Below are positions 1 to 64,000 of a stretch of 64,000 bases of DNA, one piece after another. Source of the DNA: Amycolatopsis solani (GTDB lineage: Bacteria; Actinomycetota; Actinomycetes; Mycobacteriales; Pseudonocardiaceae); assembly GCF_033441515.1 (NCBI RefSeq), contig NZ_JAWQJT010000004.1, positions 518,332-582,331 on the forward strand, written 5' to 3'. A model generated the notes under the pieces. It was not told the DNA's origin, did no database searches, and saw only the letters and a program-made list of their open reading frames with translations. The position numbers and the translations under genes are program-made. Position 1 is the stretch's first letter, and each line of letters begins with the position of its first letter.

Positions 1-415
1 CCGTGTCGCCGCCGGCGACGCTGAACGCGAACGGGAAGTTGCTCGCGGCGAACACCAGCACCGGGCCGATGGCGGTCTTCACGCGGCGGATGTCCGGGCG
101 GGGGCCCATCGGCCAGTCCGGGTCGGCGTGGTCGACGGTCGCGCCGAGGAACTCGCCGTCGGTGAGCACCTCGCCGAACAGGCGCAGCTGGAACGTCGTG
201 CGCTTCAGCTCGCCCGCCAGCCGCGGGGTGGCCGGCAGGTGCGTTTCGGCGTGGGCCAGCGGGACGAGGTCGTCCGCGGCGGCGTCCAGTGCGTCGGCGG
301 CCGCGACCAGCCAGCGGGCGCGCTCGGCCGGGGTGGCCTCGGCGGCGGGACGGGCGGCTTCGGCGGCGGCCGCCAGGATCTTCTCGAGCGTGGCGGCTTC
401 GGTGGCCTGGCTCAT
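1..415 (-). CDS. 2,5-dioxovalerate (alpha-ketoglutarate semialdehyde) dehydrogenase, N-terminal part
   Basis: Only the first 138 or so codons are present; the gene runs off the left edge. The ATG at 415 follows a GAGGAG ribosome-binding site. The visible protein starts MSQATEA and contains the stretch GPVLVFAASNFPFAFSVAGG near residues 117-136, typical of the aldehyde dehydrogenase subgroup that oxidises alpha-ketoglutarate semialdehyde to 2-oxoglutarate with NAD(P)+. The catalytic Cys and Glu lie outside the window. It is the last visible gene of the minus-strand uronate/glucarate operon and supplies the final step, the exit to the TCA cycle. Other aldehyde dehydrogenases are possible from so short a fragment, but the motif and the operon agree. 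Confidence 0.85.
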   Translation of the reverse strand, partial: MSQATEAATLEKILAAAAEAARPAAEATPAERARWLVAAADALDAAADDLVPLAHAETHLPATPRLAGELKRTTFQLRLFGEVLTDGEFLGATVDHADPDWPMGPRPDIRRVKTAIGPVLVFAASNFPFAFSVAGGDT

Positions 416-430
416 TTGGGGTACAGCTCC

Positions 431-1558
431 TCAGTTCTCATGGGCGGCGGCGGTGGCCGTGGCCAGGTCGCCCCAGCGACCCGGACCGGCCAGTCCGAGG
501 TGGTACAGGTGCAGCTCCGCGGCGCCCGCCTTGGCCAGCTCGCCGGCGTACGCGGCGATGTCCGGCACCCGGGCGGCGGCGACCGCGGTGATGTAACTGC
601 CGATCGCGACCCGCTCGGGCAGTGCCTCCCGGGCCGCCGCGACGGCCTCGGCACCCGTGGCGGGCGCCCAGCCGAACAATACGACCGCGTCGACGTCGTC
701 CGCAGCGGACGGCGTCAGCCCCGGCAGTGCGCCGGTGACCCACGGGTCGAGCGCGCCGTGCAACACGATCCGCACCCCCGAAGGCAGCACCGCCAGCACC
801 GCGGCCCGCAAGGCGTCGGTGGCTTCCTGCCGGACCCGCAGCAGCATCGAGGTCAACGACGGCGGCAGTCCGTCGGCCGTCACCCCCAGGTCGCCGGTCG
901 CGATCAGCCGCCGGACCTCCTCGACGAGCTGGGCCCGGACGGTGTCCGCGTCGACGTCCCATGACGCGGCGCACGCGTCGCAGCAGCAGATCGACAGCAG
1001 CCGGGCCACCGCGGGCGCCCAGACGCCGTCGGTCTTCTCGTGCTGGTGCTGGTGCACCGCGCCGAGCGGGCCGCACGCCTCGAGGATCACCGACGACAGC
1101 TCCAGCCCGGCGACGGCCTGCGCGGTCAGCGTCGCCGCGTACTCGCGCACCGCGGGCTGCGACGGGCACAGCGCCCACGGGTACGGCTCGCCGAAGCAGT
1201 TGCGCACCACGACGTCCGGGTGCTCGTAGCCGAGCTGGGAGTTGTGGGTCAGCACGATCCACGCGGCCGCCGGTATCCCGGCCTCGTTGAGCAGCCGGAC
1301 CGCGTCACCGCCGGAGTCCTCCGGCGAAACCCAGTCCGGAGTGGACGGACGCAGCGCACCCCACCCTTCGGAAACCGGGCGGTAGAACGCCGCGTGCCGA
1401 GCGACGACCGAAGTCCGCGAAGCCGACCACGGCGTCGCCGCGCGGGCGCTGTGGTACGACAGCGCCACGGCCACCTCGTCGACGCCCAGATCCCGGACGC
1501 GCGCGGCGAACCCGGACTCCAGGACGTCCCAGGGGTAGGCGTATCCCGTCACCTTCAC
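431..1558 (-). CDS. Uncharacterised protein of the glucarate operon, possible TIM-barrel hydrolase
   Basis: A 375-residue protein that I cannot assign to a named family. The GTG at 1558 is chosen because it lies just after the gudD stop and gives the start VKVTGYAYPWD; a longer start would overlap gudD. The N-terminus (GYAYPWDV, residues about 4-11), the segment about EAGIPAAAWIVLTHNSQLG and a cysteine cluster (ICCCDAC, about residues 215-221) resemble glycoside-hydrolase-like TIM barrels with a metal-binding Cys cluster. This is impression, not a profile match. It has no signal peptide, so it is probably cytoplasmic. It sits between glucarate dehydratase and the semialdehyde dehydrogenase, so a role in processing uronate oligosaccharides or conjugates is plausible but unproven. 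Confidence 0.7.
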   Translation of the reverse strand: MKVTGYAYPWDVLESGFAARVRDLGVDEVAVALSYHSARAATPWSASRTSVVARHAAFYRPVSEGWGALRPSTPDWVSPEDSGGDAVRLLNEAGIPAAAWIVLTHNSQLGYEHPDVVVRNCFGEPYPWALCPSQPAVREYAATLTAQAVAGLELSSVILEACGPLGAVHQHQHEKTDGVWAPAVARLLSICCCDACAASWDVDADTVRAQLVEEVRRLIATGDLGVTADGLPPSLTSMLLRVRQEATDALRAAVLAVLPSGVRIVLHGALDPWVTGALPGLTPSAADDVDAVVLFGWAPATGAEAVAAAREALPERVAIGSYITAVAAARVPDIAAYAGELAKAGAAELHLYHLGLAGPGRWGDLATATAAAHEN

Positions 1559-1562
1559 CGGG

Positions 1563-2819
1563 TCACCACCTCGCCGTGTTCGGCTCGAACCCCGGCACAT
1601 ACTTGCGCATGTAGGTCACGTCGTCCCGTTTGGTCAGTCCACATCGGACGTAGTTCTCGTGCAGGCGGGCCAGCGCGTCCTCGTCCAGTCGTACGCCGAG
1701 GCCCGGGGCCGCCGGTACCGCGACGGCGCCGTCCCGGAAGGAAAGCGCGCCCGGTTCGATGACGTCCTCGACCTTCCACGGCCAGTGCGTGTCGCACGCG
1801 TAGGTCAGGTGCGGGGTCGCCGCGGCGACCTGCACCATCGCGGCCAGGCTGATCCCGAGGTGGCTGTTGGAGTGCATCGACAGGCCGACGCCGAAGCTCT
1901 CGCACGTCGTCGACAGCGACTGCGTCGCCCGCAGGCCGCCCCAGAAGTGGTGGTCCGACAGCAGGACGCCGATCGCGCGCGCCCGGAAGCCCGGGTCGAT
2001 GTCGCCGAAGTTGACCACGCACATGTTGGTGGCCAGCGGCATCGACGCCTCGGTTGCCACCTGCGCCATGCCCTCGATGCCCGGCGTCGGGTCTTCGAGG
2101 TACTCGAGGACGCCGTCGAGCTCACCGGCGACCCGGATGCCGGTCTCAGGAGTCCACGCGCCGTTCGGGTCGATCCGCAGCGGGTGGCCGGGGAACGCCT
2201 CGGCCAGCGCGCGGATCCCGTCGACCTCCTGGCCCGGTTCGAAGACGCCGCCCTTGAGCTTGATCGAGCGGAAGCCGTACTCGTCGATCATCCGTTTCGC
2301 CGACCCCACCAGGGTTTCCGGCGTGGTGATCTCGCCCCAGGAGTCCTCGCGGCCGTCGACGTGCTTGCCGTACTTGTAGAACAGGTACGCCGAGAACTCG
2401 ACGGCGTCACGCGCCTTGCCGCCGAGCAGGTCGGTGATCGGGCGCCCGAGGTACTGGCCCTGCGCGTCCAGGCACGCGACCTCGAACAGCGAATAGACGC
2501 TGGCGATGGTCTTGCGGATGGAGAACCCGCCGATCAGCCCGTGCGCGTCGGTCAGAACCGTGTCCGACAACGCCCGCGCGACCAGCCGCTGCAGCCCGGG
2601 CAGGTCGAAGACGTCGTGGCCGCGCAGCTGCGGCAGCACCTTGCGGACCTCGCCGAGGAACGCGGAATCGCCGTAGGACTCGCCGAGCCCGACGATCCCG
2701 TCCTCGCACTTCACCTGCACGACGCTGCGCAGCGCGAACGGCTCGTGCACGCCCATCACGTTGAGCAGCGGCGGGTCGGCGAACGCGACCGGCGTCAGCA
2801 CCACATCGAGGATCTTCAT
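1563..2819 (-). CDS. gudD: Glucarate dehydratase
   Basis: A 418-residue enolase-superfamily enzyme that dehydrates D-glucarate (and probably related aldarates) to 5-dehydro-4-deoxyglucarate in the cytoplasm. The KxK pair of the barrel is at K187/K189 (IKLKGG), metal-ligand candidates are D217 (RIDPNG) and E242 (YLEDP), and the His-containing HSNSH motif is at 316-320. The spacing D217-E242 matches the E. coli enzyme, as I recall it. The motif SDHHFWGG near 288-295 is typical of GudD. Its ATG overlaps the kdgD stop by one base (TGATG), so the two are probably translationally coupled. Confidence 0.95.
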   Translation of the reverse strand: MKILDVVLTPVAFADPPLLNVMGVHEPFALRSVVQVKCEDGIVGLGESYGDSAFLGEVRKVLPQLRGHDVFDLPGLQRLVARALSDTVLTDAHGLIGGFSIRKTIASVYSLFEVACLDAQGQYLGRPITDLLGGKARDAVEFSAYLFYKYGKHVDGREDSWGEITTPETLVGSAKRMIDEYGFRSIKLKGGVFEPGQEVDGIRALAEAFPGHPLRIDPNGAWTPETGIRVAGELDGVLEYLEDPTPGIEGMAQVATEASMPLATNMCVVNFGDIDPGFRARAIGVLLSDHHFWGGLRATQSLSTTCESFGVGLSMHSNSHLGISLAAMVQVAAATPHLTYACDTHWPWKVEDVIEPGALSFRDGAVAVPAAPGLGVRLDEDALARLHENYVRCGLTKRDDVTYMRKYVPGFEPNTARW

Positions 2820-3754
2820 CAGCCCAGCGCCTTCAGCGTGACGAAGCCGTCCTCCACGATCTTCTCGAGCCGGTGGACCTGCTCCGGCGTCGGCTCGACC
2901 AGCGGCGGCCGGACCGGGCCGACCTTGTCGCCGCGCAACCGCGCGGCGGCCTTCACCAGGGACACGGCGAAGCCCGGCGTCTCGTCCCGCAGCGCCACCA
3001 GCGGCAGGTAGAAGCCGGTCAGCAGCGCGTCCAGCACGCGGGTGTCGCCCTCGCCGAGCGCGCGGTGGAAGCGGTGCGCGATCTCCGGCGCGAAGCAGTG
3101 CACCGCCGAGGAGTAGCGGGCGACGCCGATCGAGGCGTACGCCTTGGCCGAGACCTCCGCGGTCGGCAACCCGTTGAAGAACAGGAACTTCCGCGCCCGC
3201 TCGGTGTCCAGCGCCCGGATCGTGGTGACGATCCGGGTCATCACCTCGACGTCGCCGTAGCCGTCCTTGAGCCCCACGATCGAGGGAATGTCGAGCAGCG
3301 CCGCCGCCGTCTGCGCCGTGTACACCCCGGTGCCGCGGTGGTAGACGATCACCGGCACCGACGAGTCGCCGACGGCGTACCGGACGAAGTCGACCAGGCC
3401 GCTGGGCGGCCCGGTGACCAGGTACGGCGGCAGCAGCAGGACGCCGTCGGCACCCCCGGCCTCGGCGAGGGCGATGCCCGCCCGCGCCGAGGCGGCACCC
3501 CCGCCCGCACCCACCCAGACCGGAACCCGGCCCGCGGTGACCTCACGGGTCTTCGCGAGCACAGCGGCGTGCTCGGCCGGCGACAGGGAGCTGAATTCAC
3601 CCGTGCCGCACGCGACGAACAGGGCGCCGGCGCCCGCCGCGATGTGGCTCTCCACGTTCTCCGCGAGCGCGTCGAGGTTGACCTCGAGGTCCTCGGTGAA
3701 CGGGGTGAGGGGGAAGGCCAGCAGGCCGTCCAGCGCGATCTCGGTCTGTGCCAT
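2819..3754 (-). CDS. kdgD: 5-dehydro-4-deoxyglucarate dehydratase
   Basis: A 311-residue member of the dihydrodipicolinate synthase/N-acetylneuraminate lyase family. It dehydrates and decarboxylates 5-dehydro-4-deoxyglucarate to alpha-ketoglutarate semialdehyde. The Schiff-base lysine is expected at K163 (IVGLKDGYGD) and the catalytic Tyr at Y138 (VIVYHRG); the carboxylate-binding GTGEF lies at 50-54. The length fits the family. It lies directly upstream of gudD and 52 bp downstream of the symporter, so the proteins for uptake, two dehydrations and the final oxidation are made from one transcription unit. Confidence 0.95.
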   Translation of the reverse strand: MAQTEIALDGLLAFPLTPFTEDLEVNLDALAENVESHIAAGAGALFVACGTGEFSSLSPAEHAAVLAKTREVTAGRVPVWVGAGGGAASARAGIALAEAGGADGVLLLPPYLVTGPPSGLVDFVRYAVGDSSVPVIVYHRGTGVYTAQTAAALLDIPSIVGLKDGYGDVEVMTRIVTTIRALDTERARKFLFFNGLPTAEVSAKAYASIGVARYSSAVHCFAPEIAHRFHRALGEGDTRVLDALLTGFYLPLVALRDETPGFAVSLVKAAARLRGDKVGPVRPPLVEPTPEQVHRLEKIVEDGFVTLKALG

Positions 3755-3806
3755 CTGTTTTCTGCTCTCCGTTGGTCGGGTGCGGCCGGGGGTGGACCGG
3801 CTTCGG

Positions 3807-5312
3807 TCAAGCGGGCACGGTCGTGCCTTCCTTCGTGCGGTCGACGTCGTCGTCGACGTTCACGGTGTCGACGATCTCATCGGCGACCGCACTGCGCTCG
3901 GGCGCGAGCAGGCCGAGACCGACGTACAGGGCCAGCGAAACCAGGATCGGCGTGGCGATCAGCACGGTCTGGTTCGCGTTGAAGACGTAGTAGCAGAGCG
4001 CGTAGGCGATCAGGCCGCCCGCCCAGGACACCAGCGCCGCGCGCGGGCCGCACTTGCGGAACCACGGCAGCATGCCCAGCAGCAGCGGGATGGAGATCGG
4101 GCCCATCAGCGCGGCGACCCAGTTGACGACGATCTGCAGCACGCCGCCGAGGTTCTGCGCCTGCGTGGCCACCAGCATGGTGAGCGCGACGAACACGACG
4201 GTGGTGATCCGCGCGGCCTTGAGGCCCTGGACGTCGGTCCACTGCCGCGTGCGGCGGACCATCGCCGGGATCATGTCCCGGGTGATCACCGCGGAGATCG
4301 CGTTGGCGTCGGAGGAGACCATCGCCATGGTGTGCGAGAAGATGCCGGCCAGCACCAGGCCGACCAGGCCCGGCGGCAGGAACGTCGTCGTCATGATCGC
4401 GTAGGACTGCGTCGGGTCCTTGATGCCCGGGATGAGCAGCGGTGCCGCGAACATCGGGAACATCAGCACCAGCGGCCACAAGAGGTACAGCGCGGACGAA
4501 AGGCGCGCGCCGCGCTTGGCTTCGTGGGTGTTCGGCGCCGCCATGTAGCGCTGCGCCAGGTTCCACATGCCTCCGTTGTACTCCAGCGTCTTCACCAGCA
4601 CGTAGACGAGCAGGAAGATGGTGGTGTACTTCGACGTCACCGGGTTGATGTGGTTTTCGGGCAGCTTGTCCCACATCGTCCAGAGCGCGGAGATCCCGCC
4701 GAGCTTGCCCAGTACGACCACGATCATCACGATCGCGGCGATGCCCTGGATGACGAACTGGCCGAAGTCGGTGAGCGCGTCGGCCCACAGCCCGCCGATG
4801 GTGCAGTAGACGAGGGTGACCGCGCCGGTGATGAGGATGCCGAGGTTGTAGTCGAGGCCGGCGAAGACGTGCAGCAGCGTCGCGACGGCGAACCACTTGG
4901 CGGCGATGTCGAAGATCTTCAGCAGGCTGCCGCTCCAGGCGAGCGCCTGCTGCGTCGGCACGTTGTACCGCTTGGCCAGGTACTCCAGCGGCGAGGCGAC
5001 GCCCAGCTTCGAGCGCAACCGGTTCCAGCGGGCGGCGAACAGCCAGCTGCCGATGCCCACGCCGATGCCGATGCTGGCGAAGCCCCAGAAGTACACGGTG
5101 ACGCCGCTGGTGTACGCGACGCCCGCGTACGCGACGAACAGCACGGCGCTGTAGCCGGACATGTGGTGCGAGATGCCGGCCAGCCACCACGGCATCTTGC
5201 CGCCGGCCGTGAAGAAGTCCTTCACGTCGCTGACCCGTTTGTGCGACCACCAGCCGATCACGATCATCAGCGCGAAGTACGCGCAGACCATCGTCCAGTC
5301 GAGTGCGTGCAC
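3807..5312 (-). CDS. Sodium:solute symporter (SSS family), probable uronate/aldarate transporter
   Basis: A 501-residue polytopic membrane protein of the sodium/solute symporter family, with about 13 hydrophobic segments. The conserved N-terminal pattern DFFTAGGKMPWWLAGIS falls in the first loop, and the segment after it (SGYSAVLFVAYAG) is typical of the sodium-binding bundle. The GTG at 5312 is preferred over an upstream start because GGAAGGGAG stands just in front of it. It is the first gene of the glucarate operon, so the substrate is inferred to be a hexuronate or aldarate; the sequence alone cannot decide that. The divergent operator region at 5353-5405 lies immediately upstream. Confidence 0.9.
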   Translation of the reverse strand: MHALDWTMVCAYFALMIVIGWWSHKRVSDVKDFFTAGGKMPWWLAGISHHMSGYSAVLFVAYAGVAYTSGVTVYFWGFASIGIGVGIGSWLFAARWNRLRSKLGVASPLEYLAKRYNVPTQQALAWSGSLLKIFDIAAKWFAVATLLHVFAGLDYNLGILITGAVTLVYCTIGGLWADALTDFGQFVIQGIAAIVMIVVVLGKLGGISALWTMWDKLPENHINPVTSKYTTIFLLVYVLVKTLEYNGGMWNLAQRYMAAPNTHEAKRGARLSSALYLLWPLVLMFPMFAAPLLIPGIKDPTQSYAIMTTTFLPPGLVGLVLAGIFSHTMAMVSSDANAISAVITRDMIPAMVRRTRQWTDVQGLKAARITTVVFVALTMLVATQAQNLGGVLQIVVNWVAALMGPISIPLLLGMLPWFRKCGPRAALVSWAGGLIAYALCYYVFNANQTVLIATPILVSLALYVGLGLLAPERSAVADEIVDTVNVDDDVDRTKEGTTVPA

Positions 5313-5352
5313 CGCAGGCTCCCTTCCGCGTCCACGTCGATGTGGTTTCACT

Positions 5353-5368
5353 GTTCACATCTATGAAC
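5353..5368. promoter_or_regulatory. Putative IclR operator 1
   Basis: A palindrome GTTCA-N6-TGAAC, 41-56 bp upstream of the symporter start. It lies in the AT-richer divergent region between the uronate operon and its IclR gene. The IclR protein is the obvious candidate ligand (inference). Confidence 0.6.
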
Positions 5369-5377
5369 GGAGTCTGT

Positions 5378-5383
5378 TATAGT
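5378..5383 (+). promoter_or_regulatory. Possible -10 element of the IclR-udh transcript
   Basis: TATAGT lies between the two palindromes, about 83 bp upstream of the chosen IclR start. No convincing -35 box was found. A start site here would place the second palindrome at or just after the transcription start, as expected for autorepression. Confidence 0.3.
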
Positions 5384-5389
5384 GATTAT

Positions 5390-5405
5390 GTTCATCCATA
5401 AGAAC
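5390..5405. promoter_or_regulatory. Putative IclR operator 2
   Basis: An imperfect 16-bp palindrome with GTTC and GAAC ends, the same outer bases and length as the copy at 5353-5368. The two are spaced 37 bp start to start, about 3.5 helical turns. A third half-related repeat (GAACGTTGTTC) overlaps it at 5402-5412. Confidence 0.55.
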
Positions 5406-5465
5406 GTTGTTCGGGACGCTAATATGGCCGGAGTCACAAGTCAACGGCCGGACGGAGGAGCACAA

Positions 5466-6266
5466 ATGCCGCAGAAGGTGGACACGGCGGAGGGTGCTCC
5501 CGCCGAGTCGTCGGGGGTGAAGTCCGCGCGCCGGGCCGTCGACCTCATCGAGACGTTCGCGGCGAACGACGTCTGGCTGTCGCTCTCGGACCTGCACGCG
5601 CGCACGGGCTTCCCCCGCTCGTCGCTGCACGGCCTGCTGCGGACGCTGCTGGAGGCCGGCTGGCTGGAGGCGGACACCAACACCGCCCGCTACCGGCTCG
5701 GCGTCCGCGCGCTGATCTGCGGCACGGCGTACCTGGACCGCGACGCCGTCGTCCCGTTCGCCACCGAGGCGCTCGAGCGCATCCGCGAGAAGACGGGCTT
5801 CACCGCGCACTTCGCGCGGCGCAACGGCACCGAGGTCGTCTACCTCGAGACGCGGGAGTCGCAGCGCTCCACGCACCTCGTCTCCCGCGTCGGCCGCACG
5901 CTGCCCACGCACGCGACCGCGCTGGGCAAGGCGCTGCTGGCCGAGCTGACGCACGACGAGATCGAGGCGCTGATGCCGGCGTCGCTGACCGCGCTGACCC
6001 CGAACACCATCACGACGCTCGAAGCGCTGCACGCCGAGTGCGCCGCGACGCGCGAGCGCGGGTACGCCGCCGAGGTCGAGGAGGGCACGCTGGGCGTCCG
6101 CTGCGTCGCCGCGGTGATCCCCTACCGGATCCCGGGCACCGACGCGATCAGCTGCTCGATGCCGATCTCCCAGGTGAGCGACGCCGACGCGCAGCGCGTC
6201 GGCGAGCTGCTCGCCGAAACCACCGCCGAGCTCGGGCAGCAGCTGCGCCGGGCCGGCATTCGCTGA
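5466..6266 (+). CDS. IclR-family transcriptional regulator of the uronate operon
   Basis: A 266-residue protein with an N-terminal winged helix-turn-helix (SARRAVDLIETFAANDVWLSL onward, about residues 20-80) and a C-terminal IclR effector-binding domain. The ATG at 5466 is chosen because GGAGGAG precedes it by about 7 bp; an upstream in-frame ATG at 5382 lies inside the presumed operator and has no such site. It is transcribed away from the symporter-kdgD-gudD operon and toward udh, 26 bp downstream. It probably represses both arms until an aldarate or uronate intermediate binds. The effector is not readable from sequence. Confidence 0.92.
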   Translation: MPQKVDTAEGAPAESSGVKSARRAVDLIETFAANDVWLSLSDLHARTGFPRSSLHGLLRTLLEAGWLEADTNTARYRLGVRALICGTAYLDRDAVVPFATEALERIREKTGFTAHFARRNGTEVVYLETRESQRSTHLVSRVGRTLPTHATALGKALLAELTHDEIEALMPASLTALTPNTITTLEALHAECAATRERGYAAEVEEGTLGVRCVAAVIPYRIPGTDAISCSMPISQVSDADAQRVGELLAETTAELGQQLRRAGIR

Positions 6267-6292
6267 CCGCCGCCCTTACCGAGAGGAAATCC

Positions 6293-7099
6293 ATGACGGA
6301 CCAGCGTGTGCTCATCACCGGGTCGGCGGGGGTCGTCGGCACCCTGATGCGGCCCCGCTTGAAGCGCGACGGCCGCGTGCTGCGCCTGCTCGACCTGGCC
6401 CCGCAGACGGCGTCGGACGCCTCCGAAGAGGTCGTGACGGCTTCGGTGACCGACGCTTCGGCGATGGCGTCGGCGTGCGAAGGCGTGGACGCGCTGATCC
6501 ACCTCGGCGGGCACAGCCGCGAGAACTCGTGGGAAGCGACCCTGGACGTCAACATCAACGGGACGCAGACGGTCCTGGAGGCGGCGCGCCAGGCCGGCAT
6601 CACGCGGGTGATCCTGGCTTCCAGCAACCACGCGGTGGGCTTCCGCCGCAACGACGAGGACCTGCCGGCGGACTCGTCCCCGCGCCCGGACACGTACTAC
6701 GGCGTCTCCAAGGCGGCGATCGAGGCGCTGGGCAGCCTGTACCACTCGCGCTTCGGCATGGACGTCATCGTGATCCGGATCGGCTCCTGCTTCGAGACGC
6801 CGTTGCCGCTGGGCCCGCGCGGCCTGACGACGTGGCTGTCCCCGGACGACGGGGCCCGGCTGTTCGAGGCCTGCCTGTCGGCGCCGTCGCCGGGGTACCG
6901 GCTGATCTGGGGCGTCTCGGACAACACGCGCCGGATCTACTCGCTGGCCGAGGCGGAGGCGCTGGGCTACAAGTCCCTGGACGACGCCGAGGTGTACGCG
7001 GAGCAGCTGGCGTCGAAGCCCGCACCCACCGGGGCGGCGGCCGAGTACGTGGGCGGCCCGTTCTGCACCGCTCCCCTGGGTGTCTTCAACCCGCTCTGA
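6293..7099 (+). CDS. udh: Uronate dehydrogenase
   Basis: A 268-residue short-chain/extended NAD-dependent dehydrogenase. It oxidises D-glucuronate or D-galacturonate to the aldarolactone, the entry step to glucarate/galactarate. The NAD-binding glycine motif GSAGVVG is at 10-16, the ASSNHAVGF segment at about 109-117, and the Y-x3-K pair at Y136/K140 (YYGVSK). The late motif RLIWGVSDNTRR is characteristic of uronate dehydrogenases rather than sugar-nucleotide epimerases. The start has GAGAGGAA upstream. It shares a transcript with the IclR gene and completes the pathway encoded on the other strand. Confidence 0.92.
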   Translation: MTDQRVLITGSAGVVGTLMRPRLKRDGRVLRLLDLAPQTASDASEEVVTASVTDASAMASACEGVDALIHLGGHSRENSWEATLDVNINGTQTVLEAARQAGITRVILASSNHAVGFRRNDEDLPADSSPRPDTYYGVSKAAIEALGSLYHSRFGMDVIVIRIGSCFETPLPLGPRGLTTWLSPDDGARLFEACLSAPSPGYRLIWGVSDNTRRIYSLAEAEALGYKSLDDAEVYAEQLASKPAPTGAAAEYVGGPFCTAPLGVFNPL

Positions 7100-7107
7100 C
7101 GTCCTAC

Positions 7108-7143
7108 GGAAGCCGCGGAGGTACTAGTACCTTCGCGGCTTCC
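7108..7143 (+). terminator. Strong hairpin after udh
   Basis: A 36-bp palindrome with arms GGAAGCCGCG and CGCGGCTTCC enclosing AGGTACTAGTACCT, itself palindromic. The only mismatch (G7118/T7133) can pair as G-U in RNA. It starts 9 bp after the udh stop and has no T-run, as is common for actinobacterial terminators. Confidence 0.75.
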
Positions 7144-7174
7144 TCGGCTCTCCGGGCGAAGCCAGGGTGGCGCC

Positions 7175-7906
7175 ATGATCTTGAAATCCCGCCGCGCGCG
7201 GAAGTGGACGATCGTCGTGGCGAGCGTGCTCGTCGTGGTCCTGGGCGCCGCGTTCACGCTGTTCGAGGTGTCGAAGTCGCGGACGTTCCAGTTCTTCGGA
7301 ACCCTGGTGAACCGGGTCGAGACGGACGAGAAGATCGTCGCCCTCACCTTCGACGACGGGCCCGACCCCGCCGGGACCCAGGCCATCCTGGACACGCTGC
7401 GCCGCCGCCAGGTGCCGGCCACGTTCTTCCTCATCGGCCGGGACATCGCCGCGCACCCGGACCTCGCCCGCGCGATCGCGGCGGCCGGCCACGAGATCGG
7501 GAACCACAGCTTCAGCCACGACCGGATGATCGGCGTGACCCCGGCCTGGGTCGCCGACGAGGTCGAAGCCACCGACGCCCTCATCCGCGCCACCGGCTAC
7601 CCCGGCGAGATCCACTTCCGGCCGCCGAACGGGAAGAAGCTCTTCGCCCTCCCGCACTACCTCGCGTCGCACGACCGCACCACGATCACCTGGGACGTCG
7701 AGCCCGATTCCGACGGGACGCCGGACGCCGCGAGCGTCGAGCAGGCCGCCGTCGACCAGGTCCGGCCCGGCTCGATCGTGCTGCTGCACGCCATGTACGC
7801 CGCGCGAGGGCAGACCCGGCAGGCGATCGGGCCGATCGTCGACCGGCTCAAGCAGCGCGGCTACCGGTTCGTGACCGTGTCGCAGCTGCTGGCAGCTCGA
7901 CGCTGA
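7175..7906 (+). CDS. Membrane-anchored polysaccharide deacetylase (NodB/CE4 domain)
   Basis: A 243-residue protein with a short basic N-terminus and one hydrophobic segment (about 12-30), probably an uncleaved anchor, followed by a CE4 domain. The metal/catalytic motif TFDDGPD is at 58-64, the HSFSH zinc motif at 111-115, and FRPPNG follows. Such enzymes remove N-acetyl or similar groups from cell-wall or extracellular polysaccharides. The last 59 bp overlap the convergent histidine kinase gene, so the two 3' ends are antisense. The substrate is unknown. Confidence 0.9.
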   Translation: MILKSRRARKWTIVVASVLVVVLGAAFTLFEVSKSRTFQFFGTLVNRVETDEKIVALTFDDGPDPAGTQAILDTLRRRQVPATFFLIGRDIAAHPDLARAIAAAGHEIGNHSFSHDRMIGVTPAWVADEVEATDALIRATGYPGEIHFRPPNGKKLFALPHYLASHDRTTITWDVEPDSDGTPDAASVEQAAVDQVRPGSIVLLHAMYAARGQTRQAIGPIVDRLKQRGYRFVTVSQLLAARR

Positions 7907-8828
7907 CGACCCACTCGCCGTCGCGCGGGCCGTAGGACAACCCGCCCGCGGCCTGCTCCGCCAGGCCGGCCAGTCCGTAGCCGCCGCCCGGGCGCGGCGT
8001 TCCCTTGAGCGCGTTGCGCGCGGTGATCTTCACCCGCTCGCCGGGTTCGACGTCGAACCGCAGCCGGACGCCGGGGCCGTTGTGCCGCAACGCGTTCACG
8101 GCCGTCTCCGCGACGAACCGCTCGGCCAGCTCCCGCAGCGGACGCGGCAGCGCGGGCAGCACCGGGTCGCGGTCGAGGACCAGGCCCGCGGTGCGCAGCC
8201 GGGCCAGCACCTCGGCGAGGTCCGGCGCTCGCTCGTCGTCGGCACGCAGGTCGTCGAGCGTGCGGCGGACCAGCGTGAGCGCGCCGCGCCCGGCGGCCAG
8301 GAGGGTGTCGAGGCGCTCGCGGTCGGCGTCGGTCAGGTCGCCGACCGCGCGCAGGGTTTCGGCCTGCACCAGCATGACGGCCGTGGTCTGGGCGAGGGTG
8401 TCGTGCAGCCGGCGGGCGGCGCGCTCGGCCCGGTCGGCCAGCGCGCGACGGCGTTCGGCGCCGAGCAGCCAGGCGACCGCGCAGATCGTGACGGCCAGGA
8501 ACGTGCCGTCGAAGGGCCCCTTGGCTGGGAACACGGCCGCACCGACGGCGAGGGCCGCCGCGGCCGCGAGCCACCGCTGCGGTGTGCTGTAGAGCGCGAG
8601 CAGCACCGGGACGTACATCGTGTTGCGCGGCTGGTCGAGCAGCAGGTGCCCGGCCGTCGCCAGGGTGACGGCCACCAGCACGGCGGCGGGCGCGCGCCGC
8701 GACCACAGCAGCGGGACCAGCTGCACCGCGCTGAGCAGCGCCGCGACCCAGCCCTGGTGCGGGGTCCAGGCGCCGCCGGCGAAGAACACCGCCGCGGCCG
8801 CGGCCGTCGTGACGAAGGACTGGCGCAT
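7848..8828 (-). CDS. Sensor histidine kinase (NarL-type partner)
   Basis: About 326 residues. Five or so hydrophobic segments occupy the first 125 residues, followed by the dimerisation box RRLHDTLAQTTAVMLVQAE with the presumed phospho-acceptor His, and an ATPase domain with the N box (ETAVNALRHN) and a G box (GGGYGLAGL). There is no obvious extracytoplasmic sensor domain, so it may sense the membrane. The ATG at 8828 is chosen because a longer reading frame would cross the divergent regulator gene. Its start is only 24 bp from that of the response regulator, with which it surely pairs. Confidence 0.88.
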   Translation of the reverse strand: MRQSFVTTAAAAAVFFAGGAWTPHQGWVAALLSAVQLVPLLWSRRAPAAVLVAVTLATAGHLLLDQPRNTMYVPVLLALYSTPQRWLAAAAALAVGAAVFPAKGPFDGTFLAVTICAVAWLLGAERRRALADRAERAARRLHDTLAQTTAVMLVQAETLRAVGDLTDADRERLDTLLAAGRGALTLVRRTLDDLRADDERAPDLAEVLARLRTAGLVLDRDPVLPALPRPLRELAERFVAETAVNALRHNGPGVRLRFDVEPGERVKITARNALKGTPRPGGGYGLAGLAEQAAGGLSYGPRDGEWVVSVELPAAATRSRTGSRAA

Positions 8829-8852
8829 GCGCCCGACAGTAGAGTGCCCGGC

Positions 8853-9428
8853 ATGATCCGGGTCCAGGTCGTCGACGACCACGCGCTCGTGCGCGAGGGC
8901 ATCGCCCTGATCCTGGCGGCGCGGCCGGACGTCGACGTCGTCGCGCAGTACGCGAGCGGGCCGGAGCTGCTCGCGTCGCCGGTCGAGGCCGACGTCGTGC
9001 TGCTCGACCTGTACCTGCCCGGGATGGACGGCCTCGAAGTCCTGCGCCGGCTGGGTCCTGCGCCGAGGGTGCTGATGCTGACCACGATCGGCCGGCCTCG
9101 TGAAATCCGTGAAGCGCTCAACGCGGGCGCGGCCGGGTTCGTGCTGAAGGACTCGTCCGGCGACGAGCTGGCGGCCGCGGTCCGGGCCGCGCACCAGGGC
9201 GTGACCGCGCTGAGCCCGGCGGTGGCGTCGGCACTGAGCGCGGGCGGCGCGCTGACGCCGAGAGAGCGGGACGTGCTGGAACTGCTCGGCGAAGGACTGT
9301 CCAACCGGGACATCGCGACCCGGCTGCGGCTGGCCGAACGGACGGTGAAGGTGCACGTCGGCAACGTCCTGGCCAAGCTGGGCGTCACGAGCCGCACTCA
9401 GGCGGCGCTGCTGGCCAGGGACCGGTGA
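8853..9428 (+). CDS. LuxR/NarL-family response regulator
   Basis: A 191-residue two-domain regulator. The receiver domain has the acidic pair in VVDDHALVREG and the phospho-acceptor Asp in VLLDLYLPGMDG (about residue 53). The C-terminal LuxR helix-turn-helix reads LTPRERDVLELLGEGLSNRD onward and ends with RTVKVHVGNVLAKLG. A TAGAGT hexamer at 8840-8845 lies only 7 bp before the ATG, so the transcript could be leaderless. It is divergent from its kinase, which is unusual since such pairs are more often co-directional. Targets are unknown; the adjacent deacetylase is a candidate. Confidence 0.9.
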   Translation: MIRVQVVDDHALVREGIALILAARPDVDVVAQYASGPELLASPVEADVVLLDLYLPGMDGLEVLRRLGPAPRVLMLTTIGRPREIREALNAGAAGFVLKDSSGDELAAAVRAAHQGVTALSPAVASALSAGGALTPRERDVLELLGEGLSNRDIATRLRLAERTVKVHVGNVLAKLGVTSRTQAALLARDR

Positions 9429-9480
9429 TCGCGGCCGGCTTGTACGTCCCCTGTACGAGCCTGGCTTAGCGTCGCGCGCC

Positions 9481-10622
9481 ATGTCGAAGAAACTGCTGGC
9501 GCTGGGCGTGTTCGCCGCCCTCGCCACCACGGCGTTCACCGCCACCGACGCGGCCGCCGCGCCGAAGACCTACTACGTCGACCAGGTTTCCGGCAGCGAC
9601 ACCGCGGCCGGGACGTCGCAGTCGGCGCCGTGGAAGTCGCTCGGCAAGGTCGCCGCGACCACCCTCGCGCCCGGGGACACCGTGCTGCTGCGCCGCGGCC
9701 GGACCTGGACCGGCGGGCTCGCCGTCCGCGGCTCCGGCAGCGCGGCCGCCCCGGTGACCATCGGCGCCTACGGCACCGGGGCGCGCCCGATCGTCCAAGG
9801 GAACGACGAAGCCTGCGTCGACCTGCCCGGCAACTACATCACCGTGCAGGACCTGCAGGTCGGCGTCGCGGCCGACGCCGGGCGCTGCTCCTGGGCGGGC
9901 GTCGAGGTCGGCGGGGACCACGACAAGGTGCTCTCGAACTACATCACCGGCGCCGGCACCGAGGACACGCAGAACACCTTGTCGACAACAACCACATGAC
10001 CGTCGCGACGCCGGGCGGCAGCGACGACTCGGGGGCGTTCGCGATCCTGGTGCCGGGCAACGGATCCGACATCGGCTGGAACCGGATCAGCGGGTCGATA
10101 GCGGTGAGCGACGACTTCGGCGGCCTCGACGGCGCCGCGGTCGAGATCTTCTACCACTCCGGCAACGTCACCCACCACAACATCGCCGAGGACAGCGAGT
10201 CCTTCACCGAGCTCGGCACAGACGCCGACGGCCGGAACGGCCCCGTGACCGGCACCGCCTTCCGCAACAACTCGGTCTGGCTGGGCAACGCCGAATCCGA
10301 GGGCTTCGTCTGTTACGGCGGCTGCACGAACCAGACGCTGAAGCTCACCCAGAACGTCGTCCAGGCCGCCATGAAGGTCGGGTACGCCGACAGCGGCTGG
10401 ACCGCCACCGACCACAACGTCTTCTTCGGCGGGCAGCGGCAGTTCACGCCGGGCGCCACGGACGAGGTCGCCGACCCGAAGTTCACGTCGGCCACGAACC
10501 TGGTCCTCACCGCGGGCAGCCCGGCGATCGGCCTCGGCACGGCGAAGTACGCGGACGTCGACGTCGACGGCACCGCGATCGGCACGCGGATCGACGCGGG
10601 CGCCTACCAGTTCACCCCGTGA
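9481..10622 (+). pseudogene. Secreted right-handed beta-helix protein, frameshifted
   Basis: The N-terminal 172 codons (9481-9999) encode a cleavable signal peptide (MSKKLLALGVFAALATTAFT, Ala-rich cleavage region near residue 27) and the first coils of a parallel beta-helix (YYVDQVSGSDTAAGTSQSAPW). The frame then closes, while a second frame continues the same fold from about 9982 (DNNHMTV onward) to 10622, ending in GTRIDAGAYQFTP. Comparing the two frames, one base is missing near 9978-9984, where 'aacaccttgtcgac' would read through with one more base. It could be a real pseudogene, a sequencing error or a slippage site. The family includes secreted polysaccharide lyases and surface proteins. 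Confidence 0.8.
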
Positions 10623-11229
10623 CGTACCGGGTCAGCATCGCGACCATCTCGTTCTCCAGCCTTCCGGGGTCCATCGGTTCGTGGTCGGCCACGAGCTGGT
10701 GGACGACCAGCTCGGTCGTCGTGACGACCAGCCGGGCCGCCGTCGCGATGTCGGCGACCCGGACCTCGGGGTGGGTCTCGAACAGCTCCTCGACGTAGCT
10801 GACCAGCGACTGCTTGAGCCGCGCGACCTTTTCGAGGAGCTCGGCCGAGCGCGGGGCCTGCTCCATCAGCAGGCGCAGCAGCTGCGGGTCGCCGAGGTGG
10901 GTTTCGATCGCGCCGCGGACGAAGACGCGGAAGATTTCCTCGATCGAGCCGGGCAGCTCCGCGCGCTGGATCCGTTCCGTGGCGGCGGCGCCTTCGTCGA
11001 GGTGGCGGACCAGCAGCTCGGCCAGGATCGAGTCCTTGTTCGGGAAGTACTGGTACAGCGAGCCGATGGAGATGCCGGCCCGCTCGGCGATGCGGTTGGT
11101 GGTGCCCGCGGCGTAGCCGTGCTCGCCGAAAACGTGAGCAGCCGCGGTCAGGATCCGCTGCCGGGTCAGCTCGGCGCGGACCTGACGCGGCTGTTTACGT
11201 GCCTGGATGCGACGCTCGCCCAAGCTCAC
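10612..11229 (-). CDS. TetR-family transcriptional regulator
   Basis: A 205-residue TetR regulator. The DNA-binding domain (RQRILTAAAHVFGEHGYAAG onward, recognition helix around SIGSLYQYFPNKD) lies at about 20-68, and the C-terminal ligand domain ends the protein. The GTG start at 11229 fits the 68-bp divergent gap to the FMN-protein gene at 11297. The stop overlaps the beta-helix gene convergently by 11 bp. It is likely to repress itself and the three redox genes by binding the palindrome at 11273-11286 (inference). Confidence 0.9.
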   Translation of the reverse strand: MSLGERRIQARKQPRQVRAELTRQRILTAAAHVFGEHGYAAGTTNRIAERAGISIGSLYQYFPNKDSILAELLVRHLDEGAAATERIQRAELPGSIEEIFRVFVRGAIETHLGDPQLLRLLMEQAPRSAELLEKVARLKQSLVSYVEELFETHPEVRVADIATAARLVVTTTELVVHQLVADHEPMDPGRLENEMVAMLTRYVTG

Positions 11230-11272
11230 GGCTCCTCCTCTCGCGCGCCTCGAAAGCGAGTAGCGCAGGATC

Positions 11273-11286
11273 TGAGTATTTGCTCA
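11273..11286. promoter_or_regulatory. Putative TetR operator and promoter of the redox operon
   Basis: TGAGTA-TT-TGCTCA is an inverted repeat of a TGAGYA half-site. It abuts CATAAT (11285-11290), which could serve as the -10 box. That hexamer is only 6 bp before the ATG at 11297, suggesting a leaderless message. Confidence 0.5.
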
Positions 11287-11296
11287 TAATTGTGTC

Positions 11297-11917
11297 ATGA
11301 CCAGCACAAACATGCTGCGCCGCGTGACCATGGCCGAGGTGCGGTCCCGGCTGGGCGAGCCCGAAGCCATGATCGAGGCCAAGATCGGCGACCGCATCGA
11401 CCGGCACGCCCGGCGCTTCATCGCCCACTCGCCGTTCCTGACGCTGGCCACCGCCGACGCCGCGGGCCGTGCCGACTGCTCGCCCCGCGGCGACTACCCC
11501 GGGTTCGTGAAGGTCCTCGACGAACGCACCCTCGCCATGCCCGACCGCACCGGCAACAAGATCGCCGACTCCTTCCGCAACATCGCCGAGAACGACGGTG
11601 TCGGGCTGCTCTTCTTCGTCCCCGGCACCCGGGAAACCCTGCGCGTCAACGGCAGCGCGTACGTCACCGACGAGCCCGACGTCCTGGCCCGGATGCGCAC
11701 CGAGGCGAAGGAGCCGATGCTCGCCATCGTCATCGAGGTCGAGCAGGTGTACTTCCACTGCGGCCGCGCGCTGATCCGCTCGCGGCTGTGGAACCCGGCG
11801 AGCCAGGCGCTGGCCGCGGAGCTGCCTTCGGTGGGCGAGGTCGCCGCCGAGGCGATGGGCGGCGACCCCGAACTCCTCGAGCGGATGCTCGAAGAGGGCT
11901 ACCGGAAGCTGTACTGA
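11297..11917 (+). CDS. FMN-dependent pyridoxamine-phosphate-oxidase-like flavoprotein
   Basis: A 206-residue split-barrel flavoprotein of the PPOX type (MSMEG_1061-like group). Supporting stretches are AHSPFLTLATADAAGRADCS (about 43-62), SPRGDYPGFVKVLDE and a conserved GNKIADSFRNI. Such proteins bind FMN or F420 and reduce or oxidise small molecules; the substrate here is unknown. It is the first gene of a TetR-controlled operon, and the ferredoxin-type reductase starts one base after its stop, so the three proteins are probably co-produced and may pass electrons to one another. Confidence 0.85.
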   Translation: MTSTNMLRRVTMAEVRSRLGEPEAMIEAKIGDRIDRHARRFIAHSPFLTLATADAAGRADCSPRGDYPGFVKVLDERTLAMPDRTGNKIADSFRNIAENDGVGLLFFVPGTRETLRVNGSAYVTDEPDVLARMRTEAKEPMLAIVIEVEQVYFHCGRALIRSRLWNPASQALAAELPSVGEVAAEAMGGDPELLERMLEEGYRKLY

Positions 11918-11918
11918 C

Positions 11919-12800
11919 ATGCAGAAGACGATCCTGGACCGCGTCGAGCGCGTCGCCGACGACGTCGTCTCCCTCGTGCTGCGTGGCGACGAAGGCGATC
12001 TGGCCCCGTGGGAGCCCGGCGCGCACATCGACCTCGCGCTGCCGAACTGGCTGACCCGGCAGTACTCGCTCTGCGGCGACCCCGCGGACCGCTCCGCCTA
12101 CCGGATCGCGGTCCGGCACGACCCGCTCAGCCGCGGCGGCTCGGAGTACGTCCACCTGTACCTGCGCCCCGGCCGGACCCTGGAAGTTTCGGTGCCGCGC
12201 AACCACTTCCCGCTGGTGGCCGCCCCGGAATACCTGTTCGTGGCCGGCGGCATCGGGATCACGCCGATCATCCCGATGCTGCGGGCCGCCGGCACCCGGG
12301 CGACGCTGGTGTACGCGGGCCGCTCGGCTTCGACGATGCCGTTCGCGGCGGACCTCGTGGCCGCGTACGGCGAACGCGTGCGGCTGTACTCCGAGGAACG
12401 GCCGGACCTCGCGGCGCTGGCGGCGGAGTTCCCGGCGGCGGAGGTCTACTGCTGCGGCCCGGCGTCCATGGTGGACGCGGCCGAAGCGCTGTTCCCGCGC
12501 GTGCACACCGAACGCTTCCAGCCCACCCGGCGCGTCTTCGGGCCGGACACCCCGTTCGAGGTGGTGTGCGCCCGATCCGAGCAGACCCTCCGGGTCCCGG
12601 CCGACGAATCGCTGCTCGACGTGCTGAACCACGCCGGGAAGCCGGTGCCGTCCGGCTGCCGCGAGGGCGTCTGCGGCAGCTGCGAACTCTCCGTCCTCGA
12701 CGGCGACCCCGAGCACCGCGACGACATCGGCGCGCCGGCCGGGCGGATGTACCCGTGCGTGTCGCGTGCCTCGTCGCCCCGGCTCGTGCTGGACGTCTGA
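11919..12800 (+). CDS. PDR/VanB-type flavin reductase with C-terminal 2Fe-2S domain
   Basis: A 293-residue oxidoreductase. An N-terminal ferredoxin-reductase barrel contains RQYSLCGDP (about 48-56, flavin binding), the NAD(P) domain contains VAGGIGITPIIPML, and a plant-type 2Fe-2S domain at the C-terminus has the cluster ligands in SGCREGVCGSCE and the distant YPCVS. It transfers electrons from NAD(P)H through flavin and the cluster to a partner oxygenase or flavoprotein. No terminal oxygenase lies next to it, so the partner may be the FMN protein upstream or be encoded elsewhere. The TGA overlaps the next ATG (TGATG). Confidence 0.92.
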   Translation: MQKTILDRVERVADDVVSLVLRGDEGDLAPWEPGAHIDLALPNWLTRQYSLCGDPADRSAYRIAVRHDPLSRGGSEYVHLYLRPGRTLEVSVPRNHFPLVAAPEYLFVAGGIGITPIIPMLRAAGTRATLVYAGRSASTMPFAADLVAAYGERVRLYSEERPDLAALAAEFPAAEVYCCGPASMVDAAEALFPRVHTERFQPTRRVFGPDTPFEVVCARSEQTLRVPADESLLDVLNHAGKPVPSGCREGVCGSCELSVLDGDPEHRDDIGAPAGRMYPCVSRASSPRLVLDV

Positions 12801-13597
12801 TGATCCCGAAGGTGCGCCGCCCGAAGACGCGACGGATGATCACGCTCGAAGTCCGCGCGAACACCGCACCGAGCCCGGCGTTCCGGACCATCACCCTCGG
12901 CGGCCCGGCCCTCGCGGACTTCGAACCGGCGGGCGACGACCAGGCCGTGCGCCTGTTCTTCCCCCGCGACGGCCAAGCCGGCCTGCGGATGCCCACGCGC
13001 GACAACGAGGGCTGGATGGCCGAGGTGCTGATGCTGCCGAAGTCGCGCCGCCCGTGGGTCCGCAACTACACGATCCGGCGCGCCCGCCCCGGCGAGATCG
13101 ACATCGAGTTCGCCCTCCACGACGGCGACGCCCCGGCGGCTTCGTGGGCCCGCACCGCGCGCCCCGGCGATCCGGCGGGCATCTTCGACATGGGCGTGAG
13201 CTACCTGCCGCCGCCCGGGGTGGCGTGGCAGCTGCTGGCCGGCGACGAGAGCGCGGTGCCGGCGATACTGGCGATCCTCGAAGGCGCGCGGTCCGACCTG
13301 GTCGCGGAGGTGTTCCTGGAGGTGCCGTCGACGGCAGACGTCCGGGACCTCGACCCGCCACCGGGCGTGCGGGTGCACTGGCTGCCGCGGGACGAGCCCG
13401 GCCGCCGCCCGGGCACGCTGGCGCTCAAGACGATCGAGGCGGCGGACCTCCCGGAGGGGCGCGCGTACACGTGGGTGGCCGGGGAAAGCGCGCTGGCCAC
13501 GGGCGTCCGGCGCCACCTGGTGCGCGAGCGCGGCTGGCCGAAGCCGGACATCGCGTTCCTCGGCTACTGGCGCCACGGCCGCGCGGCCCCGGGCTGA
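12800..13597 (+). CDS. Siderophore-interacting-protein-type FAD reductase
   Basis: A 265-residue member of the siderophore-interacting (ViuB-like) flavin reductase family. The FAD-binding arrangement RPWVRNYTIRR (about 83-93) is diagnostic, and the C-terminal half holds the NAD(P) domain ending ...IAFLGYWRHGRAAPG. Family members reduce ferric siderophores in the cytoplasm to free iron. No siderophore synthesis or uptake gene is nearby. The coupling to a 2Fe-2S reductase and an FMN protein suggests a dedicated redox module rather than classical siderophore use (inference). Confidence 0.88.
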   Translation: MIPKVRRPKTRRMITLEVRANTAPSPAFRTITLGGPALADFEPAGDDQAVRLFFPRDGQAGLRMPTRDNEGWMAEVLMLPKSRRPWVRNYTIRRARPGEIDIEFALHDGDAPAASWARTARPGDPAGIFDMGVSYLPPPGVAWQLLAGDESAVPAILAILEGARSDLVAEVFLEVPSTADVRDLDPPPGVRVHWLPRDEPGRRPGTLALKTIEAADLPEGRAYTWVAGESALATGVRRHLVRERGWPKPDIAFLGYWRHGRAAPG

Positions 13598-13903
13598 GCC
13601 ACGATCGCCGCCGCGCCGGGTCACCCACGTACACCGCCCGGCCGGGCCCCCCACGCGCGGCCGCCGGGCACCAGGTACCCGGCCTCGAGCTGAACCAGCG
13701 CGATCGCCGCCACCGCGCCGGGCCACCCACGCGCCCGGCCGGCTAGGCCGGGCGCCGGGCCGCCCCACGCGCGCCACCGGCCGGCCAGGTCGGGCAGCAG
13801 CAGCCCGGCGGCGGCTGGCACCAGCCCGAGCGAATCGTCCGGCTGGGTACCGCGGTGCTGCTCGCGTACCATCGCGGGCAGCCTCGACGTCGAGGAGGCA
13901 GGC
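13598..13903. other. Gene-free GC-rich gap with an imperfect direct repeat
   Basis: About 306 bp without a credible gene. It contains two related stretches, about 13602-13647 and 13701-13742. Each starts CGATCGCCGCC, runs through a CGCGCCGGG-CACCCACG core and ends in GCCCGGCCGG. The copies differ by small indels. A GAGGAGG site for the AraC gene closes the gap at 13892-13898. Confidence 0.5.
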
Positions 13904-14770
13904 GTGGGCGAACTCGGGCTGGCCGACACCAACGGCATCCTCGCGCTGCCCTGGGTCCGCCCCGAACGCACCTCCGCCGGGCTCGGCTGGGACCGCGTCT
14001 ACGTCTCCAAGCAGCGCGAACGCCCCTACCGCGCCGAGTTCGGCGCCGCACGCAGCCATCAGCTGATCCTGCACCTCGACGGGCCTGTGACGGTCCGGCG
14101 CGGCGTCGGCACGCCTCGCGAGCAGAGCCGCCGGATGCCCGTCGGCGGGTTGTTCCTTCAGCCCTCGCACGCGGAGCTGTCCGTCGAGCTCGGCGGTGAG
14201 CTCGACACCGTGCACGTCTACGTCGACGACGACGCCGTGCAGGAGGCCGCCGGGGGAAGCGTGCGGCTCGCCGAGGAGCTGGGCAGCTCGGATCCCCTGC
14301 TCGAACAGCTCGTGCTGAGCCTCGACGGCGTCGTCCGCGACTGGGAGCCCAGCGCTCGCACCTACGCCGACCAGCTCGGGGCGCTCGTCGCCGCGCAGCT
14401 GGTCCGGCGGCACCGCGCCGGGCCGGTCGCCGCGCCCGTCGCGCGGGGGCTTTCGGACCGGCAGTTCGCGCGCGTCCGCGATCTGATGACCGAGCGCCTC
14501 GCCGAAGCGGTGCCGCTCGCCGAGCTGGCCGCGCTCGCCGGGCTGAGCGTCAGCCAGTTCTCGCGGCAGTTCAAGGCGCGCACCGGCCTGCCGCCGCACC
14601 GGTTCCTGCTGCGCCTGCGCGTCGAGCGGGCGGGGCTGCTGCTGCGCACCGGCGACGACCCGATCGCCGACATCGCCGCCCGCTGCGGCTTCTCCCACCA
14701 GGAGCACCTGACGCGCGTGCTGCGCGCCCAGCTCGGCACCACCCCGGCCGCGCTGCGCCGGGCGGGCTGA
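13904..14770 (+). CDS. AraC-family transcriptional regulator
   Basis: A 288-residue regulator. It has an N-terminal cupin-like sensing region and a C-terminal AraC domain (about 185-285) with two helix-turn-helices: VPLAELAALAGLSVSQFSRQ, then the second around DPIADIAARCGFSHQEHLTR. The GTG at 13904 follows GAGGAGG. It stands 73 bp upstream of, and co-directional with, the hydroxyquinol genes and is the likely activator responding to a resorcinol-type aromatic compound. The inducer is inferred only from this context. Confidence 0.88.
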   Translation: MGELGLADTNGILALPWVRPERTSAGLGWDRVYVSKQRERPYRAEFGAARSHQLILHLDGPVTVRRGVGTPREQSRRMPVGGLFLQPSHAELSVELGGELDTVHVYVDDDAVQEAAGGSVRLAEELGSSDPLLEQLVLSLDGVVRDWEPSARTYADQLGALVAAQLVRRHRAGPVAAPVARGLSDRQFARVRDLMTERLAEAVPLAELAALAGLSVSQFSRQFKARTGLPPHRFLLRLRVERAGLLLRTGDDPIADIAARCGFSHQEHLTRVLRAQLGTTPAALRRAG

Positions 14771-14843
14771 CTCGCGCGTTTCGTGCCGTCCGGCAGCAGG
14801 AACGTGCAGGACCCGGGCTCGTCCGCGCCGGATACTGCGTCGC

Positions 14844-16586
14844 ATGACCTCGTTCAGCTACGCCGCGAACCCCGTCCGGGTGGTCTTCGGCTCGCTCGGC
14901 ACCCTCGGCGACGAAGCCGGCCGCCTCGGGCTGAGCCGGGTGCTGCTGGTCGGCGGCGCGCGGTTCGGTGACCGGGCCGCGGCGGCGCTCGGCCCGCGCC
15001 TGGCCGCCCGGTTCGAAGAGCCGGCCATGCACACCCCGGTCGACGTCACCGAGCGCGCGCTCAAGGTCGTCGCCGAGCACGACGTCGACGGCGTCGTCGC
15101 GATCGGCGGCGGTTCCGCCACCGGGCTGGCCAAGGCCATCGCGCTGCACACCGACCTGCCGCAGCTGATCGTCCCGACGACCTACGCGGGTTCCGAACTC
15201 ACCTCCGTGCTCGGCCAGACGGCCGACGGCCGCAAGACCACGCAGAAGACCTCGAAGGTCCGGCCCGAGGCCGTCCTCTACGACGTCGATCTGACGCTGT
15301 CCCTGCCGGTGCCCCTCTCGGCGGCCAGCGGGCTCAACGCACTGGCCCACGCGGTGGAAGCGACCTACGCGCCGGACGCCAACCCGATGACCGACCTGTT
15401 CGCCGCGGAGGCCAAGCGGCTGCTCGTGAGCGCACTCCCCCGCATCGCGGCGGATCCGTCCGATGTGGACGCGCGGACCGACGCGCTGCGCGGCGCCTGG
15501 CTGGCCGGCTCGTGCCTCGACGCCGTCACGATGGGCCTGCACCACCAGCTCTGCCACCACCTCGGCGGCAAGTTCGGGCTGCCGCACGCGGAAACCCACG
15601 CCGTTCTCCTCCCGTACGTCATGGCGGAGAAAGGCCTGGACGACGCGAACGACGTCTTCGAGCTGGCCGCGTCCCTCCCGATCCCGCACTCGCTGGCCGA
15701 GCTGGGCCTCACCGAAGCCGACCTCGAGGGCGAACCGGAGCTGCTCCGCCAGGCTCTGCACGGCACCCGTCCCGCCGCGCCGCCGAGCCTCAAGGCGCTG
15801 ACGAAGCAGGTGGCCGACAGCTTCGCCGGCGCCCCGGACCGCGTGCGCACCCTCCTCACCGACCTGGTCGAAACCCTGCACGGCTACGCCATCCGCACCG
15901 ACCTCACGCAGGACGAGTGGGAGTACGCGATCGGTTTCCTCACCCGCGCCGGGCACATCACCACCGACACCCGCCAGGAGTTCATCCTGCTGTCGGACAC
16001 CCTCGGCGTCTCCAGCGTCGTCGACGTCCTGACCAACTCGCGGACGCCGGACACGACGCCGTCGGCCGTGCTCGGCCCCTTCTACGTCGAGGGACCACCC
16101 GAGACCCCGCAGGGCGCCGACATCGCGGAAGGCTTGCCGGGCACGCCCCTGTCGGCCGACATCCTCGTCACCGACACGCAGGACGTGCCGGTCGCCGGCG
16201 CGATCGTCGACGTCTGGCAGTCCAATGAGGACGGTTTCTACGACGTCCAGCTGCCCGACCTGGACGGCCCGGTGCTGCGGGCGCGGTTCCGCACCGACGC
16301 CGAGGGGCGGCTGCGGTTCCGGACGATCGTGCCCAGCGCGTACCCGATCCCCGCCGACGGCCCGGTCGGCGAGATGCTGACCGCCGTCGGACGGCACCCG
16401 TACCGCGCCCCGCACGTGCACTTCATGATCGCCAAGCCCGGCTACCGCACGCTGATCACCCAGCTGTTCGTCGCCGGCGGCGAGTACCTCGACTCCGACA
16501 CCGTGTTCGGCGTCAAGGACGGCCTGATCGTCGACTTCACCGACGGACTCGAGTTCACCTTCCGGATCTCAGGGAGCGGTGCATGA
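14844..16586 (+). CDS. Fused maleylacetate reductase - hydroxyquinol 1,2-dioxygenase
   Basis: One uninterrupted 580-residue protein carries two consecutive enzymes. Residues 1 to about 312 are an iron-alcohol-dehydrogenase-type maleylacetate reductase: GGGSATGLAKAIAL at 88-101, PTTYAGSE at 111-118, and HHQLCHHLGG near 233. Residues about 325-580 are an intradiol dioxygenase with its N-terminal helical domain and iron ligands predicted at Y466, Y500, H524 and H526 (spacing as in catechol dioxygenases). The dioxygenase opens hydroxyquinol to maleylacetate, which the reductase turns into 3-oxoadipate. The gene order is thus opposite to the reaction order. The reductase part is slightly shorter than the usual 350 residues. 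Confidence 0.92.
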   Translation: MTSFSYAANPVRVVFGSLGTLGDEAGRLGLSRVLLVGGARFGDRAAAALGPRLAARFEEPAMHTPVDVTERALKVVAEHDVDGVVAIGGGSATGLAKAIALHTDLPQLIVPTTYAGSELTSVLGQTADGRKTTQKTSKVRPEAVLYDVDLTLSLPVPLSAASGLNALAHAVEATYAPDANPMTDLFAAEAKRLLVSALPRIAADPSDVDARTDALRGAWLAGSCLDAVTMGLHHQLCHHLGGKFGLPHAETHAVLLPYVMAEKGLDDANDVFELAASLPIPHSLAELGLTEADLEGEPELLRQALHGTRPAAPPSLKALTKQVADSFAGAPDRVRTLLTDLVETLHGYAIRTDLTQDEWEYAIGFLTRAGHITTDTRQEFILLSDTLGVSSVVDVLTNSRTPDTTPSAVLGPFYVEGPPETPQGADIAEGLPGTPLSADILVTDTQDVPVAGAIVDVWQSNEDGFYDVQLPDLDGPVLRARFRTDAEGRLRFRTIVPSAYPIPADGPVGEMLTAVGRHPYRAPHVHFMIAKPGYRTLITQLFVAGGEYLDSDTVFGVKDGLIVDFTDGLEFTFRISGSGA

Positions 16587-18325
16587 GCTACGACACCGAC
16601 GTCATCGTGGTCGGCAGCGGCCCGGCCGGCGGCGCCGCGGCCCTGCTGCTCGCCACCTACGGCGTCCCCACGGTGCTCGCCACCAAGTACGGCTGGACGG
16701 CGAACACGCCCCGCGCGCACATCACCAACCAGCGCACCATGGAGGTGCTGCGCGACCTCGGCGTCGAGGACAAGGCCCTCGCCATCGGCACGCCGCCGGA
16801 ACTGATGGGCGACACCGTGCTCTGCACGTCGCTGACCGGGCCGGAGATCGGCCGGATCGCCAGCTGGGGCACCGGCGACCGGTCGGCGGCCGAGTACACC
16901 GCCGCCAGCCCGTGCCACATGATCGACCTGCCGCAGACCTACCTCGAGCCGATCCTGGCGGGCGAAGCCGCCGCGCGCGGTGCGAAACTGCGGCTGGACA
17001 CCGAATTCCTCGACTTCACGCAGGACGGCGACGGCGTCACCGCCCGGTTCCGCGACCGCGTCCGCGGCGACGAGTTCACGTTGCGCGCCCAATACCTGAT
17101 CGGCGCGGACGGCGCCCGCAGCCGCGTCGCCGACCAGGCCGGCCTGCCGATCGCCGGGCAGACCGGCAAGGCGGGGAGCATGAACATCACGTTCACCGCC
17201 GACCTCGCGCCGTACGTGGCCCACCGGCCGAGCGTCCTGTACTGGGTGATGCGGCCGGGCGCGCACCTCGGCGGGATCGGGATGGGCCTGGTCCGGATGG
17301 TCCGGCCGTGGAACGAATGGCTGCTGACCTGGGGCTACGACATCGAGCAGGCCCCGCCGGACGTCGACGTCGAGGAGGCGACGCGGCTGGTGCGCGACCT
17401 CGTCGGCGACCCGGACCTCGAGGTCGAGATCACCTCGACGTCGCTGTGGACGGTCAACCACAACTACGCCACCGAATACCGCAACGGCCGGGTGTTCTGC
17501 GCCGGGGACGCCGTGCACCGGCACCCGCCGTCCAACGGGCTCGGCTCCAACACGTCCGTCCAGGACTCCTACAACCTGGCCTGGAAGCTCGCGATGGTGC
17601 TGCGCGGCGAGGCGGGAGAGAGACTGCTGGACAGCTACAGCGCCGAACGGGCGCCGGTGGGCAAGCAGATCGTCGACCGGGCAAACCTCAGCCGCGACCA
17701 GTTCGGGCCGATCTTCGCCGCGCTCGGCATCGACGGCGGCACCGACGCCGACGGCATCACGGCCGGGCTCGAAACCTGCCTCGCGCCCACGGCCGAGGGC
17801 GCGCGCAAACGTCGTGAGCTGGAGCGGGCGATCGAGCTGAAGCACTACGAGTTCAACGCCCACGGCGTCGAGCTGGACCAGCGGTACGTCTCCGGCGCGG
17901 TGCTGCCCGACGGCGTCACGGCGGAATCGGACCGCGACCCCGAGCTGTTCCACCGGCCGAGCACCGAGCCGGGCGCGAAGCTGCCGCACGCCTGGCTCGT
18001 CGGCTCGCACGGCCGCCGTGTGTCCACTTTGGACCTCGTGGCCGGCGGTCGCTGGACGGTGCTGACCGGCCTCACCGGCACGCCGTGGCGGGACGCGGCG
18101 GCCAAGGTGGGCGCGGAACTGGGCCTCGACCTGCGGGCCGTCCGGATCGGCGACCCCGGCACCCGCGACGCCTACGGTGACTGGTCGCGGCTGAGCGGCA
18201 TCGACGAGGACGGCTGCCTGCTGGTCCGCCCGGACGGCTACGTCGCCTGGCGCCAGGCCACCGCGGCACCCGACGCCGCCAAGGCCCTGCTCAGCGCGTT
18301 GCGGCAGGTCCTCGACCGGCCCTGA
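16583..18325 (+). CDS. FAD-dependent aromatic monooxygenase (resorcinol/phenol hydroxylase type)
   Basis: A 580-residue class A flavoprotein monooxygenase of the TfdB/resorcinol-hydroxylase type. The FAD motif VVGSGPAGGAA lies at about 10-20, the second FAD motif FCAGDAVHRHPPSNGLG near 306-322, and a thioredoxin-like C-terminal domain ends the chain. It uses NAD(P)H and oxygen to hydroxylate a phenol ring. Its ATG overlaps the fusion gene's stop (ATGA), so the product is very probably hydroxyquinol, fed straight to the fused dioxygenase. Resorcinol is the simplest substrate guess. Confidence 0.88.
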   Translation: MSYDTDVIVVGSGPAGGAAALLLATYGVPTVLATKYGWTANTPRAHITNQRTMEVLRDLGVEDKALAIGTPPELMGDTVLCTSLTGPEIGRIASWGTGDRSAAEYTAASPCHMIDLPQTYLEPILAGEAAARGAKLRLDTEFLDFTQDGDGVTARFRDRVRGDEFTLRAQYLIGADGARSRVADQAGLPIAGQTGKAGSMNITFTADLAPYVAHRPSVLYWVMRPGAHLGGIGMGLVRMVRPWNEWLLTWGYDIEQAPPDVDVEEATRLVRDLVGDPDLEVEITSTSLWTVNHNYATEYRNGRVFCAGDAVHRHPPSNGLGSNTSVQDSYNLAWKLAMVLRGEAGERLLDSYSAERAPVGKQIVDRANLSRDQFGPIFAALGIDGGTDADGITAGLETCLAPTAEGARKRRELERAIELKHYEFNAHGVELDQRYVSGAVLPDGVTAESDRDPELFHRPSTEPGAKLPHAWLVGSHGRRVSTLDLVAGGRWTVLTGLTGTPWRDAAAKVGAELGLDLRAVRIGDPGTRDAYGDWSRLSGIDEDGCLLVRPDGYVAWRQATAAPDAAKALLSALRQVLDRP

Positions 18326-19228
18326 TCACGGCGTGGTGGTGACCCCGGTGAACGTCACCGGGGTCTTCGGGGGCCCGCTGCCGTCGCCGATGCCCGGCTT
18401 CGAGGAGTCGATGCCGCCGCGGGCGACCTGGTCCAGGACGGCGAGGCCGGCGTCGTCGATGCTGCCGAAGACCGTGTACTCCGGCGGGATCTGCGTCTCG
18501 CCGAAGACCAGGAAGAACTGCGAACCGCCGGTGTCGGGCTGGCTCGTCTTCGCCATCGCCAGGATCCCGCGGCCGTAGGTCAGCTCGGGGAACACCTCGT
18601 CGCGGATCGTGTAGCCCGGGCCGCCGGTCCCGTCGCCGACCGGGTCGCCGCACTGCAGCATCTGCAGGCCGGCCGTCACCGAGAGCCGGTGGCACGACGT
18701 GCCGTCGTAGAAGCCCTGCTTCGCCAGGCTCACGAAGTTGACCACGGTGCACGGGGCCAACGCGCGGTCCAGCGTCAGCCCGATGGCACCCGCGCTCGTC
18801 GCGAGCCGCACGTCGACCGTCCCGGACGACGGTGCCGGGCCGTCCGGCGGCAGCCCGGCCTTCTTCGGCGCCGGCGCGCCGGGATCCGGGGTGAACGCGC
18901 AGGTCACCGGGTCGGCCAGCGGTTTCACCCGTTTCGGCATCGCGGCCCGGCCGCCGGGGATCGAAACCGGCGAGCTGACCGTGACCGGCGGGGTGGCCGA
19001 AGACGCCATCGCCGAGGACGTCGGCGCGGCGAAGAAACCACCGCCGGCCTGACCGTCCGGCTTGCGCAGGAACCCGGGGTAGCCCCAGGCCAGGAACGCC
19101 AGCACCATCACGACGACGACCACGACCGACCCGGTGACCAGCGCCATCGCCGTCGTCGAAGTCCGCTTCGGCGGTATCGGCGGCGGCCACTGGCCGTACT
19201 GCTGAGGCCGCTCCCCCGGCTCGCTCAT
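18326..19228 (-). CDS. Membrane-anchored cyclophilin-type peptidyl-prolyl isomerase
   Basis: A 300-residue protein with a proline-rich cytoplasmic N-terminus (PPPIPPKRTS), one membrane segment (about 27-50), a linker and a C-terminal cyclophilin domain (about 125-300). The domain includes NFVSLAKQGFYDGTSCHRL and GTGGPGYTIRDE and ends near ITTTP-like residues. It catalyses proline isomerisation, presumably on exported proteins outside the membrane. The ATG at 19228 has GGGGAG upstream. Its stop directly abuts the monooxygenase stop (TGATCA), so the two genes converge with no terminator space between. Confidence 0.9.
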   Translation of the reverse strand: MSEPGERPQQYGQWPPPIPPKRTSTTAMALVTGSVVVVVVMVLAFLAWGYPGFLRKPDGQAGGGFFAAPTSSAMASSATPPVTVSSPVSIPGGRAAMPKRVKPLADPVTCAFTPDPGAPAPKKAGLPPDGPAPSSGTVDVRLATSAGAIGLTLDRALAPCTVVNFVSLAKQGFYDGTSCHRLSVTAGLQMLQCGDPVGDGTGGPGYTIRDEVFPELTYGRGILAMAKTSQPDTGGSQFFLVFGETQIPPEYTVFGSIDDAGLAVLDQVARGGIDSSKPGIGDGSGPPKTPVTFTGVTTTP

Positions 19229-19294
19229 GAACGCTCCCCTCGTCGAGAGCTCCATTCTGCCGCCGACGGCCGTTCCCCGGGCGAGAACGCCCGA

Positions 19295-21568
19295 TCAGGG
19301 CAGCCCCCACGGTGAACTCGGCCCACCCGGCGTGACCGGCCGGACACCGAAGTCCGGCTTGTCCCCCTTCCGGTGGACGAACGCGTCCTCGCCACGCCCG
19401 AGTTCGACTTGGACGTCCCCGGTGGCCAGCCGCCGCCACCGGCGGGCCCGGCCGCGCGCGTCGGTCACGGCGAGCTCGCCCTCGATGCCCGGCCGCAGCA
19501 CGCACGGCGCCCCGGCCTCGCTGTGCACCTTCAGCCAGCGGGTCCGGCCGCCGGCCCGGGACGCGCTGAGCAGGAACGCGCCCTCGGTGCGGAAGTCGCG
19601 CAGCGCGATGTCGCCCCACGCCGACGGGACCGCGGGGAACACCCGCAGCACGCCGCCCCAGCTCTGCACCAGCATGTCCTGCAACGACTTCGCCGCCGAC
19701 AGCGGCGTTTCGATGACCGGCCCGGACTCCTTGTACATCGTGTTCGGCTGGATGTACCGCCGTTGCAGCTCGCCGAGGTAGAACGCGGCCTGGTCGCCGC
19801 GGAGCATCTGCGCCGAGATCGACGCGGCCCCGGTGAACGTGTAGCCCTGCAGCGCGCCTTCGAAGCCGACCCAGTGGTTCAGCGACGTTTCGATGATCTG
19901 GCGGTGTTCCGGCTGCTCCCAGGTGACGTCGTAGAGCGGGTAGATCTGCAGCAGGTGCGAGTAGTGCCGGTGCGACTTCGCGAACGGGACCCCGGCGCCG
20001 ATCATGTAGCCGTTCGCATCGGCCGGGTAGGCCACGAGGTTCGCGAGGACGTCCCGCCACTTCGGGGCGAGCGCGTCACCGGGCGCGATCTCCAGGAGCG
20101 TCTTGCAGCCCCAGCGGATCAGCGAGAGGTCGTAGTTGCAGTCCGGGGCGTTGACGCCGTACTCGGGTGAGAACGTCGGCGGCAAGTGCAGCTTCCCGTC
20201 GGCGCCCGGAGCGAGGAAGTGCAGGTAGTAGTTGATTGCTTTGCGCAGCAAGGGGAACAGCGTGCCGGTCAGCAGGGTCCGGTCCATCGTGTGCCGGTAG
20301 GACAGCCACACGTTGTGCAGGGCCCAGGTCAGGTTGCCGACCTCCGGCGTCGGCGTGTCCTGCCCCGGGACGCCCACGGGGAACCCGCTGGTGGCGTTCG
20401 AAACGCCGTTGAGCAGGGTCATGTCGGTCGTGCGCGGGATCCCGGCCGAGTCGGCCTGGTACGGCTGCGCGACCTGGCTGGTGAGGTTCGCGCGGTACTT
20501 GCCGAGCGCGTAGCTGACGGCGTCCAGCTCCAGGTGGTTGGAGCCGTGGATCAGCCAGTATTCGAGCTGGACGTTGAGGTTCCACCAGGTCGCCGGCCAC
20601 GGCGTGTTCTCCAGCCACGGCCCGGACGTCGCCATCACCGGTGCCTCGCGCCGGGCCGCCGACGCGACCTTGTAGAGCTGGATCCAGTAGAAGCTCTGCA
20701 GCCGGGTGTCCGGAATGGACAGGAAACTGCCCCGGTAGAAGTCGTGCCACCAGCGGCGGTGGTCCCGGGTCAGCTCGGCGAACGCGCCCGCGCGGCGGAC
20801 CGTGGCGAGCGCACGGGCCACCGACGTCCGTTCCGGGTGCGACCACGCGACCGACGTGTACAGCGTGCGCGCGCCGCCGCGCGCCACCTCCCGCCAGGCC
20901 GTCACGTGCTCGCCGCCGGCCAGCAGCGGCTGGACGGCCAGGCGGGCGTCCCCGCTGGTCGTCAGGTTCACCGGCGGGTTGGCGGTGTAGCCCGCCGGCG
21001 GCGGCTTGTTCCACACCGGGTCGGCGCGCGGGCTGACCGCCACCGCCGGGTGGAACACCCACGCGAACCCGCGTTCGCCTTCGCTGGGCCGGACTTCGAT
21101 CGCGAGCAACGACTGTCCGGTGTGGACGATCGCGCGCAGGCTCAGGCTGCCCGCCGTCGTCGTGATCGTGCCGGTCAGCTCGGCGTTCCACAGGTCCAGC
21201 CGCCAGTCGAGCGCGGTGATCGCGCCGACCGGCTCCAGCGTGAAGTACCCGATGGGCAGCCGGGCCAGGCCGAACAGCGACCCGAACTCCGGCCGGTGGT
21301 CCTGCACCTGGCTGTGCTGGACGTTGAAGCGGATCGCGTTGCGCCCGGGCTCGGCGTAGATCGCGGAGCCGAGGAACCCGTTGCCCAGGAACGGTCCCTC
21401 GTACCAGGTCTTCGGCAGCCGCCGCCAGTACAGGTCGGCGGTGCCCAGGAACCCGGCCCAGGAGAAGTCGTCGCCGCCCGGTTCCGCCGCCGCGGCCGCG
21501 GGGGCCAAGCCGGCGGCGGCCAGCCCGGCGAGCGCGCCGCCGAGCACGGTTCTGCGGGTGATGTCCAT
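19295..21568 (-). CDS. Tat-exported GH95-like glycoside hydrolase, copy 1
   Basis: A 757-residue protein with a twin-arginine signal (ITRRTVLGGALAGLAAAGLA) and an overall layout like family 95 alpha-L-fucosidases/galactosidases: an N-terminal beta domain starting after YWRRLPKTWYEGPFLGNGFL, a central alpha/alpha barrel (about 290-620, including SHRHYSHLLQIYPLYD) and a C-terminal beta domain. The ATG at 21568 follows GAGGAGG. It lies 25 bp behind a paralogue with the same layout. It acts outside the cell on plant or microbial polysaccharide side chains; the specific sugar cannot be told from sequence. Confidence 0.85.
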   Translation of the reverse strand: MDITRRTVLGGALAGLAAAGLAPAAAAAEPGGDDFSWAGFLGTADLYWRRLPKTWYEGPFLGNGFLGSAIYAEPGRNAIRFNVQHSQVQDHRPEFGSLFGLARLPIGYFTLEPVGAITALDWRLDLWNAELTGTITTTAGSLSLRAIVHTGQSLLAIEVRPSEGERGFAWVFHPAVAVSPRADPVWNKPPPAGYTANPPVNLTTSGDARLAVQPLLAGGEHVTAWREVARGGARTLYTSVAWSHPERTSVARALATVRRAGAFAELTRDHRRWWHDFYRGSFLSIPDTRLQSFYWIQLYKVASAARREAPVMATSGPWLENTPWPATWWNLNVQLEYWLIHGSNHLELDAVSYALGKYRANLTSQVAQPYQADSAGIPRTTDMTLLNGVSNATSGFPVGVPGQDTPTPEVGNLTWALHNVWLSYRHTMDRTLLTGTLFPLLRKAINYYLHFLAPGADGKLHLPPTFSPEYGVNAPDCNYDLSLIRWGCKTLLEIAPGDALAPKWRDVLANLVAYPADANGYMIGAGVPFAKSHRHYSHLLQIYPLYDVTWEQPEHRQIIETSLNHWVGFEGALQGYTFTGAASISAQMLRGDQAAFYLGELQRRYIQPNTMYKESGPVIETPLSAAKSLQDMLVQSWGGVLRVFPAVPSAWGDIALRDFRTEGAFLLSASRAGGRTRWLKVHSEAGAPCVLRPGIEGELAVTDARGRARRWRRLATGDVQVELGRGEDAFVHRKGDKPDFGVRPVTPGGPSSPWGLP

Positions 21569-21593
21569 TCCGGCCTCCTCGTCGAAGCGGGTG

Positions 21594-23888
21594 TCAGACC
21601 GGCAGGCCCCACGCGGGCGCCGGACCGAGGGCGGGGACGTCTCGCGGCGCGAACTCCGGCCGCGTGCCCCGGGGCGTGACGACGGCGGTCCCACCGCGCC
21701 GCAGCCCGATCGAGAGCCGGCCCGGGCCGGCGGCCCGCCACGGCAGGTGCCTGCCGTGCTCGTCGCGGACGTCGACGTCCCCGGCGATGCCGTGCTGGAG
21801 GACCAGGGGTTCGCCGGCTTCGCTGCGCACGCGGACGAACTCCGTGGTGCCCCCGCGCCGGGAGGCGTCCACGAGGAACGCGCCCTCCGCGCGCAGCCCC
21901 GAGATCGAGGCGTCCCGCCAGGTCGACGACACCGACGGGAAGACCTTGAGCACCCCGCCGGAACCCTGCATCAGCATGTCCACAACGGACTGGGCGGCCG
22001 TGATCGGGCTCTCGATGGCGAAGTTCGAGCCTTCGCGGTACATCGTGTTCGCGGTCAGCTCGGTGTCGGCCACGATGTTCCGGTCGAGGAAGAACTTCAA
22101 GTACCGCAACGCTTCTTCCGGCGCGTCCATCACGGACTTCATCGAGGACGCGGCCGCGTAGCTGTAGCCGTGCCAGGCGGACTGGTCGGCGGCCCAGTGG
22201 TCGAAGGTGCGCGTCATGACGTCGCGGTCGGCGGGGGTGTCCCAGACCTTCTCCCGCAACGGGTACAGCCACAGCAGGTGCGAGAAGTGCCGGTGCGACG
22301 CGGCCAGCGGGACGCCGTCGCCGATCAGCACGCCGTTGACGGGATCTTCGTGGTAGGGCACCAGTTTCGCGCCGATCTCCCGCCAGATCGGCACGCGCGG
22401 CTCGTTCAGGCGCAGGATCCGGGCGGTGTCGACGAGGGTGCCGGCCGCCCACCGGATCAGCGACAGGTCGTAGGTGCAGTCGGGGGTGTCGGCGTACTCC
22501 GGCGACCGGGTCAGCGGCAGGTGCAGGAAGCCGTCCGGGCCCGTGACCAGGAAGTGGCGGTAGAAGTTCAGCGCCTTCGCCAGCGTCGGGTACAGGACGT
22601 CGCGCAGCACGCTCCGGTCCAGGTGGTGGCGGTAGGCCAGCCAGACGTTGTGCAGGCCCCACAACAGGTTCCCGGTCTGGTCGGTCTTGGACGTCGTCCC
22701 GGGAACGCCGACCGAGCGCGTGCCGCCGGGGCGCAGCCGCCAGTCACCCGGGTGCGAAAGCGCGTAGGTGTCGCCATCGCGGTACGCGGGCGGCACGGAC
22801 GCCTCGAGGTTCGCGTGGTCGCGCCGGAAGGTCTCGGTGACGGCGTCGAGTTCGGGGTGGTTGCTGCTGTTGACGATCGGGTAGGTGACCTGGACGTTGA
22901 GGTTCCACCACACCGCGGTCCAGCTGTTGCCGACCTCGGGGAACCACGGGCCCCACTCCGAGACCACGGGGCCGCCGGCGCGCGTGGCGGCCGCGATCTT
23001 GTACAGCTGGATCCAGTAGAAGCGCTGCACCTGCTTGTCCGGCACCGAAACGAAGCTGCGCCGGTGGTAGTCGTTCCACCAGTGGCGGTGGCGCGCGAGG
23101 AGGAAGTCCGGGTTCAGCGCAAGCGCTTTCCGGACGCTCTCGAGGGCGTCGGCGGTGTGCGTGGTGCCGGGGAAACTGTAGGCGACGGTCGCAGCGAGGA
23201 GCCGCCGGGCCCCGATCGCGCGTTCCCGCCACGCCGTCGTGTACCCGCCGCCGGCGAGCATCGGCTGCGCGCAGTACCCGTCCGCGAGCTCGGGCGCGGG
23301 GTTCGCGACGTACTCGGGCGGCTTGCGGACGGCCCGCGTCGTCGCGGACTCCAGCGGCTGGAACGCCCACGCCGCACCGGCTTCGCCCGCGCTCGGCGTC
23401 ATCGACACGAGCAGCACGCCGAGGTCGTTGTGCACGACCGCGGAGAAGGCGACCGAGCCCTGGGTCGTGGTGATGGTGCCGCCCAGCTCGGCGTTGTAGA
23501 GGTCGAGCGTCCAGTCGACGGCGGTGATCGCGCCGGCCAGGGTGAGCGTGAGGTAGCCGATCGGCAGCCGGGACAGGCCGATGCCCGCCTCCCACTGGAT
23601 CCGCTGGTCCTGCACCTGGGTGTGGCTCAGCATCACCTTCAGCACCTGCGGCGTCTGGCCGGCGTAGACCTGCGCGCCGAGGTAGCCGTTGGCCAGGAAC
23701 GGGCCCTCCCGCCAGTTCTTCGGCAGCCGCTTCCAGACCATGCGCGCGTCGGCGGCGACTTCGCGGTGCGGGTTCGCCGCCCCCGCGAGGGCGGGCGGGG
23801 CCCCCTTCGCCCACAGACCGCCGAAGGCCGCGGCCCCGGCCGCGACCGAGGCAGCACGGAGCACCGTCCGCCGGGACACTGAGTCCAT
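21594..23888 (-). CDS. Tat-exported GH95-like glycoside hydrolase, copy 2
   Basis: A 764-residue paralogue of the downstream gene, with its own twin-arginine signal (VSRRTVLRAASVAAGAAAFG). It shares the opening RLPKNWREGPFLANGYLG, the barrel motif SHRHFSHLLWLYPL and the C-terminal GAFLVDASRRGG pattern. The ATG at 23888 follows GGAGGATG. The two genes form a two-cistron unit, probably from an old duplication with divergence, so they may act on different linkages. The name alpha-fucosidase would be a family-level guess. Confidence 0.85.
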   Translation of the reverse strand: MDSVSRRTVLRAASVAAGAAAFGGLWAKGAPPALAGAANPHREVAADARMVWKRLPKNWREGPFLANGYLGAQVYAGQTPQVLKVMLSHTQVQDQRIQWEAGIGLSRLPIGYLTLTLAGAITAVDWTLDLYNAELGGTITTTQGSVAFSAVVHNDLGVLLVSMTPSAGEAGAAWAFQPLESATTRAVRKPPEYVANPAPELADGYCAQPMLAGGGYTTAWRERAIGARRLLAATVAYSFPGTTHTADALESVRKALALNPDFLLARHRHWWNDYHRRSFVSVPDKQVQRFYWIQLYKIAAATRAGGPVVSEWGPWFPEVGNSWTAVWWNLNVQVTYPIVNSSNHPELDAVTETFRRDHANLEASVPPAYRDGDTYALSHPGDWRLRPGGTRSVGVPGTTSKTDQTGNLLWGLHNVWLAYRHHLDRSVLRDVLYPTLAKALNFYRHFLVTGPDGFLHLPLTRSPEYADTPDCTYDLSLIRWAAGTLVDTARILRLNEPRVPIWREIGAKLVPYHEDPVNGVLIGDGVPLAASHRHFSHLLWLYPLREKVWDTPADRDVMTRTFDHWAADQSAWHGYSYAAASSMKSVMDAPEEALRYLKFFLDRNIVADTELTANTMYREGSNFAIESPITAAQSVVDMLMQGSGGVLKVFPSVSSTWRDASISGLRAEGAFLVDASRRGGTTEFVRVRSEAGEPLVLQHGIAGDVDVRDEHGRHLPWRAAGPGRLSIGLRRGGTAVVTPRGTRPEFAPRDVPALGPAPAWGLPV

Positions 23889-24029
23889 GAAGCATCCTCC
23901 GAATTCATACTACGTTTCGGCGAGTTCAAGCGGCGGCGTGCGGCCATACTTGCAGAGGGTGTCCCAAAACGCCAGAGTCGTTCACCCGGAAAGCGGCAAA
24001 GACATCCGATGAATACCGGCGCGGGAGGT

Positions 24030-24071
24030 CGTGAGTGTTTAGTCGGGTTAGAACCCGACTAAACACTCACG
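24030..24071. terminator. 42-bp perfect palindrome after the M1 peptidase gene
   Basis: Arms CGTGAGTGTTTAGTCGGGTT and its exact complement are separated by AG. It starts 14 bp past the peptidase stop, and on the other side is upstream of the GH95 operon. The same element, altered symmetrically at one position, occurs at 52281-52322. It could end transcription from either side. Confidence 0.75.
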
Positions 24072-24084
24072 AGCGTTGGGCGGG

Positions 24085-25491
24085 CTAAAGCGGCGGGAGA
24101 GCGGTCGAGTCGAGCCAGCGGGTGAAGAACGCGGTCAGCGGCCGGGCCGCGTACGCCTCCGCCGTCGAGACGAACTGGGCCGTCGTGACCAGACCGTGCC
24201 GGTTCTCGACCGCCCACGCCTTCAGCAGCGCGAAGAACGCCGGGTCGCCGATCTCCGTGCGGAGGGCGTGCAGGGTCAGGGCGCCGCGCTTGTAGACGCG
24301 CTCGTCGAACATCCGCGCCACGCCCGGGTCGGCGATCCGGACGTCCGCCGGCTTCGCCTTGACGCGCGCGTACCAGTCGCGGGCCAGCGCCTCGGCGGAC
24401 GGCCCGCCGGACTCCTCCGACCACAGCCACTCGGCGTAGGTCGCGAAGCCTTCGTTCAGCCAGATGTGCCGCCAGTCCGCCACGGTCAGGCTGTTGCCGA
24501 ACCACTGGTGGGACAGCTCGTGCACCACCAGCCGCTCGTACGTGCGGCGGCCGTCGACGTGGTTGGCGCCGAAGATCGACATGCCCTGCGCCTCGATCGG
24601 GTCGTCGAGGTCGTCGTCCGTGACCACGATGACGTACTCGTGGAACGGGTACGGGCCGAACAGCCGCTGGAGGAACTCCATCATCCGGCCCTGCCGCCCG
24701 AAGTCGCGGTCGAACGCCCGGCGCAGCCGCGGCGGCACGGCGGCCCGCTGCGGCACCGTCTCGGTGACCGACTCGACGCGGCCGTGCCCGAAGCCGAGGC
24801 TGAGCAGGCGCGCGCCCACGCCGGCGGGCGGCGCCCAGCCGCGGCCGGTCAGCTCGACGTCGTCGTAGCGGCCGATCTGCACGCTCATCAGGTACGTCGC
24901 CGTCGGCTCCGGCCGCTCGAACACCCACCTCGTCGTGCTGGCCGACGTCGACCGCTCGACGAGGGTGCCGGTGACCGCGACCAGGTACGGCGACGCCGTC
25001 GTCACGCTCACCCGGTACGACGCCTTGTCCGACGGGTGGTCGTTGCACGGGAACCACGACGGCGCGCCGACCGGCTGGCTCGCCACCAGCGCGCCGTCGG
25101 TCAGCTCGTCCCAGCCGACGTCACCCCAGCGGCTGCGGACCGGGCGCGGGTTGCCGACGTAGTGGACCTCGACCGTGAACGCGGCACCGGCCGCGACCGA
25201 CTTCGCCGGCTTGACGTGCAGCTTCACCCCGCGCTTCACGTACTTCGCGGGCCGTCCGTCGACCAGCACGCGGTTGATCCGGAACTCGCCGAAGTCGAAG
25301 CTGGCACGGGAAAGCGCCTGCGTCGCCTCCGCGGTGATCACCGCCGCGGCCGACAGCCGGTTGGGCGCGACCTTGTAGTCGAGCGTGAGGTCGTAGTGCC
25401 GGACCCGGTACCCGCCGTTGCCGTGGGCGGGGAGGTAGGGATCACCGGAGGTGTCCGCGCCGGGTGCCGGAGCAGGAGCCTTCGCAATCAC
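24085..25491 (-). CDS. M1-family zinc metallopeptidase
   Basis: A 468-residue M1 (aminopeptidase N-like) peptidase. The zinc site HELSHQW has H324, E325 and H328, with the third ligand E347 in WLNEGFA. The usual GAMEN exopeptidase motif reads EAQGMSIFG here, a clear departure. The GTG start at 25491 follows AGGAAAGG by about 11 bp. No signal peptide is visible, so it is probably cytoplasmic. It stands 90 bp downstream of the Pls-type synthetase on the same strand. In epsilon-poly-lysine producers, M1-type peptidases degrade the polymer, so a similar self-protection or trimming role is a reasonable inference. Confidence 0.88.
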   Translation of the reverse strand: MIAKAPAPAPGADTSGDPYLPAHGNGGYRVRHYDLTLDYKVAPNRLSAAAVITAEATQALSRASFDFGEFRINRVLVDGRPAKYVKRGVKLHVKPAKSVAAGAAFTVEVHYVGNPRPVRSRWGDVGWDELTDGALVASQPVGAPSWFPCNDHPSDKASYRVSVTTASPYLVAVTGTLVERSTSASTTRWVFERPEPTATYLMSVQIGRYDDVELTGRGWAPPAGVGARLLSLGFGHGRVESVTETVPQRAAVPPRLRRAFDRDFGRQGRMMEFLQRLFGPYPFHEYVIVVTDDDLDDPIEAQGMSIFGANHVDGRRTYERLVVHELSHQWFGNSLTVADWRHIWLNEGFATYAEWLWSEESGGPSAEALARDWYARVKAKPADVRIADPGVARMFDERVYKRGALTLHALRTEIGDPAFFALLKAWAVENRHGLVTTAQFVSTAEAYAARPLTAFFTRWLDSTALPPL

Positions 25492-25581
25492 CCGAGCCGA
25501 ACCTTTCCTCGTACCGACGTACCAAACCAGGCTCGCACGGACGGGTGAGTCCGGCGAGCCAGGTGGGTACTTCGTGACCTT

Positions 25582-28500
25582 CTACTTACCCGTCCACGCG
25601 GAGATCGGGTTGCCGAGCCAGCGCGTGTCGGCCGGCACCTCGTCGCCGCGGGTCACCAGCGACCCGGGGCCGACCGTGGTGCGCGCGCCGATACCGGCGC
25701 CCGGCAGCACGATGCCGTGCGGGCCGAGCGTCGCGCCTTGGCCGAGCACCACCCGCGACATGCTCATGATCCGGTCGTGGAACAGGTGCGTCTGCACGAC
25801 GCAGCCGCGGTTGATGGTCGCGCCGTCGCCCAGCTCGACGAGGTCGGCCTCGGGCAGCCAGTACGTCTCGAGCCAGACCCCGCGGCCGATCTTGACGCCC
25901 ATCGTGCGCAGCCACGCGCTCAGCAGCGGCGTGCCGCCGATCGAGCCGATCAGCCACGGCACCGCGAGCGCCTCGACGAACGTGTCGGCCAGCTCGTTGC
26001 GCCAGACGAACGAGCTCCACAGCGGGTGGTCGACTTCGCGGAACTTGCCGACCAGCAGCCACTTCACGACGGTCGCGGTCAGCGCCGCCACGACGCCGGC
26101 GGCCAGCAGCGCGGGCCCGGCGAGCAGCACGGCGACCCCGAACCCGAACACGGACGCGGCCCACAGCAGCCCGAAGGCGACCGACACGGTCAGCGCGACG
26201 CCGCACATCACCGGGATGATCCGGCACAGCTCGACCAGCGCCCGCGCCGCCTTCAGGTGCAGCGCCGGGGTGTAGGTGCGGCTGGTGTCAGCGTCGCCGA
26301 TCGCGCGGCGCACCGGCAGCGGCGGCATGCCGAGGTACGACGAACCCTTCTTCGCCTTCAACGGCGTCGAGGACAACACACCCACGAGTCCGCGCTTCGG
26401 CACCGAACGCCCCGGGGCGGTCATCCCCGAGTTGCCGAGGAACGCCTGCTTGCCGATCCGGGCCGGGGCGACGTGCAGCCAGCCGTGGCCGAGTTCGTAG
26501 GTCGCCACCATGGTGTCGTCGGCCAGGAACGCACCGCTGTCGACCTTGGTCATCTTCGGCAGCGCCAGGACGGTCGACGCCTCGACGTTGCGGCCGACCT
26601 TCGCGCCGAGCAGCCGCAGCCACACCGGCGTGAACAGGCTGGCGTACAGCGGGAACAGGCCTTCGCGGGCCATGCTCATCAGCCGTTCGGTGGCCCAGAC
26701 CTGCCACGCGACGCGGCCGTGCACCGGGTGGTAGCCCTCGACCATGCCGATGCTCAGCGCCCGGACACCGGCCAGCACCAGCAGCATGTAAGCCAGGAAG
26801 TACGCGGCGGTCGCGACCGGCACGAAGACCAGCGCCCGGGTGAACGCGTCGAGCAGCGTCGGCGCGCCGGAGATCGCGTAGCCGAGGACGGCGACGCCCG
26901 CCAGCGCGGCGAAGCCGGGCAGGAAGCCGAGCGCCAGGGAAGTCACGCCGTACACGGTGGCCCAGAAGTGCGACCGCGGCGGGCGGCTCGACGGCCACTT
27001 CAGCGCGTCACGCTCGTCCTTCGCCACGCGCGCGGCGGGCGAACCGGCCCAGCGCTGCCCGGCCGGGACGGCACCGCGGACGGTCGAGCCGGCCGCGATC
27101 TCCGCGCCCTTGCCGATCCGGACGCCCGGGAACAGCGTGCTGCGCGCGCCGATGCGGGCTTCCGCGCCGACGCGGACCTTGCCGATGTGCACGACGTCGC
27201 CGTCGACCCAGTGGCCGGTCAGGTCGACCTCGGGCTCGATCGCGGCCCCGCGGCCCAGCTTCAGGAAGCCGGTGACCGGCGGCGGCGAGTGCAGGTCGAC
27301 GTCCTTGCCGATCCGCGCGCCGAGCGCCTTCGCGTACGTCGTCATCCAGGACGCGCCGGCGACGCTGTCCGCGCCGGAGAACTCGGCGAGCTTCTCGGCC
27401 GTCCACAGTCGCAAGTGGACACTCCCGCCGCGCGGGTAGGTGCCGGGACGGACCCCGGACAGCAGCACGCGCGCGCCACCGGCGGCGATCGCGATCCGGC
27501 CCGCGGGGCTGAACAGCACCACCCAGGCCAGGCCGAGCCACGCCCAGTTCAGCGTCGGCGCCCAGGCGAACCCGAGCAGGGACAGGACGTTCGACAGCGC
27601 GGCGGCCAGCGTCGCCCAGCGCAGGCCGACGAGCCCCATCAGCGGGACGGTCAGCAATGTCTGGACGACCCCGGCGCGACGCGGGGTCGGTGCGATGTCG
27701 CGGCGTTCGGTGGCCTGGCCGCTCAGCGCGTCCAGCACCGCGGCCAGCGCACCCAGCTTGGGGTGGGCGTAGACGTCGGCGACCGACACCTGCGGGTGCC
27801 GGGTGCGGATGCGCGCGACCACCTGCGCGGCGGTCAGGCTGCCGCCGCCGTGGGTGAAGAAGTCGGCCTTCGGGTCGTCGACCGACACCCCGAGGATCTC
27901 GGCCCAGCCTTCGGCGAGCCACGTCTCGGTCGGCGACAGCCCGGTGGCGTCCACTGTGGACAGCGGCCACGGGAGGGCGTTGCGGTCGACCTTGCCGGAG
28001 GTGCGGGTCGGCAGGTCTTCGACGACGGCGAGCAGCGGCACCAGCGCGGCGGGCAGGTGCTCACGCAGCCGGTTCGCGGCCTGGTCGTGGTCGAACGGCT
28101 CGGTGCCGGGCACGACGTAGCCGACGAGGACCTGGTTGCCCGCCTTGGTGCGGCGGATCGCGGCGGCCGCGCCCTGCACCCCGGGGAGGGCCTGCAGCGC
28201 GGCGTCGACCTCGCCCAGCTCGATGCGGCGGCCGCCGAGCTTGACCTGCTCGTCGAGCCGGCCGAGGAACAGCAGGCCCTCGGCTTCGGCGCGGACCATG
28301 TCACCCGAGCGGTAGGCGCGCTGCCAGCCCAGCGACGGCAGCGGCGCGAACTTCTCCGCGTCCTTCTCGGTGTCGAGGTAGCGGGCCAGGCCGACACCGC
28401 CGATCACGAGCTCGCCGGTCTCGCCCATCGCGACCGGCCGGCCCTCGTCGTTGACGACGGCGAGCTGCCAGCCGGACAGCGGCAGGCCGATCCGCACCGG

Positions 28501-29469
28501 GCCCTCACCGGTCAGCTGCGCGGCGCAGGCGACGACGGTGGCCTCGGTCGGGCCGTAGGTGTTCCAGACTTCGCGGCCTTCGACGGCGACGCGCTCGGCC
28601 AGCTCCGGCGGGCACGCTTCGCCGCCGAAGATGAGCAGGCGGACGTCTTCGAGCGCGTCGGCGGGCCACAGCGCGGCCAGCGTCGGCACGGTCGAGACGA
28701 CGGTGATCCGCTGCGCGACCAGCCACGGGCCGAGGTCGACGCCGGTGCGGACCAGCGCGCGGGGCGCCGGGACCAGGCAGGCGCCGTGGCGCCAGGCCAG
28801 CCACATCTCTTCGCAGGAAGCGTCGAAGGCGACGCTCAGGCCGGCCAGGACGCGGTCGCCGGGGCCGACCGGCTCGTCGGCGAGGAAGAGCTCGGCCTCG
28901 GCGTCGACGAACGCGGCGGCGGAGGCGTGCGTGACCGCGACGCCCTTGGGCTTGCCGGTGGAACCGGAGGTGAAGATGATCCAGGCGTCGTCGGCCGGGC
29001 CGGGGACGCCGTCACGCCCACCCGGCGTGCTGTGGACGTTGATCTTGCCGTCGGTGGCGACGGCGGCCACTTGTGCTTCCTCGAAGACCAGTTCGGCGCG
29101 CTCGTCCGGGTCGTCCGCGTCGACGGGCACGTACGCGGCGCCGACGGACAGGGTGGCGAGGATCGCGATGTACAGCTCGGCGGTGCCGGAGGAGATCCGG
29201 ATGCCGACGCGGTCACCGAGGCCGACGCCGTAGCCGCGCAGCCGCCGGCCGTAGGCGTCGATCTCCTCGAGGAGCCGCCGGTAGGTCAGCGTCGTGGTGC
29301 CGTCGTCGATCGCGGCGGCGTTGGGGTGGAGCTCGGCGGTCGCCGCGACGATGTCGAGCAGGGTGCGCTCGCTCGCGCCGAGCCCCGACCAGAACAGGGC
29401 GCGGTCAGCGACCGGGGCCGGCGCCGCCGTGACCGCGGCGGAACCGGTGGGTTCGATCGTGACGGTCAT
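25582..29469 (-). CDS. Pls/PosA-family membrane non-ribosomal peptide synthetase
   Basis: A 1295-residue protein. Its adenylation domain (about 25-500) has the ATP motif FTSGSTGKPKG (166-176) and catalytic K493 (TSGKVDRN); a carrier domain has S544 in THGGGSL; and about 700 further residues contain several membrane segments alternating with left-handed beta-helix (hexapeptide) domains. There is no condensation or thioesterase domain. This is the layout of epsilon-poly-lysine synthetase Pls and relatives. Hand-aligning to GrsA gives the specificity residues D216, A217, E220, S259, I280, G282, T304, V312, V313 and K493, close to a known lysine code. The ATG at 29469 follows GAGGTGG. Confidence 0.9.
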   Translation of the reverse strand: MTVTIEPTGSAAVTAAPAPVADRALFWSGLGASERTLLDIVAATAELHPNAAAIDDGTTTLTYRRLLEEIDAYGRRLRGYGVGLGDRVGIRISSGTAELYIAILATLSVGAAYVPVDADDPDERAELVFEEAQVAAVATDGKINVHSTPGGRDGVPGPADDAWIIFTSGSTGKPKGVAVTHASAAAFVDAEAELFLADEPVGPGDRVLAGLSVAFDASCEEMWLAWRHGACLVPAPRALVRTGVDLGPWLVAQRITVVSTVPTLAALWPADALEDVRLLIFGGEACPPELAERVAVEGREVWNTYGPTEATVVACAAQLTGEGPVRIGLPLSGWQLAVVNDEGRPVAMGETGELVIGGVGLARYLDTEKDAEKFAPLPSLGWQRAYRSGDMVRAEAEGLLFLGRLDEQVKLGGRRIELGEVDAALQALPGVQGAAAAIRRTKAGNQVLVGYVVPGTEPFDHDQAANRLREHLPAALVPLLAVVEDLPTRTSGKVDRNALPWPLSTVDATGLSPTETWLAEGWAEILGVSVDDPKADFFTHGGGSLTAAQVVARIRTRHPQVSVADVYAHPKLGALAAVLDALSGQATERRDIAPTPRRAGVVQTLLTVPLMGLVGLRWATLAAALSNVLSLLGFAWAPTLNWAWLGLAWVVLFSPAGRIAIAAGGARVLLSGVRPGTYPRGGSVHLRLWTAEKLAEFSGADSVAGASWMTTYAKALGARIGKDVDLHSPPPVTGFLKLGRGAAIEPEVDLTGHWVDGDVVHIGKVRVGAEARIGARSTLFPGVRIGKGAEIAAGSTVRGAVPAGQRWAGSPAARVAKDERDALKWPSSRPPRSHFWATVYGVTSLALGFLPGFAALAGVAVLGYAISGAPTLLDAFTRALVFVPVATAAYFLAYMLLVLAGVRALSIGMVEGYHPVHGRVAWQVWATERLMSMAREGLFPLYASLFTPVWLRLLGAKVGRNVEASTVLALPKMTKVDSGAFLADDTMVATYELGHGWLHVAPARIGKQAFLGNSGMTAPGRSVPKRGLVGVLSSTPLKAKKGSSYLGMPPLPVRRAIGDADTSRTYTPALHLKAARALVELCRIIPVMCGVALTVSVAFGLLWAASVFGFGVAVLLAGPALLAAGVVAALTATVVKWLLVGKFREVDHPLWSSFVWRNELADTFVEALAVPWLIGSIGGTPLLSAWLRTMGVKIGRGVWLETYWLPEADLVELGDGATINRGCVVQTHLFHDRIMSMSRVVLGQGATLGPHGIVLPGAGIGARTTVGPGSLVTRGDEVPADTRWLGNPISAWTGK

Positions 29470-29547
29470 CGAGCGTCCACCTCGACCGTGACGAAGACAT
29501 GCAGGGACAAAGCATGGGCGCGCAAGCCCACCACTCACCTTCCGGGA

Positions 29548-29579
29548 GCCTCAACCGGGCTCGCTCTCCTGGTTGAGGC
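29548..29579. repeat. Inverted repeat in the leader of the Pls gene
   Basis: GCCTCAACC and GGTTGAGGC arms are separated by 14 bp, about 80-110 bp upstream of the Pls ATG. It could be an operator or, in the leader RNA, an attenuator-like stem. Function unknown. Confidence 0.45.
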
Positions 29580-29602
29580 GCCCGCAACGACCTTCCACAA
29601 TA

Positions 29603-29631
29603 CCTGTGGATGACGAAAAGGTATCCACAGG
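29603..29631. repeat. Inverted repeat with ATCCACAGG arms between der and Pls
   Basis: CCTGTGGAT and ATCCACAGG are separated by 11 bp, about 48 bp past the der stop. A hairpin here could end der transcription. The arms resemble DnaA boxes (TCATCCACA and GTATCCACA), though with mismatches. Confidence 0.45.
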
Positions 29632-29678
29632 GTCACGAGGGAGTGTCGGACCTCACGCGGGCCCGCCACGTGGGGAAA

Positions 29679-31139
29679 TCACCGCGTCCGTGCGGCCTTC
29701 CCGCCGATCTTCTGCTTCGCCTTCTTCTCCCGGACCCGGACGTTCACCCGGACGGGGCTGCCGGTGAAGCCGAACTGCTCCCGGAACTTGCGCTCGATGA
29801 ACCGGCGGTAGCCCGCCTCGAGGAAGCCGGTGGTGAACAGCACCAGCGTCGGCGGCCGGATGCCGGCCTGCGTCGCGAACAGCACCTTCGGCTGCTTGCC
29901 CGAGCGGACCGGCGGCGGGGTGGCCGCGATCAGGTCGGACAGCCACGCGTTGAGCTGACCGGTCGGCACCCGCTGGTCCCACGACTTCAGCGCGGTCCGC
30001 AGCGCCGGCGCGAGCTTGCGCACCGAACGGCCGGTCAGCGCCGAGATGTTGACCTTCTCCGCCCACGGCACGCGGACCAGGCCGCGGTCGAGCTCGCGGA
30101 CCATCGCGTGCCGCCGGTCCTCGTCGACCAGGTCCCACTTGTTGAACGCGAGCACGCAGGCGCGCCCGGCCTCGACGACCATGGTCAGCACCCGCAGGTC
30201 CTGCTCCGAGAGCGGCTCGGCCGCGTCGAGCAGCACGATCGCGACCTCGGCCGCGTCGATCGCGGTCTTGGTGCGCAGCGAGGCGTAGTACTCGGCGCCG
30301 GCGGCGAAGTTGACGCGCTTGCGCAGGCCCGCCGTGTCGACGAACCGCCAGGTCTCGCCGTCCAGCTCGACCAGCGAGTCGACCGGGTCGACGGTGGTGC
30401 CGGCGACCGAGTCGACGACCGAGCGCTCCTCGCCGGAGAGCTTGTTGAGCAGGCTCGACTTGCCGACGTTCGGCTTGCCGACCAGCGCGACGCGCCGCGG
30501 CCCCGACGTCACGGCGCCGCCTTCGCGCGGCGACTCGGGCAGGGCCTTGAGGATGGCGTCGAGCAGGTCGCCGGAGCTGCGGCCGTGCAGCGCGCTGACC
30601 GGGTGCGGCTCGCCGAGGCCGAGCGACCACAGCGACGCGGTGTCCGCGAGCAGGCGGTCGTCGTCGACCTTGTTCGCGGCCAGCAGCACCGGCTTCTTCG
30701 AGCGGCGCAGCACCTTGGAGACGGCTTCGTCGGTGGCGGTGGCGCCGACCGTGGCGTCGATCACCAGCAGCACGGCGTCCGCGGTCTGCATGGCCAGCTC
30801 GGCCTGCGCGGCGACGGAGGCCTGCAGGCCGGTCGCGTCCGGCTCCCAGCCACCCGTGTCGACCAGGGTGAACTTGCGCCCGCCCCAGAAGGCGTCGTAG
30901 GCGACGCGGTCGCGGGTCACGCCCGGCACGTCCTGCACGACGGCTTCGCGGCGGCCGAGGATGCGGTTGACCAGCGTCGACTTGCCCACGTTCGGGCGGC
31001 CGACGACGGCGAGCACCGGCTGCGCGAGCGCGGCCTCCTCGGCCAGCTCGGCCGCCTCGATCTGCGCGTCGAGCGCGGCGAACTCGGTCTCTTCCGACCA
31101 AGTGCCGTCGACTTCGCCGATGCTGTCGAACTCTTCCAT
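29679..31139 (-). CDS. der: Ribosome biogenesis GTPase Der (EngA)
   Basis: A 486-residue protein with two tandem GTPase domains and a KH-like C-terminal domain. It acts in 50S subunit assembly. The first P-loop GRPNVGKST is at 47-55 with DTGGW after it; the second P-loop GKPNVGKSS is at 221-229 with DTAGL. An acidic N-terminal extension of about 40 residues is normal for actinobacteria. The last residues are basic ([15 protein letters not shown]). It is the distal gene of the cmk-plsC-der group, 16 bp behind the acyltransferase. Confidence 0.97.
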
Positions 31140-31155
31140 GAGAACCCAATTTCCC

Positions 31156-31815
31156 TTATGGCGTAACGAATCCGTTTTCGCTACGCCAATCGTCCAAAGT
31201 CTTGACGAGCGCCGCGAGCTCGCCGCGGAGCTCTTCGGTGCCCTGGTCGAGCCCGGTCTTCCCGGGGCCGACCTTCGGCGTGAACGGCTCCCCCACGAGG
31301 ATGTCCACGCGCGGGCGCCAGCGCCGCTTGCCGTCGGCCGGCTTGCGGGTCCCCCGCGTCGCGACCGGGAGCACGGTCGCGCCGGAGGCCCGGACCAGCC
31401 AGGCCGCGCCGCGTTCGGCCGCGCCGACGTCCCCGGCGCCGCGGGTGCCTTCGGGGAAGATCCCGACGACCCCGCCGCCCTTGAGCACGCCGACCGCGGT
31501 CATCAGCGGTTTGCGGTCGATCTCGCCGCGCTTGAGCGGGATCTGCCCGATCGCCAGGAGGAACCTCCCGGCGAGCCCGGCGAACAGCTCGGCCTTGACC
31601 AGGAACGCCGAACGCCGCGGCAGCATTCCGAAGATCAGCTGCGGCTCGATCATCGAACTGTGGTTGGCGACCACGACCACCGGCCCGGTGGCGGGCATGC
31701 GGTCACGGCCGTGCACGCGAACGCGGAAGGCCGACCGCAAATGGTACCGGGCGAAAATCCGCCCGGCTTCGTGGAGCCATGCGACGGATCCCTCGGGGAG
31801 TCCGTCAGCTTTCAT
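31156..31815 (-). CDS. 1-acyl-glycerol-3-phosphate acyltransferase-like protein
   Basis: A 219-residue PlsC-family acyltransferase, cytoplasmic face of the membrane. The catalytic box, normally NHxxxxD, reads [15 protein letters not shown], so an E stands where the family has D (HX4E). The downstream FPEGTRG box, which binds the phosphate, is intact. It makes phospholipid or related acyl-glycerol products; the E variant leaves activity a little uncertain. Its ATG overlaps the cmk stop (ATGA), and the gene sits between cmk and der as in other actinobacteria. Confidence 0.88.
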
Positions 31816-32537
31816 CGCGCTACCTCGGCGTTGCACCCCGCCAGCAGGCCGCGGTGGCTGGCCAGTTCGCTGAGGGCGACGATCACCTGGTCGATCGACA
31901 GTTCGGACGTGTCGACGTGCACGGCGTCGTCGGCCGCGCGCAGCGGCGAGGCGGCGCGGGTCGAGTCGAGGTGGTCGCGGCGCTCGACGCTCGCCAGCGC
32001 GTCGGCGACCGACGACGTCCGGCCGGCGGCGGTGTCCTGGGTGCTCCGGCGGGAGGCGCGGACGTCGGCCGACGCGGTCAGGAAGACCTTCAGCGGCGAG
32101 TCCGGCACGACGACGGTGCCGATGTCGCGGCCCTCGACGACGATCCCGCCGCGGTGCCCGACGACGTCGCCGATGATCTCGCGCTGCCTGCCGACCAGCA
32201 GCTCGCGCACGTGCGGCACGGCCGAGACCGGCGAGACGGCCTTGGTGACCTCGGGACCTCGGATGTCGGCGGCGACGTCCTCGCCGCCGAGCCGGATCTC
32301 GGGGCGCTCGGGGCTGGTCCCGATGCTGAAGTCCGCCTGGTCGGCGACGTCGGCGACGGCTGACTGGTCGGTGGGGTCCACGCCGGCGCGCAGCACGGCG
32401 AGGGTGACCATCCGGTACATGGCACCGGTGTCGAGGTAGCCGGCGCCGAGGCGGTCGGCGAGCTTGCGGGCGACGGTGGTCTTCCCGGTCCCCGACGGGC
32501 CGTCCAAGGCGACCACACCACGTAGGGCTCCCGTCAC
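31812..32537 (-). CDS. cmk: Cytidylate kinase
   Basis: About 241 residues. The P-loop DGPSGTGKTTVA is near the N-terminus, followed by YLDTGAMYR and the CMP-binding region EGRDIGTVV. It phosphorylates CMP/dCMP to the diphosphate. A GTG at 32537 is chosen because AGGAGAG precedes it by about 6 bp and gives a normal length; an upstream ATG at 32576 would add 13 residues without a good site. The three-gene minus-strand run cmk-plsC-der follows. Confidence 0.94.
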   Translation of the reverse strand: MTGALRGVVALDGPSGTGKTTVARKLADRLGAGYLDTGAMYRMVTLAVLRAGVDPTDQSAVADVADQADFSIGTSPERPEIRLGGEDVAADIRGPEVTKAVSPVSAVPHVRELLVGRQREIIGDVVGHRGGIVVEGRDIGTVVVPDSPLKVFLTASADVRASRRSTQDTAAGRTSSVADALASVERRDHLDSTRAASPLRAADDAVHVDTSELSIDQVIVALSELASHRGLLAGCNAEVAR

Positions 32538-32601
32538 CGGCACTCTCCTCGCGTTCTCGTCGGCTTTGGGGTCCATTCTGCCGGTCGGGGTGCGGAGGAG
32601 A

Positions 32602-33168
32602 TCAGTCGCCCCGCGCGCCGAAGCGGGCGACGACCAAGGCGAGGCGCTCGTCACGGTGTTCCGGGGACAGCCGGTGGCCGCGGTCCAGCGTCACCAGGCC
32701 GTGCAGCGTGCTCCAGAACACCTCGGTCAGCGCGCCCGCGTCCTGGCTGCCCGACACCGGCTCGACCACGGCGAAGAGCCCGCCGTAGGCCTCCTGCATC
32801 ACCGCCGGGGTGTCGTCCTGGGCGAACGGCAGCTCCGACGCCAGCGTGAACATCGCGTCGTACAGCGCGGGCTTGGCCTCGGCGAACGCCACGTACGCCG
32901 CGGCGACCCCGGCGACCCCGCCGGCACGGGCGGCCGCGAGCGCGGTGGACAGCTCACCGAAGCCCTCGAGCGCGGCCGCCGTCATGATCGCGTCCTTGCC
33001 GCCGGGGAAGTGGCTGTAGAGCACCGGCTGGCTGTACTCGATCAGGGCCGCGAGCCGCCGGGTGGTGACCGCGTCCCAGCCCTCCGCTTCGGCGAGCTCC
33101 CTGGCCGCCGTGACGATCCGCTGCCCGCGCTCGGTCCGGTCGCGCACACGCCGTTGTCGCTGGATCAT
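32602..33168 (-). CDS. TetR-family transcriptional regulator
   Basis: A 188-residue TetR protein with the DNA-binding helix pair at about 15-62 (RIVTAARELAEAEGWDAVTTRRLA, with SQPVLYSHFPGGKD as recognition region). It is divergent from a small membrane-protein gene, and the 91-bp gap between the starts holds four near-identical palindromes (33178-33240). It therefore almost surely controls itself and the neighbour. The C-terminal domain offers no clue to the ligand. Confidence 0.92.
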   Translation of the reverse strand: MIQRQRRVRDRTERGQRIVTAARELAEAEGWDAVTTRRLAALIEYSQPVLYSHFPGGKDAIMTAAALEGFGELSTALAAARAGGVAGVAAAYVAFAEAKPALYDAMFTLASELPFAQDDTPAVMQEAYGGLFAVVEPVSGSQDAGALTEVFWSTLHGLVTLDRGHRLSPEHRDERLALVVARFGARGD

Positions 33169-33177
33169 GAGCCGATG

Positions 33178-33240
33178 CTAGCACTGCTAGACAAACTAGC
33201 GCCGCTAAGTTAGCGTTGCTAGTAATGCTAGCGCCGCTAG
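33178..33240. promoter_or_regulatory. Four-site TetR operator array
   Basis: Four 13-bp copies of CTAGC-N3-GCTAG start at 33178, 33196, 33210 and 33228. The second and third have one outer base changed (GCTAA, TTAGC). Spacings are 18, 14 and 18 bp, so the array is symmetric about its centre. The sites occupy almost the whole divergent promoter region. Confidence 0.85.
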
Positions 33241-33259
33241 AAAAACTGAAGGGAACACC

Positions 33260-33628
33260 ATGGTGATCACCGGCTACGTCCTCGTCGCGATCGTCTCGCT
33301 CGGCATCATCTACATCGGCCTCAACTACCTCTTCGCGCCGGTGAAGACCGCCGCGGGCTTCGGCTTCGGCGAAGTCCCCGAAAACGCCGCAAACTTCTTG
33401 AACGTCAAGGGCGGCCGCGACGTCGGCGCCGGCCTGATCCCGCTGGCCCTGATGATCTACGGCGACCCGCACGCGCTGGGCTGGGTCTTCCTCACCGCGG
33501 CCCTCTGGCCCGTCTTCGACATGCTGATCGTGCTGCGCCACCGGGGGAAGAAGGCCGTCGCCTTCGGCGTCCACGGCCTCACCGCCGCCGTCATGGTCGT
33601 CGCGGCGCTGCTGCTCCTGCTCGGCTGA
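33260..33628 (+). CDS. Small integral membrane protein, DUF4267-like
   Basis: A 122-residue protein with four hydrophobic segments (about 3-22, 55-70, 72-88 and 100-121) and the conserved-looking stretch LNVKGGRDVGAGLIPLALM. It matches my memory of the DUF4267 family, which has no known function. The ATG follows GAAGGGA. The four-site operator and the divergent TetR gene make it the dedicated target of that regulator, perhaps induced by a membrane-active compound. Confidence 0.8.
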   Translation: MVITGYVLVAIVSLGIIYIGLNYLFAPVKTAAGFGFGEVPENAANFLNVKGGRDVGAGLIPLALMIYGDPHALGWVFLTAALWPVFDMLIVLRHRGKKAVAFGVHGLTAAVMVVAALLLLLG

Positions 33629-33664
33629 ACGTCGCGAATCGGACAGGTGGGTTACGGTGGTTGG

Positions 33665-34147
33665 GTGAACGTCGAAGTAACCCCTCTTCCCGGCATCGGG
33701 GTCCGCAAGGACTTCAGCACCCGTACCGGCCGCCGCATCGGCGTCGTGTCGCAGCGGGACGGCCACACCGAGCTCATCGTGTCCAAAGCGGACGACGCCG
33801 ACGCCTGCGCCGCCTCGATCCCGCTGACCGCGGACGAGGCGGGCACGCTGGCCAACCTGCTCGGCGCGCCGCAGCTGGTCGCCCAGCTCACCGAGGAGCA
33901 CCAGGACCTGCCGGGGATCAGCACCAAGCAGCTGCCGATCAAGCCGTCCGGCCCGTTCGACGGCCGGACGCTCGGCGACACGGCGATGCGCACCCGCACC
34001 GGCGTCTCGGTGGTCGCGGTCGCGCGGGCCGGCCAGGTGCACCCCTCGCCGACGCCCGACTTCGCCCTCACCGGCGGCGACCTGCTGGTCGCCGTCGGCA
34101 CGAGCGAGGGTCTCGAAGCCGCCGCCAAGATCCTGAAGTACGGCTGA
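33665..34147 (+). CDS. Cation:proton antiporter regulatory subunit (KhtT-like)
   Basis: A 160-residue cytoplasmic protein with an N-terminal beta-rich part (LPGIGVRKDFSTRTGRRIGVV) and a C-terminal RCK_C domain (about 85-158, including GDTAMRTRTGVSVVAV and FALTGGDLLVAVGTSEGLE). RCK_C domains bind nucleotides or cations and gate K+/H+ antiporters. The GTG at 33665 is preferred; the longer frame adds six residues with no ribosome site. The antiporter gene follows after 7 bp, and the two form the KhtT-KhtU-type pair. Confidence 0.88.
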   Translation: MNVEVTPLPGIGVRKDFSTRTGRRIGVVSQRDGHTELIVSKADDADACAASIPLTADEAGTLANLLGAPQLVAQLTEEHQDLPGISTKQLPIKPSGPFDGRTLGDTAMRTRTGVSVVAVARAGQVHPSPTPDFALTGGDLLVAVGTSEGLEAAAKILKYG

Positions 34148-34154
34148 GCCCACG

Positions 34155-35348
34155 ATGGACCACACCGCGCTGTCCCTGATCGAACTGGGGGCGGTCTTCT
34201 TCGTGCTGGGCGCGCTCGGGCGCCTGGCCGGGAAGATCGGCCTCTCCCCCATCCCGCTGTACCTGCTCGGCGGCCTCTGCTTCGGCTCCGGCGGGCTGAT
34301 CCCGCTGACCGACATCGGCGGCTTCACCCACCTCGCCAGTGAAATCGGCGTCGTGCTGCTGCTCCTGTTGCTGGGCCTCGAATACTCGGCGGCCGAGCTG
34401 TTCACCGGCCTGCGCCGCTCCTGGACGGCGGGCCTGCTCGACATCGTCCTCAACGCCGCCCCCGGCGCGGCGGTCGCGCTGCTGCTGGGCTGGGGCCCGG
34501 TCGGCGCGATGGTGATGGCGGGCGTCACGTACATCTCGTCGTCCGGCATCGTCGCGAAGGTCCTCGGCGACCTCGGCCGCCTCGGCAACCGCGAGACGCC
34601 GGTGGTGCTGTCGATCCTCGTGTTCGAAGACCTGGTGATGGCGCTCTACCTGCCGATCCTCACGGCGGTGCTCGGCGGCGTCTCGCTGCTCGGCGGTCTG
34701 GAAGCCGTCGGGATCTCGCTGCTGGTGATCACCGTGGTGCTGGTCATCGCGCTGAAGTTCGGCCGGTACGTCTCGGCCGCCGTCGACAGCCCCGACCGCG
34801 AGGTGTTCCTGCTCAAGGTGCTGGGCGCAGCGCTGCTGGTGGCGGGCATCGCGTCGGCGATGCAGGTGTCGGCCGCGGTCGGCGCGTTCCTGCTCGGCAT
34901 CGCGATCTCGGGCTCGACGGCGGAGAACGCGACGCACCTGCTCGAGCCGTTGCGCGACCTGTTCGCCGCGGTGTTCTTCGTGGTGTTCGGCCTCAACACG
35001 AACCCGGCGTCGATCCCACCCGTGCTCGGCTGGGCGGTGGTCCTGGCGGTGGTGACGACGGCGACCAAGGTCGGCACCGGCTGGTGGGCCGCGCGCAGGC
35101 AGGGCATCGGGAAGATGGGCCGCGCCCGCGCCGGAGCGGCACTGGTGGCGCGCGGCGAGTTCTCGATCGTCATCGCGGGCCTGGCGGTGACAGCGGGCGC
35201 GGTGACCGGCGAACTGGCGGCCCTGGCCACGGCGTACGTCCTGCTGATGGCCATCCTCGGCCCGACGGCCGCCCGCGTGGTGGAGCCGATCGCCCGCGCC
35301 CTCCAACGCAAATCGGCCACGAAGACCGCCCCGGCCGAGGCGAACTAG
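34155..35348 (+). CDS. CPA2-family cation:proton antiporter (KhtU-like)
   Basis: A 397-residue membrane protein with about 12 hydrophobic segments and CPA2 signatures. These include LLLLGLEYSAAELF early, VLSILVFEDLVMALYLPIL (acidic residues in the transport path) and ARGEFSIVIAGLAV near the end. It exchanges K+ or Na+ for H+ and, with the upstream RCK subunit, is expected to answer to cytoplasmic pH or K+. It has no attached TrkA-N domain; the separate RCK protein supplies that function. Confidence 0.9.
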   Translation: MDHTALSLIELGAVFFVLGALGRLAGKIGLSPIPLYLLGGLCFGSGGLIPLTDIGGFTHLASEIGVVLLLLLLGLEYSAAELFTGLRRSWTAGLLDIVLNAAPGAAVALLLGWGPVGAMVMAGVTYISSSGIVAKVLGDLGRLGNRETPVVLSILVFEDLVMALYLPILTAVLGGVSLLGGLEAVGISLLVITVVLVIALKFGRYVSAAVDSPDREVFLLKVLGAALLVAGIASAMQVSAAVGAFLLGIAISGSTAENATHLLEPLRDLFAAVFFVVFGLNTNPASIPPVLGWAVVLAVVTTATKVGTGWWAARRQGIGKMGRARAGAALVARGEFSIVIAGLAVTAGAVTGELAALATAYVLLMAILGPTAARVVEPIARALQRKSATKTAPAEAN

Positions 35349-35356
35349 CCCGCGGT

Positions 35357-35421
35357 CCCGAGCGCCCCAATGTGGCCTTCGGTGCGTGAGACGCAACCAA
35401 GGCCGCCTTGGGGCGCTCGGG
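35357..35421. terminator. Compound bidirectional terminator
   Basis: CCCGAGCGCCCCAA and its exact complement (35357-35370 and 35408-35421) bracket a second stem GGCCTT/AAGGCC and a third TGCGT-GAG-ACGCA. The element fills the space between the convergent antiporter and GNAT stops. Confidence 0.8.
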
Positions 35422-36372
35422 TCAGACCTCACGCGCCCAGCGCACGTACCGGTGCTTCGGCACGAACCCCGCCTTCGCGAAGATCCCCGACGCCCCAGCC
35501 GGGTCCGCCGAGTCCACGCTCAGGCTGGCCCGGTCGTACCCGAGCCCGGCGGCCGTCGCGAGCGCGTGACCCAGCAACGCGCTCGCGACGCCCCGCCGGC
35601 GGTGCTCCCTCGCCGTCCCGATGACCATGAAGTGCGCGTCCCGCACGCCGGTCGCCGCGGTGTCGGCCGCCCAGGACATCGTCACCAGCACCCCCACCGC
35701 GGTCCCGCCGTCCCGCGCCAGGAAACTGACCTCCGGCTGGAACGTCTGGTTGACGATCTTGTTCCGCCACTGGTCCGCCGGCATCGGCGCGGCGCCCCAG
35801 AAGTCCCGGTAGGCGTCGTTCCGTACCGCGCGGAACTCCTCGTCGGCCGCCGCCGTCCACCCCTCGATCCGCAGTCCCGGCACGGCGACGCCGGTCACCT
35901 CCGAAAGCGCGTGCTCCATGCGCTGGAAGTACCGCACCGGCGCGAAGCCCCGCGAACGCACGAGTTCGGGCACCCCGGCGATGTGCTCCGCCTTGTGGAC
36001 GTCGACCACGAGCCGCAGCGCCGGGTGGTGCCGGGCGTGCACGACCTCCGCCGCCGCCACGCCCGCGTCCACCAGCGCGGTCCCGATACCGCGGCGGCGG
36101 TATGCCGGGTGCACGCCGCCGTCGAGGAAGACCCGGTGGACCGCTTCCGCTTCCGCCTTGTGGCGGACCTTCACGTAGCCGACGAGCGCCTCGCCGTCGA
36201 ACGCGGCGAGGCTCGCCCGCTCGAGGTCCGCGTACGGGTCGATCAGCTCCTGGAGCGTGTCCTCCTCGGTGTAGTTCTCCCCGATCCGGTCCACTGTCTC
36301 GATCGCGTTGAGCAGGTCGGCCGATGCCTTGGCGTCCGCCGGGACGAGCGGCCGCCACGTGAGTTCGCGCAT
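35422..36372 (-). CDS. Two-domain GNAT acetyltransferase
   Basis: A 316-residue protein made of two GNAT folds in tandem. The acetyl-CoA loop of the first is HPAYRRRGIGTALVD (about 90-104); that of the second is REHRRRGVASALLGHAL (about 248-264). Both keep the RRRG-x-G/A pattern. The layout resembles mycothiol synthase MshD but is not distinctive enough to name. It is probably a cytoplasmic N-acetyltransferase of unknown substrate. It is a single gene, with its stop against the bidirectional terminator. Confidence 0.85.
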   Translation of the reverse strand: MRELTWRPLVPADAKASADLLNAIETVDRIGENYTEEDTLQELIDPYADLERASLAAFDGEALVGYVKVRHKAEAEAVHRVFLDGGVHPAYRRRGIGTALVDAGVAAAEVVHARHHPALRLVVDVHKAEHIAGVPELVRSRGFAPVRYFQRMEHALSEVTGVAVPGLRIEGWTAAADEEFRAVRNDAYRDFWGAAPMPADQWRNKIVNQTFQPEVSFLARDGGTAVGVLVTMSWAADTAATGVRDAHFMVIGTAREHRRRGVASALLGHALATAAGLGYDRASLSVDSADPAGASGIFAKAGFVPKHRYVRWAREV

Positions 36373-36421
36373 GCGGCCGAACGTAACCGCCTCCGGGGCC
36401 GCTGTCGTGCGGATTCCGCGG

Positions 36422-38266
36422 CTACCGCAGGTCCGCCCGGCCCGCCGACGGCACGTGCTCGCCGCCGGGCGGGGCCGGGTGCGTGGTCGCCTGCGCCGGG
36501 ATGCCCACCAGCGGGATGGACGCCGACGTGCGGGCCAGGTCCAGGGTCACCCGGCCCGGCTGGGCGGGGCCGCGGATGAAGCTGCCGTCCGTGCCGCCGA
36601 TGATCAGCGCGAGCGCGTGCCCGCGCGGCACGATGTGGTCGGTCGAGGCCAGCCGGAACGTCATCGTGTACGCCGTTCCGGGCGTCAACGGGCGTTCCTG
36701 GGACAGCGACGCGTAGTTCGCGAGGTCCGCCCAGCCCCGGCTGAGGATCGTGTAGTTGACCTTCTTCGGGTCGGCGGACGCGATCTTGTAGCAGGCGTCG
36801 TCCCCGGCCGCCGACGAGCCCCAGCAGTTCTCCGCCGTCCCCGTCTTGATCCCCTCGCCGCTGCCGGCGAAGTTGCGGATCGTCGCCGGGCCGAGGTCGA
36901 CGAGCAGCGCCGACAGCCGCGCCGACGAGGTGGACGGCGTCGCCGTCACGGTGAGCCTCGTGGTCCCCGACACCTGGACGTCCGACGTCAGCGCCCCGGT
37001 CGAGTAGGTCAGCGCCGCGCTGCCCGGGTTCGTCACCCAGGTGTCCTCGCCCAGGTTCGGGTTGTCGGTGAAGGACGCGGTGCCCGAGGACGTCGCCGTG
37101 CCCAGCGTGCCGGACGCGCCCGGCCGCAACGTCGTCGCCACCGCGTTCGCCGCCGGGTACGCGCTCTGGTCCACCCACTGGTCCGGCTGCCGCTCGACGC
37201 TCGCCTGCGGCCCGTTCTGGACGCCGTTGTCGACGCCGAGCAAGTAGTGGTCGAACCACCGGTGCAGCAGGTCGACCCAGTCGGCGCGCCGGTAGTCGAA
37301 CGGGTCGACGTGCCCGGTCTGCGACAGCCAGATCTTCTTCTCGACGTTCAGCCCGCTCCACCACTGTCCGAAGTGGATGGTCTTGACGTTCAGGTCGTTG
37401 ACGCCGTGGGAAAGCAGCACGCTGGCCCGCACGTTGCCGGCCCGGGTGACGTAGTCCCGGTCCGCCCACAGCGGCCCGTAGTCGCCGTTGGCCGTCGCGC
37501 CCTGGGTGAGGACCTGGTTCTGCGCCGAGCAGTTCTGCCCGGAGTTGCGCGCTTCGACGGTCTGCGCGAGGCCCGCCGGGTTGAAGCCGAAGGTCGCGCC
37601 GTCGGAGCGGTAGTAGTCGTACCAGGAGCTGATCGCCGAGATCGGCACGACGGTCTTCAGCCCGGCGACGCCGGTCGCCGCGACGCCGTTGGCGATCGTG
37701 CCGTCGTAGGACTTCCCGATCATGCCGACGTTGCCGGTGCTCCAGCCCGCCGTCACCGCGGTGCCGCCGGTCTTCGCGCTGTAGCCGGTGACGCGGCCGT
37801 TGAGCCAGTCGACGACCTTCCGCGCCGAATCGACGTCGGAGGCGCCGCCGACGTCCGCGCAGCCCGCCGAGCGGTTGGTCCCGGCCAGGTCGACGAGCAC
37901 CACCGCGTACCCGCGCGGCACGAAGTAGTTGTCGTAGAACAGCGGGAACTTCACCGGCTTGCCGGCGCTGTCGTACGTCTTGAGCTCGCTCTCGTTGCCG
38001 CGGCCGCAGCACGAGTAGTACGGGCTCGCGTCCATGATCACCGGCACGCGCGAGGTCGCGCCGGACGGGCGCACGATGTCCGCGGCGACGCGGTCGGACC
38101 GGCCGTCGCCGTCACCGTCGCGGCCGATGTCGACCCAGACCGTCTCCCGGATCGCGGACGCGTAGTCGTAGACGGGTTCAGTGCCCCGGGGCGCCGCGGC
38201 GTGCGCCGCCCCGGGCGTGAACGTCGAGAAGAGGATGAGCGCGAGCAGTACCAGACCGGTTCGCAT
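36422..38266 (-). CDS. Secreted Xaa-Pro dipeptidyl-peptidase / CocE-type hydrolase
   Basis: A 614-residue S15/CocE-family alpha/beta hydrolase with a cleavable Sec signal (MRTGLVLLALILFSTFTPGA, cleavage near residue 24). The nucleophile elbow is GKSYDG with S186; the DLAGTNRSAGC segment (oxyanion region) and a jelly-roll C-terminal domain (about 380-600) follow the family plan. It is released or cell-wall associated and cleaves X-Pro dipeptides or small esters. No partner genes adjoin it. The ATG at 38266 gives the clean signal peptide. Confidence 0.88.
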   Translation of the reverse strand: MRTGLVLLALILFSTFTPGAAHAAAPRGTEPVYDYASAIRETVWVDIGRDGDGDGRSDRVAADIVRPSGATSRVPVIMDASPYYSCCGRGNESELKTYDSAGKPVKFPLFYDNYFVPRGYAVVLVDLAGTNRSAGCADVGGASDVDSARKVVDWLNGRVTGYSAKTGGTAVTAGWSTGNVGMIGKSYDGTIANGVAATGVAGLKTVVPISAISSWYDYYRSDGATFGFNPAGLAQTVEARNSGQNCSAQNQVLTQGATANGDYGPLWADRDYVTRAGNVRASVLLSHGVNDLNVKTIHFGQWWSGLNVEKKIWLSQTGHVDPFDYRRADWVDLLHRWFDHYLLGVDNGVQNGPQASVERQPDQWVDQSAYPAANAVATTLRPGASGTLGTATSSGTASFTDNPNLGEDTWVTNPGSAALTYSTGALTSDVQVSGTTRLTVTATPSTSSARLSALLVDLGPATIRNFAGSGEGIKTGTAENCWGSSAAGDDACYKIASADPKKVNYTILSRGWADLANYASLSQERPLTPGTAYTMTFRLASTDHIVPRGHALALIIGGTDGSFIRGPAQPGRVTLDLARTSASIPLVGIPAQATTHPAPPGGEHVPSAGRADLR

Positions 38267-38335
38267 GCGACCACGCTGGCAGGGCCGGCCGCGCTCGCGC
38301 CACGGCGGAAAGTCGGGACTGTGCCTACCGGAGTG

Positions 38336-39088
38336 TCAGAGCTCGACGTTCCGGTACAGCGCGCCGACCTCGCCCTTGGTCAGCCGCCGGATCGAGCCGA
38401 CGCGCTGGTTGCCGAGCTGGACGTCGCCGACCGCGGTCCGGACCAGCTTGAGGACCGGGTGCCCGGTGTCCTTGAGCAGGCGGCGCACGATGTGCTTCTT
38501 GCCCTCGTGGATGACCAGCTCCACCAGCGACTTGCCGGAGTGCATGTCCTTCACCCGGAACTGGTCGACCTTGATGATGCCGTCCGGCAGCTCCCAGCCG
38601 TTGCGCAGCTCCTTGCCGAGCCCGCGCGGCACGAGGCCGTCGACCTCGGCGAGGTAGGTCTTGAGCACCCGGTAGGACGGGTGCATCAGCCGGTGGTTGA
38701 GGTCGCCGTCGTTGGTCAGCAGCAGCAGGCCCTCGGTGTTCTCGTCGAGCCGTCCGACGTGCACGACGCCGGGCGTCTCCTCGTACCGGCCGGCCAGGTA
38801 GTCGCCGACGCACGGGCGGCCGCGGTCGTCCGACATCGTCGAGTGCACGCCCTTGGGCTTGTTCAGGGCGAGATAGATCAGGTCGTCGCGCAGGTTCACG
38901 CGGGTGCCGTCGACGTGGATGACCGCCTCGTCCGGGTGCACCCGGCGGCCCAGCTCGGTGACGACCTCGCCGTCCACCTCGACCCGTCCGGCCGCGATCA
39001 GGTCTTCCGCCGCGCGCCGGGAGGCGACCCCGGCCTGCGACAGCACCTTCTGCAGGCGGATGCCGTCGGGGTGTTCACTGGATGTCAT
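38336..39088 (-). CDS. rluB: Pseudouridine synthase RluB (23S rRNA)
   Basis: A 250-residue RsuA/RluB-type pseudouridine synthase. An N-terminal S4 domain (IRLQKVLSQAGVASRRAAED, about 9-28) precedes the catalytic domain with VGRLDENTEGLLLLTNDG, whose Asp is the nucleophile. It isomerises a uridine of 23S rRNA. The ATG at 39088 lies 14 bp inside the end of scpB, so translation is coupled. Position next to scpAB matches the mycobacterial order. Confidence 0.95.
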   Translation of the reverse strand: MTSSEHPDGIRLQKVLSQAGVASRRAAEDLIAAGRVEVDGEVVTELGRRVHPDEAVIHVDGTRVNLRDDLIYLALNKPKGVHSTMSDDRGRPCVGDYLAGRYEETPGVVHVGRLDENTEGLLLLTNDGDLNHRLMHPSYRVLKTYLAEVDGLVPRGLGKELRNGWELPDGIIKVDQFRVKDMHSGKSLVELVIHEGKKHIVRRLLKDTGHPVLKLVRTAVGDVQLGNQRVGSIRRLTKGEVGALYRNVEL

Positions 39089-39917
39089 CGATGGTGTCCA
39101 CTTCGGGTAGCAACGGAGCGATGGCGGGCAGGTCGTTCAGTGACGACAGCCCCAGTCGCTCCAGGAACAGCTCGGTCGTCACGTACAGCGTGCCGGTCGT
39201 GTCGGGGTCGGTCCCCATCTCTTCGATGAGGCCGCGCGCGAGCAACGTCCGGATCACGCCGTCCACGTTCACGCCGCGCACCGCGGCGACCCTGGCCCGG
39301 GTCACCGGCTGCCGGTACGCGATCACGGCGAGGCTCTCCAGCGCGGCCCGGGTCAGCTTCGACCGCTGGCCGTCCAGCAGGAGCTTCTCCACGAACGGGG
39401 CGTAGACGTCCCTAGTGTAGAACCGCCACCCTTCGCCGACGCGCCGCAGGTCGATCCCGCTGGTCCGCTCGGTGAACTTCTGCGCCATGGTCCGCAGCGC
39501 GACGACGATCCGGGCCTTGGGCTGCTCGAGGGTTTCGGCGAGCAGCTCTTCGCTCGCGGGCGAGTCGACGACGAGCAACAGCGACTCGAGAGCCGCTTCG
39601 AGGGCTTCGTCGGAGCTGACGTCGGGCAACAGGCTGATGTCCCCGCTCGCGACCAGCTCGGACTCGGGATCCTCAGCCCCCGGCTCCCCTTCGGGCGCGT
39701 CGCTTTCACGTGAAAGCTCCGCCTCGGGGGCCGCACTTTCACGTGAAAGTGCGGGCTCGGGGGTGGGCGGCTCGACCACGGGGTCGACCGGCCTGCCGTC
39801 CTCGTCCACGGGCTCGCCGGACAGGGCCTCGTCCAGCGCCAGCTCCGCCGCGGCCTCGGCCGGCTCGCCCACCGGCGGCACCGGCGCTTCGGCCACTTCG
39901 TCGTTCTCGGGACTCAC
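39075..39917 (-). CDS. scpB: Segregation and condensation protein B
   Basis: A 280-residue ScpB, partner of ScpA and SMC in chromosome condensation. The two winged-helix ScpB domain occupies about 108-275 (LLVVDSPASEELLAETL, VIAYRQPVTRARVAAVRGVN). The first 100 residues are an acidic, low-complexity extension with the twice-repeated LSRES peptide. That peptide is encoded by the CTTTCACGTGAAAG palindromes at 39702-39754. The GTG start overlaps the scpA stop (GTGA). Confidence 0.93.
   Translation of the reverse strand: MSPENDEVAEAPVPPVGEPAEAAAELALDEALSGEPVDEDGRPVDPVVEPPTPEPALSRESAAPEAELSRESDAPEGEPGAEDPESELVASGDISLLPDVSSDEALEAALESLLLVVDSPASEELLAETLEQPKARIVVALRTMAQKFTERTSGIDLRRVGEGWRFYTRDVYAPFVEKLLLDGQRSKLTRAALESLAVIAYRQPVTRARVAAVRGVNVDGVIRTLLARGLIEEMGTDPDTTGTLYVTTELFLERLGLSSLNDLPAIAPLLPEVDTIDDIQ
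39702..39717. repeat. parS-like palindrome 1 within scpB
   Basis: GCTTTCACGTGAAAGC, a perfect 16-bp palindrome. It equals the parS core TTTCACGTGAAA except that the flanking bases are C/G instead of the usual G/C. Confidence 0.5.
39731..39754. repeat. parS-like palindrome 2 within scpB
   Basis: A perfect 24-bp palindrome whose centre is again CTTTCACGTGAAAG, extended on both sides by CCGCA/TGCGG. It lies 33 bp from copy 1 centre to centre, about three helical turns. Confidence 0.5.
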
Positions 39918-40834
39918 CCGTACTCCTCTTCGTCTCCGGCGGCGCGGTCCAGCTCGGCCGCCGCGGAGGCTTCTTCCTTCGAGCCGCCCGTCCAGCGGAC
40001 GTGCAGTTCCGCCAGCGCCTCGGTCTGCTCGAACTGGACCGTCGCCTCGCGGTAGAGCTCCAGCAGCGCCAGGAAGCGCGCGACGATCTCCACCGTGTGC
40101 TCGCAGTCGTCGACCAGCTCGCCGAACGTCGCCTGGCCGCGCTCGGCGAGCATCACCCGCAGCAGCGCCGCGTGCTCGCGGACCGAGACGCGGCCCATGT
40201 GGATGTGCGCGATCGACACCGTCGGCGGCGGCTTCGGCTTGAACACCGCGACCGCGATCTCGGCGAACTTGTCCGGCGTCACGCCCAGCATCACCTCGGG
40301 CAGCAGCCCGACGAACCGGTCCTCCAGCGCCACCGACCGCGGGTAGCGCCGCAGCGCGCCCTGTTCCAGCTCGCCGAACAGCGCCGCCACCTGCTTGTAC
40401 GCGCGGTACTGCAGGATCCGCGCGAACAGCAGGTCACGGGCCTCGAGCAGGGCGAGGTCGTCCTCGTTCTCCACCTCGGCCGAGGGCAGCAGCCGCGCCG
40501 CCTTGAGGTCGAGCAGGGTCGCCGCGATGACCAGGAACTCCGTCGTCTCGTCGAGGTTCCAGTCGGTGCCCAGCGCCCGCGTGTAGGCGATGAAGTCGTC
40601 GGTGACCCGGTGCAGGGCCACCTCGGTGACGTCGAGCTGGTGCTGCGAGATCAGCTGCAGCAGCAGGTCGAACGGTCCTTCGAAGTTGGCCAGCCGCACC
40701 TTGAACTTGGACGTGCTCAGTTCTTCGGTGTTGACGCCTTCGGGGATCATCCCGCCGTGCACCGTCTGGTGCGGCTCCGGGACCTCCGCAACCGGCTCCG
40801 GCGCGTCGGCCGGGGCCGCTTCCGGCTCGTCCAT
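39914..40834 (-). CDS. scpA: Segregation and condensation protein A
   Basis: A 306-residue ScpA kleisin that bridges the SMC heads. The family opening FEGPFDLLLQLISQHQLDVTEV (about 51-72, first part shown) and the C-terminal winged helix (RGQATFGELVDDCEHTVEIV) are present. A Pro/Ala/Glu-rich 35-residue N-terminal tail is extra. Its ATG overlaps the stop of the small upstream gene by one base. It works with ScpB, encoded just behind. Confidence 0.95.
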   Translation of the reverse strand: MDEPEAAPADAPEPVAEVPEPHQTVHGGMIPEGVNTEELSTSKFKVRLANFEGPFDLLLQLISQHQLDVTEVALHRVTDDFIAYTRALGTDWNLDETTEFLVIAATLLDLKAARLLPSAEVENEDDLALLEARDLLFARILQYRAYKQVAALFGELEQGALRRYPRSVALEDRFVGLLPEVMLGVTPDKFAEIAVAVFKPKPPPTVSIAHIHMGRVSVREHAALLRVMLAERGQATFGELVDDCEHTVEIVARFLALLELYREATVQFEQTEALAELHVRWTGGSKEEASAAAELDRAAGDEEEYG

Positions 40835-41241
40835 CAGCCCTCGGTTTCGCCGCCGTCTGAGCCGACCACCCGCAGCCGCTGCACCAGCACCGACTCCTCG
40901 CCGTGCTGGTCGAAGTCGGCCAGCAGCACCGCGACCGCCTCGCGGACCAGCCGGCCGCGGTCGACGACCAGCTCGTGCTTGGCGCGCAGCGTCAGCCGGG
41001 CCTGCTCCATGGCGACGAGCTCGTCCCCGGAGACGTACACGGTGATCTTCGCGTCGTGCTTGGTGCGGCCGGACCCGTGCGGGGCCGCGCTGCGGGCCAG
41101 CTGTTCCGTCCGGCCGTTGTCCGAAGGCTTGGCCTTCTCGACGGGCTCGGCGGGCGGTGCCTGGGGAGGGAGATCGAGGGCGGGACTGGAGGTGATCCTG
41201 AAGAGTTCCGACGCTCCGGGCAGGGAAGCGCGCCTGCTCAC
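40834..41241 (-). CDS. Small conserved protein between parA and scpA, ribbon-helix-helix-like
   Basis: A 135-residue protein. The first 60 residues are Pro-rich and disordered. The rest (DAKITVYVSGDELVAMEQAR, then GRLVREAVAVLLADFDQHGEES) reads like a ribbon-helix-helix DNA-binding fold: one beta strand followed by two helices. It overlaps parA at its GTG and scpA at its stop. It may be the DNA- or partner-binding companion of the ParA-like ATPase. No family name is claimed. Confidence 0.75.
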   Translation of the reverse strand: MSRRASLPGASELFRITSSPALDLPPQAPPAEPVEKAKPSDNGRTEQLARSAAPHGSGRTKHDAKITVYVSGDELVAMEQARLTLRAKHELVVDRGRLVREAVAVLLADFDQHGEESVLVQRLRVVGSDGGETEG

Positions 41242-42212
41242 CGAGCGATCACCTCGCGGGCCAGCTGGCGGTACGCCGCCGCGCCGGCCGACTTGGGCGC
41301 CCAGGTCGTGATCGGCTCACCCGCGACCGTCGTCTCGGGGAACCGCACCGTGCGGTTGATGACCGTGTCGAACACGGTCTCGCCGAATGCCTCCACCACG
41401 CGAGCCATGACCTCCTTCGAATGCAGGGTTCTCGGGTCGTACATGGTGGCGAGAATCCCGACTATGTCCAGTTTGGGGTTGAGGCGTTCCTGGACCTTCT
41501 CGATGGTGTCGATCAGGAGGGCGACGCCTCGCAGACTGAAGAACTCGCACTCCAGCGGGATGATCACGCCGTCCGCGGCGGTCAGCGCGTTCACCGTGAG
41601 CAAGCCGAGCGAGGGCTGGCAGTCCACAAGAACATAGTCGTAGTCGTTCATGACCGGACGAAGGACCCGTAACAACGTGTGCTCGCGCCCTACCTCAGCG
41701 ACGAGCTGGACCTCCGCCGCGGACAGGTCGATGTTGCTCGGCAGCAGGTCAACGCCGTCGACGCGGGTTTTCATCAGCACGTCGGTGGCGCTGACCGACC
41801 GCTCCATGATGGCGTTGTAGACCGTGTGGTCCAGTTCGTGCGGCTGGATGCCGAGGCCGACGGCGAGCGCGCCCTGCGGGTCGAAGTCGACGAGCAGCAC
41901 CTTGCGGCCGTACTCGGCGAGGGCGGCACCCAGGTTGATGGTCGACGTCGTCTTGCCGACGCCGCCCTTCTGGTTGCACATGGCCATGATCTTGGCCGGG
42001 CCGTGCTTCTCCAGCGGCGCCGGATCGGCGTGCTCGCGGATCGGGCGGCCGGTCGGGCCGATGCCCTCGAGCTTGACCTTCTTGCCGTTGCGCTCCGGGG
42101 ACGTCTCGTCGCCGTCGTGGATCGCGGGCGTGGCGATGGTGACCTGGCTGAGGTTCGCCGCCGCCGACCCGGCGGACTCGGCCGGTACGGCCGGCTGGTT
42201 CGGTGTCGACAT
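41238..42212 (-). CDS. ParA-family ATPase of the scpAB operon
   Basis: A 324-residue deviant Walker ATPase. KGGVGKT is at 82-88, VDFDPQG follows, and LVDCQPSLG is the Walker B region. About 70 residues of charged, flexible sequence precede the domain. It corresponds to the ParA-like gene Rv1708 of M. tuberculosis, which is distinct from the origin-proximal parAB pair. It probably positions or recruits the condensin parts encoded downstream. The ATG at 42212 is the first in frame with a fitting length. Confidence 0.92.
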   Translation of the reverse strand: MSTPNQPAVPAESAGSAAANLSQVTIATPAIHDGDETSPERNGKKVKLEGIGPTGRPIREHADPAPLEKHGPAKIMAMCNQKGGVGKTTSTINLGAALAEYGRKVLLVDFDPQGALAVGLGIQPHELDHTVYNAIMERSVSATDVLMKTRVDGVDLLPSNIDLSAAEVQLVAEVGREHTLLRVLRPVMNDYDYVLVDCQPSLGLLTVNALTAADGVIIPLECEFFSLRGVALLIDTIEKVQERLNPKLDIVGILATMYDPRTLHSKEVMARVVEAFGETVFDTVINRTVRFPETTVAGEPITTWAPKSAGAAAYRQLAREVIAR

Positions 42213-42359
42213 GGCGCGAAAGCTCCTTGTTCGTCAGCGTCCGCCGCAGCCTATGCGCGGAGTCGGAGCCCCGGCAAAGCAACGCGCCGGACCCGAGGGG
42301 GCAATGTCACTCGACCGTCGGTCCAGCGTAGGAAGGCTGTTCGCCGTTTATAGGGCCGT

Positions 42360-43289
42360 CTAGCCCAACGCCCGCGGGTGCGCCGTGGCGTACACCTCGC
42401 GCAGCGTGTTGACCGTGACCAGCGTGTACACCTGCGTCGTCGTCACTGAGGCGTGGCCGAGCAGTTCCTGGACGACCCGGACGTCGGCGCCGCCTTCGAG
42501 CAGGTGCGTGGCGAAGGAGTGGCGGAGCGTGTGCGGCGAGACGGCGGCGACGATCCCCGCGCGGCCGGCGGTGTCCTTGAGCACCTGCCACGCGCTCTGC
42601 CGCGAGAGGCGGCTGCCGCGGGCGTTGAGGAACAGCGCCGCGGTGCCCCGGCCGTGCGCGGCGAGCGCCGGGCGCGCGCGGACGGTGTAGGCGTGCAGCG
42701 CGGCGAGCGCGGGCCGCCCGATCGGGACCAGCCGCTGCTTGCCGCCCTTGCCGTCGAGCAGCACCGTGCGCTCGGCGTCGTCGACGTCGTCGAGGTCCAG
42801 GCCGACCGCCTCGGAGATCCGCGCCCCGGTCGAGTAGAGCAGCTCCAGCAGCGCCCGGTCGCGCAGCGGGCGTTCGCCCTCCGGCGGCGGGGTCTCCAGC
42901 AGCCGGAGCACGTCGTGGACCGGCAGGGCCTTGGGCAGCCGCTTCGCGGGTGTCGGCGGGCGGACCTCACGGGCCGGGTTGTGCTCGGTGAGGCCCTCGG
43001 CGTGGGCGAACTTGTGCAGGCCCCGCACGGCGACCAGGGCCCGCGCGGCCGACGACGCGGCCAGCGGCTTGTGGTCCTCGTCGCCCTCGCGCAGCGCGGC
43101 GCCGAAGGACGTCACGTGCGCCGAGGTGACGTCGGCGACCTTCCCGACGCCGAGGCCGTCCAGGTGCGCGGCGTACCGGCGCAGGTCACGGGCGTAGCTG
43201 TCCAGGGTGTTGCGCGCGGTCCCGCGTTCGACGACCAGGTGGTCGAGGTACGCGGCGACCACGTCGGCCGTGCTGCCCGGGGCTGCCAC
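42360..43289 (-). CDS. xerD: Site-specific tyrosine recombinase XerD
   Basis: A 309-residue tyrosine recombinase with an N-terminal SAM-like core-binding domain and a catalytic domain. The first catalytic Arg is in [16 protein letters not shown] carries H-x-x-R, LLGHASVT carries the second His, and the Tyr nucleophile is in TTQVYTLV. The length and place match xerD of the housekeeping block, so it is taken as the dif-site dimer resolvase rather than an integrase. The GTG at 43289 is the start. Confidence 0.93.
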
Positions 43290-43354
43290 GCCGTCACCTT
43301 AGGCCGCGCGGCGCTCGTGACCCGGCAGAAACCCCGTTCGGTTACCGTGGATCC

Positions 43355-43849
43355 ATGGGGTCCGACGAACTCCGCATCGGCACCGCCGAGCGGGAGGAGG
43401 CGGCGAGGTTGCTCGCCGACCACTTCGGCATGGGCCGCATCACGCCGGTCGAGTACGAGACCCGGGTGACCGACGCCTACGCGGCGACGACCCTGGGCGA
43501 GCTGCGGCCGCTGTTCCGCGACCTGCCGCACCCGCACCCGGGCTTCTTCGGGCCGCCACCGGGAGCGACGCCGATGCCGGTGTACGCGCCGCCGTCCATG
43601 CCCGTGCCGATGCCGTACGGGCCGCCGCCCGCGGTGTACTCCCACCGGTCGAAGACGGTGGCCGGCGTGCTGCAGATCGTGCTGCCCTTCGGCGTCGGCC
43701 GGTTCTACACCGGCCAGACCGGCCTGGGCATCGCCCAGCTCTTCGCGACCTTCTGCACCGGGGTCGGCATCCTGTGGCCGATCATCGACGGCATCGTGCT
43801 GCTGGTCAACGGCGGCCGGGACGCCGAAGGCCGCCAGCTGCGCCCCTGA
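43355..43849 (+). CDS. DUF1707 and TM2 domain protein
   Basis: A 164-residue protein. Residues 1-57 form a DUF1707 domain (LRIGTAEREEAARLLADHFG, then GRITPVEYETRVTDAYAATT), a Pro-rich linker follows, and the C-terminal TM2 domain has two membrane helices with VLPFGVGRFYTGQTGLGIAQ. Function is unknown; such proteins are frequent in actinobacteria. Its last codons (RQLRP) are the first unit of a tandem repeat that runs on into non-coding DNA. Confidence 0.85.
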   Translation: MGSDELRIGTAEREEAARLLADHFGMGRITPVEYETRVTDAYAATTLGELRPLFRDLPHPHPGFFGPPPGATPMPVYAPPSMPVPMPYGPPPAVYSHRSKTVAGVLQIVLPFGVGRFYTGQTGLGIAQLFATFCTGVGILWPIIDGIVLLVNGGRDAEGRQLRP

Positions 43850-43925
43850 CCCCGCCGCCGGCCAGCTGCGCCCCCTGACCCCGCCGCCGCCGGCCAGCTG
43901 CGCCCCTGACCTCGCCGCCGCCGGC
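43835..43925. repeat. Three-copy tandem repeat over the stop of the DUF1707 gene
   Basis: Units of 28, 32 and 31 bp share CAGCTGCGCCCCTGACC followed by CGCCGCCGCC. The first unit includes the real stop codon TGA; the next two duplicate it out of the gene. The small length changes fit slippage in the C and CGC runs. A GGCTCCG/CGGAGCC stem (43927-43947) follows directly. Confidence 0.75.
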
Positions 43926-43983
43926 CGGCTCCGGCAAAGTCGGAGCCGCCCACCGGCGGATCGTGGCATCGACGGGCTCGCCT

Positions 43984-44042
43984 GATGTCTTGAATGAGTC
44001 ATTCAGGACGCCGGAGGTCCTGAATGACTCATTCAAGACATC
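43984..44042. repeat. Perfect 26-bp inverted repeat
   Basis: The arms begin GATGTCTTGAATGAGTCATT (43984-44009 in full) and are exactly complementary to 44017-44042, with a 7-bp loop. The inner TGAATGAGTCATTCA is itself a palindrome in each arm. It forms a strong stem between the convergent DUF1707 and NUDIX genes. Confidence 0.8.
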
Positions 44043-44093
44043 CCGGGGGCCGCTCGAGCCGGCCCGCCGGTCCCGATCCGACTTTGCGGTGCC

Positions 44094-44170
44094 CTGAAGG
44101 GGACGTTCCTGTCATGTGATGACAGCAAAGTCCCCTTCAGCACACCAGATGCCAGCAACGTCCCCTTCAG
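44094..44170. repeat. Nested inverted repeat with an extra half-copy
   Basis: CTGAAGGGGAC at 44094-44104 pairs with GTCCCCTTCAG at 44130-44140; inside is CTGTCAT-GTG-ATGACAG. A third GTCCCCTTCAG at 44160-44170 could pair instead of the second one. With the previous element and the tandem repeat, this fills the 364-bp gene-free gap 43850-44213. Confidence 0.75.
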
Positions 44171-44213
44171 GTCGGCGGGACCCGCGACTTTGCCGGCGCC
44201 CTGGCATCGGGCC

Positions 44214-44843
44214 TCAGGACTCCTTGCGCTTGGCGAACGCCGTCGGGCGGTCCTCCCACGGGGCGTCCGCGGGACGAGCCGGGGCCGCGCCGGTGAGCAC
44301 CGCGTGCGCGGCCAGCACGCCGGACACCGTGGCGCCGTTGACCAGCTCGCCCGCCAACGCCATCCGCACCGCCTCGGCGAGCGGGAACTTGCGGATCACC
44401 AGGTCCGCCTCCTCCTCGCCGAGCACGTCGCGCTCCACATCGGACAGTCCGCGGGCCAGGAACACCCGCACGACCTCGTCGGTGAACCCGGGCGACGCCG
44501 CGACGTCGACCAGGGTCACCCAGTCCGACGCGGCCAGCCCGACCTCCTCGACCAGTTCCCGGCGAGCTGTGCCGACCGGGTCCTCGCCGACGTGGTCGAT
44601 CAGCCCCGCGGGCAGCTCCCAGAGCCGGTGCCCGATCGGGTGACGGTACTGGTGGATGAGCGTGACCTGCTCGTCGTCGTCCAGCGCGACGATCGCCACC
44701 GCGCCGAGGTGCTCGATCACCTCGCGGGTCGCGGTGTCCCCGCCGGGCATGACGACCTCGTCGATCCGGAGGCCGACGACCCGTCCGATGTGGACGTCCC
44801 GGCTGGCCGCGACGCTGAACTCGTGCTCGCCGGGCGCGGTCAC
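44214..44843 (-). CDS. NUDIX hydrolase (ADP-ribose pyrophosphatase-like)
   Basis: A 209-residue NUDIX protein with the signature around [18 protein letters not shown] and the preceding [19 protein letters not shown] typical of ADP-sugar pyrophosphatases. It hydrolyses ADP-ribose or a related nucleotide diphosphate. The GTG at 44843 is the start because it gives a 4-bp overlap (GTGA) with the pyrG stop; longer frames run through pyrG. It matches Rv1700 by position. Confidence 0.92.
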
Positions 44844-46540
44844 CGGGCCGCCACCGGGGCCTCGGGCAGCTCGACCGGGAGCCGCTCGGCGACCTTGCGG
44901 TCCACCACGGCCTTGACGAACGCGCTGAACAGCGGGTGCGGCCGGGTCGGGCGGCTCTTGAGCTCCGGGTGCGCCTGCGTGCCGACGAAGAACGGGTGCA
45001 CGTCGGCGGGCAGCTCGACGAACTCGACCAGGTGGTCGTCCGGCGAGGTGCCGGAGAAGACCAGGCCCGCGTCCGAGAGCTGCTTGCGGTAGGCGTTGTT
45101 GACCTCGTAGCGGTGCCGGTGCCGCTCGGAGACCTCGGTGGTCCCGTACGCCTTCGCGGCCTGCGAGCCCGCCTTGAGCTTCGCCGGGTAGGCGCCGAGC
45201 CGCATGGTGCCGCCCATGTCCCGCTCCCCCGCGACGACGTCGCGCTGGTCGGCCATGGTCGAGATCACCGGGTGCTTCGTGTTCTCGTCGAACTCCGACG
45301 AACCGGCGTCCTCGATGCCGGCCAGGTGCCGGGCCGCCTCGATGACCATGCACTGCAGGCCGAGGCACAGACCGAGCAGCGGCACGCCGCGGGTGCGGGC
45401 GTACTCGATCGCGCCGACCTTGCCCTCGATGCCGCGGATGCCGAACCCGCCCGGGATCAGCACACCGTCCACATCGGACAGCACGGAGGCCGCGCCGGAC
45501 GCGGTCTGCGCGTCGTCGGAGGCGACCCAGACGATCTCGACCTTCGCGCGGTGGGCGAACCCGCCCGCGCGCAGCGCCTCGGTGACCGAGAGGTAGGCGT
45601 CCGGCAGGTCGATGTACTTGCCGACGACCGCGATCCGCACGACCTCGCTCGGGTTGTGCACCCGGTCCAGCAGGTCGCCCCACACCGTCCAGTCGACGTC
45701 GCGGAACGGCAGCCCGAGGCGGCGGACGACGTAGGCGTCGAGCGCCTCGCCGTGCAGCACCTTCGGGATGTCGTAGATCGACCGCGCGTCCGGGCAGGCG
45801 ATGACGGCCTCGGTGTCGACGTCGCACATCAGGCCGATCTTGCGCTTGAGGTCTTCCGGGATCTCCCGGTCGGCCCGGCAGACCAGCGCGTCGGGCTGGA
45901 TGCCGATGTTGCGCAGCGCGGCGACCGAGTGCTGGGTCGGCTTCGTCTTCAGCTCGCCCGACGGCGCCAGGTACGGCACCAGCGAGACGTGCAGGAAGAA
46001 GCAGTGGTCGCGGCCGACGTCGTGGCGGACCTGGCGGCAGGCCTCCAGGAACGGCAGGGACTCGATGTCGCCGACCGTGCCGCCGACCTCGGTGATGATG
46101 ACGTCGGGCGCCTGCCCGGTCTCGTCCGGCCCGGCGGCCGCGGTGATCCGGGCCTTGATCTCGTCGGTGATGTGCGGGATGACCTGCACCGTGTCGCCGA
46201 GGTATTCCCCGCGGCGCTCCTTGGCGATCACCTCGGAGTAGACCTGGCCGGTCGTGACGTTGGCCTTGCCGTCGAGATCGCGGTCGAGGAAGCGCTCGTA
46301 GTGCCCGATGTCGAGGTCGGTCTCCGCGCCGTCGTCGGTGACGAACACCTCACCGTGCTGGAACGGGTTCATCGTCCCGGGGTCCACGTTGAGGTACGGA
46401 TCGAGCTTCTGCATCGTGACGCGAAGCCCGCGCGCGGTAAGGAGCTGACCCAGGCTGGAAGCCGTGAGTCCCTTACCCAGAGAGGAGGCGACGCCTCCGG
46501 TGACAAATACGTACTTGGTAGCCCGTGACTGAAGTCCCAC
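44840..46540 (-). CDS. pyrG: CTP synthase
   Basis: A 566-residue CTP synthetase. The synthetase domain starts [17 protein letters not shown] (P-loop), and the glutamine amidotransferase domain has its Cys in [12 protein letters not shown]. It converts UTP to CTP using glutamine and ATP. The GTG at 46540 is followed by MGLQSRAT, usual for actinobacteria. The NUDIX gene is translationally coupled behind it. The C-terminal tail of about 20 residues is slightly longer than in E. coli. Confidence 0.97.
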
Positions 46541-46625
46541 GGGCCGCCAGCATATCCCAACGCCGCAGAAGCGCTCGCTGTGACATGCCCGAACTGTCTT
46601 TTGTGCTCCTGACCACCCTGTCGGG

Positions 46626-47783
46626 CTAACTCAGGGCGGCGACCTTCAGCCGCGGACGGCCGGTGAGCGCGCGGCTGCCCGGCAGCCGGCGCAGCACCTC
46701 GACGACCACGATCGTCAGCGCGATCGTCGCCACGTAGATGACCAGGCTCAGCCACGGCGCGCCGAAGCGCTCGGCCACGTGCGGGATCACCGGCCCGAGC
46801 AGGGCCAGCGCGAGCGGGTGGACCAGGAAGATGCTGAACGACCGGTTCGCCGCCCACGACACCACCCGGGCGCCCCGGCTGCCTTCCCGGCGGCGCGCGG
46901 CCCACCGCGTGGTGAACGCGTAGATCGCCGCGATCACCGTGAGGAACCACGGGATGAGGTACGGCTGGAACGGGTCGCTGGCCACCTGCGGGAAAGTTCC
47001 ACTGTGGACGGTTCGCAGGTAGTACCACTCGGTGCCCGCGAGCACCAGGACGAGCGCGCCGCCGAGCAGCAGCCGGTGCCGGCCGACCCAGGCGTGCACG
47101 GTCTCGAAGTGGAACGCCACCACGGCCCCGAACAGCGTGTAGAACTGGTACGGCACGATCGTGGCGTACAGGTGCGTGATCGTCTCGTAGCTGACGCCGA
47201 ACGGCTGGTAGGTCATGAACACCGTGACGCCGACCTGCAGCGCCCCGCTGCCGAGCAGCAGCCACTTGTGCTTGCCCTCGGTCGCCCGCAGGAGCTTCAT
47301 CAGCAGCGGGAACAGCAGGTACACCTGCATCGTCACGAGCAGGAAGTACAGGTGGTACCAGGCGCCGCCGGTGACCAGGTCCTTGAGCAGCAGGCGCATC
47401 GACGCCTCGAGCGAGCCCGGCTGCTGCGTGCCGGTGACCAGCGAGAACGCCCAGAAGAACATCGTCCACGCCAGGTAGGGCGTCGCGACCAGCGGCAGCC
47501 GCCGTCGCCAGAAGTCGCCGGGGGTGATCTCGCGGCCGCGGTTCTGGAACACCAGCACGAACCCGGTCAGCGCGAAGAACGCCTCACGCGTGAAGTGCAG
47601 CGGTGTCTCGACGGCGTTGGCGCCGACGTCCTGCGCGAAGTTCGTCGCGCCCACCACGTGGATGAGGATGACGCACGCGAACGTGATCAACCGGAAGAGG
47701 TCGATCTGGTGCAGGTACGGCGCTTTCCCCCCTGGTCTCGCGAGGCGGGTGGGGGCTTCGAGAGTGGCCTGGGCAGTCGTCAT
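46626..47783 (-). CDS. Acyltransferase 3 family membrane protein
   Basis: A 385-residue polytopic protein with about ten hydrophobic segments. It carries the family opening [20 protein letters not shown], the His after the first helix and [15 protein letters not shown]. Such enzymes O-acylate sugars, peptidoglycan or lipids at the membrane. No glycosyltransferase or secondary-metabolite gene flanks it, so the substrate stays open. It is a single-gene insertion between pyrG and the GntR group. Confidence 0.88.
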
Positions 47784-47913
47784 CGTGCCGCCGTTCCGGC
47801 ACCGTCGTCGGCGTGGTTCACGTTGTCAGACTTGCCACCCATTCTGTGAATTTCCCATGAAGCCACTGGGAAGCGCCTGTTGAGCGGGCTCCTGGGGCGT
47901 GTCGGATATGCCA

Positions 47914-47933
47914 CTCCCGCTCAAGGAGCGGGG
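47914..47933 (-). terminator. Hairpin downstream of the GntR gene
   Basis: CCCGCTC-AAG-GAGCGGG, about 60-75 bp beyond the GntR stop on the minus strand. It has no T-run. It is the only clear structure in the 205-bp gap between the acyltransferase start and the GntR stop. Confidence 0.5.
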
Positions 47934-47988
47934 ACCCACCGATCATGTTAATACGTGAGCTCTCCGGTACGCAGCGTGAGCTTCGTCA

Positions 47989-48651
47989 TCAAGCTGTGAC
48001 CTGCGGAAAGAGCGCACGCAGGGTGACGTCCCGGTTGACGCGCACGTGCTCGACCGCCGACGCCTTCGCGCGCTCGGCGTCCCCGGAGGCGATCGCCTCG
48101 TACAGCCGCCGGTGCTCGTCGAGCAGCTCGGTCCAGTGCTCGTTCTGGCTCGTGAGCCAGCGGAGCCTGCCCTCCAGCGGCTGGAGCATCGTGGTGAGCA
48201 GCGCGTTGCCCGCGATGGCGACGATCTCGTCGTGGAAGCGCGAGTTGAGCGCGGTGATCCGGGCGGCGTCCCCGCGAGCCGTCGCGCGGGCCGCGTCGGC
48301 GAGGGCGCGGTCGAGCCGCTTCAGCTCCGCGGCGCCCGCGCGGGCCGCCGCCAGCCCGGCCGCCAGGCCTTCGAGCGCCTCCCGGACGTCGAACAGCTCC
48401 TCGACGTCGACGCGCGCCAGCTGCCGCACGACGATCCGGCGCGCGGACTGCTCGACGAGGAACCCCTCGGCCTCGAGCGCGCGGATGGCCTCGCGGACCG
48501 GGACGCGCGAGACACCGAGGTCCTCGGCCAGCTCTCGCTCGACCAGCCGGTCGCCCGGGCGGAGCCGGCCGGTCAGGATCCGCTCGCGCAGCTCGTCGCG
48601 CACGCGCTGACGGGTGGCCGCCAAGGGCTGCCGCTCGCTCGCCGTCGTCAC
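47989..48651 (-). CDS. GntR-family (FCD) transcriptional regulator
   Basis: A 220-residue regulator. The GntR winged helix (RQRVRDELRERILTGRLRPG, then SRVPVREAIRALEAEGFLV) occupies about 13-75, and the all-helical FCD ligand domain follows, with metal-ligand-like residues in LNSRFHDEIVAIAGN. The GTG at 48651 follows AGGAGAGGGGAG. It is divergent from the transporter/racemase operon and probably represses it via the palindromes at 48674-48759. The ligand may be a hydantoin, allantoin-like compound or amino acid (inference). Confidence 0.92.
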   Translation of the reverse strand: MTTASERQPLAATRQRVRDELRERILTGRLRPGDRLVERELAEDLGVSRVPVREAIRALEAEGFLVEQSARRIVVRQLARVDVEELFDVREALEGLAAGLAAARAGAAELKRLDRALADAARATARGDAARITALNSRFHDEIVAIAGNALLTTMLQPLEGRLRWLTSQNEHWTELLDEHRRLYEAIASGDAERAKASAVEHVRVNRDVTLRALFPQVTA

Positions 48652-48673
48652 CGACTCCCCTCTCCTCAACAAG

Positions 48674-48686
48674 CTCGTAACACGAG
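48674..48686. promoter_or_regulatory. Palindrome upstream of the GntR gene
   Basis: CTCGT-AAC-ACGAG lies 23 bp before the GntR start. It may be an operator for autoregulation or part of the promoter. Confidence 0.45.
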
Positions 48687-48728
48687 TTTACGGACCGGAG
48701 GGTTGACGACGGCGGACATCGGGGTGAT

Positions 48729-48759
48729 ATTTGGGATGCCAAATTTTGGTATCCCAAAT
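48729..48759. promoter_or_regulatory. Extended GntR operator
   Basis: A 31-bp near-perfect palindrome with outer arms ATTTGGGAT and ATCCCAAAT and an inner CCAAA/TTTGG pair. It can be read as two overlapping TTTGG(G/T)AT..CCAAA sites. Its TGGTAT/ATGCCA halves resemble FadR-subfamily GntR sites. It ends 33 bp before the NCS1 start. Confidence 0.7.
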
Positions 48760-48791
48760 CGCCGTCGCTGCACGTCGATCGGAGGCTAGCC

Positions 48792-50213
48792 TTGACCGCC
48801 GCCCCGCTCACCGAATCCCAGCAAGAGACGAGCCCGCCACCGGACCCCCGGCTCTGGAACGAAGACCTCGCCCCCGCGAAGGAACGTCGCTGGAAGGTCT
48901 ACGACATCTTCGCGCTGTGGATGTCCGACGTGCACAACCTCGGCAACTACACCTTCGCCGCCGGCCTGTTCGTGCTCGGCCTGTCCGCCTGGCAGGTGTT
49001 CACCGCCCTGCTGTTCGGCTTCGTGATCATCTACTTCGGCATGAACCTGATGGGCCGGATCGGCCAGCGCACCGGGGTCCCGTTCCCGGTCGTCGCGCGG
49101 ATCAGCTTCGGCACGTTCGGCGCCAACCTGCCCGCGCTCATCCGCGCGATCATCGCGATCTTCTGGTACGGCATCCAGACCTACCTCGCGAGCGTGGCCA
49201 TCACGCTGCTCGTGCTCACCATCGACCCGGGCCTGAAACCGCTGACCGAGCACGGTTTCCTCGGCCTGCACGCGCTCGGCTGGATCTGCTTCGTCGCGCT
49301 GTGGGCGGTCCAGGCGCTGATCCTCACCCGCGGCATGGAGTCGGTGCGCAAGTTCCAGGACTGGTGCGGCCCGGCGATCTGGGTCGTGATGATCGCGCTC
49401 GCCGTCTGGATCCTCGCCGCCGGCAACTGGCACATTTCCCTGACCAGCAGCCCGAAACAGCTCTCGACCGGCGAGCAGGTCCGCCAGTGGTTCGGCGCGG
49501 CCGGGCTGATCCTGGCCACATACGGCACGCTCATGCTGAACTTCTGCGACTTCTCCCGCAACGCCCCGGACCAGAAGACCGTGCGCCGCGGCAACTTCTG
49601 GGGCCTGCCGATCAACTCGACGGCGTTCGCGCTGCTGTCGGTGATCGTCACCGCGGGCAGCATGCAGGTGTTCGGCGAGGCCATCACCGACCCGGCCGAG
49701 CTGCTCGCCAAGGTGCACAACACGCCGGTGCTGATCGTCGGCGCGCTGACGTTCGCGGTCGCCACCATGGGCGTCAACATCGTCGCCAACTTCGTCTCCC
49801 CCGCCTACGACCTGGCCAACATCTGGCCGAAGCGGATCTCGTTCACCGTCGGCGGGCTGATCAGCGCGGTCGCCGCGCTGTGCGTGCTGCCGTGGAAGCT
49901 GTACTCCTCGCCGACCGTGGTCAACTACTTCCTCGGCGGGCTCGGCGCGTTCCTCGGCCCGCTGTTCGGGATCATGATCGTCGACTACTACCTGATCCGG
50001 CGCGGCAAGGTCGACGTCGCCCAGCTGTTCGTCGACGGCGGCGCGTACCCGCGGGTGAACCCGCGCGCGTTCGTGACGTTCTTCCCGACCGCCGCGCTCG
50101 CCGCGGTGATCGCGCTGGTGCCGTTCTTCGCGCCGGCCGCGCCCTACTCGTGGTTCATCGGCACGGCGTCGTCGGCGGCGCTGTACTTCGCGGTTTCGAG
50201 GAAGCACCGATGA
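48792..50213 (+). CDS. NCS1-family nucleobase/hydantoin/allantoin transporter
   Basis: A 473-residue NCS1 symporter with 12 predicted membrane segments. It has the signature NEDLAPAKERRWKVYDIFALW before the first helix and FPVVARISFGTFGANLPALI in helix 3. The start is a TTG at 48792, six bases after GGAGG (48781-48785); no ATG or GTG fits as well. It takes up a nucleobase-like or hydantoin-like compound with a cation. The racemase overlapping its stop favours hydantoin or allantoin. Confidence 0.92.
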   Translation: MTAAPLTESQQETSPPPDPRLWNEDLAPAKERRWKVYDIFALWMSDVHNLGNYTFAAGLFVLGLSAWQVFTALLFGFVIIYFGMNLMGRIGQRTGVPFPVVARISFGTFGANLPALIRAIIAIFWYGIQTYLASVAITLLVLTIDPGLKPLTEHGFLGLHALGWICFVALWAVQALILTRGMESVRKFQDWCGPAIWVVMIALAVWILAAGNWHISLTSSPKQLSTGEQVRQWFGAAGLILATYGTLMLNFCDFSRNAPDQKTVRRGNFWGLPINSTAFALLSVIVTAGSMQVFGEAITDPAELLAKVHNTPVLIVGALTFAVATMGVNIVANFVSPAYDLANIWPKRISFTVGGLISAVAALCVLPWKLYSSPTVVNYFLGGLGAFLGPLFGIMIVDYYLIRRGKVDVAQLFVDGGAYPRVNPRAFVTFFPTAALAAVIALVPFFAPAAPYSWFIGTASSAALYFAVSRKHR

Positions 50214-50917
50214 GGATCGTCGTCACCAACTGCAACACCACCGAGGCGATGACGAAGGAGATCGAGGCTGGGGCCCGCGCGGCCGCGAGTCCCGGCACCG
50301 AAATCCTGGCGCGGACACCGAAGTGGGGCCCGGAGTCGGCCGAGGGGTGGCTCGACAGCTTCCTGTCCGCCGCGGCCGTGCTGGACCTGTTGCGGGGCCT
50401 GGACGAGCCGTTCGACGCCGTCGTGCTCGCCGGCTTCGGCGAGCACGGCCGCGAGGGCGCACGCGAGCTGCTGGACGTCCCGGTCGTCGACATCACCGAA
50501 GCCGCCGCGCACCTGGCCTGCCTGCTCGGCCGCCGCTACGGCGTGGTGACCACTTTGGACCGGACGTGCGGGCTGATCGAGGACAGCCTGCACGCCGCCG
50601 GCGTCGCGCAGAACTGCGTCACGGTCACCGGCGCCGGGCTCGGCGTGCTGGAGCTGACCGACGAGCGCCGCACGGAATCGGCGTTGCTGACCGCCGGCCG
50701 CCGGGCGCGGGACGCCGGGGCCGAGGTGCTGGTGCTCGGCTGCGCCGGGATGACCGGGCTGGACCGGAAGATCGCGACGATGCTGGACATCCCGGTCATC
50801 GACGGCGTCGCGGCGGCCGTCCGGCTCGCGGAATCCCTGGTGGCACTGGGGTTGAAGACGAGCCGCGCGGGGTCCTACGCCCGGCCGCTGGACAAGCGGC
50901 GCACCTGGCCCGGTTGA
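50210..50917 (+). CDS. Asp/Glu/hydantoin racemase family protein
   Basis: A 235-residue racemase-superfamily protein of the hydantoin/allantoin racemase kind. The N-terminal strand MRIVVTNCNTTEAMT, the first Cys region near VLAGFGEHG (the usual Cys is a Gly here) and the second Cys in VLVLGCAGMTGL are visible. The first catalytic position therefore lacks Cys, which would favour a decarboxylase or isomerase rather than a classical two-base racemase. Its ATG overlaps the transporter stop (ATGA), so uptake and conversion are coupled. Reaction unknown. Confidence 0.82.
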   Translation: MRIVVTNCNTTEAMTKEIEAGARAAASPGTEILARTPKWGPESAEGWLDSFLSAAAVLDLLRGLDEPFDAVVLAGFGEHGREGARELLDVPVVDITEAAAHLACLLGRRYGVVTTLDRTCGLIEDSLHAAGVAQNCVTVTGAGLGVLELTDERRTESALLTAGRRARDAGAEVLVLGCAGMTGLDRKIATMLDIPVIDGVAAAVRLAESLVALGLKTSRAGSYARPLDKRRTWPG

Positions 50918-50938
50918 CACCCGCCTTCCGGTGCCGTC

Positions 50939-50985
50939 AGAATCCCCGCAGCCGTACCGCCGCCCGGTGACGACGTGGGGATTCT
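50939..50985. repeat. Inverted repeat after the racemase gene
   Basis: AGAATCCCC and GGGGATTCT are separated by 29 bp in the gap before the lyase gene. Possible weak terminator or operator; the loop is long. Confidence 0.35.
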
Positions 50986-51010
50986 AACGTCCCCGTGAAG
51001 GGCGGTCGAA

Positions 51011-52276
51011 GTGCGAAGCGTTCTGGGCGCGCTGGTCTTGTCGGCAACCGTGCTCGTGGTCCCGGTGAGCGGCACGGCGGTGGCCGCGTCTCCACCGCGC
51101 ACCGTCGTCACCGACGGCGCGAAGCTCGCGGGGATCAAGCAGGCGATCCGCACCGGCCACGCGACCCCAGCCCAACGGGACGCGCTGAAGGTGGTGCTCG
51201 CCAAGGCGGACACCGCGCTCACCGACGGGCCGTGGTCGGTCATGGACAAGCCGTCGGCCCCACCGAGCGGCGACAAGCACGACTACACGAGCCAAGCGCC
51301 GTACTGGTGGGCGAGCCGGCCGAAGACGCCGGAAAACCCGAAGGGCTGCCCGTACGTCAGCAAGGACGGCCAGCGCAACCCGGAGGCCGACGCGATCACC
51401 GACCACACCTATCGGATGTGGGCGTGGGACGCGATGTACTACCTCTCGCTGGCCTGGTACTACACCGGAGACGCGAAGTACGCGAAGCGGGCCGCACTGG
51501 ACATCCGGACCTGGTTCCTCGCCCCGGCCACGAAGATGAACCCGAACATGACTTATTCGCAGATCATCCCGTGCAAGGACACGGTCAGCGGCACCGGGAT
51601 CATCGACTCGACGCAGTCGTTCAGCCAGCTGATGGACGCGTTCGCGCTGCTCGACGGCGGCGCGCCGGGCTGGACCGGCCAGGACCGCGCGGGGATCAAG
51701 GCGTGGCTCGGCCAGTACCTGAACTGGATGCAGACCAGCCCCCAGGCGAAGCTGGAACTGGCCGCCACCAACAACCACGGCACGTTCCTCGACATGCAGA
51801 ACGCGACGATCTCCGCGTACCTGGGCAAGAAGGACGCGGCGAAGAAGATCGTTCTCGACGCGGAGAAGAAGCGGTTCCCGGTGCAGTTCGCCGCCGACGG
51901 CAGCCAGCCGCTCGAGCTCTCGCGCACGATGTCGTGGCACTACGTCAACTTCAACCTCACCGCGTGGGGCCGCCTGGCGGAGGTCGGGAAGAACCTCGGC
52001 GTGGACGTCTGGAAGTACCGGGCCGCGAACGGCGTCACCCTGCGGAAGGTCGTCGACCAGCTGATCCCCGGTGCCCGGCACGGCGCGGAAGCCTGGCCGC
52101 ACCAGCAGATCGGCGTGTTCGACCAGTCGATCGCGGCGGACATCTTCCACGCGGCGGCCGAAGAGGCGCACGACACCGACGCGGCCGCGGCGCTCGAGCA
52201 GATGCCACTCCCGGCCGGCGGCGACACATGGCCGGTGCGCGTGTCCTGCTTCCCGCTGGACCCGCCCCTCAAGTAA
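51011..52276 (+). CDS. Secreted alginate-lyase-family protein
   Basis: A 421-residue secreted protein with a Sec signal (VLGALVLSATVLVVPVSGTA, cleaved near residue 26) and an alpha/alpha-barrel of the alginate lyase (AlgL/PL5-like, or PL38) type. The motif ATNNHGTFLDMQ near 254-265 carries the conserved Asn-Asn-His, and YWWASRPKTPENPKGCPY lies near the front. It would cleave uronic-acid polysaccharides by beta-elimination. The GTG at 51011 is the start. Its product could feed a uronate pathway such as the one at 1-7 kb, though the two are 44 kb apart. Confidence 0.85.
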   Translation: MRSVLGALVLSATVLVVPVSGTAVAASPPRTVVTDGAKLAGIKQAIRTGHATPAQRDALKVVLAKADTALTDGPWSVMDKPSAPPSGDKHDYTSQAPYWWASRPKTPENPKGCPYVSKDGQRNPEADAITDHTYRMWAWDAMYYLSLAWYYTGDAKYAKRAALDIRTWFLAPATKMNPNMTYSQIIPCKDTVSGTGIIDSTQSFSQLMDAFALLDGGAPGWTGQDRAGIKAWLGQYLNWMQTSPQAKLELAATNNHGTFLDMQNATISAYLGKKDAAKKIVLDAEKKRFPVQFAADGSQPLELSRTMSWHYVNFNLTAWGRLAEVGKNLGVDVWKYRAANGVTLRKVVDQLIPGARHGAEAWPHQQIGVFDQSIAADIFHAAAEEAHDTDAAAALEQMPLPAGGDTWPVRVSCFPLDPPLK

Positions 52277-52280
52277 CGCT

Positions 52281-52322
52281 CGTGAGTGTTCAGTCGGGTT
52301 CTAACCCGACTGAACACTCACG
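52281..52322. terminator. 42-bp perfect palindrome between convergent genes
   Basis: Arms CGTGAGTGTTCAGTCGGGTT and its exact complement around CT. It is the same element as 24030-24071 with one compensated T-A to C-G change in the arms. It starts 4 bp after the lyase stop and ends 3 bp before the mctB stop, so it serves both. Confidence 0.85.
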
Positions 52323-52325
52323 ACG

Positions 52326-53276
52326 TCAGTTGCCGTTGGGGGTGCCGACGCCCGGGGCGGGGGCGGTCGCGTTGCCGGCGATGCCGTAGCGCCCGGCCCC
52401 GCCGTCGAGCTGTTCCTTCAGCGCCAGCACCGTGCTCACGCGCCCGGCGGAGCTGTCCACGTTGTCCACAGTGGACAGGATCGACGTCGCCGAGGTGTCC
52501 GCGCGGACCACGCCCAGCGCACCCGTTCCTTCGGCCGAACCGGCGTCGCCCGCGAGGACCGTGCCGGCGCCGGAGCGGTCGAGCTGCGTGGCGAAGCGGG
52601 CGATCGTCGCCGCGCGGTCGCCCGCGCCGTCGCCGGTCGACTGGGCGCCGGTGAGCACGATCGCCAGCTGCGCCTGCTTGACGTCCCCGCCCGCCTTGAC
52701 GAAGCCGCCGTCGGTGAGGCCGCCGACCGCGGCCGCCAGCTCCTCGCCGGAGGCCTGCGGCTTCGCGGTGGTCTTGTCCAGCAGCAGCACCGAACCGAGC
52801 AGCGCGCCGGCGAGCGTGCCGGAGTCGCCCGCGGTCGGGAACTTAGAGCCGGCCGGCTGCAGCCGCGTGACGACGTCCCGGAGCTGGTCGGCCTTGTCCG
52901 GGTCGGCGAACGCCGCGGTCAGCTGGACCTCGCCGGTCACCGAAGCGCCGGACTGGCCGATCAGCTGCTTGAGCGCGTCCCGGTCGGCCGGGCGCGCGTC
53001 CTCGGTGGTCACCAGCACCACCGACCGCTTGTCCAGCGCGCCGGCCACGACCTTCGGGCCCATCGAGCCGGCGAACGCGTCGGCGTCGGCGAGCCGGGCG
53101 TTGAGCGCGTTGCGCTGCGCCTCGAGGTCGGAAACCTGGCTGCCGAGGTCCTTCTTCTCCCCCGCCAGCCCGGACAGCAGCGTGCCGTTCAGCGCGGTCG
53201 AACCGAGCACCACGCCGACGGCCAGCGCGAGGAAGCAGGCGGCGATGGAAACGACGTGGTAGCGCAGCGAAATCAC
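52326..53276 (-). CDS. mctB: Copper transport / cell-division-associated protein MctB (SteB-like)
   Basis: A 316-residue protein with one N-terminal membrane segment (about 8-28), a coiled coil (LGSQVSDLEAQRNALNARLA, about 40-60) and a periplasmic domain. It matches Rv1698 (MctB, linked to copper efflux) and corynebacterial SteB, an antagonist of SteA at the division site. The GTG start overlaps the steA stop (GTGA), preserving the pair. No Cys- or His-rich copper site is obvious, so the copper role is taken from family knowledge only. Confidence 0.88.
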   Translation of the reverse strand: MISLRYHVVSIAACFLALAVGVVLGSTALNGTLLSGLAGEKKDLGSQVSDLEAQRNALNARLADADAFAGSMGPKVVAGALDKRSVVLVTTEDARPADRDALKQLIGQSGASVTGEVQLTAAFADPDKADQLRDVVTRLQPAGSKFPTAGDSGTLAGALLGSVLLLDKTTAKPQASGEELAAAVGGLTDGGFVKAGGDVKQAQLAIVLTGAQSTGDGAGDRAATIARFATQLDRSGAGTVLAGDAGSAEGTGALGVVRADTSATSILSTVDNVDSSAGRVSTVLALKEQLDGGAGRYGIAGNATAPAPGVGTPNGN

Positions 53277-54457
53277 GTGAACAATCCCTTGACCCAGGCG
53301 GCGAACGAATTCCAGGTGCCGCGGAGCCAGTCCAGGTAGACCGAGCCCACGTCGGACACCAGCAGGGCCGCGGCGACCACCACGACCGCGGCGAGCACGA
53401 GCAGCACGACCGCGCCGATCGACACCCGGCTGCGGTGCAGCGTCGCCACCGCCTTCCCGTCGACGAGCTTCGTGCCGAGCTTCAGCCGGGTCAGGAACGT
53501 CGACGGGTTCGAACCGGACCGGCCGTGGTCGAGGAATTCACGCAGGGTCGCCTGGAACCCGACGGTGACGACCAGGCTCGCGCCGTGCGCGTCGGCCATC
53601 AGCAGCGCGAGGTCTTCGGCGTTGCCGGACGCTGGGAACGTCACCGCGCCGATGCCGAGGTCCTGGATCCGCTCGACACCGGGGGCGTGCCCGTCCGGCG
53701 CGGCGGGCACCACGACCTCGGCGCCGCCGCGCAGCGTGGCGGTGCCGATGCCGGTGGGGTCGCCGACGATGACGTCCGGCGTGTAGCCCTGCACGCGCAA
53801 GGTGTCGGCGCCGGCGTCGACACCGATCAGCACCGGGCGGTGCTCGGCGACGTACTTCTTGAGCTTCTTGAGGTCCTCGGCGTGCCCGTTGCCGCCCGCG
53901 ACGACGAGCACGTGCCGGTCGCGGATCGGCGCCTTCAGCTCCGGCACGCCGACGCCGTCGAGGATCAGGGTGCGCTCGCGGCGCAGGAACTCGATGGTGT
54001 TGGCCGAGAACGCCTCGAGCTGCGTCGACATCCCGGCCTTGGCCTCGATCATCTGGTCGGCGACGCTGTCGGCGCTCTGCTCGATGCCCGACGCGACCTG
54101 CCGCTCGCCGACGTACACGACGCCGTCGTTCAGGCGCAGCTTCGTGCCGTCCTTGATCGTGCGCAGCAGCTCGCCGCCGACCGAGTCGACGAGCGGGATG
54201 CCGGCGGCGACGAGGATTTCCGGGCCCATGTTCGGGAACCGGCCGGAGATCGACGGCGACGCGTTGACCACGCCGGCGACCTCCGCCTCGACCAGGGCGT
54301 CGGCCGTCGCGCGGTCGAGGTCCAGCTGGTCGAGCACGACGATGTCGCCGGGACTGATCCGGCGCAGGAGCTCCCGGGTGCGGCGGTCGACCCGGGCGAC
54401 CCCGGTGATCCCCGGGAGGGGTTCTTGGTTCCGCGTGAGCAAGCCGGTGAGCTTCAT
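53273..54457 (-). CDS. steA: Cytokinetic ring protein SteA-like
   Basis: A 394-residue protein corresponding to Rv1697/SteA. Its long cytoplasmic part has a thiamin-pyrophosphokinase-like fold (VLVVAGGNGHAEDLKKLKKY, GVDAGADTLRVQGYTPDVIV, GDPTG), and one C-terminal membrane segment lies at about 353-377. SteA localises to the division ring in Corynebacterium. The ATG at 54457 is chosen; a longer frame would run into the DUF1266-like gene. It is coupled to mctB behind it. Confidence 0.9.
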   Translation of the reverse strand: MKLTGLLTRNQEPLPGITGVARVDRRTRELLRRISPGDIVVLDQLDLDRATADALVEAEVAGVVNASPSISGRFPNMGPEILVAAGIPLVDSVGGELLRTIKDGTKLRLNDGVVYVGERQVASGIEQSADSVADQMIEAKAGMSTQLEAFSANTIEFLRRERTLILDGVGVPELKAPIRDRHVLVVAGGNGHAEDLKKLKKYVAEHRPVLIGVDAGADTLRVQGYTPDVIVGDPTGIGTATLRGGAEVVVPAAPDGHAPGVERIQDLGIGAVTFPASGNAEDLALLMADAHGASLVVTVGFQATLREFLDHGRSGSNPSTFLTRLKLGTKLVDGKAVATLHRSRVSIGAVVLLVLAAVVVVAAALLVSDVGSVYLDWLRGTWNSFAAWVKGLFT

Positions 54458-54555
54458 GTGGCCGATGGTGACAAATTTGCTCGTGGGACGAGGTACGCCA
54501 CGCCGTAGCCGCCGTGACTCGTTGTGGTGAGCCCCGTCGCCATCCCCCGCGCGGG

Positions 54556-55731
54556 TCAGGCGTCGGACTCCTCCGACAGCGAGCCGAAATCGAGGTTCGA
54601 CCAGGGGCTCGCCGGGTCCTGAAGGAGCTGGTGGTGGACCCGCACGGTCGCCGGGTACCAGTCGCCGAAGTCGTCCCCGTCGGCGTGCAGCACCCGGCCC
54701 ATGACGTACCCGGCCGACAGGTCGGCCCATGACTGGTGGTAGCGGCGCGCGAGGGAACCGGCTTCGAGCACCATCAGCTCGGCGGTGAGCGCGTCGCAGT
54801 AGCCGGCCGCCAGCCCGGCGCGGGCGATCGCGACCGCCCGGCCGACGTCCCAGGACAGCGCCGTCGTGACGAACCCGTCCGCGTCGACCAGCCCGTCGGC
54901 GCGGAACCGCTGCTCGTAGCGGGACACGCGGCGGACGGTGTGGCGCAGCTCGTCGGCCTGGTCGGCGGCGTCGTTCTCCGCGCACCACCGGTCCACCAGC
55001 CCGGCCCAGGTCAGCGGGTCGAACTCGCCGCCCGGCAGCCCGTATTCGGCGGCGAACCGCAGGCGCAGCATGAGCACCAGGTTGCCGGGCGTCAGCGCGT
55101 AACCGTCGCCGATCAGCCCGGTCATGGTCGTGCGCCAGCCCGGCGGGTCGGGCACGCTCCACCAGTCGCGCAGGCCGCGGACCTCGGCGACGTAGTCGTG
55201 GAAACGCGCGTCGAGGACGTTCCACGGCGTCGCTTCGAGCACCGCCAGGTGCGCGCCGCAGGCGAGCGCGTGCGCGATCGGCCCTTCGAGGTGCCCGTAC
55301 GGCGCCGTGATCAGCCGCTCGACCTGGTCCTCCAGCGGCGTGACGTCGTCGGGGTGCGCGTCGAGCCACGGCTGCAGCGTCGCGCCCGCCAGCCGCCACT
55401 CGCCGCGGGTGCCGCGGTTGAACACGACCCGCTCGTGCCGCCCGACGCCGTCGACCGCCCAGTCCAGCGCACCGCTCATGGCCACGACGTCCGGGCCGAA
55501 GTCCGGCAGCGCGCCGCGGGTGAAGACCTGCAGGAACTCGTCGCCGCCCGTCTCGTGGTAGACGTTCGGGAACGTCTCCGCCCGTTCGTCGAGGATGCTG
55601 CGGGCGTCCACCCGCCGGATCGGCACGAACAGCTCCTCGCCGGCGAGGAGGCCGAGGTACCGGTCGAGGTCGCCGTCGCGGCGCGCGGCGGCGAGCTGGG
55701 CTTCGACATCGGCGGGCGGCGGCAGGATCAC
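54556..55731 (-). CDS. SseB-like / DUF1266-like protein
   Basis: A 391-residue protein. The first part (EAQLAAARRDGDLDRYLGLL, then GEELFVPI) reads like an SseB N-terminal domain, and the last 160 residues like DUF1266 (SWDVGRAVAIARAGLAAGYC, then HQSWADLSAGYVMGR). DUF1266 proteins have been linked to polymorphic toxin or contact systems in other bacteria, but none of their partners are here. The GTG start overlaps the oxidoreductase stop (GTGA). Function unknown. Confidence 0.75.
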   Translation of the reverse strand: MILPPPADVEAQLAAARRDGDLDRYLGLLAGEELFVPIRRVDARSILDERAETFPNVYHETGGDEFLQVFTRGALPDFGPDVVAMSGALDWAVDGVGRHERVVFNRGTRGEWRLAGATLQPWLDAHPDDVTPLEDQVERLITAPYGHLEGPIAHALACGAHLAVLEATPWNVLDARFHDYVAEVRGLRDWWSVPDPPGWRTTMTGLIGDGYALTPGNLVLMLRLRFAAEYGLPGGEFDPLTWAGLVDRWCAENDAADQADELRHTVRRVSRYEQRFRADGLVDADGFVTTALSWDVGRAVAIARAGLAAGYCDALTAELMVLEAGSLARRYHQSWADLSAGYVMGRVLHADGDDFGDWYPATVRVHHQLLQDPASPWSNLDFGSLSEESDA

Positions 55732-56714
55732 GGGGCGGCTCCCTCCGATCGGCCGGTCAGCACGACGAGCTTGCCCGCCGTCCGGTTGTGCTCCAGGTCG
55801 TCGTGCGCCTGCCGGATCTCGTCCATCGCGTACACCTTGGCCGGGCCGAGGCTCGCTTCGCCGTCGGCGATCCGGTCGAGGTGGCGCTGGAGGACGGAGG
55901 CGGGCAGGTCGTCCGCCTCACCACCATAAGCGGTCAACCGCACCCCGGCGGGAAGGTAACCGATCGGATAGAAATCTTTGATCGTCCACTGGTTCGAGAG
56001 CATCCCGGCGAAGCACACGGTCCCGTGCACGCGGGTGGCGTTCAGGGTGTCCGGCAGGGTCGGCGTCCCGACCAGTTCGAGCGCGGCGTCGACCCCCTCG
56101 GGCACGACCTTCCGGACCTGATCGGCGACGTTCCCGTCGTCCAGCAGCGGGTGGTCGACCCCGTGGGCGCGCAGGGTCTCGAGCCGGTCCGGCTGCCGGG
56201 TGGTGGCGAAGACGGTGGCGCCGAGGTCTTTGGCCAGGGTCGCGGTCGCGAACCCGAGGGCCGAGGTGCCGCCGCGGATCAGCAGCGCCTGCCCGGCCCG
56301 GAGGTCGAGTCCGGTGGTGAGCGAGCCGTACGCGGTCTGGAGCGTCTCGGGGACCTGGCCGATGACCTCCCACGGCAGGTCCGAGCGGAACGGGATGACC
56401 TGCTCGCGCGGCACGACGGTGTATTCGGCGTAGCCGCCGTCGAACGTGCGGCCCATCCCGCCCATCATCGTGGCGACCTGCTGCCCGGGCGCGAACCCGG
56501 CACCGGCGTCGACGATTCCGACGGCCTCGATCCCGGGCACCCGCGGGAACGTGACGCCGTCGGCGAGCCCGAGCCGCGTGTGCAGCTCGGACCGGTTGAG
56601 CCCGAACGCCTTCACGGCGATCCGGACCCAGCCGGGTTTCACCTCGGGCAACGGGAGGTCCGTCAGTTCGAGGTTCTCGACGGGACCGGGCTCTCGGAGT
56701 ACCACCGCGCGCAT
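55728..56714 (-). CDS. Zinc-binding-type quinone oxidoreductase (MDR family)
   Basis: A 328-residue medium-chain reductase of the quinone oxidoreductase branch. The GroES-like part begins MRAVVLREPGPVENLELTDL, GINRSELHTR-like residues (GLNRSELHTRLG) sit near 50, and the Rossmann fold contains LIRGGTSALGFATATLA. It reduces quinones or enones with NADPH. Zinc ligands of the alcohol dehydrogenase type are absent. The ATG at 56714 follows AAAGGA. It and the SseB/DUF1266-like gene are an insertion into the recN-steA interval. Confidence 0.9.
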   Translation of the reverse strand: MRAVVLREPGPVENLELTDLPLPEVKPGWVRIAVKAFGLNRSELHTRLGLADGVTFPRVPGIEAVGIVDAGAGFAPGQQVATMMGGMGRTFDGGYAEYTVVPREQVIPFRSDLPWEVIGQVPETLQTAYGSLTTGLDLRAGQALLIRGGTSALGFATATLAKDLGATVFATTRQPDRLETLRAHGVDHPLLDDGNVADQVRKVVPEGVDAALELVGTPTLPDTLNATRVHGTVCFAGMLSNQWTIKDFYPIGYLPAGVRLTAYGGEADDLPASVLQRHLDRIADGEASLGPAKVYAMDEIRQAHDDLEHNRTAGKLVVLTGRSEGAAP

Positions 56715-56784
56715 CGGGGTCCTTTCTTCGCAGGCGATCAGCCCGCACAACACCCGCCGGCGCGCGAAGTATTTCCGCCGGACG

Positions 56785-58566
56785 CTACTTCTTCTTGGCC
56801 GCCCGCTTCCGCTTCGGCGTGAACTCGGCCTTGTCCTTCTCCGCCGTGGCCAGCAGTTCCTCCGCGTGCGCCCGGCCGGTCTCGTTGTCCATCCCGGCGA
56901 GCATCCGGGCCAGCTCGCTGACCCGGTCGGTCTGGCTCAGGTTCTTGACGCCACTGCGCGTCACGCCGCCCTTGTGCCCCTTGTCCACCACCAGGTGCTG
57001 GTCGGCGAACGCCGCCACCTGCGGCAGGTGCGTCACCACCAGGACCTGGTGGGTGCGCGCCAGCCGCGCCAGCCGGCGCCCGATCTCGACCGCCGCCCGG
57101 CCGCCGACTCCGGCGTCGACCTCGTCGAACACCAGCGTCTGCACGGTGTCCGCGTGGGCCAGCACCACCTCGATCGCCAGCATCACCCGGGACAGCTCAC
57201 CGCCCGACGCCGCCTTGTGCACCGGCAGCGGCGGGGCGCCGTCATGCGCCCGCAGCAGCAGCTCGACGTCGTCGACGCCGTCCGCCCCCGCGTGCACCGC
57301 GCGGCCGTCGATGGTCAGCGCGTGCGTGTCACCGTGTTCGGCGGGACGCTGCTCGACCGTCACCTCGATCGCCGCCTGGCCCATCGCCAGGCCGGACAGC
57401 TCGCGGGTGATCTCCGCCGCCAGCTCGGCCGCCGCCTTCTCCCGCGCCGCCGACACCTCGGCGGCGTGCGCGGACAGCAGCAGCCCGAGCTCGTCGCGCC
57501 GCAGCGCCAGGCCGGCCAGTGCCTCCTCCGACGTGTCCATCGACTCCAGGCGGCGCCGGGCGTCGTCCGCCCAGGCCAGCACGCCGTCGACGTCCGCCGC
57601 GTACTTGCGGGTGAGCCGCTTGAGGTCGGCCTGGCGGGCCAAGACCTTCTCCAGCAGCGCCGGGTCGGCGTCCAGCGTCTCGACGTAGGTGCCGAGCTCG
57701 GCCCCGACGTCGGTGAGCAGCACCGACGCCTCCTCGAGCCGCGGCGCCAGCTCGCGCAGCACGGCGTCCTCGGACGTCGCCAACCGTCGCAGCGCCTCCG
57801 AGACCAGGCCCGCCGCGCCCGGGGCGTCCGGATCACCGTCGGGGGAACCGGAGACGGCGACGTGCGCTTCGGTCGCGGCCGCACGCAGCTCGTCGACCGC
57901 CGCCAGCCGCTTGATCTGCGCGGTGAGCTCGACGTCCTCGCCCGGCTCGGGCGCGACGGCGTCGATCTCGGCGAGCCCGTGCTTGAGCAGGTCGGCCTGC
58001 TGGGCCATCTCGCGCGACCGCGTCGACCGCTCGGTCAGCTCGGCGATCACCGCCAGCCACTCCGTGCGGACCTCCTGGTAGGCGCTCAGCGGCTTCGCCA
58101 CGGCGTCCCCGGCGAACCGGTCGATCACCGCGCGCTGCTCCGCCGGGCGCAGCAGCCGGAGCTGGTCGTTCTGCCCGTGCACCGCGATCAGCTGTTCGGA
58201 CAGCTCCGCGAGCACACCGACCGGCACGGACCGCCCGCCGAGGTGGGCGCGCGACCGCCCGTCGACAGCGACCGCCCGCAGTGCGATCACGCTGCCGTCC
58301 TCGTCCACGTCGGCGCCGGAATCGGCGACGATCCGCTCGGCGCCTTCGACGCCGGCGTAGGTGAACCGCCCTTCCACGAACGCCTTGAGCATCCCCGTCC
58401 GGACCTTGGACACCTCGGCGCGGCCCCCGGACAGCAGGTGCAGTCCGGTGACGACCATGGTCTTGCCCGCACCCGTCTCACCGGTCACGACGGTGAAGCC
58501 CGCGTGCAGTTCCAGCAGGGCGTCCTCGATGACTCCGAGGCCCTGGATGCGCATCTCGGCCAGCAC
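56785..58566 (-). CDS. recN: DNA repair protein RecN
   Basis: A 593-residue SMC-like ATPase that acts in double-strand break repair. The Walker A motif GETGAGKT is at about 29-36, central coiled coils follow, and the C-terminal head holds SGGELSRVMLA (signature) and LVFDEVDAGVGG (Walker B). The start is uncertain: a GTG at 58566 after AGGCGG gives VLAEMRIQGLGVIEDA, the usual RecN beginning, whereas an ATG 30 bp upstream adds ten residues. The tail is basic (KRKRAAKKK). Confidence 0.94.
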   Translation of the reverse strand: MLAEMRIQGLGVIEDALLELHAGFTVVTGETGAGKTMVVTGLHLLSGGRAEVSKVRTGMLKAFVEGRFTYAGVEGAERIVADSGADVDEDGSVIALRAVAVDGRSRAHLGGRSVPVGVLAELSEQLIAVHGQNDQLRLLRPAEQRAVIDRFAGDAVAKPLSAYQEVRTEWLAVIAELTERSTRSREMAQQADLLKHGLAEIDAVAPEPGEDVELTAQIKRLAAVDELRAAATEAHVAVSGSPDGDPDAPGAAGLVSEALRRLATSEDAVLRELAPRLEEASVLLTDVGAELGTYVETLDADPALLEKVLARQADLKRLTRKYAADVDGVLAWADDARRRLESMDTSEEALAGLALRRDELGLLLSAHAAEVSAAREKAAAELAAEITRELSGLAMGQAAIEVTVEQRPAEHGDTHALTIDGRAVHAGADGVDDVELLLRAHDGAPPLPVHKAASGGELSRVMLAIEVVLAHADTVQTLVFDEVDAGVGGRAAVEIGRRLARLARTHQVLVVTHLPQVAAFADQHLVVDKGHKGGVTRSGVKNLSQTDRVSELARMLAGMDNETGRAHAEELLATAEKDKAEFTPKRKRAAKKK

Positions 58567-58657
58567 GCCGCCTACCGTAGCGGCCACCACCGACACTCTG
58601 CGCGTGCGGGCACCCGGCGAGTCGCCGATATGTTCGAACGAAGCGCCGAGCGGCGGG

Positions 58658-59584
58658 TTACTCGCAGGGCCGCGCGTGCCGTTCGCGCCAGCTCTTCACC
58701 GGCAGCGAGAACTTCTGGACCAGCCGATCGGTGAACGGCCCGTCCCACAGCCGGACCAGCCGCACCGGCGTGGTGCCGCAGGTGACCCGCACCCGCGCCC
58801 CCGGCGGCAGGTCGACGTGCCGGGTCCCGTCGCAGGTCAGGACGGCCGACGAGCCGTCCGGGTCGATCCCGACGGTGATCACCGAGTCCCGCGAGACGAC
58901 CAGCGGCCGCGCGAACATCGCGTGCGCGTTGCTCGGCACGACCAGCAGCGCCTGGACGTCCGGCCAGATGATCGGGCCGCCCGCCGAGAACGCGTACGCC
59001 GTCGAACCGGTGGGTGTGGCGCAGAGCACACCGTCGCAGCCGAACGCCGACACCGGCCTGCCGTCGACCTCGATCAGCGCGTCGAGGACCCGCTCGCGGG
59101 TGCTCTTCTCGACGCTGGCTTCGTTGAGGGCCCAGGTTCGGGCGACCTCTTCGCCGCCGTGGGTGACCGTGACGTCGATGGTCATCCGCTCTTCGACCTG
59201 GTAGTCGCCGTCGACGACCCGCTGCACGGTGTCGGCCAGCGCGTCGGAGTCCGCCTCGGCGAGGAAGCCGACGCGCCCGAGGTTCACCCCCAGCACCGGC
59301 ACCCCGGCCGGACGGGCCAGCTCGGCCGCGCGCAGCAGCGTGCCGTCGCCACCGAGGACGAAGACCAGCTCGACGCCCGCGGCGGGGTTGTCGTCCGGGT
59401 CGACGACCGTGCAGGTCGCGCCGACTCCGTGCTCGTCGGGGTTGATCAGCGCGCAGACGTCGTGCTCGATCACCCGGATCCGGATGCCTGCCTTGGCGAA
59501 GCGCGCCGAAACCTCGCGCGCGGCCTCGCCCGTCGCGTCGCGATCGGGGTGCACCATGAGGAGAACTTCACGTTCGGTGGTCAT
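58658..59584 (-). CDS. nadK: NAD kinase
   Basis: A 308-residue NAD kinase (PpnK). The GGDG motif is in FVLGGDGTLLRAAE, and the second conserved block reads CATPTGSTAYAFSAGGPII. It makes NADP+ from NAD+ and ATP. The ATG at 59584 overlaps the tlyA stop (ATGA), giving the order tlyA-nadK-recN seen in mycobacteria. Confidence 0.96.
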   Translation of the reverse strand: MTTEREVLLMVHPDRDATGEAAREVSARFAKAGIRIRVIEHDVCALINPDEHGVGATCTVVDPDDNPAAGVELVFVLGGDGTLLRAAELARPAGVPVLGVNLGRVGFLAEADSDALADTVQRVVDGDYQVEERMTIDVTVTHGGEEVARTWALNEASVEKSTRERVLDALIEVDGRPVSAFGCDGVLCATPTGSTAYAFSAGGPIIWPDVQALLVVPSNAHAMFARPLVVSRDSVITVGIDPDGSSAVLTCDGTRHVDLPPGARVRVTCGTTPVRLVRLWDGPFTDRLVQKFSLPVKSWRERHARPCE

Positions 59585-60408
59585 GCGGGCCCTTCCTCGA
59601 CGGCGGTTCGGACGAGCCGCTCGGCCTCAGACCTGTCTACCGCGTCCACAGTGGACCCGGCCACGTGTTCTTTCTTCAGCCACACGAAGTACTCGACGTT
59701 CCCGGACGGCCCCGGCAGCGGGCTCGCGGTCACCCCGCGCAGGGCGAGCCCGAGCTTCGCGGCCTCGCCGATGACGGTGAGCACGGATTCGGCGCGCAGT
59801 TCCGGGTCGCGGACGACGCCACCGCTGCCGAGCCGGTCCTTGCCCACTTCGAACTGCGGCTTGACCATCGGCACCAGGTCGGCGCCTTCGCGCGCGCAGG
59901 CGGCGAGCGCGGGCAGCACGAGCTTGAGGGAGATGAACGAGAGGTCACCGACGACGACGTCGACCTGGCCGCCGAGGTCGTCGGGAGAGAGGTTGCGAAC
60001 ATTGGTGCGGTCCATGACCACTACACGTTCATCGGTGCGGATCCGCCAGTCGAGCAGGCCGCGGCCCACGTCGGCGGCGATCACGGTCGCGGCGCCGTTG
60101 CGCAGCAGGACGTCGGTGAAGCCACCGGTGGACGCACCGGCGTCGAGGCAGCGCTTGCCCTCGACGCTCAGCTCCGTGAACGCCTCGAGGGCGCCCAGCA
60201 GCTTGTGCGCGCCGCGGGAGGCCCAGCCGGCGTCGTCCTCGTCCTTCACGACGATCGGTGCGTCGTTCTCGACACCGGTGGCGGGCTTCGAGGCCACCAT
60301 GCCGCGCACGGTGACCTTGCCGCCGGTGATCAGGGCCGACGCCTGTTCGCGCGACCGGGCGAGGCCGCGCCGAACCAGTTCCGCGTCGAGGCGGGCCCGC
60401 TTGGGCAC
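59581..60408 (-). CDS. tlyA: TlyA family rRNA 2'-O-methyltransferase/hemolysin
   Basis: A 275-residue protein with an S4 RNA-binding domain (RARLDAELVRRGLARSREQA) followed by an FtsJ-like methyltransferase domain (LDAGASTGGFTDVLL for SAM binding; the K-D-K-E set includes VPMVKPQFE). It methylates ribose in 16S and 23S rRNA and in mycobacteria determines capreomycin sensitivity. GTG start at 60408. One copy of the TCCACAGTGGA palindrome lies in its coding sequence near 59645. Confidence 0.95.
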   Translation of the reverse strand: MPKRARLDAELVRRGLARSREQASALITGGKVTVRGMVASKPATGVENDAPIVVKDEDDAGWASRGAHKLLGALEAFTELSVEGKRCLDAGASTGGFTDVLLRNGAATVIAADVGRGLLDWRIRTDERVVVMDRTNVRNLSPDDLGGQVDVVVGDLSFISLKLVLPALAACAREGADLVPMVKPQFEVGKDRLGSGGVVRDPELRAESVLTVIGEAAKLGLALRGVTASPLPGPSGNVEYFVWLKKEHVAGSTVDAVDRSEAERLVRTAVEEGPA

Positions 60409-60413
60409 GCCGG

Positions 60414-60611
60414 TCAGACCTTGTCGATGCTGGACAGGGCGACGGTCAGCTCGGTGTGCACGGCGTCGAACCGCTCGACGTGCTCGGCGAGCGGCAACGC
60501 GTCCAGGTCGTCCAGCCCGGCTACGGCTTCGTCGATGCCGGCGCGCGGGTCGGTCTGCGGCGAGAACGAACCGGGCGGGGGGCCCGGGACGGGGTAGTGA
60601 TGATCCTGCAC
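60414..60611 (-). CDS. Small conserved protein upstream of tlyA
   Basis: A 65-residue acidic protein (GTG start) with a Pro-rich start and a helical remainder (DLDALPLAEHVERFDAVHTE). It sits 5 bp before tlyA, in the place of Rv1693. No domain is recognised. Its conservation in position supports it being a real gene. Confidence 0.75.
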   Translation of the reverse strand: MQDHHYPVPGPPPGSFSPQTDPRAGIDEAVAGLDDLDALPLAEHVERFDAVHTELTVALSSIDKV

Positions 60612-60628
60612 GTCACAAACGGTAGCAG

Positions 60629-61594
60629 TCAGCCCAGCCGGGCCTTCGTGTCCTCGCCGAGTTCGGTGACACCGGTCTCCCAGGCCACGTGGCAGAGCGC
60701 GCGGAGCAGGTCCAGGTCGTCGCCGTCGCCGGTCGCTTCCAGGACGCCGTCGCGGGTGGTCACCGACCAGCCGGGGCGCGGCCCGATCTTGAGGTCCTCG
60801 GGCGGCTCGGTGAGCGCGGTGAGGTCCTTGGCCAGGTACGTCCCGCGTTCGGCCGGGACGGCCTCGATCAGCTGCCGCGGCGTCGCGACCCCGGAGAGCA
60901 CGACCAGCGAGTCGATGCCCGCGGCGACCGCACCTGCGATGTCGGTGTCGAGCCGGTCGCCGACGACCAGCGGCCGTTCCGCGCCCGCCGAGCGAGCGGC
61001 GGTCTCGAACAGCAGCGGCTGCGGCTTCCCGGCGACGAGCGGTTCGACATCAGTGGCGGTGCGCAGCGCGGCGACCATCGAGCCGTTGCCCGGCAGCAGG
61101 CCGCGCTCGCTGGGCAGGGTCGCGTCGACGTTGCAGGCGACCCACAGCGCACCCGCCCGGATGGCCAGGCAGGCTTCGGCGAGCGCGGCCCAGGTGTTGT
61201 CGGGCGAGTGGCCCTGGACGACCGCCTGGACGTCGTCACCGTTTTCCCGCACCGGCTTCAGCCCGGCCCCGGCGACCTCGGCGGCCAGCGATTCGGTGCC
61301 GACGACCAGGACCTCGGCCCCGGGCTCGAGCCGGTCCTTGAGCAGCACGACGCCGGCCTGGGCGCTGGTGTGCACCTCGTCGGTCCCGGCGGGCATGCCG
61401 AGGCCGGTGAGGTGCGCGACGACCTCGCCGGGCGCCTTGGAGGCGTTGTTCGTGACGTAGCGGACGGGTGTGCCGTGCTCGCGGACCGCACGGACCGTCT
61501 CCGGAGCGCCCGGGATCACCCGGGAGCCGTGGTAGACGGTGCCGTCGAGGTCGAACAGGACGGCGTCGTAGGCCGCGAGCAAGGCGTCACTCAT
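60629..61594 (-). CDS. HAD-superfamily IIA hydrolase
   Basis: A 321-residue HAD-IIA phosphatase. Motif I is FDLDGTVYHGSRVIPGA (nucleophile Asp first), the cap-domain region TNNASKAPGEVVAHLTGLG follows, the Lys motif is VAGKPQPLLFE and the last acidic motif VVGDRLDTDIAGA. It is probably a phosphatase for glycerol-phosphate-like or nucleotide substrates. The ATG at 61594 lies 8 bp inside the end of the TPR gene, so translation is coupled; longer frames are shadows of that gene. Confidence 0.92.
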   Translation of the reverse strand: MSDALLAAYDAVLFDLDGTVYHGSRVIPGAPETVRAVREHGTPVRYVTNNASKAPGEVVAHLTGLGMPAGTDEVHTSAQAGVVLLKDRLEPGAEVLVVGTESLAAEVAGAGLKPVRENGDDVQAVVQGHSPDNTWAALAEACLAIRAGALWVACNVDATLPSERGLLPGNGSMVAALRTATDVEPLVAGKPQPLLFETAARSAGAERPLVVGDRLDTDIAGAVAAGIDSLVVLSGVATPRQLIEAVPAERGTYLAKDLTALTEPPEDLKIGPRPGWSVTTRDGVLEATGDGDDLDLLRALCHVAWETGVTELGEDTKARLG

Positions 61595-63779
61595 CGGTGT
61601 CTTCGGTGTCCTTTTCTTCGGCGGCCTGGTTTTCGGCGGCCTGGTCCTTCGGCCCGTTCGCGAGGTCGGCGGCCCGCTCGGCGGCGTCGGTCTCGTCGTC
61701 CTCGTCGGCCTCGGCCGAGTTGAGGAACCACCGCACGGCCTCGTCCGCACGCCCGGCGGCCGCGAGGTTGTCGGCGTAGGCGTAGAAGAGGCGAGCGCTC
61801 CACGGGTCGCGCTTCTCGGCTTTGAGGTCGTCACCCTGCAGCGAGACGACGGCGGCGTCGAGCTGCCCGAGATCCCGCCGCGCCCCGGCGGCGACGATCG
61901 CGAGCTCGACCTGAACGGCCTTCGCCAGCTTCGCGGTGTCGACCTCCTTCGCCAGGTCGAGCGCCCGCTCCGGCCGGCCCAGCGCCCGCTCGGCGTCGGC
62001 GATGATGGCGATGTGGTCGTCGGTGCGCGTCATCCGCCGGACGGCCCGCAGCTCGGAGAGGGCTTCGGACCAGTTGCCGGCGTGGTAAGCGACGAGCCCG
62101 AGCGCCTCACGGACGATCGGCACGCGCGAGGCCTTGGCCTTGGCGTACTTGGCGTGTTCGAGCGCGGCCTCGGGATCGCTGTCGATCAGCCCCCCGGCGG
62201 CGACGAGGTGCTTCCCGACGGTCTCGGCCAGCCCCTTCGGCAAGGTCCTCAGCTCGCGGCGGGCATCCTCGTCGAGGTCGGAGAACTCGATGTCTTCGGG
62301 CAGCTCGGGCGCCTCGAGGAGCTCCTTGGCCAGCGCCTCGTCATCGAGCGCGGTCCCGACCCGCGGCCGCGACTCCCGCCGCACAGGCCGCTCTTCCCAC
62401 CGCGGCTTGCGGTCGCCGTGGGCCGCCTTGCCCTGCGGGCGCCCGGCCCGATCGTCGGAGCCGCGGCTGTCGGAACGCCCGGCGCTGTCCGAGTACCGGC
62501 TGCCACTCCCGCGACGGTCATCGGAGTCACGGTTGCGGTAGCCACCGGTGCTCGGCCGATCGGAATCGCGGCCACTGCCACGCCGGTCGTCACGCCCACC
62601 GGAGTCGCGGTTGCTGTAGCTAGTGCTCGGCCGGCCGCTGGAGCCACCACTGCGGCGGTCGTCGCGTCCGCCGGAGTCCCGGTTGCTGTAGCTGCCGCTG
62701 CTCGGCCGGCCGGAATCGCGGTTGTACCCACCACCGCGCCGGTCGTCGCTCCCGGCGGAGTCGCGCTTGTTGTAGCTGCCGCCAGTGCGACGGTCATCGC
62801 CCCCGCCGCTCCGGCGATCGTCACGCCCGCCGGAGTCGCGGTTGTCCCCGCCGCCGCTCGGACGCCCGGAGTCGCGGGAGCCGTAGCTGCCACTGCGACG
62901 ATCGTCGCGGTCACCGGTGCTGCGGTTGCTGTAGCTGCCGCTGCTCGGCCGGCCGGAATCGCGGTTGTACCCACCACCACTACGGCGGTCGTCGCGCCCA
63001 CCGGAATCGCGGCTGCTGCTGTAACCGCCGCCGCTACGACGGTCATCGCGTCCACCGGAGTCGCGGTTGTTGTACCCACCGCCACTACGGCGGTCATCGC
63101 GCCCACCGGAATCGCGGCTGCCGCTGTAACCGCCGCCGCGGCGGTCGTCGCGCCCGCCAGAATCGCGGTTGCTGTACCCACCGCCGCTACGACGGTCATC
63201 GCGCCCACCGAAGTCGCGGTTGCCGAAACTCCCGCTACGACGGTCGTCACGGTCACCGGTACTGCGGCTGCCATAGCCACCGCCACCCGAGCGGTTACCG
63301 GAATCGCGATTGCCGTAACCCCCACTACGACGGTCGTCACGGTCACCGGTACTGCGGCCGCCATAGCCACCGCCACCCGAGCGGCTGCCGGAATCCCGGC
63401 TGCCGTAACCCCCGCCGCGACGGTCGTCGCGGTCACCGGTGCTGCGATTGCCGTAGCCACCGCCGCTCGGCCGGCTGCCGCGGCGGTCGTCGCGGTCGTT
63501 GAAGTTCCGGCCGCCGTCGCGGCTCTGACCTGCGCCGCTTCCGCGCTGGTCGCGGTCACGGGGACCGTCGCCGCCGCGGAAGGGCTTGCCGCCGCCACGG
63601 ACTCCGTGGTCGTCGCGGCGAGGCCGGCCCTGGTGTCCGCCGTCGCGGCCGCCGCGGTCCTGGCGCGCACCGCGCCGGTCTCCCCGGGGTGCGTCCGACC
63701 GGTCCCGGGAGCCTTCGTCCCGGCGTGCCGATCGGCCGGACCCATCATCGCTTGAGTCTCGTCGACCGAACTCGGACAC
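61587..63779 (-). CDS. TPR protein with a long RGG/GY/DDRR-repeat disordered domain
   Basis: About 730 residues. The C-terminal 255 (from RPRVGTALDDEALAKELLEA) form a TPR-like helical domain equivalent to the short mycobacterial Rv1691. The first 470 or so residues are disordered: an Arg/Asp/Gly-rich lead, then about sixteen imperfect repeats of the type GGGYSNRDSGGRDDRRS, with Tyr in Gly-rich contexts, as in RNA-binding FUS-like domains. An ATG at 63794 has no ribosome site, whereas a GTG at 63779 follows AGGAGG; the GTG is preferred. It stands next to the rRNA operon and first in the tlyA-nadK-recN run. Function unknown. Confidence 0.9.
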   Translation of the reverse strand: MSEFGRRDSSDDGSGRSARRDEGSRDRSDAPRGDRRGARQDRGGRDGGHQGRPRRDDHGVRGGGKPFRGGDGPRDRDQRGSGAGQSRDGGRNFNDRDDRRGSRPSGGGYGNRSTGDRDDRRGGGYGSRDSGSRSGGGGYGGRSTGDRDDRRSGGYGNRDSGNRSGGGGYGSRSTGDRDDRRSGSFGNRDFGGRDDRRSGGGYSNRDSGGRDDRRGGGYSGSRDSGGRDDRRSGGGYNNRDSGGRDDRRSGGGYSSSRDSGGRDDRRSGGGYNRDSGRPSSGSYSNRSTGDRDDRRSGSYGSRDSGRPSGGGDNRDSGGRDDRRSGGGDDRRTGGSYNKRDSAGSDDRRGGGYNRDSGRPSSGSYSNRDSGGRDDRRSGGSSGRPSTSYSNRDSGGRDDRRGSGRDSDRPSTGGYRNRDSDDRRGSGSRYSDSAGRSDSRGSDDRAGRPQGKAAHGDRKPRWEERPVRRESRPRVGTALDDEALAKELLEAPELPEDIEFSDLDEDARRELRTLPKGLAETVGKHLVAAGGLIDSDPEAALEHAKYAKAKASRVPIVREALGLVAYHAGNWSEALSELRAVRRMTRTDDHIAIIADAERALGRPERALDLAKEVDTAKLAKAVQVELAIVAAGARRDLGQLDAAVVSLQGDDLKAEKRDPWSARLFYAYADNLAAAGRADEAVRWFLNSAEADEDDETDAAERAADLANGPKDQAAENQAAEEKDTEDTDE
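62400..63560 (-). repeat. In-frame coding repeats of the TPR gene
   Basis: Imperfect 45-60 bp repeats with the core TCGCGRCCRCCGG... on the plus strand, encoding RDSGGRDDRRSGGGY-like units. All are multiples of three bases and stay in frame. Likely prone to length change between strains. Confidence 0.8.
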
Positions 63780-63820
63780 CTGGCCTCCTGCCATGGAAAA
63801 AATCTTGTTCTGGACATACG

Positions 63821-63868
63821 CGTACGGCCCGCTAGGGCAGCCAACTGGCTATCCTAACGGGCCGTACG
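63821..63868 (-). terminator. rRNA operon terminator
   Basis: CGTACGGCCCG and CGGGCCGTACG arms with an inner TAGG/CCTA pair, 9 bp after the 5S 3' end on the minus strand. A run of six T lies about 13 bp further on. Confidence 0.8.
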
Positions 63869-63876
63869 GAAGGTAA

Positions 63877-63995
63877 GTTCGGCGGTGTCCTACTCTCCCA
63901 CAACCCTTCGGTTGCAGTACCATCGGCGCTGTCAAGCTTAGCTTCCGGGTTCGGAATGGGACCGGGCGTTTCCCTGACGCTAAAACCACCGAAAC
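63877..63995 (-). rRNA. rrf: 5S ribosomal RNA
   Basis: About 119 nt. Read on the minus strand, it starts GTTTCGGTGGTTTTAGCG, contains the universal GGTCCCATTCCGAACCCGGA stretch and CGCCGATGGTACTGC, and ends CACCGCCGAAC, which pairs with the start. The 23S gene should lie just beyond the right edge. Confidence 0.95.
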
Positions 63996-64000
63996 ACTCC

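Follow-up and report, generated by a model that had tools for sequence, protein, structure and literature searches.

The TPR gene that lies directly behind an rRNA operon in Amycolatopsis solani is real, conserved, and unnamed, and its link to the operon is unexpectedly strong across the class Actinomycetes, better supported than the preliminary description of this DNA, drawn from the letters of the stretch alone, could know. The encoded protein of 730 residues combines (i) a long arginine-rich arm that is predicted to be disordered, (ii) a TPR domain, and (iii) a short acidic tail. The best single reading, held tentatively and with somewhat less than even confidence, is that the protein is an rRNA-synthesis or ribosome-assembly factor. 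The window, i.e., the whole stretch of DNA that was analysed (64,000 nucleotides), contains the following features, all on the minus strand:

63877..63993, minus strand: 5S rRNA, last gene of the rRNA operon upstream of the TPR gene; both window and contig end here
63821..63868, minus strand: GC-rich hairpin between 5S and the TPR gene, of the ordinary rrn-terminator type (read from the sequence)
63784..63789, minus strand: ribosome-binding site AGGAGG ahead of the GTG start (read from the sequence)
61587..63779, minus strand: whole TPR gene, an open frame of 730 aa with predicted disordered Arg-rich arm, TPR domain, and short acidic tail
62364..63779, minus strand: arm, residues 1-472, predicted disordered and containing DDRR and GGGY blocks (composition, charge-hydropathy, pLDDT below 50)
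62953..63464, minus strand: tandem DNA arrays inside the arm, with 51-bp units at 62953-63223 and 90-bp units at 63207-63464
61653..62327, minus strand: TPR domain, residues 485-709 (class-wide conservation)
61590..61652, minus strand: short acidic C-terminal tail, residues 710-730; many relatives have a longer tail
60629..61594, minus strand: HAD-type hydrolase gene, overlapping the TPR gene stop codon (domain search)
60414..60611, minus strand: small open frame of 65 aa between the HAD gene and tlyA, a putative gene
59581..60408, minus strand: tlyA, rRNA 2'-O-methyltransferase family (TIGR00478, 199.3 bits against a cut-off of 185.8)
58658..59584, minus strand: NAD kinase gene (domain search)
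56785..58596, minus strand: RecN-type gene (SMC_N model, RecF/RecN/SMC)

The order is thus 5S, TPR, HAD, 65-aa frame, tlyA, NAD kinase, and RecN-type gene. The TPR gene starts with the GTG at 63779, 97 bp from the 5S rRNA, and an in-frame ATG at 63794 is a second candidate start. The preliminary description had placed the gene 98 bp from the 5S and in one run with tlyA; the 5S neighbour and the run with tlyA are borne out. The gene is single-copy in its own genome, where no other place resembles the arm at E ≤ 0.001.

Glycine (119 residues, 25.2%), arginine (108, 22.9%), serine (79, 16.7%), and aspartate (75, 15.9%) make up most of the arm, which also holds 16 DDRR and 10 GGGY motifs and 18 tyrosines (3.8%), 12 of them directly after glycine. 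Over its 472 residues, RGG occurs 6 times and RG 13 times, as against 28 DR and 37 RD; glutamine accounts for 1.1%, the charged fraction is 0.41, and the net charge is +0.07. Base shuffles of the arm DNA yield a very different composition, with 2.8% aspartate, 0.8% tyrosine, 13.6% alanine, and 11.4% proline (alanine and proline reach 1.9% and 3.0% in the actual arm), and the shuffled frame stays open in 1 of 500 trials. GC content alone therefore does not explain the arm, and a spurious or purely GC-driven frame is ruled out by the shuffles together with the presence of the gene across family and class. By the charge-hydropathy boundary the arm classes as disordered and the TPR part as ordered. 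AlphaFold2, run on the full-length protein, assigns residues 1-449 and 451-471 a pLDDT below 50 and models them entirely as coil. Residues 1-472 are predicted to be disordered, in line with the roughly 470 residues of disordered repeats ahead of a TPR domain that the preliminary description had reported.

The small TPR domain claimed to follow the arm is likewise confidently predicted. Modelled alone it reaches a mean pLDDT of 95.6, within the full-length protein it lies mostly above 90, and the predicted superhelix of antiparallel helix pairs matches TPR structures by fold. Pfam TPR models score below their cut-offs on the window protein (20.9 bits vs 27), and of 74 relatives they recognize at most 44 at E ≤ 0.001. 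Searched with Pfam at E up to 1, the full protein matches TPR models only, with no RRM or zinc finger; NCBIfam returns nothing near a cut-off, the PDB searched by sequence gives only weak TPR/PPR matches, and PADLOC gives no match. Database relatives (120 listed of 764) are mostly unnamed, hypothetical, or called TPR protein. Behind the TPR domain, a C-terminal tail of at least 40 residues is found in 33 of 80 class loci and is acidic in all 33.

The TPR domain is present in 148 of 150 sampled genomes of the own family, Pseudonocardiaceae, in all 120 sampled from the order, and in 187 of 197 sampled from the class; a phylum sample contains it in 60 of 149 genomes, 13 of these 60 belonging to the own class. 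The remaining 10 class genomes have no TPR domain even at E up to 1, and tlyA is present in all ten. There is thus no co-loss of the two genes, and a partnership with TlyA argued from co-loss is unsupported. Fetched members with intact frames all carry an arm, except L239, which has 12 residues by the start used. A repeat domain confined to this strain, which had been named as a finding that would overturn the preliminary description, is hence ruled out by the family genomes and by the arms of the fetched intact frames.

Arm length ranges about 25-fold, from 36 to 887 residues, over 134 loci in 35 families, a set that leaves out contig-cut frames, L003, L005, and L239 (arm below 30 residues). 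Composition is kept throughout, as the preliminary description had proposed be checked. Relative to shuffled DNA, arginine is higher in 126 and aspartate in 133 of the 134 arms, alanine is not raised in 127, and leucine is not raised in 133. Net charge is positive in 131, and the medians are 0.44 for the charged fraction and +0.09 for net charge. RGG counts run from 0 to 39 among own-family members. Aromatic content rises with arm length (rho 0.73; 0.69 over the 35 family medians) and net charge falls with it (rho -0.78; -0.74 over family medians), correlations that were sought after seeing the data and on related sequences. At the short end are the members of genus g52 of family f7, probably Mycobacterium, with arms of 36-81 residues; the mycobacterial counterpart, earlier said to consist of the short domain only, thus appears to have a short arm of its own.

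Linkage to the rRNA operon was scored with a 5S profile run on fetched loci, a locus counting as linked if it has a same-strand 5S no more than 450 bp upstream; where starts lack a clear ribosome site, gaps and arm lengths are approximate. Of 60 own-family stretches fetched, one (L087, an upstream stretch) lacks the TPR domain and 57 of the other 59 are evaluable. Linkage is found in 55 of these 57, the misses being L063 and L088, where the contig end truncates the frame. The other families of the class were sampled as 80 hand-picked loci, one to several per family, with long contigs preferred and two genomes giving two loci each. Four of them (L242, L262, L290, and L293) are unevaluable, and 70 of the remaining 76 are linked, in 34 of 34 families, with the proviso that the loci are related and not independent. 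The six misses comprise L237 and L299 (no 5S), L239 (664 bp), and L266, L267, and L273 (2.4-3.3 kb). Named records give 58 linked of 64 evaluable among 80, 16 being cut at contig ends; these records are mostly own-family and hence not independent of the own-family count, and their misses include L191, L198, and L206, with the 5S 1.2-2.1 kb before the domain. The 76-locus tally covers class families among the matches listed; in further class families, 10 of 14 loci with 1.5-kb flanks (L331-L344) have a 5S, and locus L313 has none. Outside the class a 5S is found in 7 of 17 short loci; it lies just upstream in L373, L374, and L376 and is absent there in L375. The 30 genomes searched hold 1-6 5S genes each, which, with an assumed 920 genes per Mb, puts chance linkage at about 0.0005 (about 1 in 2000).

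The typical order is tyrS, 16S-23S-5S, TPR, HAD, tlyA. Among 32 longer loci, six of which contain masked stretches, tyrS lies upstream in 21 (three representatives pass TIGR00234), and a complete 16S-23S-5S precedes the TPR gene in all 24 unmasked linked ones. Of 80 class loci, 62 have the HAD gene and 31 have tlyA within about 4 kb downstream. Even genomes of 1.3-1.4 Mb (L276 and L277) keep the TPR gene, with a 5S 92-108 bp upstream. No description of the 5S-TPR linkage or of the arm was found among the literature matches listed, in the portions of text these offer.

Some genomes are rearranged here. In three genomes with two full TPR copies, both copies lie directly behind a 5S (two further genomes have a partial second match), and the duplicate copy in L372 does so without tyrS. 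In genomes G370 and G294, it is the other rRNA operon that is followed, at 3-4 kb, by tlyA, and the TPR gene keeps its place behind its own operon, together with tyrS. In genome G191 the single 5S lies elsewhere, and tyrS, TPR, HAD, and tlyA remain together without an rRNA operon. In two-operon mycobacteria rrnB lies downstream of tyrS, according to the available text of PMC10218544 and PMC6089878. The G191 layout fits mycobacteria without rrnB, and the genome is probably a mycobacterium.

The gap between the 5S and the TPR gene contains a stem of at least 9 bp in 114 of 122 cases, starting at a median of about 8 nt after the 5S. All 20 hand-picked unlinked 5S copies are followed by a hairpin that matches it in size and in the weakness of its T tail. 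The linked hairpin thus looks like an ordinary rrn terminator, and the idea that the linked copy has an unusually leaky one is unsupported. Such an ordinary hairpin between the 5S and the gene speaks against tight coupling. In 29 of 114 gaps, fewer than 35 nt remain from the hairpin to the start used, which would favour some read-through there, subject to the choice of start. TAnnnT, counted as a mark of a promoter of the gene's own, shows no enrichment behind the hairpin (40 of 85, where 36.5 would be expected), and a promoter/terminator scan returned no promoter-like site and one terminator-like site on the other strand.

Several known systems resemble parts of this protein. In mycobacteria the run lprJ, Rv1691, Rv1692, Rv1693, tlyA, ppnK, recN is described in the available text of PMC3072309. 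Rv1691/MSMEG_3754 shares the TPR annotation, and the gene order matches the window's TPR, HAD, small frame, tlyA, NAD kinase, and RecN, a comparison by order and annotation. It also takes in locus L354, which has tyrS, TPR, HAD, and tlyA and no rRNA operon. It differs in arm length, if the g52 members are taken as its mycobacterial representatives (36-81 residues vs 472 in the window protein). With FUS/FET proteins the arm shares glycine-flanked tyrosine and arginine within one disordered region. Unlike them, the window protein has little glutamine (1.1%), 3.8% tyrosine, no SYGQ-rich domain, no RRM or zinc finger, and only 6 RGG and 13 RG, so the earlier label "FUS-like" is not retained. The arm is better described as an Arg-enriched mixed-charge domain with Gly-Tyr. 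In such domains, known from nuclear-speckle proteins, arginine is balanced by aspartate or glutamate at low net charge. The alternation of Arg and Asp, the charged fraction, and the net charge of the arm agree with this class, whereas its far greater content of glycine and serine, its regular tyrosines, and its place on a bacterial TPR protein do not. Bacterial condensates of an RNA factor exist as RNase E bodies. Bacteroides Rho is a further condensate-forming RNA factor (PMC10284900, in the text available). The window protein would share with both a disordered arm on a bacterial protein that is presumably RNA-related; it differs in having no catalytic or known RNA-binding domain.

A role in rRNA synthesis or ribosome assembly follows as the best single reading from four features: the place of the gene behind rRNA, its arginine-rich arm, a run shared with tlyA, and a published pull-down. 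In the last, MSMEG_3754, given as the Rv1691 orthologue, was recovered with RNA-polymerase beta after cross-linking and is on the high-confidence list, 214 of 275 pull-down proteins (PMC7092591, available text). Both micrococcal nuclease and RNase A had been applied to the lysate, and with 275 proteins recovered the pull-down, as far as that text goes, is not specific. RNA binding by the arm is suggested because it is Arg-rich and net positive, and rRNA would be its main target because of the rrn position and the pull-down. The predicted unfolded arm may hold nascent pre-rRNA, and the TPR domain, by its predicted fold, may dock a protein partner such as a processing, modification, or assembly factor. 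Long arms with tyrosine or phenylalanine could enable the protein to form assemblies with rRNA, and arms of 36-60 residues could act as simple RNA clamps. A bolder version, rather improbable as it stands, is that the protein-coding partner of the rRNA operon builds a nucleolus-like condensate, in which the protein would be made beside its target, the arm would gather nascent rRNA, the TPR domain would recruit modification or assembly factors, and arm length would tune condensation. Among the strongest points against an rRNA role are the hairpin control, the persistence of tlyA, and the ten genomes without the gene; further points are G191 without a neighbouring operon, the six class loci of 76 without a near 5S, and the TPR domain being, by its modelled structure, a generic fold. 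A Streptomyces nucleoid paper (PMC3784963) makes no mention of TPR or tetratricopeptide.

The protein could also be a general scaffold associated with RNA polymerase, mRNA, or the degradosome that does not favour rRNA, in which case the rrn neighbourhood would do no more than set its expression level. This is unlikely on balance. In its favour are the low sequence selectivity with which Arg-rich arms bind RNA, the RNA-polymerase pull-down of the mycobacterial orthologue (PMC7092591, available text), and the lack of co-loss with tlyA; the spot directly behind rRNA, kept in 34 of 34 evaluable families and by both copies of the three two-copy genomes, argues against it. It is similarly doubtful that the arrangement is inherited synteny without functional coupling, the operon sitting between tyrS and the TPR gene by descent and the protein having another job, e.g., protein quality control with ClpC1. 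The upstream tyrS is conserved as well (in 21 of 32 long loci), the hairpin is of the ordinary rrn type, the gene persists in G191 although the operon is gone, and a table of the ClpC1 interactome lists MSMEG_3754 as well (PMC10433963, available text). Descent alone is harder to reconcile with duplicate copies that also lie behind a 5S, one of them without tyrS (L372), and with G370 and G294, where tlyA lies behind the other operon and the TPR gene is still behind its own.

The arm itself could be neutral low-complexity DNA that expanded by slippage in GC-rich genomes, as its tandem arrays and the roughly 25-fold length range would suggest. Codon positions within the arrays point both ways: the 51-bp array varies only mildly more at third positions (32/73 vs 23/73 and 21/74), in keeping with neutrality, and in the 90-bp array the corresponding counts, 12 of 56 third positions vs 4 and 5, speak against it. 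With the departure from shuffles running in one direction across 35 families (aspartate up, alanine and leucine not raised) and aromatics rising with length, a neutral origin is very improbable.

An unnamed gene that stands behind the rRNA operon across the class, and that about 95% of sampled genomes carry, is a promising pointer to an actinobacterial ribosome-synthesis factor that has been missed. The natural variation of its arm, between 36 and 887 residues and with more aromatics in longer arms, offers a ready series for tests of rRNA condensates in bacteria.

In two sampled genomes, G150 and G160, the sequence 3′ of the 5S copy just upstream of the TPR gene is almost the same as that 3′ of an unlinked copy elsewhere in the genome (loci L225 vs L380 and L248 vs L392, respectively), and this near-identity suggests gene conversion extending past the 5S. 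Within family f27, four of the seven gaps between 5S and TPR gene share a GAGAATG element located between the terminator-type hairpin and the gene start (L269, L270, L271, and L295), which may be the TPR gene's own promoter in this family.

Opposite the Arg-rich arm of the window's TPR protein, the plus strand contains an antisense open frame of 580 aa with Val/Ala repeats (window 62013-63755), which probably arises only from the codon usage of the arm. Two database relatives, P0087 and P0092, also contain HAD hydrolase Pfam domains and look as if they were fusions of the TPR and HAD genes. Locus L174, whose record is titled Rhodococcus rhodnii, has 70% identity to the query and is laid out like L172, L177, and L178, which are Kibdelosporangium loci; the record is perhaps mislabelled.

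Two full TPR copies, each directly 3′ of a 5S rRNA, are present in G276, G322, and G268 (loci L260, L261, L279, L280, L371, and L372). The TPR gene and tlyA lie behind different rRNA operons in G294 and G370, with tlyA 3–4 kb behind its operon. In a single genus, three genomes of 1.2 Mb, each assembled as one contig (G337, G361, and G424), retain tlyA yet have no TPR gene, and thus the TPR gene can be lost.
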